Source of the DNA: Geoalkalibacter sp.
GTDB lineage: Bacteria > Desulfobacterota > Desulfuromonadia > Desulfuromonadales > Geoalkalibacteraceae
Assembly (NCBI RefSeq): GCF_030605225.1
Contig: NZ_JAUWAV010000043.1
Location: 1 to 33,775 of the forward strand
Length of the DNA: 33,775 nucleotides
Direction: 5' to 3'
A model generated the notes under the pieces. That model did not search any database, was not told the DNA's origin, and saw nothing but the letters and a program-made list of their open reading frames with translations. Shown piece by piece: positions 1 to 33,775 of the stretch (positions are counted from its first letter, which is position 1; each line of letters begins with the position of its first letter). Made by a program: the position numbers and the translations under genes.

Positions 1-22
1 AAACGATGGGGAGCTCAGGGGA

Positions 23-199
23 ATGAAAGTCGTTATTCTTGCAGGTGGTTATGGCACGAGAATCAGTGAGGAATCCCACCTCAAGCCAAAACCCATGATC
101 GAGATAGGCGGTCGCCCGATTCTTTGGCATATCATGAAAATGACATCAAGTTATCATGGGTTTCCCTGGCTTGTGTTCGTTTTGTGCGCTTCAAGATGA
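23..199 (+). pseudogene. rfbF: 5' remnant of glucose-1-phosphate cytidylyltransferase (rfbF type)
   Basis: The frame opens with [17 protein letters not shown], then [10 protein letters not shown] and ILWHIMK. This is the nucleotide-binding start of RfbF, which makes CDP-glucose from CTP and glucose-1-phosphate. A full enzyme is about 255 residues; here similarity fades after about 40-47 codons and a TGA at 197-199 closes the frame at 58 residues. No later RfbF sequence is present before the next gene, so this looks like a deletion remnant rather than a simple point frameshift. It lacks the catalytic core and should not be functional. It is preceded by a plausible ribosome site (CAGGGG, about 16-21). 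Confidence 0.7.
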
Positions 200-258
200 A
201 AATTAGGCGAAGTATTCAGCGCGTACTTGCTCGCTATACAGGAGGTGCGCGGATATGA
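143..258 (+). pseudogene. 3' remnant of an unidentified gene, fused behind the rfbF fragment
   Basis: In another frame from the rfbF remnant, an open stretch runs to a TGA at 256-258. Its tail is strongly basic ([19 protein letters not shown]) and its stop overlaps the ATG of the next gene as ATGA. That is how real neighbours in such operons join, so I read it as the C-terminus of a lost gene, with the junction to rfbF near 140-160. The family is not recognisable from about 35 residues. It could also be chance coding in a non-functional scar. Confidence 0.35.
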
Positions 259-968
259 TACGTATCTCGGTAGTCACAGTTTGCCTCAATGCCGAAAAGG
301 TCATCGGGAGGTGCTTGGATTCCGTACTGACGCAAACGTATAAAAACTTGGAATATCTTGTGGTCGATGGTGGCTCGACTGATGGAAGCCTTGAGCTGAT
401 CCATCGTGTCCGCAACAAGATCGACTATTTTGTTAGTGAGCCCGATAGAGGTCTGTACCATGCCATGAATAAAGGGATTCAGGCGGCCACCGGCGAGTTC
501 GTTTATTTCTTAAATACGGACGATTATTTCTGTGATGCTGAGGTGGTTGCCGATGTCGCCCGGGCGATTGAAGACAATCCTGGGGTTGACCTCTTATATG
601 GTGATGTCCTGATGCACGACGGCTTGCAGTGGATACAGAAGCCGCCGTTGCCGATTCTGAATCGCGAGACGCTTTGTCGAAAAGGATTTTGCCATCAGGC
701 CCTTTTTGCCGGCCGAAAGGTTTTGCTCGAAACCGGTGGGTTCTCGGAAGACTATCGCATTGTCGCGGATGCCGATTGGTTGGCGCGGGCTTTGTCGTGT
801 GGAGCGACCAGTCTCTACCTTAAGCGCGATATTGCCAAAATCAGTTTGGATGGCCTGAGCAGCAGAACCCGTTGGCGCGACGAAAAGAAGCGTTATCTAC
901 GTGCCAACTACACGCCTTGGGAGCGTTTTTTGTGGCGCAAGCTGCCGGGAATTCTGGGCCGTAAATAA
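255..968 (+). CDS. GT2 family glycosyltransferase (WcaA-like)
   Basis: A 237-residue GT-A fold glycosyltransferase, expected to act at the inner membrane face and add one sugar from a nucleotide donor to a growing surface glycan. The nucleotide-binding motif DGGSTDGS is at residues 38-45, the SEPDRGLYHAMNKG motif at 61-74, and the metal-binding DxD-type motif (NTDD) at 87-90. No membrane segment is seen. The ATG at 255 sits 8 nt behind a perfect AGGAGGT (240-246), which fixes the start. It leads the run of glycan genes on the + strand. Donor and acceptor cannot be read from sequence. Confidence 0.9.
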   Translation: MIRISVVTVCLNAEKVIGRCLDSVLTQTYKNLEYLVVDGGSTDGSLELIHRVRNKIDYFVSEPDRGLYHAMNKGIQAATGEFVYFLNTDDYFCDAEVVADVARAIEDNPGVDLLYGDVLMHDGLQWIQKPPLPILNRETLCRKGFCHQALFAGRKVLLETGGFSEDYRIVADADWLARALSCGATSLYLKRDIAKISLDGLSSRTRWRDEKKRYLRANYTPWERFLWRKLPGILGRK

Positions 969-998
969 ACCGGATCTTGATTGGACAAGCGGGGGACG

Positions 999-2042
999 AT
1001 GAAAGTTTTTAAGATTCTGCATATTGCGAATCGAGGAGAAAGGTACGCAGGGAACAGATATTATTCATATCCTTACAAAATGAATAATGGTTTCGTTCGA
1101 AACGGGCACTGTGTCTACTGGTTTAGCGATCGGGATATCGCTCGCTCTTTGTCCGTCATCCCCTCCAGAAAGCTTGGCACGTCCAGATGTAATAAAAAAA
1201 TTTTAGAAGTCTGCGAAAATTTTCGCCCGGATATCGTTGTATTCGGCCATTCCGATGTGCTCAGAAATGAAACAATTGAGGAGATTAAAAAGAAACATAA
1301 ATCTTCTATAGTTCAATACAACTTCGATTTGTTGCACGATAAGAACATAAAAAAACTTAAAGAAAGAAATGGTTATGTTGATTTTAATTTTATTACGACA
1401 GGTGGAAAATTCCTGGGAGAGTTGGCTGGAAAAGGAAGCCGTTATGCCTATATGCCAAACCCTGTGGACATGAGTATTGATTGTCACGCCAATTACAAAA
1501 ATAATAATTTGGACATTGATGTTTTTTTTGCCGGCCAGACCTCCGACATGGTCGGTGTCGCGGATCTTCGAACCCAGATCGCCTCTCTGCCGGGAGAGAT
1601 GCCCGATATTTCTTTTGGCATGTATAACGGCGTATGGGGTCATCGATATCTGGAATTGCTTGGGCGCGCCAAGATGGGGCTGAGTATCAGTGTTGGGCTG
1701 AAGGATCCTGGTGTCGATGGGTGTCGTCAATATCTTTACAGTTCAGACAGGATAGGTCAGTACCTCGGCAATGGTTTGCTGACGTTCGTTGAAAAAAAAT
1801 TTCGTTTGGCTGATGTTTATGGTCCCGATTGCCTGGTTGAGGTTGAAAACTACTCAGATCTCAAGGAAAAAATACGGTTTTTCGCTAAAAAAGATCGTCT
1901 TCGCATTAAAATGGCTGAAATTTCTCATCATCTTGCGCATGAACAGTTCAATGAGAGACTGGTTGCCAAATATCTAATCGAAACCACTATTGACTCAAAA
2001 TTTTCTCATTCATATCGCTGGCCGACTCAGGTCTGGGGTTGA
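999..2042 (+). CDS. CgeB-like glycosyltransferase (GT-B type)
   Basis: A 347-residue protein resembling the CgeB/YkvP group of glycosyltransferases. The N-terminal half (MKVFKILHIANRG) is a GT-B-like domain. The C-terminal half carries HRYLELLGRAKMGLS followed by SSDRIGQYLGNGLLTFVE, matching the 'S-x-R-x-x-E/Q-x-L-x-x-G' donor-site region of the family. A TTG at 981 would add six residues, but ATG 999 begins the conserved N-terminus; the GGGGGA just upstream is rather close. Base composition shifts to AT-rich within this gene, as often seen in exchanged O-antigen genes. Role is inferred from context: a sugar transfer in O-antigen or core assembly. Confidence 0.75.
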   Translation: MKVFKILHIANRGERYAGNRYYSYPYKMNNGFVRNGHCVYWFSDRDIARSLSVIPSRKLGTSRCNKKILEVCENFRPDIVVFGHSDVLRNETIEEIKKKHKSSIVQYNFDLLHDKNIKKLKERNGYVDFNFITTGGKFLGELAGKGSRYAYMPNPVDMSIDCHANYKNNNLDIDVFFAGQTSDMVGVADLRTQIASLPGEMPDISFGMYNGVWGHRYLELLGRAKMGLSISVGLKDPGVDGCRQYLYSSDRIGQYLGNGLLTFVEKKFRLADVYGPDCLVEVENYSDLKEKIRFFAKKDRLRIKMAEISHHLAHEQFNERLVAKYLIETTIDSKFSHSYRWPTQVWG

Positions 2043-2061
2043 ACATACCAAGTTGTGTTAA

Positions 2062-3267
2062 ATGAAGAGTTTTTTTAAAAAAATTGAAGACAATTTTCTC
2101 AAATTCGGTTGGTTGATGCCCGCATATATGCCTCTCGGTGAGGCAGTCGGGCGTTCTATTCTGAATATTTTATTGGTTATTTATATTTCCTGGGGATTGG
2201 TTGTTATTTTCAGGCGTGGAAAAGAAATCTGGATTTCCAGTGTCTGTATTCCTTTGTTGATTTTGTGGGGGGCATTTTTTTTGAGTATTTTTAATGCCGA
2301 AGATGTTCCCAGGGCTTTTCATGCATGGCAAAAATATTTTTTTTCTTCCTTGACTGTTCCATTGACTGTTTTTGTTCTTAGGATTAATCCAGAAAAGTGG
2401 AAATCCTTTGTCTTGTCTCTGGCAGCAACAGGCGTGTTTCTTCCGTTTCTTCTCGTCGCCAAAAGCGCAATCTCTAGCGGATTTGAATTTTTCGTTTTGC
2501 CGCGGTCCATGATTGAAAGAAACCTTCCTTTTTTGCTTCCAATTGTTTTTTTGGTGATAAGCAGACTGAAAAATATTTATTATAAGTTGATTTTAAGCGG
2601 ATTTTTTTTCATTTTTTTCTTTGCAATCATAATTGCATCTCAAGGTCGCGCCGCCCTGGTTGCTTTAGGATTGGGAATCTCTTTCTATTTTATTTTTGTA
2701 ATCAAGGTCAGAGCGCGTATTTTTGTTCCGGTTTTTTCAATTTTTATTGTGTTCTCAATATTGATAAGCGGCCCGTTTTTCTTTCGTCATGCTGAATCAC
2801 AGCATATTCAAAGCGATTACATCGACTATTTTTCTTCAGGACGTACCCTTCTTTGGAAGCAGGCGATCAAAAATCCACCCGATAATGTTTTTTTTGGAAT
2901 CGGGATGAGTAATGTTCGTTATGTTGATGAGGTGATGACGATTAATGATCACAGGGTTAAACATTTGCATAATTTTCTGTTTGATGCTTGGTATGAAACT
3001 GGTCTTGCGGGACTTGCCGCCCTGGTTTTGTTGTGGTCGATGATGATTTTCTTTTGCTTAAAAAGAATTAAATATTTTAATGGCGGGCTGAGATCTGAAG
3101 TTTTAGCATTGCTATGTTCTTTCGTAGCTTTGTTGGGTGGGGGACTTTTTAGTTATTCATATATGTCTCCCCAGTTGACAAATTATTTGTATTTTATCCT
3201 TTCAGGTCTGTTTTTTATTGGTCGCTATGCTATTCATTCAAAAACTAGCGAAGCGATGGTATCTTAA
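2062..3267 (+). CDS. O-antigen polymerase/ligase family membrane protein
   Basis: A 401-residue polytopic membrane protein with about 10-12 hydrophobic segments. It fits the Wzy/WaaL (O-antigen ligase, Wzy_C) superfamily. SQGRAAL (about residues 193-199, with R196) and HNFLFDAWYETGLAG (starting at H303) match the conserved Arg- and His-containing periplasmic loops of that family. It would either polymerise O-units or ligate undecaprenyl-linked glycan to lipid A-core; the sequence does not decide which. The gene is very AT-rich with many T7-T8 runs. No clear Shine-Dalgarno is seen. The TAA overlaps the next ATG (TAATG), so the pair is translationally coupled. A T7A7 tract lies at codons 3-7. 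Confidence 0.85.
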   Translation: MKSFFKKIEDNFLKFGWLMPAYMPLGEAVGRSILNILLVIYISWGLVVIFRRGKEIWISSVCIPLLILWGAFFLSIFNAEDVPRAFHAWQKYFFSSLTVPLTVFVLRINPEKWKSFVLSLAATGVFLPFLLVAKSAISSGFEFFVLPRSMIERNLPFLLPIVFLVISRLKNIYYKLILSGFFFIFFFAIIIASQGRAALVALGLGISFYFIFVIKVRARIFVPVFSIFIVFSILISGPFFFRHAESQHIQSDYIDYFSSGRTLLWKQAIKNPPDNVFFGIGMSNVRYVDEVMTINDHRVKHLHNFLFDAWYETGLAGLAALVLLWSMMIFFCLKRIKYFNGGLRSEVLALLCSFVALLGGGLFSYSYMSPQLTNYLYFILSGLFFIGRYAIHSKTSEAMVS

Positions 3268-4313
3268 TGCCCTTTATGCAGCATAAATTTATCAATGACA
3301 GGCAAATTCGAATAAAATTTATTGGAACTTATGGTGATCAACGCTGGTCGCGTCAATTTCCTGGACTACAGACAATTTGGGGACGTTGCGAATTCATTCT
3401 CGACCGGTCCGCGTCTGAATACGACTGGCTTGTGGTTTACAATGATTTCCCCTTGGGGATTAATCAAGTGATTCTTCCATGTCCCCAAAACAATACCCTT
3501 CTCGTTACTACCGAACCTTCCTCGATCAAGGCCTACGGCAATGCATTTACTGCACAATTTGGGCATGTGCTGACCAGCCAACCTGAATGGGCGCTGCCCC
3601 ATCGCAACCGCATCTATTCACAGCCGGCATTGCAGTGGTTCTACGGCATGGGTTCCGAGCGTTTAGTGACATATGACGAGATGGTCGCCAATCCTCCTCT
3701 TGAAAAAAACCTACTGATTTCAACGGTCTGCTCCACCAAGCAGCAGACCCATACTTTGCACCAGAAGCGCTATCAATTTACCCAAGAGCTGAAAAAGCGC
3801 ATCCCCGAACTCGACATCTTCGGTCACGGTGTGCGTCCCATGGCGGATAAGGCCGAAAGCCTAGATTCCTATCGCTACCATGTCGCCATTGAAAACTTTA
3901 TCGGACTGCATCACTGGACGGAGAAGTTGGCCGATCCGTTTCTCGGAGTGACCCTGCCTTTCTACTGCGGATGTCCCAATGCGGGCGATTACTTTCCGGA
4001 AGAGAGTTTTATTCCCATCGACATCAATGACGTTGATGGTGCAAGCGAGATCATCCGTAAGGCCATGCGCGATGGGGAGTACGAAAAAAGGCTTCCATAT
4101 ATTCTGGAAGCCCGTCGGCGTGTCCTGGAAGAGTACAATATTTTCGCGGTGCTCTCGAAGTTGATTGAAGAGCGGTCGACGGATTTGAACCCCCCATCTT
4201 CGGGTGGGGTCATTTTATCGCGGCGGGAACTGCGTAAGCGTCATCCGCTGGTTTCTGTCCAGCATTTTTACGAGAAGGTGCGTTTGCGTATTTTACATGC
4301 CTTGAAACAATAA
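3267..4313 (+). CDS. GT10 family fucosyltransferase
   Basis: A 348-residue protein whose C-terminal half matches the GT10 alpha-1,3/1,4-fucosyltransferase donor-binding domain. It shows AIENFIG (E209, N210), the diagnostic WTEKL (217-221), then LPFYCGCPNAGDYF and EESFIPID. These enzymes transfer L-fucose from GDP-fucose to a glycan acceptor. The two GDP-fucose biosynthesis genes gmd and fcl lie downstream in this window, which supports the call. It overlaps the preceding polymerase/ligase gene by one base. A basic C-terminal stretch (RRELRKRH) could aid membrane association; the heptad repeats of the H. pylori enzymes are absent. GC content is higher than in the preceding gene. Regiospecificity cannot be predicted. 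Confidence 0.85.
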   Translation: MPFMQHKFINDRQIRIKFIGTYGDQRWSRQFPGLQTIWGRCEFILDRSASEYDWLVVYNDFPLGINQVILPCPQNNTLLVTTEPSSIKAYGNAFTAQFGHVLTSQPEWALPHRNRIYSQPALQWFYGMGSERLVTYDEMVANPPLEKNLLISTVCSTKQQTHTLHQKRYQFTQELKKRIPELDIFGHGVRPMADKAESLDSYRYHVAIENFIGLHHWTEKLADPFLGVTLPFYCGCPNAGDYFPEESFIPIDINDVDGASEIIRKAMRDGEYEKRLPYILEARRRVLEEYNIFAVLSKLIEERSTDLNPPSSGGVILSRRELRKRHPLVSVQHFYEKVRLRILHALKQ

Positions 4314-4359
4314 TTTTCAAGAATTTTGACATATCTGCTTGTTGCTTTTGGGATGACGT

Positions 4360-4388
4360 TTGACGATACTATTGGGGGGCGGTATTAT
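4360..4388 (+). promoter_or_regulatory. sigma-70-type promoter of higBA
   Basis: TTGACG (4360-4365) and TATTAT (4383-4388) are separated by exactly 17 bp; each matches the consensus at five of six positions. The expected start, 7 nt past the -10, is 4395, the A of the higB ATG, so the toxin transcript should be leaderless. An ATAC-N12-GTAT dyad lies over the spacer and could be part of a HigA operator; that part is speculative. Confidence 0.7.
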
Positions 4389-4394
4389 TCTGTC

Positions 4395-4676
4395 ATGATT
4401 CGAAGCTTTGCCTGCAAGGAAACAGAGCGGCTGTTCCATAGACGGTTTTCCAAAAAGTTGCCGCAGGACGTGCAGCGCATTGCTCAGCGAAAGTTGCAGC
4501 ATATCCATGCCGCGGCAACGTTGGATTTTCTACGGATTCCGCCCGGGAACCGGCTTGAACAACTCGCCGGCAATCGGATTGGCCAGTGGAGCATTCGCAT
4601 CAATGATCAATGGCGTATTTGTTTTCGGTGGCAGGACGGCAATGCGCACGATGTCGAGATCGTCGACTACCATTAG
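4395..4676 (+). CDS. higB: HigB-type toxin (RelE superfamily mRNA interferase)
   Basis: A 93-residue protein of the HigB/plasmid-maintenance killer family, ribosome-dependent RNases that cut mRNA. It starts with MIRSFACKETERLF, has IPPGNRLEQL at 48-57 and the signature RINDQWRICFRW at 68-79, and ends EIVDYH, as family members usually do. The length is typical. An in-frame extension upstream to 4326 is rejected because it lacks family sequence and crosses the promoter. The toxin precedes the antitoxin, the usual inverted higBA order, with 12 nt between them. HigA is expected to repress the promoter immediately upstream. Confidence 0.93.
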   Translation: MIRSFACKETERLFHRRFSKKLPQDVQRIAQRKLQHIHAAATLDFLRIPPGNRLEQLAGNRIGQWSIRINDQWRICFRWQDGNAHDVEIVDYH

Positions 4677-4688
4677 GGAGTTCCGTTA

Positions 4689-4994
4689 ATGAAAAAACAT
4701 GATCTTCCTCCGGTGCATCCCGGTGAAATTCTTCTTGAGGATTTTTTAAAGCCCATGGAAATCACGCGTTATCGTCTGGCTAAATCCATCGGTGTACCGC
4801 AACGGCGGGTGGACGAGATTTGTGCCGGCAAGCGCGCGATAACCGCGGATACGGCTTTGCGGCTTGCCCGGTTTTTCGGTACCGACGCACAGAGCTGGAT
4901 GAATCTGCAGAGTGCTTATGATCTGCAGGTGGCAGAGGATGCGCTTGCCGATCGGCTTAAGCGCGAAGTGACACCGCACAAGAATGCGGCCTGA
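4689..4994 (+). CDS. higA: HigA-type antitoxin (XRE family HTH)
   Basis: A 101-residue antitoxin that should bind and neutralise HigB and repress the shared promoter. The family start PPVHPGEIL is at residues 7-15. A helix-turn-helix spans about 26-62 (ITRYRLAKSIGVPQRRVDEI, then RAITADTALRLARFF), followed by the typical SWMNLQSAYDL. A GGGAG ribosome site at about 4677-4681 precedes the ATG. Its stop lies one base from the end of the convergent GT9 gene, with no terminator visible between them. Confidence 0.93.
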   Translation: MKKHDLPPVHPGEILLEDFLKPMEITRYRLAKSIGVPQRRVDEICAGKRAITADTALRLARFFGTDAQSWMNLQSAYDLQVAEDALADRLKREVTPHKNAA

Positions 4995-4995
4995 T

Positions 4996-6383
<1,388 letters not shown>

Positions 6384-6384
<1 letters not shown>

Positions 6385-7178
6385 TGAGACAATTAAAAAA
6401 GAAAATCGCTAATTTTCTTATTGGAAAAAAAGGATTTGTAGCGCCGTTGACCGATGCCGCCGATATTTCTCGGTTGATATATAGTCTTTCGCCTATAAAA
6501 ACTAGCAAAGATTTGATTAGACTGGGGCCGGATGGAGATGGGGGTTATTTAGTCCCAGATGATTTGGTGGGCGTTGAGGCCTGTTTTTCACCAGGTGTTA
6601 ATCTGGTTTCAGATTTTGAAAAAGCCTGTGCTGATCGCGGCATGCAGGTTTTTTTGGCTGATAAATCTGTCGATTCCCCTGCGGTGTTGCATCAGAATTT
6701 TCAATTCACCAAAAAGTATATTGGTGCATTTAACGATAATGATTTTATGACAATTGACTCATGGGTCAGCGGCTCCTTAATAAATAAGGAATGTGATTTG
6801 ATTTTGCAAATTGATATAGAAGGGTATGAATATGAGGTTTTTCTAAGTTGTTCTGAAAAACTCATGAGTAGATTTAGAATTATAGTCGCAGAGTTTCATG
6901 ATTTAGATCAATTATGGAATAGGCCGTTTTATCTGATGGCATCTAGAGTGTTCGAAAAAATAAATAAAACACATGCTTGCGTGCATATCCATCCAAATAA
7001 TTACTATGGTGTCTATAAAAAATTCGATATAGAGATGCCAAAATTGGCAGAATTTACCTTTCTGAGGAATGATAGGATTGAAAGTTTTGAATATGAAAAA
7101 AATTTTCCACATCCTTTGGATCGTGACAATACCAAAAACAAAACAATCGTTTTGCCAAATTCTTGGCTAAGAAAATAG
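6384..7178 (+). CDS. FkbM-type methyltransferase-like protein
   Basis: A 264-residue protein resembling the FkbM family of SAM-dependent methyltransferases, which often O-methylate sugars in glycan clusters. RLGPDGDGGYL (46-56) is typical of an FkbM subgroup, and the SAM-fold segment LQIDIEGYEYEVF (D144, E146) is the clearest family mark. The classic glycine-rich SAM loop is less obvious (CFSPGV, 67-72), so activity is inferred. GTG 6384 is preferred over GTG 6375 because GGAGGA (6369-6374) lies 9 nt ahead. The gene is strongly AT-rich, unlike the flanking gmd sequence, suggesting recent acquisition with the next gene. Confidence 0.75.
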
Positions 7179-7187
7179 AGCTTTGTA

Positions 7188-8078
7188 ATGTTAAAATATC
7201 CCGAAAATAATATGAAAATATCAATAGTTACGCCTTCCTTTAATCAGGGAGAATTTTTGGAAGAAACTATTCAGTCAGTGATTTGCCAAAAATATAAAAA
7301 TTTTGAATACATTATCATAGATGGTGGAAGTACTGACAATTCTGTTGAGATTATTGAAAAATACAAAAATAATTTAAGTTATTGGATTAGTGAAAAAGAT
7401 CATGGCCATGGAGATGCTTTAAATAAAGGTTTTGCTAAGTCAACAGGTGAAATTATGGCTTGGATTAATAGTGACGACAAATATACTCCCTGGGCATTTT
7501 CTACAGTTTCTCAAATTTTTCAAGAATTTCCACATGTTGAATGGATTGTTGGATACAACTCTTGGTGGAATATTCACGGTAGCATGATTAAGGCTAAAAG
7601 AGTCCCTGTAAATATTTATGATTATTTGATTGGCAATTCATCATGGATTCAGCAAGAGTCGGTTTTTTGGCGAAGGAGTCTATGGGAACGTGCTGGTGGG
7701 TACATCGATTCAAGCTTTAAATTCATGGTTGATGGCGAATTGTGGAGCAGGTTTTTTCTTCATTCTGATTTGTATTCTGTTGATTCAATTCTTGGTGGCT
7801 ATCGTATGCATGGTAAAAATAGAGCATTGGAAAATTGGGAGAAATGTAATTTAGAGATGATTAGTGCAATTAAAAAAATGAAGTTAGAAATCGATGGTGA
7901 CGTAATCCAGCGTGCAAAATTTTTAAAGATGGCGAAATTCATAAATAGGAATTTCTTTTTTAAAAGTAGTTTTTTTTCAAAGGTATTTTGTGAAATTTTT
8001 AAATTTCCAATGTATAAAAATTTACAATATGAGGATGGGATCTGGAAAGAAAAAAAATTGCCTTTTCGCTTGAGATAA
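7188..8078 (+). CDS. GT2 family glycosyltransferase
   Basis: A 296-residue GT-A glycosyltransferase, predicted cytoplasmic face, adding a sugar to a surface glycan. Motifs are TPSFNQGEF (15-23), DGGSTDNS (45-52), SEKDHGHGDALNKG (68-81) and the metal site INSDD (93-97). It differs from the GT2 at 255-968 and is not a duplicate. ATG 7188 and ATG 7212 (MKISIVTPSF) are both possible starts, neither with a good ribosome site. Composition is very AT-rich, like the FkbM gene ten bases upstream; the two form one acquired unit between the gmd repeats. The C-terminal 80 residues are Lys/Phe-rich with no recognisable domain. Confidence 0.88.
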   Translation: MLKYPENNMKISIVTPSFNQGEFLEETIQSVICQKYKNFEYIIIDGGSTDNSVEIIEKYKNNLSYWISEKDHGHGDALNKGFAKSTGEIMAWINSDDKYTPWAFSTVSQIFQEFPHVEWIVGYNSWWNIHGSMIKAKRVPVNIYDYLIGNSSWIQQESVFWRRSLWERAGGYIDSSFKFMVDGELWSRFFLHSDLYSVDSILGGYRMHGKNRALENWEKCNLEMISAIKKMKLEIDGDVIQRAKFLKMAKFINRNFFFKSSFFSKVFCEIFKFPMYKNLQYEDGIWKEKKLPFRLR

Positions 8079-8245
8079 ACATGTCTATTAAATTAGAAAA
8101 ATTAAAATAATTGCAATAACAGGATAGGTGCAATGTAAAAAAATTAAAAAACACTATTGTTTCTGTTTTGCCGCAAAAATATTCAAATTCTAAGGCTATC
8201 ATTAAGTAACGGATGGAATCGGTTAACCATTCCACCCCATAGCTT
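8079..8245 (+). other. AT-rich spacer ending in a decayed copy of the GT9-gmd intergenic region
   Basis: No gene is seen here. From 8197, TATCATTAAGTAACGG matches 6142-6157 at 14 of 16 positions, and looser similarity continues to the 180-bp repeat. In this copy the minus-strand promoter seen at 6143-6171 has decayed (TTAACC and AATGAT), and no gene lies in position to use it. A short ATTGCA/TGCAAT dyad (8110-8134) has no T-run and is not a convincing terminator. Confidence 0.6.
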
Positions 8246-8425
8246 CGCCAGGAGCCCCGCATGTCGCAAAAAACCGCACTGATCACCGGCGTCACCGGCC
8301 AGGACGGCGCCTACCTCGCTGAATTCCTTCTAAAAAAAGGGTACATCGTCCATGGCGTCAAGCGTCGTGCATCGCTGTTCAACACCGATCGCATCGATCA
8401 TCTCTACCAGGATCCGCATGTGGAG
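8246..8425 (+). repeat. Direct repeat, copy 2: 5' end of intact gmd
   Basis: This copy lies within the functional gmd gene and matches 6193-6372 at 177 of 180 positions. The three differences (G to T, G to A, G to A relative to copy 1) give an A7 run here and change one residue (Arg to Lys at codon 26). Homologous recombination between the copies would delete exactly 2053 bp, the FkbM-GT2 cassette, and leave one intact gmd. Confidence 0.95.
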
Positions 8426-9382
8426 AATCGTCACTTCATCCTCCACTACGGCGATCTGACCGATTCGACCAATCTGATCCGCATCATTCAGCAGGTGCAG
8501 CCGGACGAGATCTATAATCTTGCCGCGCAGTCCCATGTGGCCGTGTCTTTTGAAACGCCCGAATACACCGCCAACGCCGACGGAGTCGGCACCCTGCGGA
8601 TTCTCGAAGCCATCCGCATTCTCGGTTTGGAGAAAAAAACCCGCTTTTATCAGGCCTCGACCAGTGAGCTGTATGGTCTGGTGCAGGAGGTGCCGCAGAA
8701 AGAAACCACGCCCTTTTACCCGCGCTCGCCCTACGCTGTGGCCAAGCTCTATGCCTACTGGATCACCGTCAACTACCGCGAAGCCTATGGGATGTACGCC
8801 TGCAACGGGATTCTGTTTAACCACGAGTCGCCGATTCGCGGGGAAACCTTCGTCACGCGCAAGATCACTCGTGCCATGGCGCGCATCGCCTTGGGCCTGC
8901 AGGATTGCCTTTATCTCGGCAACATGAACGCCCTGCGCGATTGGGGTCATGCCCGCGATTACGTCGAGGCCCAGTGGCTCATGCTGCAGCAGGAGCAACC
9001 CGAGGATTTCGTTATTGCCACCGGGGTGCAGGTTTCGGTGCGTGATTTCGTCGATGCCGCCGCCAAGGAGTTGGGCATCAAGCTGCGCTGGGAAGGCGAG
9101 GGGGTCGACGAAATCGGCGTGGTCGAATCGGTGCAGGATGAAACAAAAGTCAAGACCTCGCCGGGCACCACGATTGTACGGGTCGATCCGCGCTATTTCC
9201 GGCCGACGGAAGTCGAAACCCTGCTCGGTGATCCGAGCAAGGCGAGGGAAAAGCTGGGCTGGACGGCAACGACTTCGCTGCAGGAACTGGTGAGCGAGAT
9301 GGTGCGCAGCGACCTGGAGGATGCCCAGCGTGATGAACTCTGTCGCAGGGAGGGGTTTCAGACCTTCAACTACCATGAATAA
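8261..9382 (+). CDS. gmd: GDP-mannose 4,6-dehydratase
   Basis: A 373-residue short-chain dehydrogenase/reductase family enzyme that converts GDP-D-mannose to GDP-4-keto-6-deoxy-D-mannose, the first step to GDP-L-fucose. The NADP loop GVTGQDG is at 10-16. The catalytic set corresponds to T134 and E136 (in STSE), Y158 and K162 (YAVAK), lining up with the E. coli enzyme. Full length for the family. AGGAG (8250-8254) lies 6 nt before the ATG. It overlaps fcl by 8 nt. The gene is GC-rich like the downstream operon and unlike the two genes upstream. Its first 165 bases are duplicated at 6208. Confidence 0.97.
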
Positions 9383-10328
9383 GCAGGCAAAAATTTTCGT
9401 CGCCGGGCACCATGGGCTGGTTGGCTCGGCCATTGTTCGTCGCCTGCGGGCCGCGGGTTACGACAACCTGGTGCTGCGCTCGCGCGCGGAGCTCGATCTG
9501 TGCGAACAGGCGGCGGTCCGAGAATTTTTCCGGCGGGAGAAACCCGAGTATGTGTTTCTCGCCGCCGCCAAGGTGGGGGGCATCGTCGCCAACAGCACCT
9601 GGCCTGCCGACTTCATCTACGAGAATCTGGCGATCCAGACCAACGTCATTCACAGTGCCTGGGAAAATGGCGTCACACGCCTGCTGTTTCTCGGATCATC
9701 CTGCATCTATCCAAAATTCGCACCTCAGCCCATGCGTGAGGAGCACCTTCTTACCGGCGAACTCGAGCCGACCAACGAGCCCTACGCCGTGGCCAAGATC
9801 GCCGGCATCAAGATGTGCCAGTCCTACAACCGGCAGCACGGCACGCATTTTCTCTCGGTGATGCCGACCAATCTTTACGGTCCCAACGACAATTTCGATC
9901 TGACCAGCTCGCATGTCATCCCGGCGCTGATGCGCAAAGTCCATGAAGCAAAAATCCATGGCGCGCCGACCGTTGAAATTTGGGGGACGGGTACGCCGCG
10001 CCGTGAGTTTTTGCATGTCGACGATATGGCCGATGCCTGCGTGTATGTCATGGAGACGCCGCAAGCCAGGCTCGATGCCCAGGCCGCGCCGTTCTGGAAT
10101 GTCGGTACGGGCACGGATGTGACCATTGCCGAATTGGCGCAAATCATCTGTGATGTCGTCGGTTATCAGGGCAAACTGGTTTTCAATACGGAAAAACCCG
10201 ATGGTGCGCCGCGCAAGCTGCTGGATGTGAGGCGCTTGCAGGATCTGGGCTGGAAGGCGCGTATTGATTTGCACACCGGACTCGCCGATACCTACCAGTG
10301 GTTTTTGCAAAACCAGCATCGAGGGTGA
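9375..10328 (+). CDS. fcl: GDP-L-fucose synthase (epimerase/reductase)
   Basis: A 317-residue SDR enzyme (WcaG/Fcl) that turns GDP-4-keto-6-deoxymannose into GDP-L-fucose by 3,5-epimerisation and NADPH reduction. The dinucleotide loop GHHGLVG is at 11-17, the catalytic Ser region LGSSCIYP includes S108/S109, and Y137-x3-K141 lies in EPYAVAK. The ATG at 9375 overlaps the end of gmd, so translation is probably coupled; an upstream in-frame ATG at 9321 lies deep in gmd and is rejected. The product would feed the GT10 fucosyltransferase encoded at 3267-4313. Confidence 0.96.
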
Positions 10329-10330
10329 GT

Positions 10331-10918
10331 ATGAACCTGGGCGAACAGATCGACGATCATTTCTTCCGTCATGCCGAGACGCTTGAATTGGCGCGAAAGG
10401 CGCTGGCGCCGACCATTGTGAAATGCACCGAGGCGCTGACCCATGCCTTGCGGGCCGGCAACAAGATTTTGCTTATGGGCAACGGCGGTTCCGCCGCTGA
10501 TGCCCAGCATTTCGCCGCCGAGCTGGTGGGGCGCTTTCTGCGCGAGCGCCGCGCGCTACCCGCGATTGCGCTGACCACCGATACTTCGCTGCTGACCGCC
10601 GTGGCCAATGATTTTGGTTTCGAGCAGGTGTTCAAACGCCAGGTGGAAGCCTTGGCCCGACCGGGCGATGTGGTGGTGGGCATCTCCACCAGCGGCAATT
10701 CGCCCAATGTCGCCCTGGCCCTGGAGGCGGCGCGCGCCATCGGCTGTATGACCGTCGGATTATTGGGTCGAGACGGCGGCGGCATCGCCCCCCTGGTCGA
10801 TATCGCTCTGACGGTGCCGGCCCAGCAAACGCCCCATATCCAGGAAGCCCATATCACCATCATTCATCTGCTCTGCGATCTGGTGGAGCGCACCCTGTTC
10901 GCCGAGGGCGAAAAATGA
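10331..10918 (+). CDS. gmhA: Sedoheptulose-7-phosphate isomerase (phosphoheptose isomerase)
   Basis: A 195-residue SIS-domain enzyme making D-glycero-D-manno-heptose 7-phosphate, the first step of ADP-heptose synthesis for LPS core. It shows GNGGSAADAQHFAAEL (50-65, with probable zinc ligands H60 and E64), STSGNSPN (119-126) and QTPHIQEAH near the C-terminus, which supplies the remaining metal ligands in the family. GAGG at 10321-10324 precedes the ATG by 6 nt, and only two bases separate it from fcl. Its TGA overlaps the next ATG (ATGA). Confidence 0.96.
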   Translation: MNLGEQIDDHFFRHAETLELARKALAPTIVKCTEALTHALRAGNKILLMGNGGSAADAQHFAAELVGRFLRERRALPAIALTTDTSLLTAVANDFGFEQVFKRQVEALARPGDVVVGISTSGNSPNVALALEAARAIGCMTVGLLGRDGGGIAPLVDIALTVPAQQTPHIQEAHITIIHLLCDLVERTLFAEGEK

Positions 10919-11874
10919 GCCGAACCTACCGTCCCATCGATCTGTCCCGCATCAAGACCTACTCCATCAAAACCCGCGACAACAAGGTCAATGTGCGCGA
11001 GCATTTCGCAACGCCTCCGCGCGCGGGTCTGAGCTTTGCAGAGTTTTTCGCCGGGATGCCCCGGCTGCTGGGTGCCGACAGCCTGCGCGGCGTGGTTGAT
11101 GCGGTGGTCGAGGCGCGGCGCCGCGATCGGCCCGTGGTTCTGGCCATGGGCGGGCACGTGATCAAGTGCGGGTTGCAGCCGGTGCTTAAAGCGCTGATCG
11201 AGGCCGGGGTGATTACGGCGGTGGCGATGAACGGCTCGGCGGCGATTCACGATTTCGAGGTGTCCCTGGTCGGTGCCACCTCCGAGGATGTGGGGGCGGT
11301 GCTGCATTCCGGCGATTTCGGTTTCTCCGAGGAGACCGGCGGCGGCATGAACCGCGCTCTGCAGGCAGGACTTGCTTCAGGCCTGGGCTATGGCGAAGCC
11401 ATTGGCCGCTGCATCGTCGATCAGGGCCATCCCCATCGCGACGCGAGCCTGCTGGCGGCCTGCGTGGACAACGCCATTCCCGTGACCGTGCATGTCGCCC
11501 TGGGCACCGATATCATCCATCAGCATCCCAGCGCCGACGGCGCCGTGGCCGGGGAGATGACCTTTCGCGATTTTCGCCTGCTGACTGCCGTTGTTGCCGA
11601 CCTGAGCGGCGGGGTGTGGCTCAACGTCGGCTCGGCGGTGCTGCTGCCCGAGGTGTTTCTCAAGGCGCTCTCCATCGCCCAGAACCTCGGTCATCAGGTC
11701 GATGGCTTCACCACCGCCAATTTCGATATGATCCAGCATTACCGGCCCCTGACCAACGTGGTGAAACGGCCGACCTCGGGCCATGGCCGCGGCTATACCA
11801 TCACCGGCCACCACGAGATCAACATCCCGCTGCTGGCGGCGGCGGTGCTGGACAGATTCAAGGATCGGGGGTGA
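10915..11874 (+). CDS. Conserved protein of unknown function, distantly deoxyhypusine-synthase-like, in the heptose operon
   Basis: A 319-residue soluble protein without signal peptide or membrane segment. It contains Gly-rich blocks: LAMGGHVIKCGL (77-87), MNGSAAIHDFEVSLVG (105-120), GATSEDV, FGFSEETGGG, HVALGTDIIHQHPSADG (193-209) and VWLNVGSAVLLPEVFLKA (234-251). The order and the final 'GG-V-hydrophobic-GS-V' segment recall the NAD-binding deoxyhypusine synthase fold. However, the catalytic lysine of that enzyme (GGGVVKHH region) is missing; the matching region reads NVGSAVLLPE. It overlaps gmhA by 4 nt and sits 7 nt before hldE, so it is co-translated with heptose genes. A role in heptose or nucleotide-sugar metabolism is a context inference only; I do not assign a reaction. 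Confidence 0.6.
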   Translation: MSRTYRPIDLSRIKTYSIKTRDNKVNVREHFATPPRAGLSFAEFFAGMPRLLGADSLRGVVDAVVEARRRDRPVVLAMGGHVIKCGLQPVLKALIEAGVITAVAMNGSAAIHDFEVSLVGATSEDVGAVLHSGDFGFSEETGGGMNRALQAGLASGLGYGEAIGRCIVDQGHPHRDASLLAACVDNAIPVTVHVALGTDIIHQHPSADGAVAGEMTFRDFRLLTAVVADLSGGVWLNVGSAVLLPEVFLKALSIAQNLGHQVDGFTTANFDMIQHYRPLTNVVKRPTSGHGRGYTITGHHEINIPLLAAAVLDRFKDRG

Positions 11875-11881
11875 GGGGACC

Positions 11882-13354
11882 ATGGATCGCGTTGCAATCG
11901 AATCCTTTCTTGCGCGTCTTCCCGGACTCAAAGCCCTGGTGGTCGGCGATCTGATGCTCGATGAATATGTGTGGGGCCGCACCGAGCGCATCTCCCCCGA
12001 GGCTCCCGTGCAGGTCGTGGACGTGGTGCGTCAGGATCTGCGCCTGGGTGGGGCGGGCAACGTGGTCAACAACCTGGTGGCCCTGGGCTGCCGCATCGAG
12101 GTGGCCGGCGCCCTCGGCGACGATGACGATGGCCGAAGCCTGCGCGCCATGCTGGCGGCGGCGGGTATCGGTACTGGCGGGTTGGTGTTCGCGCCCGGGC
12201 GCACCACCAGCCGCAAGACCCGCATCCTCGCGAGCAACCAGCAGATGCTGCGCATCGACCGGGAAAGCAAGGATCCCATCGGCACGGAACTGGAAACGCA
12301 GCTAATCGAGCGCATCCGCGCCCTGGTCGCCGGCTGCCAGGTCATTCTCGTGTCCGATTATCTCAAGGGCGTGCTGACCGAGGGCCTGTTGCGCGAGATC
12401 TTCGCCATCGGGCGAGCGACCGGCATTCCCGTCGTCGTCGATCCCAAGGGCAGTGATTATCGCAAATATCTGGGCGCGACCCTGCTCACGCCCAACCGCA
12501 AGGAAGCACAAGCCGCCTCGGGCATCGCCATCACTGACCAAGCCGGCCTGTGTCGCGCGGGTCGGGCGCTGCGCGATTCCCTGCGGCTGGAAGCCCTGGT
12601 GCTGACACGCAGCGAAGAGGGCATGAGCCTGTTTCTCGCCGACGGCCGCGAGGTGCACCTGCCCACCGAGGCGCGGGAAGTGTTTGATGTTTCCGGCGCG
12701 GGCGATACGGTGCTGTCGCTGCTCGGCGCCGGGCTGGGCGCCGGGCTGTCCGTGGAGCAGGCCGCCCAGGTGGCCAATCTGGCGGCGGGCATCGTGGTCG
12801 GCAAGGTCGGCACCTCCACCGTCTCCCCCGAGGAAATTCTCGAGGTCGTCGGCCGCCGGCATTCCGACAGCGATCTGAAAATAAAAAACCGAGAAATCCT
12901 AAGTGTTCTTCTCGAGCGCGAACGCGAGCGCGGCAAGCGCATCGTCTTCACCAACGGCTGTTTCGACCTGTTGCACGTCGGGCATGTGAAATACCTGCAA
13001 AAAGCCCGCAACCTCGGTGATCTGCTGGTGCTCGGGCTCAACTCGGACGCTTCCATCCGCCGCCTCAAGGGCCCCAAGCGCCCGCTCATCGGCGAGGAGG
13101 AGCGCGCCCATCTCCTGGCCGCCCTCAAGTGCATCGATTACGTCGTCATTTTCGACGAGGACACGCCCTTTGAGCTGATCGGCGCCCTGCGCCCGCACAT
13201 CCTGGTCAAGGGTGGGGATTACGCGCCCGAGGGCGTGGTCGGCAAGGAGTTGGTGGAAAGCTACGGCGGACGGGTCGAAATCATCCCCTTCGTGGACGGC
13301 AAGTCCACAACCAACGTCATCGAAACGATTCTCGAGCGCTATCGGGATGACTGA
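11882..13354 (+). CDS. hldE: Bifunctional heptose 7-phosphate kinase / heptose 1-phosphate adenylyltransferase
   Basis: A 490-residue two-domain enzyme. The N-terminal PfkB/ribokinase domain (about 1-320) phosphorylates heptose 7-phosphate at C1; it shows GDLMLDEYVWG near residue 22, GGAGNVVNNL and the catalytic GAGD at 272-275. The C-terminal cytidylyltransferase-like domain (about 345-490) adenylates heptose 1-phosphate; it shows FTNGCFDLLHVGH with HxGH at 365-368. The fusion makes this the standard Gram-negative HldE, so ADP- rather than GDP-heptose is made. The ATG at 11882 follows GAGGGG; upstream in-frame starts lie inside the preceding gene. It overlaps gmhB by 8 nt. Confidence 0.97.
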   Translation: MDRVAIESFLARLPGLKALVVGDLMLDEYVWGRTERISPEAPVQVVDVVRQDLRLGGAGNVVNNLVALGCRIEVAGALGDDDDGRSLRAMLAAAGIGTGGLVFAPGRTTSRKTRILASNQQMLRIDRESKDPIGTELETQLIERIRALVAGCQVILVSDYLKGVLTEGLLREIFAIGRATGIPVVVDPKGSDYRKYLGATLLTPNRKEAQAASGIAITDQAGLCRAGRALRDSLRLEALVLTRSEEGMSLFLADGREVHLPTEAREVFDVSGAGDTVLSLLGAGLGAGLSVEQAAQVANLAAGIVVGKVGTSTVSPEEILEVVGRRHSDSDLKIKNREILSVLLERERERGKRIVFTNGCFDLLHVGHVKYLQKARNLGDLLVLGLNSDASIRRLKGPKRPLIGEEERAHLLAALKCIDYVVIFDEDTPFELIGALRPHILVKGGDYAPEGVVGKELVESYGGRVEIIPFVDGKSTTNVIETILERYRDD

Positions 13355-13931
13355 GCAAGCAGAGCGTCGCGCGGTGTTCCTCGATCGCGACGGGACGATC
13401 AATGTCGAAAAGGATTATCTTTTCCGTCCCGAGGAATTTGAGTTCATCCCCGGTGCGCCCGAGGCTATCGCGCGGCTCAATCAGGCAGGCTTTCTTGTCG
13501 TGGTCGTGACCAACCAGTCGGGGGTGGCGCGGGGGTATTTCGGGGAAGCGGACGTTCGACGGCTGCATGATTTTATTCAGCGCAAGCTGGCTGATCATGG
13601 GGCCGTCGTCGATGCCTTCTATCTGTGTCCCCATCATCCCGAGCATGGGGTCGGACCCTACAGGGTCGCGTGCGATTGCCGCAAGGGTCATCCGGGCATG
13701 CTGTTGCGCGCGGCCGTGGAGCACCAGATTGATCTGCGCCGCTCCTTCATGGTCGGCGACAAGCTGGCCGACGTGGAGGCGGGGAATCGCGCCGGATGCC
13801 GCTCCCTGCTGGTGCTGAGCGGCTACGGGCCCGAGGACGCGAAAAAGTTGCAGCCCGGGGAGGCCGTGGTCGTCGCGGATCTCTCCGCGGCGGTGGACGA
13901 AATTCTGCGAAGCGAGGAAACTCCATCATGA
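13347..13931 (+). CDS. gmhB: D-glycero-D-manno-heptose 1,7-bisphosphate 7-phosphatase
   Basis: A 194-residue HAD-superfamily phosphatase that removes the C7 phosphate between the two HldE reactions. The HAD nucleophile motif DRDGT is at 13-17, [11 protein letters not shown] follows, and a Cys/His zinc-binding loop begins at C94 (CPHHPEHG, then CDCRKGHPG). The C-terminal metal motif is [12 protein letters not shown]. The ATG at 13347 lies within the end of hldE. Its stop overlaps the next ATG (ATGA). With gmhA and hldE, the pathway to ADP-D-glycero-D-manno-heptose is complete here; the final epimerase HldD is not in this window. Confidence 0.96.
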
Positions 13932-14950
13932 GCGCACCATCAGAGAAGATTCTCGTCACCGGCGCCGCCGGGTTCATCGGTTATCATCTGTGCGAGCGGC
14001 TGCTCGGCGAAGGATATGAGGTGGTCGGTCTCGACAACCTCAACGACTATTACGAGGTGTCCCTCAAGCAGGCGCGCCTGGCGCGACTCGTCGGGCGCGA
14101 GGGCTTTCGCTTCGTGCGCATGGATCTGGCGGATCGCGACAGCATGGCGGCCTTGTTCGCGCGGGAAAAATTCCAGCGCGTCGTCAACCTCGCCGCCCAG
14201 GCCGGGGTGCGCTACTCCCTGACCAATCCCCACGCCTACATCGACAGCAACCTGGTGGGCTTCATCAATATCCTCGAAGGCTGCCGGCACCATCAGGTCG
14301 AGCACCTGGTCTACGCCTCGTCGAGCTCGGTGTACGGCGCCAACACGCGCATGCCCTTTTCCATCCACGACAACGTCGATCATCCGGTGTCGCTCTACGC
14401 CGCGAGCAAAAAAGCCAACGAACTGATGGCCCACACCTACAGCCATCTCTACGGCCTGCCGACCACGGGGCTGCGCTTCTTCACCGTCTATGGCCCCTGG
14501 GGCCGGCCGGACATGGCGCTGTTTTTGTTCACCAAGGCGATTCTCGCCGGACGGCCCATCGACGTCTACAACCATGGCCGCATGCAGCGCGACTTCACCT
14601 ACATCGACGACATCATCGAAGGCGTGACGCGGGTGACATTCCGAACCGCGGCGCCCAATCCCCACTGGCGGGGCGATGCGCCCGATCCCGGCACCAGCGC
14701 GGCGCCCTATCGGCTCTACAACATCGGCAACAACAATCCCGTCGAACTGCTGGCGATGATTGGCATTCTCGAGCAGGAACTCGGCCGCGCGGCGCAAAAG
14801 AATCTCATGCCCCTGCAACCGGGCGATGTGCCCGCGACCTACGCCGACGTCGATGATCTGATGCGCGATACGGGCTTTCGCCCCGCGACACCCTTGCAGG
14901 AGGGTATTCGGCGCTTCGTCGCCTGGTATCGGGAATTCTATCCAGGCTGA
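13928..14950 (+). CDS. NAD-dependent epimerase, UDP-glucuronate 4-epimerase type
   Basis: A 340-residue extended SDR protein closest to the CapI/LspL-type UDP-glucuronate 4-epimerases that make UDP-galacturonate. The NAD loop TGAAGFIG is at 11-18, DNLNDYY at 36-42, [10 protein letters not shown] follows, and the Y157-x3-K161 pair sits in YAASKKANE. Also present are [17 protein letters not shown] and the QPGDV segment typical of this group. The sequence does not resemble HldD, although its operon position might suggest it. It overlaps gmhB by 4 nt and is the last gene of the operon. GalA occurs in many LPS cores and O-antigens. Confidence 0.88.
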
Positions 14951-14976
14951 AGCATCCCCGATTCACACAACGACTG

Positions 14977-15015
14977 AAAAAGGCCACCGCAGAATCTGCC
15001 GGTGGCCTTTTTTTC
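14977..15015 (+). terminator. Bidirectional rho-independent terminator
   Basis: GGCCACCG (14982-14989) pairs with CGGTGGCC (15000-15007), enclosing a small GCAGA/TCTGC inner dyad. It is flanked by A5 on the left and T7 on the right, so it can stop both the + strand LPS operon ending at 14950 and minus-strand thrC ending at 15034. Confidence 0.9.
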
Positions 15016-15033
15016 TGGTAATGAAAGGGATTT

Positions 15034-16422
15034 TCAGCAGGCATTTTTCACCACGAATTTTCGCACGGCCTCGGCGGAGGCGGGGATGACCTGGCAGCGT
15101 TTGGGTTTGGCTTCGATGCCTTGCAGGGAGGCGGGGCGTTGCGGATCCTTGCCGATGGCCTGGCGCACGGCTTCGCCGAACTTGGCGGGGTGCGCGGTGG
15201 CCAGGCAGATCATGGGGCATTGGCCGGTGGAGAGTTCCTGGGCGGCGCGCACGCCGACGGCGGTGTGGGGGTCGAGGACGTAGCCGGTTTGCTCCTGGAA
15301 GGCGCGGATGGTGGCCAGGGTCTGGGAATCATCCACGGCGAGGGCGGCGAATTCGGACTGGATCCGCGCCTGCTGCTCGGCGCTGAAGCGCAGGCGGCCC
15401 TGGGCGCGGAAATCGGCCATGGCCTGGGTGACGGCGGCGCCGTCCTCGTCGAGCAGGTAATAGAGGTAGCGTTCGAAGTTGCTGGCGATCTGGATGTCCA
15501 TGGAGGGCGACAGGGTGGTGGCGACCTTGCCCAGGGAATAGTCGCCGTCGCGCACCATGCGCGCCAGGATGTTGTTCTCGTTGGTGGCGAGAATCAGCTG
15601 CCGGATGGGCAGGCCCATGCGCCGCGCGATGTAGCCGGCGAAAATGTCGCCGAAATTGCCCGTCGGCACGGAAAAGCTGACCTCGCGGCAATCGGTGAGG
15701 CGCCGCACGCGGCCGAAGGCATAGAAGTAATAGACCACCTGCGCCAGCACGCGGGCCCAGTTGATTGAGTTGACGGCGCCCAGGGCGTACTGGTTTTTGA
15801 AGGCGACGTCGCCGAAGATCTCCTTGACGATGGCCTGGGCGTCGTCGAAGGTGCCTTCGACGGCGAGGTTGAAGACATTGGCGTCGGTCACGGTGGTCAT
15901 CTGCAGCTCCTGGATGGGCGAGACCTTGCCGTGGGGATGCAGAATGAAGATGTGGATGTTTTCCTTGCCGCGCACGCCGGCGATGGCGGCGCTGCCCGTG
16001 TCGCCCGAGGTGGCGCCGAGGATGTTCATTTTTTGGCCGCGTTCGGCAAGCAGGTACTCGAAGAGATTGCCCAGAAACTGCAGGGCGACGTCCTTGAAGG
16101 CCAGCGTCGGCCCGTGGAACAGCTCAAGGATGTAGACGCCGTCCTCATGCACCACCGGCGTGATGTCCGGATGGGTGAAGCTGCGGTAGGAGCGCTCGAT
16201 GAGGGTCTTGAGATCGGCCGAGGGCAGATCCGTGGCATACAGGGAGAGGATCTGAAAGGCCAGCTCCGGGTAGTCCAGTTTTGCCAGGGCTTCAATGTCG
16301 CCGGCGCCCAGGCTGGGAATGGTTTCAGGCAGCAGCAGGCCGCCGTCGTCGGCCAGGCCCATGAGCACGGCATCCTTGAAGGAAAGGCCGCTGACGCCGC
16401 CGCGGGTACTCTGGTAGCGCAT
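15034..16422 (-). CDS. thrC: Threonine synthase
   Basis: A 462-residue PLP enzyme converting O-phospho-L-homoserine to threonine. It starts MRYQSTRGGVSGLSFKDAVL, as in long-form bacterial/yeast-type ThrC, and has ATDLPSADLKTL. The PLP lysine is K110 in GPTLAFKDVALQF, followed by NILGATSGDTGSAA for phosphate binding and SVPTGNFGDIFAG. The ATG complementary to 16420-16422 has AGGAG 9 nt upstream; the longer in-frame extension to 16554 crosses a terminator and promoter and is rejected. Transcribed alone and convergent with the LPS operon. Confidence 0.97.
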   Translation of the reverse strand: MRYQSTRGGVSGLSFKDAVLMGLADDGGLLLPETIPSLGAGDIEALAKLDYPELAFQILSLYATDLPSADLKTLIERSYRSFTHPDITPVVHEDGVYILELFHGPTLAFKDVALQFLGNLFEYLLAERGQKMNILGATSGDTGSAAIAGVRGKENIHIFILHPHGKVSPIQELQMTTVTDANVFNLAVEGTFDDAQAIVKEIFGDVAFKNQYALGAVNSINWARVLAQVVYYFYAFGRVRRLTDCREVSFSVPTGNFGDIFAGYIARRMGLPIRQLILATNENNILARMVRDGDYSLGKVATTLSPSMDIQIASNFERYLYYLLDEDGAAVTQAMADFRAQGRLRFSAEQQARIQSEFAALAVDDSQTLATIRAFQEQTGYVLDPHTAVGVRAAQELSTGQCPMICLATAHPAKFGEAVRQAIGKDPQRPASLQGIEAKPKRCQVIPASAEAVRKFVVKNAC

Positions 16423-16455
16423 GAGTTTTTTCTCCTCGGGTGAAATGTCGCGGCC

Positions 16456-16484
16456 ACTATAGCAGAAGAGGTTTGGACTGCAAA
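16456..16484 (-). promoter_or_regulatory. Predicted thrC promoter
   Basis: On the minus strand a TG-C-TATAGT extended -10 (hexamer at 16456-16461) has TTTGCA (16479-16484) 17 bp upstream. It lies between the maeB terminator and the thrC ribosome site, giving a leader of about 25-30 nt. There is no room for a leader-peptide attenuator. Confidence 0.6.
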
Positions 16485-16500
16485 GAATTCGAGAATCCGC

Positions 16501-16538
16501 CACACAAAAGGGGGAGCCGAGGCTCCCCCTTTTGTGTG
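16501..16538 (-). terminator. Rho-independent terminator of maeB (perfect 18-bp stem)
   Basis: An uninterrupted 18-bp inverted repeat (16501-16518 with 16521-16538) around a GA centre, with a GC-rich core of GGGGGAGCC/GGCTCCCCC and A4/T4 flanks inside the stem. It lies 26 nt past the maeB stop. Its symmetry would allow it to act in either direction. Confidence 0.85.
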
Positions 16539-16563
16539 GGTGTGCGTTGATCAAACCGGAGCG

Positions 16564-18831
16564 TCAGACTTTCTCCGCGAGGGTTTCCTGCACGTCGACC
16601 ACGGCCACGGCGGCCATGTTGACGATCTCGGCGACGCTGTCGCCGCGCTGCAGGACGTGAATCGGCTTTTTCATGCCCATGAGGATGGGCCCGATGGTTT
16701 CGGCGCCGCCGAGTTTGTTCAGCATCTTGTAGCAGATGTTGCCCGATTGCAGGTCGGGGAAGATAAACACGTTGGCATCGCCCTTGAGACTGGAGAAGGG
16801 GTATTGCTTCTCCATCAAATCGGGATCCAGGGCCACATTGGCCTGCATCTCGCCATCGACGATGAGGTCGGGCGCCCATTCCTTGACCAGCTTGGTCGCC
16901 TTGGCCACCTTGTTGGTCAAGGGGTGCGGCGCGCTGCCGAAATTGGAGAACGACAGCATGGCGATGCGCGGCTTGACGTCGAAATAACGGGCCTTGGCGG
17001 CCGTGAGGATGGCTGTTTCCGCCAACTCTTCCGCCGTCGGTTCAATGGTCACGGTGGCATCGGCGCAGAACACCACGTCTTTTTTGAAGACCAGCATGTA
17101 CAGACCGTGCACCTTGGAGAGGTGATCCTTTTTGCCGATGATCTCCAGCGCCGGGCGGATGGTGTCGGGATAGTGATGGGTGATGCCCGAGAGCAGGGTG
17201 TCGGCATCGCCCAGATGCACCATCATCGAGCCGTAGTAGTTGCGGTTCTTGCGGATCAGGCGCTTGGCCTCGGCCAGGGTGATGCCCTTGCGCTGACGCA
17301 GTTTGAAAAATTCCTCGGTATATCTCTCCGCCTGGGGAGCCGTCATGGGGTCGATGATTTCGACATTGCCGAGATCGAGCCCCAGCTCCCTGATGCGGGC
17401 GTTGATCTCGTCCGGATTGCCGAGCAGCACGGGAACGGCGATGCTTTCGTCGAGGAGAATCTGTGCCGCGCGCAGGATCTTGTCTTCTTCACCTTCAGGA
17501 AAGACGATGCGTTTCGGACTCGCTTTGGCCTTGTTGATCATGGTGCGCATGACCTGCTTGGAGCGGCCTTGCAGCGCTTCCAGGGACTCGCGGTAAGCAT
17601 TCATGTCCTTGATGGGACGGCGGGCGACGCCCGTATCCATGGCGGCCTGGGCCACGGCCGGCGCGACGTGCAGCAGAACGCGCGGGTCGAAGGGTTTGGG
17701 GATGATGTAGTTGCGGCCGAACTTGATGTCCTCGCCGGCATAGGCCCGGCGAACCGAGTCGGGCACGTCCATCTTGGCCAGATCCGCCAGCGCCTTGACG
17801 GCGGCGAGCTTCATTTCCACGTTGATGGCGCGCGCGTGGGTGTCCAGGGCGCCGCGGAACAAAAACGGGAAGCACAGCACGTTGTTGACCTGATTGGCAT
17901 AGTCGGAACGGCCGGTGCCGATGATGACGTCGTCGCGCACGGCCTTGGCTTCGGGCGGGGTGATTTCCGGATCGGGGTTGGCCATGGCGAACACGATGGG
18001 ATCCTTGGCCATGGATTTGAGCATCTCGGGCGTCAGGGCGCCCTTGGAGGAGAGGCCGAAGAAGATGTCGGCTCCGACAATCGCTTCGGCCAGGGTGCGC
18101 GCATCCGTCTCGGCGGCCAGGCGTTCCTTGTATTCGTTCATCCCTTCCGTGCGGCCCTTGTAGATGACTCCCTTGGTGTCGCACAGGATGACGTTGTTCT
18201 TGTCGATCCCCATGGTGATGGCCAAACTGGCGCTGGCGATGCCGGAGGCGCCGGCGCCGTTGACGACCATTTTCACCTTCTTGATGTCCTTGCCGACGAT
18301 CTCCAGGGCGTTGAGCATGCCGGCCGAGGCGATGATGGCGGTGCCGTGCTGATCATCGTGGAACACGGGGATGTCCATGATTTCGCACAGCTTCTCCTCG
18401 ATGTAGAAGCATTCGGGCCCCTTGATGTCTTCGAGGTTGATCCCGCCGAAGGTCGGTTCAAGAAGTTTAACGGTGCGGATCAACTCATCGGGATCCTTGG
18501 TGTCGATTTCGATGTCGAACACATCGATGTCGGCAAAGCTTTTAAACAGAACCCCTTTGCCCTCCATGACCGGCTTGCCGGCCAGGGCGCCGATGTCGCC
18601 GAGACCCAGGACCGCGGTGCCGTTGGACACCACCGCGACCAGGTTGCCCTTGGCGGTGTATTCATAGGCATCGGCCGGATTCTTCTCGATTTCCAGGCAG
18701 GGCTCGGCGACGCCGGGGCTGTAGGCGAGGGAGAGGTCGCGACTGGTGGCGCAGGGTTTGGTCGTGATGACCTCGATTTTACCTTTGCGGCCAGTGCTGT
18801 GGTAGTCCAGAGCATCTTGACGTTTGGACAT
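16564..18831 (-). CDS. maeB: NADP-type malic enzyme with phosphotransacetylase-like C-terminal domain
   Basis: A 755-residue MaeB. Residues about 1-430 are malic enzyme (malate to pyruvate plus CO2 with NAD(P)H). It shows [33 protein letters not shown], the metal/substrate motif HDDQHGTAI, and the dinucleotide loop [11 protein letters not shown]. Residues about 430-755 match phosphate acetyltransferase ([19 protein letters not shown], then [15 protein letters not shown] and [16 protein letters not shown]); in MaeB proteins this domain is usually regulatory, sensing acetyl-CoA, rather than catalytic. AAGGA lies 11 nt ahead of the ATG. A monocistronic unit with its own terminator, linking the TCA cycle and pyruvate. 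Confidence 0.97.
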
Positions 18832-18988
18832 GGGACACCAATCCTTTCACATGTTGGGGTTGAGAAAAAAATCACATGGCAAATAAAGCATGGGGTATAA
18901 TTTACCTTTAAGTATTTCCTTTTTACTTTCGCTGAAAAAATTTTTGGTTTTAGTCGTTTTTTCAAGTAGATATTTATTTTGGTTAAAA

Positions 18989-19018
18989 ACCATAGCGACG
19001 GCGCTGCATGCTTGTCAA
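18989..19018 (-). promoter_or_regulatory. Predicted maeB promoter
   Basis: On the minus strand a perfect TTGACA (19013-19018) is followed, 18 bp on, by TATGGT (18989-18994). Transcription from here would give an unusually long, AT-rich leader of about 150 nt before maeB. Later AT-rich elements (for example TTATAC on the minus strand near 18897) could serve instead. Confidence 0.45.
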
Positions 19019-19065
19019 GAATAATCGCGGCGGCGCCGCGGTTGGGGTGAAACGCTGTTTAGCCC

Positions 19066-19106
19066 TTCTTGATACCGCCCTTGCCAAGCAACGGCGGTGC
19101 CAAGAA
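19066..19106. repeat. Intergenic imperfect hairpin
   Basis: TTCTTG-AT-ACCGCC (19066-19079) pairs with GGCGGT-GC-CAAGAA (19093-19106) across a symmetric two-base internal loop; the loop region contains CTTGCCAAG, itself a small dyad. No T-run follows on either strand, so it is not a standard terminator. It could be a REP-like element or an RNA structure. Confidence 0.5.
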
Positions 19107-19325
19107 AAAATGCCGTATACCAGGGATAAAAAATATCGTTACTTTTCTTGGGGTCAAGGCATGTTTATCATGAGTTCGGCTGATTTCGGGAACTGCCGGA
19201 TCGTGCCGGCGGGCGGCCGATTTTGGCCAGAACCGGCGAACCCCTTGCCCGTCGGCCTCAAGTCGTCTTGCTCCTTCCCGGAAATGGGATAGGATGTTGT
19301 CATTGTTTGAGGAGAGGTGCCGGCC

Positions 19326-19829
19326 ATGGTCATGACCGTCGGTGTATTGTCCGATACGCATTTGCGCGGGGGCAGAGATTCTTTCGCGTTTCTGGAACGT
19401 CTGGCGCGGGACTATTTCGCCGAGGCGCAAGCGGTCGTTCATGCCGGCGATCTGGTCGATCCGGCCATCCTGGAGGCGTTTTCGCCCCTGCCGGTCTATG
19501 GGGTGCGCGGCAACATGGATCTGGCCCATGCCGATCTTCCGCCCAAGCGAATCCTCACCTTGGAGGGCTTCCGCATCGGCCTGATTCACGGCTGGGGGGC
19601 TGCCTGCGGGTTGGAGGAGCGTTTGCTGGAGGAGTTTGCCGGTGCAAATCTCGATTGTCTGGTCTACGGCCACAGCCACCAGCCCCTCAACGAGCAGCGC
19701 GGCAAGCTGCTGCTGTTCAATCCCGGCAGCCCCGTCGACCCGCGTCAGGCACCCTTTCCCAGCGTGGGGCGGCTGCATTTGAATTCGACGAATCAAACCA
19801 TTCGCGGCGAAATTCTGCGTTGCGGCTGA
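19326..19829 (+). CDS. YfcE/MJ0936-type metallophosphoesterase
   Basis: A 167-residue calcineurin-like phosphoesterase of the compact YfcE/MJ0936 family. The metal ligands are all present: D10 and H12 (SDTH), D42 (AGD), N63 in GNMD (62-65), H88 in GLIHGWG, and GHSH at 115-118, followed by FNPGS. Family members hydrolyse phosphodiesters in vitro; the natural substrate is generally unknown. GAGGAG (19309-19314) favours ATG 19326; GTG 19317 and ATG 19332 are alternatives. The HIT gene follows after 28 nt. Confidence 0.9.
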   Translation: MVMTVGVLSDTHLRGGRDSFAFLERLARDYFAEAQAVVHAGDLVDPAILEAFSPLPVYGVRGNMDLAHADLPPKRILTLEGFRIGLIHGWGAACGLEERLLEEFAGANLDCLVYGHSHQPLNEQRGKLLLFNPGSPVDPRQAPFPSVGRLHLNSTNQTIRGEILRCG

Positions 19830-19857
19830 GCGCGGGGAAAGGATCGATCAAGAAATC

Positions 19858-20352
19858 ATGGATTGTCTGTGGGCGCCTTGGCGCATGACCTACATCAACG
19901 GCGAACCCGAAGGGAGCTGTATTTTCTGCCTGCGCGATCGAGAGGACGAAGATCGGCGCCGCCAGGTGCTTCATCGCGGCGACCACGCCTTTGTCATCAT
20001 GAACCGCTTTCCCTACACCAACGGGCATGTGATGGTGGCGCCCTTTCGCCACAGCGCCGATCTGGAAGATTTCAGCGATGCCGAGGTGGTCGAGATGCAC
20101 CGCCTGGTCGCTCTCGCGCGCCGGGTGCTGACCCAGGTTTCGCGACCCGACGGCTTCAACATCGGACTGAACCTTGGACGCGCCGCCGGGGCCGGGGTGA
20201 CGGATCATCTGCACTACCATGTGGTGCCGCGCTGGAACGGCGATACCAATTTCATGCCGGTGTTCGCCGATGTGCGCGTGGTGCCCCAGCACCTGGAGGA
20301 AACCTACGGGCTGCTGCGCCGGGCTTTTCTGGAGGCGGTTCACCAGGCCTAG
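19858..20352 (+). CDS. HIT family hydrolase/phosphorylase
   Basis: A 164-residue histidine-triad nucleotide-binding protein. The N-terminus LWAPWRMTYI and a CIFC pair (C21, C24, probable zinc ligands) mark the subfamily annotated as AP4A phosphorylase-like. NRFPYTNGHVMVAPFRH (49-65) and the catalytic triad DHLHYHVVPRW (H117, H119, H121, then a fourth His replaced by Pro-Arg-Trp, as usual in this group) follow. It probably cleaves dinucleoside polyphosphates or nucleoside phosphoramidates. Likely cotranscribed with the upstream phosphoesterase. Ribosome site weak. Confidence 0.9.
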   Translation: MDCLWAPWRMTYINGEPEGSCIFCLRDREDEDRRRQVLHRGDHAFVIMNRFPYTNGHVMVAPFRHSADLEDFSDAEVVEMHRLVALARRVLTQVSRPDGFNIGLNLGRAAGAGVTDHLHYHVVPRWNGDTNFMPVFADVRVVPQHLEETYGLLRRAFLEAVHQA

Positions 20353-20372
20353 ACCGCGGCCCTCGCGCAACG

Positions 20373-20401
20373 TTTTGAATTCCTCGCGGCCCTGTGATAC
20401 T
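20373..20401 (+). promoter_or_regulatory. Possible promoter of the exbB-exbD-ROK operon
   Basis: An extended -10, TG-T-GATACT (20393-20401), lies about 70 nt upstream of exbB, with only a poor -35 (TTTTGA, 20373-20378) at 17 bp, or TTGAAT at 15 bp. It is the best candidate in the 118-bp gap after the HIT gene. Confidence 0.4.
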
Positions 20402-20470
20402 CTGGCGCCGCCGAAATTCCCACCCGTTGTCACGACACTCCCCCATCTCCCTGGAAAGGATGATCGCTCA

Positions 20471-21070
20471 ATGCTTGAACTGCTCAAACAGGGCGGGCCC
20501 TTCATGTGGCCCATCGGCGCCTGCTCGGTGATTGCCCTGGCCATCTTTCTGGAGCGTGCCTTTGTCTATTTCCGCATTCGTCAGGGTTCGGATCATCTGT
20601 TGCGCGAGATTGAAAAACTCGCCGCGCAACGCAAGTTCGACGAGGCCGTCATCATCTGTCAGCGCACCGGCACCCCTCTGGCGCGCATCTTCATCGCCGC
20701 CCTGCGCGCCGCAGGGCGCAGCCGCGACCAGATCAAGACCCTGGTGGAAGAAGCAGGCAATCGCGAGGCGGCGCCCCTGGCGCGCTATCTCGGGCTGCTG
20801 GCGACCATCGCCAACATCTCGCCGCTGCTGGGGTTGCTGGGCACGGTGTGGGGCATGATCCAGGCCTTCAACGTCATCGCCACCCAGGGGGTCGGCACCC
20901 CGGCGACGCTGGGCGGGGGCATTTCCCAGGCGCTGATCACCACCGCCGCCGGTCTGACCGTGGCGATCCCCACCATTCTCGGCCATCGTTATCTGAGCGG
21001 TCGCGCCGAGCGCATCACCCTGGAAATGGAAGAATATTCCCTGCACCTCGTCGATTTGCTGGAGAGCTAG
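20471..21070 (+). CDS. exbB: MotA/TolQ/ExbB family proton channel protein
   Basis: A 199-residue inner-membrane protein with three predicted helices (about 11-33, 104-130 and 151-172). The family core SPLLGLLGTVWGMIQAF (117-133) and ISQALITTAAGLTVAIP (151-167) is clear. With ExbD-type partners these proteins form a proton-driven stator that powers TonB-dependent uptake or Tol envelope functions. AAAGGA upstream fixes ATG 20471; a much longer in-frame extension overlaps the HIT gene and is rejected. No tonB, tolA or tolB is in the window, so ExbB versus TolQ identity is uncertain. Confidence 0.9.
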   Translation: MLELLKQGGPFMWPIGACSVIALAIFLERAFVYFRIRQGSDHLLREIEKLAAQRKFDEAVIICQRTGTPLARIFIAALRAAGRSRDQIKTLVEEAGNREAAPLARYLGLLATIANISPLLGLLGTVWGMIQAFNVIATQGVGTPATLGGGISQALITTAAGLTVAIPTILGHRYLSGRAERITLEMEEYSLHLVDLLES

Positions 21071-21073
21071 GCC

Positions 21074-21484
21074 ATGGCTTTTCGCCGCAGACGTTCCGAG
21101 GAAGTGCGCGTCGACATCACTCCCATGGTCGACGTGGTGTTTCTGCTGCTGATTTTTTTCATGATTTCCACCACCTTCGTGGAAACGCCGGGCATCGACA
21201 TCAAACTGCCTGAATCGGGAGCTCAGGCCATCGAGCGCGAACCCGAGGAGCTCAAGGTGTATCTCTCCCGCGAGGGCGATATTTTTGTCGGCGAGGAAAA
21301 AACCACCCTGGCCGCCTTGCGCGAACGCCTCGCCGATTATGGGCCGCGGGCCGCGCAAACCACCTTTCTGCTGCTGGCCGACCGTGAGGCGCGCCACGGC
21401 CGGGTCGTGGAACTGATGGATGCCGCGCGCGCCGCCGGGTTCAGTCGTCTGGCCATTGCCACGGAGGAGGAGCGAGGTCGCTGA
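21074..21484 (+). CDS. exbD: ExbD/TolR family protein
   Basis: A 136-residue single-pass membrane protein, partner of the ExbB-like channel. A basic N-terminus (RRRR) is followed by VDITPMVDVVFLLLIFFM, with D20 at the position of the essential membrane aspartate that carries protons. The rest is a periplasmic domain ending in a typical VVELMDAARAAGFSRLAIAT. It starts 3 nt after exbB and its TGA overlaps the next ATG (TGATG), so all three genes are coupled. Slightly short, but within the family range. Confidence 0.92.
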   Translation: MAFRRRRSEEVRVDITPMVDVVFLLLIFFMISTTFVETPGIDIKLPESGAQAIEREPEELKVYLSREGDIFVGEEKTTLAALRERLADYGPRAAQTTFLLLADREARHGRVVELMDAARAAGFSRLAIATEEERGR

Positions 21485-22464
21485 TGGATCGGGAATTGCT
21501 CATCGGTATCGATCTCGGCGGCACCAACTGTCGCCTGGCCCTGGTCGACGGCCGCGGCGAGATCGGTGAGGGTTCGCGCCTCTCCAGCCGCGAGTTTGTC
21601 GACGCCGAGGATCTGGTGGAGCGTCTCGCCCTGGAATGCCGCGCCCTGATGGAGCACGCCCGCCGTCAGGGAGGCCGGGTGCGGGCGGTCGGCGCCGGTG
21701 TTCCGGGGCTGGTGGATGGCACCGGCACCGTTCTGACGGCGCCCAATCTTGGGATTCTCGACGGATTGCCGCTTGGCGCGGCTTTGGAAAAACGCCTCGG
21801 CCTGCCCGTGGCCGTTCTCAACGATGCCAACGCCATCGCCTGGGGCGAAAAGATCTGGGGCGCGGCCATCGATCTGGATTCCTTTCTGGCGCTCACCCTC
21901 GGCACGGGCGTGGGCGGCGGGCTCATTCTCGGCGGGCGTCTGTGGGTCGGCGCCGATGGCTGCGCCGGCGAAGTGGGCCATCTCAATGTCGAAGCGCACG
22001 GGCGCATCTGCGGGTGCGGCAGTCGCGGCTGCCTGGAGCAATATTCCTCGGCGAGCGGTATTCTGCGCTCGGTGCGCGACGCCCTCGCGCAAGGTCGAGA
22101 CTCGACCCTTTCGCAAATCAATGATCAGGACCTGAGCGCTGCGGCGGTCGGCGCGGCCGCGCGCGGCGGCGATGCCTTGGCGCTGGAGGTGCTGCGCGAG
22201 GCTGGTCGGCGACTCGGCCAGGTTCTGGCCGGCGTCGCCAATCTGCTCAACCTGGACGGCGCGGTGATCTGCGGCGGTGTGGCGTCCAGCCTTGATCTTT
22301 TCTTGCCGGCCTTAAATCAGGAGCTGTTCGCGCGCGCCTTCGATCGACCGGCGCGGCGCATGCGCATTTTCGCCGGTGCCCTGGGCGACCGAGCCGGGAT
22401 TCTCGGCGCGGCCCATTTTGCCTGCCATCCCCAGGCGGCTTGGTCGGCCCGAAGCGAAAGTTGA
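21484..22464 (+). CDS. ROK family sugar kinase (glucokinase-like)
   Basis: A 326-residue ROK kinase, probably phosphorylating glucose or a related hexose with ATP. The phosphate-binding DLGGTN is at 10-15, the catalytic base D114 in LNDANAIAWGE, LGTGVGGGLILGG follows, and the ROK zinc motif CGCGSRGCLE begins at C176. No DNA-binding N-terminal domain is present, so it is an enzyme and not a ROK repressor. The one-base overlap with exbD is unusual company for a glucokinase; no TonB-dependent sugar receptor is visible nearby. Confidence 0.9.
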   Translation: MDRELLIGIDLGGTNCRLALVDGRGEIGEGSRLSSREFVDAEDLVERLALECRALMEHARRQGGRVRAVGAGVPGLVDGTGTVLTAPNLGILDGLPLGAALEKRLGLPVAVLNDANAIAWGEKIWGAAIDLDSFLALTLGTGVGGGLILGGRLWVGADGCAGEVGHLNVEAHGRICGCGSRGCLEQYSSASGILRSVRDALAQGRDSTLSQINDQDLSAAAVGAAARGGDALALEVLREAGRRLGQVLAGVANLLNLDGAVICGGVASSLDLFLPALNQELFARAFDRPARRMRIFAGALGDRAGILGAAHFACHPQAAWSARSES

Positions 22465-22509
22465 TCAAGATTTATCAAGCCAGAATTATGATATTTTGCT
22501 AATTATTTC

Positions 22510-22538
22510 TTGACCGCGACATGCAAGCCGGTTAATCT
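22510..22538 (+). promoter_or_regulatory. Weak candidate promoter of the chemoreceptor gene
   Basis: TTGACC (22510-22515) with TAATCT (22533-22538) at 17 bp. The -10 matches the consensus poorly. No convincing sigma-54 or sigma-28 element and no c-di-GMP riboswitch motif was recognised in the 114-bp gap. Confidence 0.25.
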
Positions 22539-22578
22539 TTGGGGAATCATCAAACCCAATCACGGGGGGATCACGGGC

Positions 22579-24558
22579 GTGAGGGTCAATAGCAACATCG
22601 ATCGGAAAGTGCTCTATGCGCTGGGTGGCGTCGGTCTGGGCATTCTTGCTCCCATCGGCTGGGTTCTGCTCCATCCCTTGCTCTTTTGGTCGCCGGATAT
22701 GGGTTATTGGACGCAGGTGGGACGCAGCCTGCTCAGCGGCGGCGAAAATCTGGCCCTTTATCTCTATATGGGCGGCGGGACGGCCGTGGTGCTCGGCTGC
22801 TTCGGTTTTTTCATCGGCAAGTCGAGCCAGGCGATTCATGAGCGCGCCCGCAGCCTGAACGATCTCAACCAGGCCGTGGCCAGTCAGAAGGAAGAATTCG
22901 AGCGGCGCTTTCGCGACCTCAACGCCAGCATCAAGAAGTTTCATTCCATCAACGCCAACATCCAGAAGACCATCGTCGCCGACGAAGTCCTGCAACTGGC
23001 CGCCGAGGGCCTGCATCGCATCCTCGGCTATGATCGGGTCAACATCTTCATGGTCGACGAGAGCCGCAACGCCCTTCAGTGGGTGGCCTGCCGCAGCGCC
23101 GATGCGGCGGGTCAGCTGCCGGTCATTCCCTTGGATCGCCGCGCCGGGGCCCTGTTTCTCGCCGTCAGGGAGCGTCGCATCATCCTGGTGGACAACGTGC
23201 GCGAGATGGCGCCCGAATACCGCCTCGAACCGCCGTTGCGCGATCTGCCCCAGCTGCGTTCGCGCAGCTTTATTCTCTGTCCCATCCTCGTCAACGATCA
23301 GGTGGTTGGCCTGTTCGGCGTCGACAACAAATCCAAGCAGAAGGAACTCGACGAAACCGATGTGGATACCGTCAAGCTGTTTGCCGATCAGGTGTCGGCG
23401 GCCCTGACCAAAATCAATCTGATCGGAGCGGTCGAGGCGCTGATCCGCGAGCTCAATCACACCTTCGACGATTTCGCCAGATACCGCGAGGATTACTCGC
23501 GTCTCATTTCCTCCCTCAAGCGCGCCACGGCGTCCACGGCGTCTTCCATCACCGAAATCGCCGGCGGCGCCGATGTGGTGCGCGACGCGGTCAACAGTAC
23601 TCAGTCGGCTTCCAGCGAGATTTCCGTCTCCATCGAGGAAGTGTCCCAGAACATGAAGCTGCTGACCGATTTCATGGAAAATTCCATTTCGGCCATGACG
23701 GAAATTTCCACGACCATCCGTACCGTGGAGGAGAACGGCGCCGTTTCCCAGCAGATGTCGGAAACCGTGCAGAAACAGGCCGAGGAAGGCGTGGCGGCTG
23801 TCGCCAACACGCTCGAGGGGTTGCAGGGCATCGCCCAGGCGGTGCGCGATGCCGCCTCGGTCATCGAAACCCTGTCTCAGAAGAGCCAGGAAATCGACCA
23901 GATCACCACCGTGATCAACGAAATCACCCAGAAGACCAACCTGTTGGCGCTCAACGCGGCGATCATCGCCGCCCAGGCCGGCGAACAGGGGCGCTCCTTC
24001 GGCGTGGTCGCCGAGGAGATTCGCGGGCTCTCCCAGGAAACCGCCAGTTCCACCGGCGCCATCACCCAGATCATTCAGGAAATTCAGGATTCCACCCATC
24101 GGGCGGTGGGCCATATCGGGCGCACCGGCGAATGGGTGGACAAGGGTCTCGACATGGGGCGCGGCACGGAAAAATCCCTGCGGCGGATTCTGGAAAGCTC
24201 GGTCAAGGCCATGGGCATGGCCCGCGAAATCCGCAGCGCCACCCAGGAAGTCGCGCACAGTGCCGAATACGTGAGCAAATCCATCGAGGAATTGGGGGAG
24301 ATGACCGCCCAGGTGTCCCTCGCCTTCCGCGAGCAGGCGCAGGGAACGCGCAGCATCGTCAAGTCCATCGAGGACATCAAGAACATGGCCGACGACATGG
24401 TGGTGGCCACGGCCAAGCAGGAAAAGGACACCCGCGACATCGAAACCGGCGTCGAATCGGTGCAGCAGATGGCCGAGCGGATCTTTACCGAAATGGATGA
24501 GCGGCGCAAGCAGAGCCGCGAGGTGGTGGAACGCCTGGAGCGTTTGAAGCAGGCCTGA
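22579..24558 (+). CDS. Methyl-accepting chemotaxis protein with GAF domain
   Basis: A 659-residue receptor. Two N-terminal membrane helices (about 11-31 and 58-80) enclose only a short loop, so sensing is probably cytoplasmic. A coiled-coil linker leads to a GAF domain (about 125-285, including LGYDRVNIFMVDE and CPILVNDQVVGLFGVDN), then a long MCP signalling coiled coil (about 320-650). The CheA/CheW-binding hairpin is at 455-474 (LLALNAAIIAAQAGEQGRSF). No HAMP domain is seen. GTG 22579 follows GGGGGGA (22564-22570) by 8 nt; the TTG at 22510 is less likely. The ligand is unknown. The tip carries non-Tsr residues (I463, Q466). Confidence 0.93.
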   Translation: MRVNSNIDRKVLYALGGVGLGILAPIGWVLLHPLLFWSPDMGYWTQVGRSLLSGGENLALYLYMGGGTAVVLGCFGFFIGKSSQAIHERARSLNDLNQAVASQKEEFERRFRDLNASIKKFHSINANIQKTIVADEVLQLAAEGLHRILGYDRVNIFMVDESRNALQWVACRSADAAGQLPVIPLDRRAGALFLAVRERRIILVDNVREMAPEYRLEPPLRDLPQLRSRSFILCPILVNDQVVGLFGVDNKSKQKELDETDVDTVKLFADQVSAALTKINLIGAVEALIRELNHTFDDFARYREDYSRLISSLKRATASTASSITEIAGGADVVRDAVNSTQSASSEISVSIEEVSQNMKLLTDFMENSISAMTEISTTIRTVEENGAVSQQMSETVQKQAEEGVAAVANTLEGLQGIAQAVRDAASVIETLSQKSQEIDQITTVINEITQKTNLLALNAAIIAAQAGEQGRSFGVVAEEIRGLSQETASSTGAITQIIQEIQDSTHRAVGHIGRTGEWVDKGLDMGRGTEKSLRRILESSVKAMGMAREIRSATQEVAHSAEYVSKSIEELGEMTAQVSLAFREQAQGTRSIVKSIEDIKNMADDMVVATAKQEKDTRDIETGVESVQQMAERIFTEMDERRKQSREVVERLERLKQA

Positions 24559-24593
24559 TGCACGACGAAAAGAGCAGGGGTGAGGGATGAAGG

Positions 24594-24618
24594 AAAGGGG
24601 GCGCGATGCCCCCTTTTT
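24594..24618 (+). terminator. Rho-independent terminator after the chemoreceptor gene
   Basis: GGGGGC (24597-24602), loop GCGAT, GCCCCC (24608-24613) and T5. Its T-run overlaps the stop codon of the convergent CDF gene. An A-rich left flank may let it serve both directions. Confidence 0.88.
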
Positions 24619-25561
24619 ATTTGGAAAACCCGTCGATGAGATGCAGCACCTTCTCGCGATGCGGACAGCGGTCCCGTTCGTGAGAGCAATTTTCGATCTC
24701 GCAGGGCTCGATGTGGATGGTGACGTCGGCGCCGCGAATTTCCTCCTCGATGCGTGTTTCCAGGTGATCGGCGATGCGATGGGCCTCGTCCACGGAAAGG
24801 TGACGGCACAGGGTCAGGTGGAAATCCATGATCTTCTGGGAGCCGGCGCGGCGGGTGCGCAGATTGTGAAAATCGAGGTGCAGATCGCCGTGGGCGCGTA
24901 TCAGGCTGGTGATTTCGGCACGCACCGCTTCGGGCAATTCCTCGTCGAGCACGTCGCGCAGGCCGTGGCGCACCAGGCGCGCGGCCTCGAAAAGGATGTA
25001 GCAGGCGATGGCGATGGAGAGCACCGGGTCGAGCCAGGGCAGGTCGAGAAGACGAATCACCACCAGGCCGAGCAGCAGCCCGGCGTTGGTGTAGACGTCC
25101 ATGGAGAAATGCAGGGAATCGGCCTTGAGGGCCGAGGAATCGGTTTCGCGGGCCACGCGCAGCAGGTGCCGGCTGATCAGCCAGGAGGCGACCAGCGAGA
25201 GCAGCAGCACGGCGATGCCGCCCTCGACGGCGCGCAGTTCGCTGCCCAGGTAAAGCCTGCGAAGCGATTCGCCGATGATCAGCAGTCCCGAGAGGGCGAT
25301 GATGGAGCTCTGCGCCAGGGTGGCCAGGGTTTCGTATTTGCCGTGGCCGAAGGGGTGGTTCTTGTCGGCGGGTTTTTCCGCCTGGGTGATGGCGACCAGA
25401 TTCACGCCGGACATGAGGATGTCGAGCAGCGAGTCGACGGCCGAGGAGAGAATCGCCATGGAGCCGGTGAACAGACCCGTCGCCAGTTTGAGGACGGCAA
25501 GCCCCGCGGCGGTCGCCACCGACAGGCGGGCGGCTCTGATCTTGCGGTTGGCGCGCGCCAC
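24617..25561 (-). CDS. Cation diffusion facilitator (FieF-like divalent metal exporter)
   Basis: A 314-residue inner-membrane metal/proton antiporter with six predicted helices and a cytoplasmic C-terminal domain. The transport-site residues D43, D47, H151 and D155 align with FieF D45, D49, H153 and D157 (Zn2+/Fe2+ type). HPFGHGKYE is at 69-77. After the usual C-terminal domain there is a short Cys/His tail (C287, C292, H294, C299, H301) that may bind metal. The start is a GTG complementary to 25559-25561; AAGGA in the end of the upstream gene lies 10 nt ahead, so the two genes are coupled. Confidence 0.93.
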   Translation of the reverse strand: MARANRKIRAARLSVATAAGLAVLKLATGLFTGSMAILSSAVDSLLDILMSGVNLVAITQAEKPADKNHPFGHGKYETLATLAQSSIIALSGLLIIGESLRRLYLGSELRAVEGGIAVLLLSLVASWLISRHLLRVARETDSSALKADSLHFSMDVYTNAGLLLGLVVIRLLDLPWLDPVLSIAIACYILFEAARLVRHGLRDVLDEELPEAVRAEITSLIRAHGDLHLDFHNLRTRRAGSQKIMDFHLTLCRHLSVDEAHRIADHLETRIEEEIRGADVTIHIEPCEIENCSHERDRCPHREKVLHLIDGFSK

Positions 25562-25567
25562 CGGGGG

Positions 25568-26068
25568 TCAGTCCTTGAGGCTGCAGGCCCGTTCCCAGCT
25601 CGGGTAGCCGTCGCCGGTGATGGACCAGAAGGATTCGATGCGCTCGTGGTAGAAATCCAACTCCTCGCACGGGCGGGCAAGTTCCTCGGCCTGCCGTTCG
25701 CTGATCAGGCCCCTATGCGCCAGGAATCGGTAAAAGGCGGCGATGCCGCGCAGATGGCTGGAGAGTTCCGTAAGGTTGGGCTCAAGATTCTTGATGATGT
25801 ACCAGGTGCCGCCGAACTGGCGGATGCGGTTTGGAGAGATGCGCAAGAGATTGTCCTGGCGCTCGGCGATGAGGAAATCGCGCAGGAAATAGTCCGCACC
25901 CCAGGCCAGGGCGGCCGCCTGCTCGGCGTCCAGACCCCGCTCTTGCGTCAGTTCCTCGTAGAACAGGCGCAACAGCCGACGACAAAGCTCATCCACGCGG
26001 ATTTCGTCCTCCAGGCTCGCGACGTTGAAATTTTCTTCGGCAAACGGCTTGTCCTGGCTCTGGTTCAT
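25568..26068 (-). CDS. Conserved hypothetical protein, first gene of the CDF operon
   Basis: A 166-residue soluble, acidic and largely helical protein; I do not recognise its family. No signal peptide or membrane segment. It contains ELCRRLLRLFYEEL (28-41), AWGADYFLRDFLIAERQDNLL, then GGTWYIIKNLEPNL and an HLRGIAAFYRFLAHRGLI segment. A GGGAG ribosome site 9 nt before the ATG and a coding-like composition support it as real. It ends 6 nt before the CDF start and carries that gene's Shine-Dalgarno, so expression is linked. A link to metal homeostasis is only a guess from position. Confidence 0.8.
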   Translation of the reverse strand: MNQSQDKPFAEENFNVASLEDEIRVDELCRRLLRLFYEELTQERGLDAEQAAALAWGADYFLRDFLIAERQDNLLRISPNRIRQFGGTWYIIKNLEPNLTELSSHLRGIAAFYRFLAHRGLISERQAEELARPCEELDFYHERIESFWSITGDGYPSWERACSLKD

Positions 26069-26184
26069 CGGTTAAGCTCCCGTGATTTTTCACATGCGCG
26101 CTATTGTGCGCAGGCCGTCCCGGCTGGTCAAGGATTTTGCCGGTCTTTCCCGCGGATTTCAGGCAATGCTTCATCTTTCGCATA

Positions 26185-26213
26185 TTTACATCCTACGGCG
26201 GCTTTGTTAACAT
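26185..26213 (+). promoter_or_regulatory. Predicted mutS promoter
   Basis: TTTACA (26185-26190, five of six) and TAACAT (26208-26213, four of six) at 17-bp spacing, in the 190-bp gap between divergent genes. It would give a leader of about 40 nt before the ATG at 26259. Confidence 0.55.
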
Positions 26214-26258
26214 AACTCGATTTTAACCTGGCCCAAGTCGTTGCGAGGTGGTTCGCGC

Positions 26259-28871
26259 ATGTCGAGCAACACCCCCATGATGCGTCAGTACCTGGAGATC
26301 AAATCCCAGCATCCCGACGCCATCCTATTTTTTCGCCTCGGCGATTTCTATGAAATGTTCATGGACGACGCCGTCACCGCCTCGCGCGTTCTCGGCCTCA
26401 CCCTGACCTCGCGCAACAAGGGCGCGGCCGAGCAGGTGCCGCTGTGCGGCATTCCCTATCACAGCAGCCAGGGCTATATCGCGCGCCTCATCGACAACGG
26501 TTTCAAGGTCGCCATCTGCGAGCAGGTGGAGGATCCCCGCGACGCCAAGGGCATCGTGCGCCGCGAGGTGGTGCAGGTGGTCACGCCCGGCCTGGTGGTC
26601 GACAGCGACAACCTCCAGCCCAAGGAAAACAACTTCCTGCTGGCGCTGACGGCGGGGGAGGAGGGCGTTCCGGGCCTTTCCTGCATCGACATCACCACCG
26701 GGGCCTTTCGTCTGACGGAATGCCGGAATCTGGACGAACTGCGCAGTGAAATCCTCTCCCTCGATCCCCGGGAAGTCCTGCTCCCCGGCGAAGGCTCGGG
26801 GCTGGAGTTGGAGGCGGCGCTGCGCCCGGTGCTGGAGGGGCGCCTGGTGACGCGTCTGCCCGAGTGGGTGTTCGAGGAGGATCGTGCCCGGCGTCTGCTG
26901 CTTGATTTTTTCGCAGTGGCCAACTTGCAGGGCTTCGGCTGCGAGCATCTGCGAGTCGGCGTGCAGGCCGCCGGGGCGGTGCTGCACTACCTGCGGGAAA
27001 CCTTGCAAGGCAGTCTGGAGCATATCCGCAGCCTTTCGCCCTATCTCGCCGCCGAGCACCTGATTCTTGATGCCGCGACCCGCCGCAACCTGGAGTTGAC
27101 CGCCGCCCAGGGCGAAGGGCGCAAAAAAGGTTCGCTGCTCGGCGTCATGGACCGCACGGTCACGGCCATGGGCGGGCGCAAGCTGCGGCACTGGATTCAG
27201 TATCCCCTTGCCGACGTGGCGCGCATCCGCGCGCGCCTGGCGGCGGTGGGCGAGCTGCGGGACAAGGCCGGGGTGCGCGATGAGCTGCGCGAGGCCCTCG
27301 AAGGCGTTCATGATCTGGAGCGCCTGGGCGCGCGCATCGCCATGGCCAGTGCGGGCGCCAAGGATCTGACGGCTCTGCGCGCCTCCCTGGAGAAGCTGCC
27401 CGGCATTCGCGCGGGGGTCGCGCAGCTGGAGGCGCCCCTGTCGGTCAGGCTGGCGGCGGCCATCGATCCGCTGGAGGATGTGCGGCAGCTGATCGCCGAG
27501 GCCCTGGTGGATGATCCGCCCTTCGTGCTGCGCGAAGGCGGCCTGATCCGCGACGGGTTCCATGCCGAACTCGACGAGCTGCGTTTGATCAGCCGGCAAG
27601 GCAAGGGCTGGATCGCGCAGCTTGAACTGCAGGAGCGCGAGCGCACCGGCATCGGCTCCCTCAAGGTGCGCTACAACAAGGTGTTCGGTTACTACATCGA
27701 GATCACCCGCACCCATCTGGCGCGGGTGCCCGAGGACTACGAACGCCGGCAGACCCTGGTCAATGCCGAGCGCTTCGTCACCCCGGCCCTCAAGGACTAC
27801 GAGAGCAAGGTGCTCGGCGCCGAGGAGCGCATCCAGGCGCTGGAGTACGACCTGTTCCAGGAGGTGCGCCGCCAGGTCGCCGCGCAGGGGTCGCGCCTGC
27901 AGGGCACCGCCGATGCCCTGGCCGAACTCGACGTGCTGGCGGGCCTGGCGGATCTTGCCCATGAGGCCGACTACGCCTGTCCCGAAGTCGACGAGAGTAC
28001 GCGGCTGCACATCGAGGAGGGACGCCATCCGGTGGTCGAGCGCATGCATCTCGGCGAGCGTTTCGTGCCCAACGACGTGCTCCTCGACACCGAGGAGAAT
28101 CAGCTGCTGGTCATCACCGGCCCCAACATGGCCGGCAAGTCGACCTTCATGCGTCAGGTGGCGCTGATCACCCTGATGGCGCACATGGGCAGTTTCGTGC
28201 CGGCGCGCGCGGCGCGCATCGGGCTGGTGGATCGCATCTTCACCCGCGTCGGGGCGAGCGACAACCTGGCCTCGGGGCAGTCGACCTTCATGGTCGAGAT
28301 GACCGAAACCGCCAACATTCTGCACAACGCCACGCCGCGCAGCCTGATCATCCTCGATGAGATCGGGCGCGGCACCTCGACCTTCGACGGCCTGAGCATC
28401 GCCTGGGCGGTGGCCGAATACTTGCATGACCAGGCGCGGGTGGCGGCAAAGACCCTGTTCGCCACCCATTACCACGAACTGGCCGATCTGGCCCTGACCC
28501 GCGAGCGCGTCAAGAACTGGAACGTGGCTTTGCGCGAATGGAACGATCAGGTGATTTTTCTGCGCAAGATCGTCAAGGGCAGCGCCAGCCACAGTTACGG
28601 CATCCAGGTGGCGCGGCTGGCGGGCATTCCCGCCGCGGTGGTCGAGCGGGCCAAGGAAGTGCTGCGCAACCTCGAAGCCGGTGAATTCGGCCGCGAGGGC
28701 GAGCCGCGCCTGGCGCGCAGCCGCAAGCGCCCCTCGGCGCCCAATCCGCAACTGTCCCTGTTCGGGGACGGCGAGGATGCCTTGCGGCGGCGTCTGGAGG
28801 AGATCGACGTCAGCGTTTTGACCCCTCTGGAAGCTCTCAATCTGCTCGACGGCCTAAAAAAGCTGGTCTGA
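26259..28871 (+). CDS. mutS: DNA mismatch repair protein MutS
   Basis: An 870-residue MutS, full length. The mismatch-reading Phe-x-Glu motif is F30-x-E32 in GDFYEMF. Connector, lever and clamp domains follow; [12 protein letters not shown] lies in the clamp region. The C-terminal ABC ATPase has Walker [10 protein letters not shown] at 621-629, then [14 protein letters not shown], Walker [17 protein letters not shown] and the ATHYHEL switch. The C-terminus has [12 protein letters not shown] (a DnaN clamp-binding-like QLSLF) before the short tail. ATG 26259 is preferred over TTG 26241, with GAGG at 26245-26248. MutL is not in the window. Confidence 0.98.
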
Positions 28872-28920
28872 CGCGAAAGGTCCGGAGCCTGAGGCGATGA
28901 CATTCAACAAGGAAATGCTC

Positions 28921-30234
28921 ATGCATCCCATAAAAGCTTTTCTGATGTTTGCCGCTTTGCTGCTGCTCCTGCCGGGCGGCGCCTCGGGGCAGACCCGGAC
29001 CCCCGCCAAGGTCCAGGATCTGCGCTTCTGGAGCAATCCGACCTATACGCGGGTGGTCATCGACGTCTCCCGGGAGGTCGACTATCGTTTCGCCACTCTG
29101 CCGGCCGATCCCAAGGCGGGCATCGGCAATCGCCTTTACGTGGATATTCTCGGCGCCGAACGGGCGGGGAGCCTCAAGGCCGCCTATCCCGTGGAAGACG
29201 GCCTGCTCAAGCAGGTGCGCCTCGGCAGCCCCCAGGGGAGCACCACGCGCGTCGTCTTCGATTTGACCAAGCTCGGCGACTACAAGGTCTTTCACCTCAG
29301 CGATCCCTTTCGCATCGTCGTCGATCTGGCCGGCGACGGCCTGCCTTCCCTCAGCAGCAATCATCCCGAAATCCGCGCCATGCCTCCCGCGCCTGCACCC
29401 GCACCCGCCAAGCCCGCGGCCAAATCCGCCGCGCCCGCGCCCGCCAAGGCGCCATCGGGCAAGGAGGACGGCATCGGGCGCATTCTCGATCGCGCGCCCG
29501 ACGACAAGCCCTTGAGCATTCATCTACCCAGCGGCCAGGAGCGCGCGAGCCTGCGCCGCATCGTGGTCGATCCGGGACACGGCGGCAAGGACCCGGGGGC
29601 GGTGGGGCCCAACGGCCTTCTTGAAAAAGACGTCAACCTGGCCATGGCCAAGCTGCTCAAGGCCCATCTCGAAAAAGAGCTGGGGGTGGAAGTCCACCTC
29701 ACCCGAGACCGCGACGTCTATCTGTCCCTGCAGGAGCGCACCGCCATCGCCAATCGCCTCGATGCCGACCTGTTCATTTCCCTGCATGCCAACGCCAGCC
29801 CCAATCGCGGCGCCTACGGCACGGAGACCTATTTCCTCAACCTGGCGCGCAGCGAGCAGGCCGCGGCCGTCGCCGCGCGGGAAAACGGCACCACCCTCAA
29901 GGAGGTGGGCGATCTCGAGGCCATTCTCTTCGACCTCATGGCCAACGCCAAGATCAATGAATCGAGCCGCCTGGCCTCGGAGATTCAGAAGGCCCTGGTG
30001 TCCGACCTCAGCCGCAGTTTCACCAACATCAAGGATCTGGGCGTGCGCCAGGGCCCGTTTCACGTGCTGATCGGCGCCACCATGCCCTCGGTGCTGGTCG
30101 AGGTGGCCTTCATCAGCCATCCGCGGGAAGAGGCCCTGCTGGCCGATCGCCAGTTTCAGGACAAGAGTGCTCGCGCCATCGCCCGCGCGGTGCGCAATTA
30201 CGGCGTGGCCCTCAATCTGCTGGCGCAAAACTGA
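28921..30234 (+). CDS. amiC: N-acetylmuramoyl-L-alanine amidase (AMIN plus Amidase_3)
   Basis: A 437-residue periplasmic zinc amidase that cleaves the peptide from peptidoglycan during cell separation. A signal peptide covers about residues 1-24 (hydrophobic core FLMFAALLLLLPGG). An AMIN domain (about 30-130) would target it to the envelope or septum. A Pro/Ala/Lys linker follows, then Amidase_3 with VVDPGHGGKDPGA (H220), E235, H289 in SLHANAS and E394 in VLVEVAFISHP. ATG 28921 has AAGGA 7 nt ahead; ATG 28897 and 28915 would add eight or two residues. It follows mutS closely and is probably cotranscribed with it. Confidence 0.94.
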   Translation: MHPIKAFLMFAALLLLLPGGASGQTRTPAKVQDLRFWSNPTYTRVVIDVSREVDYRFATLPADPKAGIGNRLYVDILGAERAGSLKAAYPVEDGLLKQVRLGSPQGSTTRVVFDLTKLGDYKVFHLSDPFRIVVDLAGDGLPSLSSNHPEIRAMPPAPAPAPAKPAAKSAAPAPAKAPSGKEDGIGRILDRAPDDKPLSIHLPSGQERASLRRIVVDPGHGGKDPGAVGPNGLLEKDVNLAMAKLLKAHLEKELGVEVHLTRDRDVYLSLQERTAIANRLDADLFISLHANASPNRGAYGTETYFLNLARSEQAAAVAARENGTTLKEVGDLEAILFDLMANAKINESSRLASEIQKALVSDLSRSFTNIKDLGVRQGPFHVLIGATMPSVLVEVAFISHPREEALLADRQFQDKSARAIARAVRNYGVALNLLAQN

Positions 30235-30295
30235 TGTCTTCGCGCGCGGCTCTTTCCTTCTCAACGACAACGCTTCGTCATCCGAGACCTGATTC

Positions 30296-33001
30296 ATGAG
30301 CCCCCAAGCCACCAGCTTCCATATCGAGCCCTATTTTCCTCCCAGCCTCCTGAACCCCGCGCAGGATGTGTTCGAGCAACGGCGTCCGCTGCTGCTGCAG
30401 GCGGCGCGCGACTATCTGGACATTCATCAGAAGCGTATTCGAGAACTGCATGAGGCCGGCGCGAGCGGCACCCGCGTGGTGACGGATCTCTCCCGAATGT
30501 TCGATCTGCTGATAGCCACCCTGTGTCGGGCGGTGTCCGTCGATCTTGATCAGGGCCGCTTCGGTCAGTGCGCGCTCATCGCCCTGGGCGGATATGGGCG
30601 CGGCGAGCTCAATCCGCGCTCGGACATCGACATCATGTTCTACTACCATCCGCGGGACCGGGCTTTTGCCGAAAAAATCTCCGAGCGCATGCTGTATCTG
30701 ATGTTTGATCTGGGCCTCGATGTGGGATTCAGCGTGCGCACCCGCCAGGATTGTCTCGATCTGGCCGAGCAGGATGTCACCGTGCGCACGGCGCTGCTGG
30801 ATTCGCGTTTGCTGGCCGGCGACCAGAGCCTGTATGAGGATTACCGCGCGCAGGTGCTCGAGGTGCTGCTCAACCGCAACAGTCAGGTCTTCATTCGCCA
30901 GAAAATCGAGGAAAACCAGAAACGCCTGCAAAAATACGGCAGTTCGGTCTATTTGCTCGAGCCCAACCTCAAGGAAGGCGAGGGGGGGTTGCGGGATCTG
31001 CATGCGGCGGTGTGGATCGCCCGCGTCAAATACAAGGCGCAAAGCCTCAAGGATCTGGTGATCCGGGGAGTGATTTCCGAGCGCGAGCGGCAGGAATTTG
31101 AAGCCGCCTTCGATTATCTGTGGCGCATCCGCAATCATCTGCATTATCTGAGCACGCGCAAGGGCGACCAGATGCAGTTCAATCACCAGGAGAAAATCGC
31201 CGAGTTCCTGGGTTACCACAACAACCGCAAGGCCCTGGCCGTCGAACAGTTCATGCAGGACTATTACTATCACGCCACCCGGGTCGAGCATCTCGCCTCT
31301 TCCCTGATCGCGCGCGTCACCCAGCAGGAAAAGCCCTCCGCGCGGCTGCTCGGCTATCTCACCCGTCGTCAGATCGAATCCGATTTCTACATTCTGCGCG
31401 GCGAGCTGCGGGTCAACGGTTCGGCGGTCTTTGCCGAGGATCCGACCAAAATGATGCGCGCCTTTCTGCTGGCCCAGCGTCATCAGGTGCCCATGAGCCT
31501 GGCGCTCAAGGGCATGATTCGCGACGCGCTGCCCCTGATCAACGACAAGGTGCGCCGTTCGCGGGCCATCAACGAAACTTTCTTCGAGATCCTGCGCGCG
31601 CCGCGCGACGTCGGCCAGACCCTGCGCGAAATGCACCACTTGCAGTTCCTCAATCGCTTCATCCCCGAATTCGGCCGCATCTTCTGCAAGGTGCAGCACG
31701 ATCTCTATCACACATACACGGTGGACACCCATTCCCTCTTCGCCGTGGAGGAGATCCTCAAGCTGCGCGCCGGAGAATACGCCGACAAGCACCCGGTGCT
31801 CACGCGCCTGGCCAACGACATCGAGAAGCCCGAGTTGCTGATGCTTGCCGTTCTCTTTCACGACATCGGCAAGGGCGAGGGCAAGGACCATGCGAACAAG
31901 GGCGCCGATCTGATGCCGACCATCGCGCGGCGTTTCGGCCTCAACCGCGAGGACAGCCAGCGTCTGGAATTTCTGGTGCGCCGTCATCTGGACATGGCGC
32001 ACATCGCGCAGCGTCGCGATCTGCACGACGATCAGCTCATCATCCAGTTCGCCCGCGCCATGGGCATGAGCGAAAACCTCAAGATGCTCTACCTGCTCAC
32101 CTTCGCCGATCTGCGCGCCGTCGGGCCCGACGTCTGGAACGACTGGAAGGGCATGCTGCTGCACGAGCTCTACGAAAAGACCTATCAGGTTCTGGAAAAG
32201 GGCGACTTTGAGCTGGAGAAACGCTCGGAGAAGCTGCGCAACCGCAAACGCAATGTCCTTGAAAAACTCCACGATGAATTTGACCAGCGGCTGGTGCGCG
32301 AGCAGTTGCGCGCCATGAGCACCCGCTACCTCATGAATTACCGCTCGGCGGACATCGCCGAACACCTGCGCCTGGCCCTGGGACGCGGCCATCGGACTCT
32401 TGCGCTCAAGGTCGAGCATGAGAGCCGGCGGGGTTTTTCCCAGGTGACCCTCTCCACCCTGGATATTCCCGGCCTGTTTTCCAAGATCACCGGAGTCATG
32501 GCCGCCAACGCCATCAACATTCTCGGCGCGCAGATTCATACCCGGCGCAATGGCGAGGCCCTCGACATCCTGCAGGTGGCCGCGCCCGGCGGAGGCGCCA
32601 TCGAGAACCCGGACAAGTGGCGGCGGGTGGAGGCGGAGCTGACGGCGGTCATCGAAGGGCGGATCCGCGTCGAGGAGCTGGTCGCCAAGCGTCGGCCGCC
32701 GGCGTTCATGATCGATCGGCCTCGGCCGCGTTTTCCCAATCGCGTCGAAATCGACAACGAGGCGTCCGGCCAGTACACCGTGATTGAGATCTATGCCCAT
32801 GACAAGGTCGGTCTGCTCTATCAGATCACCAAGACCCTCAAGGAATTGGGGCTCTACATCGGAGTGGCGAAGATTTCGACCAAGGTCGATCAGGCGGCCG
32901 ACGTTTTTTACGTTCAGGATATCTTCGGTCAGAAAATCCTGGGCGAAGAAAAGCAGGCGGAGATCCAGCGGCGCCTGCTGGCCTGTCTTGACGAAGATTG
33001 A
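30296..33001 (+). CDS. glnD: Bifunctional uridylyltransferase/uridylyl-removing enzyme GlnD
   Basis: A 901-residue nitrogen sensor that uridylylates PII when glutamine is low and removes UMP when it is high. The nucleotidyltransferase motif GGYGRGELNPRSDID is at 98-112. The central domain includes EGEGGLRDLH. The HD hydrolase has H522-D523 in LFHDIGKGEGKDH. Two C-terminal ACT domains (about 710-785 and 825-895) bind glutamine; the last contains YAHDKVGLLYQITKTL. All key residues for both activities are visible. No strong ribosome site precedes ATG 30296; it follows the amidase gene by 61 nt. Confidence 0.97.
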   Translation: MSPQATSFHIEPYFPPSLLNPAQDVFEQRRPLLLQAARDYLDIHQKRIRELHEAGASGTRVVTDLSRMFDLLIATLCRAVSVDLDQGRFGQCALIALGGYGRGELNPRSDIDIMFYYHPRDRAFAEKISERMLYLMFDLGLDVGFSVRTRQDCLDLAEQDVTVRTALLDSRLLAGDQSLYEDYRAQVLEVLLNRNSQVFIRQKIEENQKRLQKYGSSVYLLEPNLKEGEGGLRDLHAAVWIARVKYKAQSLKDLVIRGVISERERQEFEAAFDYLWRIRNHLHYLSTRKGDQMQFNHQEKIAEFLGYHNNRKALAVEQFMQDYYYHATRVEHLASSLIARVTQQEKPSARLLGYLTRRQIESDFYILRGELRVNGSAVFAEDPTKMMRAFLLAQRHQVPMSLALKGMIRDALPLINDKVRRSRAINETFFEILRAPRDVGQTLREMHHLQFLNRFIPEFGRIFCKVQHDLYHTYTVDTHSLFAVEEILKLRAGEYADKHPVLTRLANDIEKPELLMLAVLFHDIGKGEGKDHANKGADLMPTIARRFGLNREDSQRLEFLVRRHLDMAHIAQRRDLHDDQLIIQFARAMGMSENLKMLYLLTFADLRAVGPDVWNDWKGMLLHELYEKTYQVLEKGDFELEKRSEKLRNRKRNVLEKLHDEFDQRLVREQLRAMSTRYLMNYRSADIAEHLRLALGRGHRTLALKVEHESRRGFSQVTLSTLDIPGLFSKITGVMAANAINILGAQIHTRRNGEALDILQVAAPGGGAIENPDKWRRVEAELTAVIEGRIRVEELVAKRRPPAFMIDRPRPRFPNRVEIDNEASGQYTVIEIYAHDKVGLLYQITKTLKELGLYIGVAKISTKVDQAADVFYVQDIFGQKILGEEKQAEIQRRLLACLDED

Positions 33002-33025
33002 AAAGGCTATGATTCGCGGGTGTTT

Positions 33026-33775
33026 ATGGAGCAATACCTCGACCATTTCATGAACTATCTGACCGTGGAGCGCGGCCTGGCCGCCAACACCCTGGAGGCC
33101 TATGGACGCGACCTGGCCCGCTATGCCGATTTCATCGAGAAGCAGGGGATTCGCGCCGTCGACGCCATAACGGCGGCCGACGTGGTGGGATTTCTCGGCG
33201 CCCTGCGCAAGGACGGCCTGGCGCCGCGCAGTCAGACCCGCTCCCTGGTCGCCGTGCGCACCTTTCACAAGTTTTTGGTCGCGGAAAAAATCACCCCTGT
33301 CAATCCCGCGGCGCGCATCGAATCCATGCGCCTGACCCAGGCTCTGCCGCAGGTTCTTTCCACGCACGAGGTGGAACGCCTGTTGGCTGCGCCCGCCGAA
33401 AGCGACCCCATCGGCGCGCGGGACCGCGCGATGCTGGAATTGCTTTATGCCACGGGCCTGCGGGTTTCGGAACTGGTCGGGCTCAAGCTTGGCGATGTGC
33501 AGGCCCTGGTCGGCTGCGTGCGCACCCTGGGCAAGGGGCGCAAGGAGCGGGTGGTTCCCGTGGGCGAAGCGGCGCTGGCCGAGTTGGAGGTCTACCTGCG
33601 CGGCGCGCGTGCCCTGCTGGAGAAAAAATCCGGCAGTCCCTACCTGTTTCTCAATCGCTCGGGGCGGGGGTTGACACGCCAGGGGTTCTGGAAGATTATT
33701 AAGCGCCGCGCGCTGCAGGCCGGTATCCGCAAGAACATCACGCCCCACACCCTTCGCCATTCCTTCGCCACTCAT
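33026..33775 (+). CDS. xerD: Tyrosine recombinase XerD (3' end outside window)
   Basis: The first 250 residues of a chromosome-dimer resolvase; about 45 more, including the catalytic tyrosine, lie beyond the window. The N-terminal core-binding SAM-like domain (1-105; YLTVERGLAANTLEAYGRDL) is followed by the catalytic domain with R146 (ATGLRVSEL), K170 (GKGRKERVVP) and H241-x-x-R244 (HTLRHSF). With XerC it resolves chromosome dimers at dif. ATG 33026 lacks a good ribosome site; GTG 33020 would add two residues. A XerC or integrase identity is less likely, judging by the start and by the neighbours. Confidence 0.93.
   Translation, partial: MEQYLDHFMNYLTVERGLAANTLEAYGRDLARYADFIEKQGIRAVDAITAADVVGFLGALRKDGLAPRSQTRSLVAVRTFHKFLVAEKITPVNPAARIESMRLTQALPQVLSTHEVERLLAAPAESDPIGARDRAMLELLYATGLRVSELVGLKLGDVQALVGCVRTLGKGRKERVVPVGEAALAELEVYLRGARALLEKKSGSPYLFLNRSGRGLTRQGFWKIIKRRALQAGIRKNITPHTLRHSFATH

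Follow-up and report, generated by a model that had tools for sequence, protein, structure and literature searches.

A GSU2086-family protein with a predicted DHS/OCD fold, encoded beside gmhA and a possible participant in heptose synthesis where HldD is missing

The Locus

The window (the whole stretch of DNA analyzed, 33,775 nucleotides) was found to carry a tightly packed gene run in the order gmd–fcl–gmhA–P–hldE–gmhB–SDR (Table 1), in which P is used as shorthand for a 319-aa protein of the GSU2086 family. The P gene opens with an ATG at 10915 and ends with a stop codon at 11872–11874. As gmhA extends to 10918, the two genes have 4 nt (ATGA) in common, and a gap of 7 nt separates P from the ATG of hldE at 11882, in agreement with the length, overlap and spacing given in an earlier note on this DNA. 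Elsewhere in the run, 2 nt lie between the end of the fcl ORF and gmhA, hldE and gmhB overlap by 8 nt, and gmhB and the SDR gene overlap by 4 nt. GmhB and both domains of HldE score above their NCBIfam cut-offs; GmhA falls just below two equivalog cut-offs, that of TIGR00441 (Table 1) and that of PRK13936 (231 against 276).

Table 1. Features of the gene run containing P
Feature	Position	Strand	Basis
gmd, GDP-mannose 4,6-dehydratase	8261..9382	+	600 bits, cut-off 415; upstream, same gene run
fcl ORF, GDP-L-fucose synthase	9321..10328	+	517 bits, cut-off 500; match from residue 22
gmhA, phosphoheptose isomerase	10331..10918	+	PRK13936 E 8e-69; TIGR00441 206.5 bits, cut-off 209.45
P, predicted DHS/OCD fold	10915..11874	+	NF052581 428 bits, cut-off 250; predicted fold; conserved residues
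hldE, bifunctional heptose-7-P kinase / heptose-1-P adenylyltransferase	11882..13354	+	TIGR02198 384 bits, TIGR02199 217 bits, both above cut-off
gmhB, heptose 1,7-bisphosphate phosphatase	13347..13931	+	PRK08942 194 bits, cut-off 178
SDR-type NAD-dependent epimerase/dehydratase	13928..14950	+	TIGR02197 92 bits, cut-off 274.6; dTDP-glucose dehydratase 151, GalE 146

The match of P to the NCBIfam model NF052581 ("GSU2086 family protein"; 428.4 bits) covers model positions 1–301 of 301, and by this score P is a member of that family, which has no assigned function. An alignment of 196 rows (approximately 190 distinct genes, about six being in twice, with record titles from several phyla) has 55 near-invariant positions in common, by which the ORF is recognized as a real gene. 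The protein had previously been presented as undescribed; this holds in so far as its function is still unassigned, but the NCBIfam family exists and GSU2086 is listed in the excerpted text of a Tn-seq study (PMC5585712).

Two further features were noted upstream in the window. An ORF at 5317–6384 ends in a segment (6217–6372) that resembles residues 1–52 of GDP-mannose 4,6-dehydratase (E 1.3e-22). The full gmd lies at 8261, and this segment is perhaps a second copy of its start, bordering inserted genes. Two small tandem ORFs at 4326–4994 have, by eye on their translations, the look of a HigB/HigA-type toxin–antitoxin system.

Predicted Fold and Relatives

The structure of P was modeled with AlphaFold from a 72-member alignment (71 dereplicated sequences of 78 usable relatives, together with P), giving a model of pLDDT 91.1 and pTM 0.89. 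Comparison of this model by Foldseek and VIA-align ranked deoxyhypusine synthase (DHS; 7cmc, Z 20.8, rmsd 3.8, 277 residues) essentially level with the C-terminal domain of ArgZ/AgrE (Z 20.0–20.5, with ArgZ 6juy at 20.5 over 212 residues), the range becoming 19.6–20.5 when 3c2q is included. On the strength of the model, P is a member of the DHS/OCD superfamily, with a Rossmann-type fold over most of its chain, and is not a DHS. As DHS and ArgZ/AgrE structures rank at the top, the likeness to DHS claimed in the earlier note holds at the level of the predicted fold, for which a fold search had been suggested and recovered Z of about 20. In sequence it is weak, the Pfam DS score being 16.4 bits against a cut-off of 27.

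The ArgZ-type C-terminal domain is likewise a sub-threshold Pfam match to P, at 22 bits against the same cut-off, and the ornithine cyclodeaminase (OCD)/ArgZ C-terminal domain is the closest named sequence relative, with DHS second. Across the family, 53 of the 72 members match PF21570 and 27 match DS at E ≤ 0.01. A profile–profile comparison of the P family with DHS-like proteins gave a probability of 96 over 289 columns. The TIGR00300 equivalog was not reached (15.3 bits, cut-off 410.8), the score of P against the dhys model was far under its cut-off, and TIGR02197 (HldD) gave no match to P at E ≤ 1. Searched against solved structures, the single P sequence returned chance CFTR matches only (E 1.6 or worse) and the family profile no match at E ≤ 10.

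Searching the genome of the window with Pfam DS (PF01916) returned no match at E ≤ 0.001. The same genome encodes a second protein of the DHS/OCD superfamily (L150, contig C28 near 29229–29870; PF21570, 208 bits), a relative of which (L151) is named as a putative NPN-dependent ornithine cyclodeaminase.

Invariant Residues

Fourteen residues, namely H81, K84, H112, E115, H193, D199, H202, E246, K250, D271, Y276, R277, N281, and R285, are invariant in all 196 rows, K84 and K250 being the only fully invariant lysines. As read from the alignment, this set has the pattern of an enzyme. DHS binds its polyamine by acidic residues, and its catalytic lysine (K329 of human DHS) lies in an SWGK motif. 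SWGK is present in an ORF of each of the 15 loci that match DS best, whereas WGK is found in none of the 196 P-family rows, and the earlier description of the catalytic-lysine region as altered is borne out. The basic invariant residues of P may line its active site, and an active site of His, Arg, and Lys would favor a phosphorylated or otherwise anionic sugar substrate over a polyamine.

Several candidate positions were discarded during this analysis. The register of the DHS catalytic lysine in P from the profile–profile alignment is untrustworthy; K284, the nearest equivalent by eye, is lysine in only 84 of 196 rows; and C85, which seemed invariant in 72 sequences, is cysteine in 87 and valine in 101 of the 196.

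That P is a bacterial polyamine enzyme of the deoxyhypusine or homospermidine synthase type, merely located in a sugar operon, would suit the common fold and the profile–profile match to DHS-like proteins. We consider it very improbable, given the complete absence of WGK from the alignment and the distance of P from the DS and dhys cut-offs. Gene neighborhoods also count against a polyamine role, as gmhA is the recurrent partner of P and no gene of polyamine type was apparent among the 16 commonest neighboring clusters (of which three, besides P and GmhA, were scanned with family models). A literature search returned no paper pairing phosphoheptose isomerase with deoxyhypusine synthase.

Pairing with gmhA and Other Neighbors

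Sixty P loci (L178–L237) were hand-picked from the phylum hit list, in which the best matches stand at the top; beyond the initial 30, approximately alternate rows were taken. In 52 of these, gmhA lies next to P, in the same orientation and no more than 400 bp away, and in 50 of the 52 it is upstream by midpoint. The two genes overlap or lie no more than 30 bp apart in 41 of 50 usable pairs, with start codons chosen by script and one gap (−1553) dropped as an artefact (42 of 51 with it); the overlap is exactly 4 nt in 15. Both of the GmhA motifs sought were found in 47 of 51 P-adjacent GmhA proteins. Among the first 30 P loci GmhA was found in 27 with a flank of only 1.5 kb. HldE or its kinase half is a neighbor of P in many of the Desulfuromonadales/Geobacter loci listed, but in only 2 of the 60 surveyed, and a heptose-kinase gene follows P in loci titled Omnitrophota (L107), Verrucomicrobia (L096), and Nitrospirae (L098).

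In Poribacteria gmhA is absent near P, and the usual neighbor is an O-antigen-ligase-like gene (16 of 26 loci, L083 and L086–L110, with one representative scanned with models). Eleven P-bearing genomes were searched, the loci leading to them being for the most part from phyla other than that of the window; six are Poribacteria, and one (L071), with the title Candidatus Anaeroferrophillacea, is possibly a member of the phylum of the window after all. A heptose kinase is encoded in all 11 (330 bits or more, eight being over the cut-off of 345) and GmhA in nine (180 bits or more, two being over the cut-off). The six Poribacteria genomes encode both gmhA and the heptose kinase away from P, and P therefore tracks the heptose pathway even where it is unlinked to it.

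A strong link of P to the heptose pathway is thus highly probable. It supports the role in heptose metabolism proposed in the earlier note, and the adjacency of gmhA in 52 of 60 loci contradicts the idea that orthologues lie consistently away from heptose genes.

The neighborhoods also brought to mind tetrapyrrole synthesis, as hemC occurs at 22 of the 60 loci, always downstream of P and on the same strand, and a cobA–hemD fusion at 18–20 (both identities being taken from one representative each). That P serves tetrapyrrole synthesis is nevertheless highly unlikely. The commoner neighbor is gmhA, P of the window stands in a gmd–fcl–gmhA–P–hldE–gmhB run, and the usual neighbor in Poribacteria resembles an O-antigen ligase. 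The presence of hemC downstream at 22 of 60 loci is unexplained by a role in heptose synthesis.

Other arrangements were observed. Part of the phylum has the order gmhA–P–hemC–hemD. At 11–12 of the 60 loci (e.g., L230:5636–6013) a cyclophilin-like protein of 125 aa (PF04126) is encoded downstream of P. A second copy of P in one genome (G053, locus L130:1800–10023) has no gmhA beside it and stands in a series comprising gmd (partial ORF), a sugar O-methyltransferase, an Fcl-like gene, P, a sulfoquinovose-synthase-like gene, and a heptosyltransferase-like gene. In one MAG, P is split over three reading frames (L077:6207–7174) with gmhA on one side and hldE on the other, and an unbroken P is found on another contig (L038). 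Repeated open frames of approximately 520 aa were considered as gmhA–P fusions and rejected as open-frame artefacts, because GmhA and P are separate ORFs in different frames in the loci fetched.

Electrode Phenotype of GSU2086

The excerpted text of the Tn-seq study of Geobacter sulfurreducens on electrodes gives values, described there as log2 ratios, of −3.7 for GSU2087 (gmhA), −3.2 for GSU2086, and −3.1 for GSU2085 (hldE), so that the defect of GSU2086 is about as large as those of the two heptose genes; GSU2086 is entered there under the description 'hypothetical cytoplasmic protein in sugar biosynthesis operon' (PMC5585712). We take GSU2086 to be the orthologue of P by its family name and its place between gmhA and hldE. 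In the same excerpt read-through from the cassette is shown for another operon and polar effects are called generally alleviated (PMC5585712), so the GSU2086 defect may well be its own, with some partial polarity on hldE possible. As far as the excerpt goes, the phenotype ties the P family to Geobacter surface growth.

Distribution of P and the Missing HldD

HldD (TIGR02197, cut-off 274.6 bits) is absent from the window, and no protein of its genome (89 contigs, 99.96% complete) exceeds the cut-off, the best match having an E-value of 4.5e-37. The SDR at the end of the gene run was considered as a disguised HldD and rejected, since other epimerase/dehydratase models fit it better (Table 1). 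The ADP-heptose pathway, described earlier as otherwise complete, consequently has no recognizable HldD in either the window or the genome, and P may be a replacement instead of an extra enzyme.

An even draw of 297 genomes of the phylum, including that of the window, was surveyed. Presence was read by hand from tables, six genomes with sub-cut-off P matches were scored as lacking it, and genomes whose best heptose-kinase match was no better than E 1e-50 were scored as kinase-negative. TIGR00441 was left out as a classifier because the GmhA of the window itself scores just under its cut-off. P was found in 180 of the 297 genomes and HldD over its cut-off in 64, the latter in 12 of 180 genomes with P against 52 of 117 without. 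Restricting the comparison to kinase-bearing genomes gave 10 of 165 against 51 of 109 (Fisher p 2e-15, a value which ignores relatedness), and counting by family, as the majority per family, gave 6 of 61 against 16 of 31 (p 2e-5). Within families, P and HldD co-occurred 10 times against an expectation of 12.8 ± 1.1 (sd), and five families (f4, f20, f57, f62, and f92) hold both P-only and HldD-only species. Much of the anti-association follows clades, with a within-family signal of approximately 2.5 sd.

HldD was found in none of the 11 P genomes mostly outside the phylum, and in 7 of 50 P-bearing genomes mostly titled Desulfuromonadales/Geobacter, of which at least three are common to the set of 297. 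By the E 1e-50 limit a heptose kinase is missing from 15 of the 180 P-bearing genomes, the most complete of which is at 98%. In a second phylum, represented by only eight genomes, P was over the cut-off in seven. Among the kinase-bearing genomes, 10 encode P together with HldD and 58 encode neither of them, so that neither protein is obligatory and the swap is not a clean one.

These last genomes bear on a different reading, in which P acts in the heptose pathway other than as an epimerase, modifying or channeling the substrate or product of GmhA through another redox isomerization or as a partner or regulator of GmhA, while the absence of HldD is unrelated and D-glycero heptose is used. Taken jointly, these forms are a real possibility that falls short of being probable. 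The tightest link of P is indeed with gmhA, in both adjacency and spacing, and the 58 kinase-bearing genomes with neither P nor HldD suggest that D-glycero heptose alone is workable. A non-epimerase role, however, leaves the anti-association with HldD and the enzyme-like invariant residues without a common cause.

Candidate Cofactors

P may use NAD or the nickel-pincer nucleotide (NPN) as cofactor. That P is an NPN enzyme, with NPN as hydride carrier on a heptose phosphate, would be compatible with epimerization. Its nearest named relatives are the ArgZ C-terminal domain and TIGR00300, the latter named NPN-dependent by NCBIfam, although the AgrE structure was, by its title, solved with NAD+ (6lrg). 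In the phylum survey, LarC was found in 64 of 64 P-bearing genomes of at least 99% completeness against 41 of 58 without P, in 98 of 99 against 57 of 76 at 97% completeness, and, by family among genomes of 95% or more, in 50 of 50 against 22 of 31. The genome of the window has adjacent larB and larC (L249:7289–9225), between ftsK- and cinA/pgpA-like genes. This distribution of LarC suggests that P may need NPN. Against this, LarC is common in any case (251 of the 297 phylum genomes), and of the 22 LarC-negative genomes of 95% or more that lack P, 13 belong to three families. LarC is also missing from 17 of the 180 P-bearing genomes, one of which is 98% and two 96% complete, where approximately nine would be expected from incompleteness alone. 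On balance a dependence on NPN is rather unlikely, though well worth considering. A literature search returned no paper joining nickel-pincer nucleotide or nickel pincer to ornithine cyclodeaminase or ornithine, and in the excerpted text of a paper in which nickel-pincer, LarC, and ornithine all occur no link is made between them (PMC8305020).

Proposed Role and Significance

Members of the DHS/OCD superfamily abstract a hydride from their substrate and return one after rearrangement. We infer, tentatively, that P is a hydride-transfer enzyme of the heptose branch working beside GmhA, perhaps a C6-epimerase whose activity would make HldD dispensable. P would retain the DHS/OCD scaffold around a new active site with many invariant His, Arg, and Lys residues. 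Its substrate would be the heptose-7-phosphate from GmhA or a heptose phosphate further along the pathway, of which it would invert one carbon by oxidation and re-reduction. C6 is the best candidate, and its inversion would let L-glycero heptose form without HldD, the epimerase of the last step. ADP-heptose is doubtful as the substrate, since P adjoins gmhA and not the late-pathway genes. Epimerization is the simplest reading that joins the predicted fold, the gmhA pairing and the absence of HldD, although another step at the product of GmhA is equally likely.

A more specific form would make P an NPN-dependent sugar-phosphate epimerase that inverts C6 of heptose-7-phosphate before activation, providing a second, so far unrecognized route to L-glycero-D-manno-heptose which replaces HldD in much of the phylum of the window, in Poribacteria, and in others. 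In all these particulars it is distinctly unlikely.

The ADP-heptose pathway is commonly regarded as a settled one. Nevertheless, 168 of the 180 P-bearing genomes of the phylum lack HldD by the standard model while carrying P, a conserved partner of GmhA. If epimerization by P does take place at an earlier step, a core pathway of LPS synthesis would gain a second form, the annotation of HldD-lacking bacteria would change, and the DHS/OCD fold would acquire a sugar-phosphate branch. Should NPN prove to be the cofactor, the small set of nickel-pincer enzymes would expand into central envelope metabolism.

Comparison with Known Systems

DHS (PF01916) has its fold in common with the model of P along the whole chain, but carries its catalytic lysine in SWGK, where the P family is without WGK and has a basic, histidine-rich invariant set instead. 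The OCD/ArgZ–AgrE group (TIGR00300, NF052526, PF21570) matches P in predicted fold (Z about 20) and is its best match in sequence, including an HDxE motif (H112–E115) and an aspartate aligned to D199. P nevertheless scores far below the cut-offs of that group and has GTDIIHQHP in place of the stretch SIRDDGPLP. It leaves the N-terminal LOR/SDH region unmatched, and has gmhA as its gene partner. HldD (TIGR02197), an SDR-fold NADP enzyme acting on a nucleotide sugar, differs from P in fold, and the gene next to that of P encodes the enzyme with which the pathway begins; P and HldD are anti-distributed and possibly provide the same net step in heptose supply. P matches NF052581 over its full length and thus belongs to the same family, so far known by name only, to which a predicted fold, a pathway link, and the HldD and LarC distributions are added here. 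A role in heptose synthesis for a member of the DHS/OCD superfamily is a new proposal.
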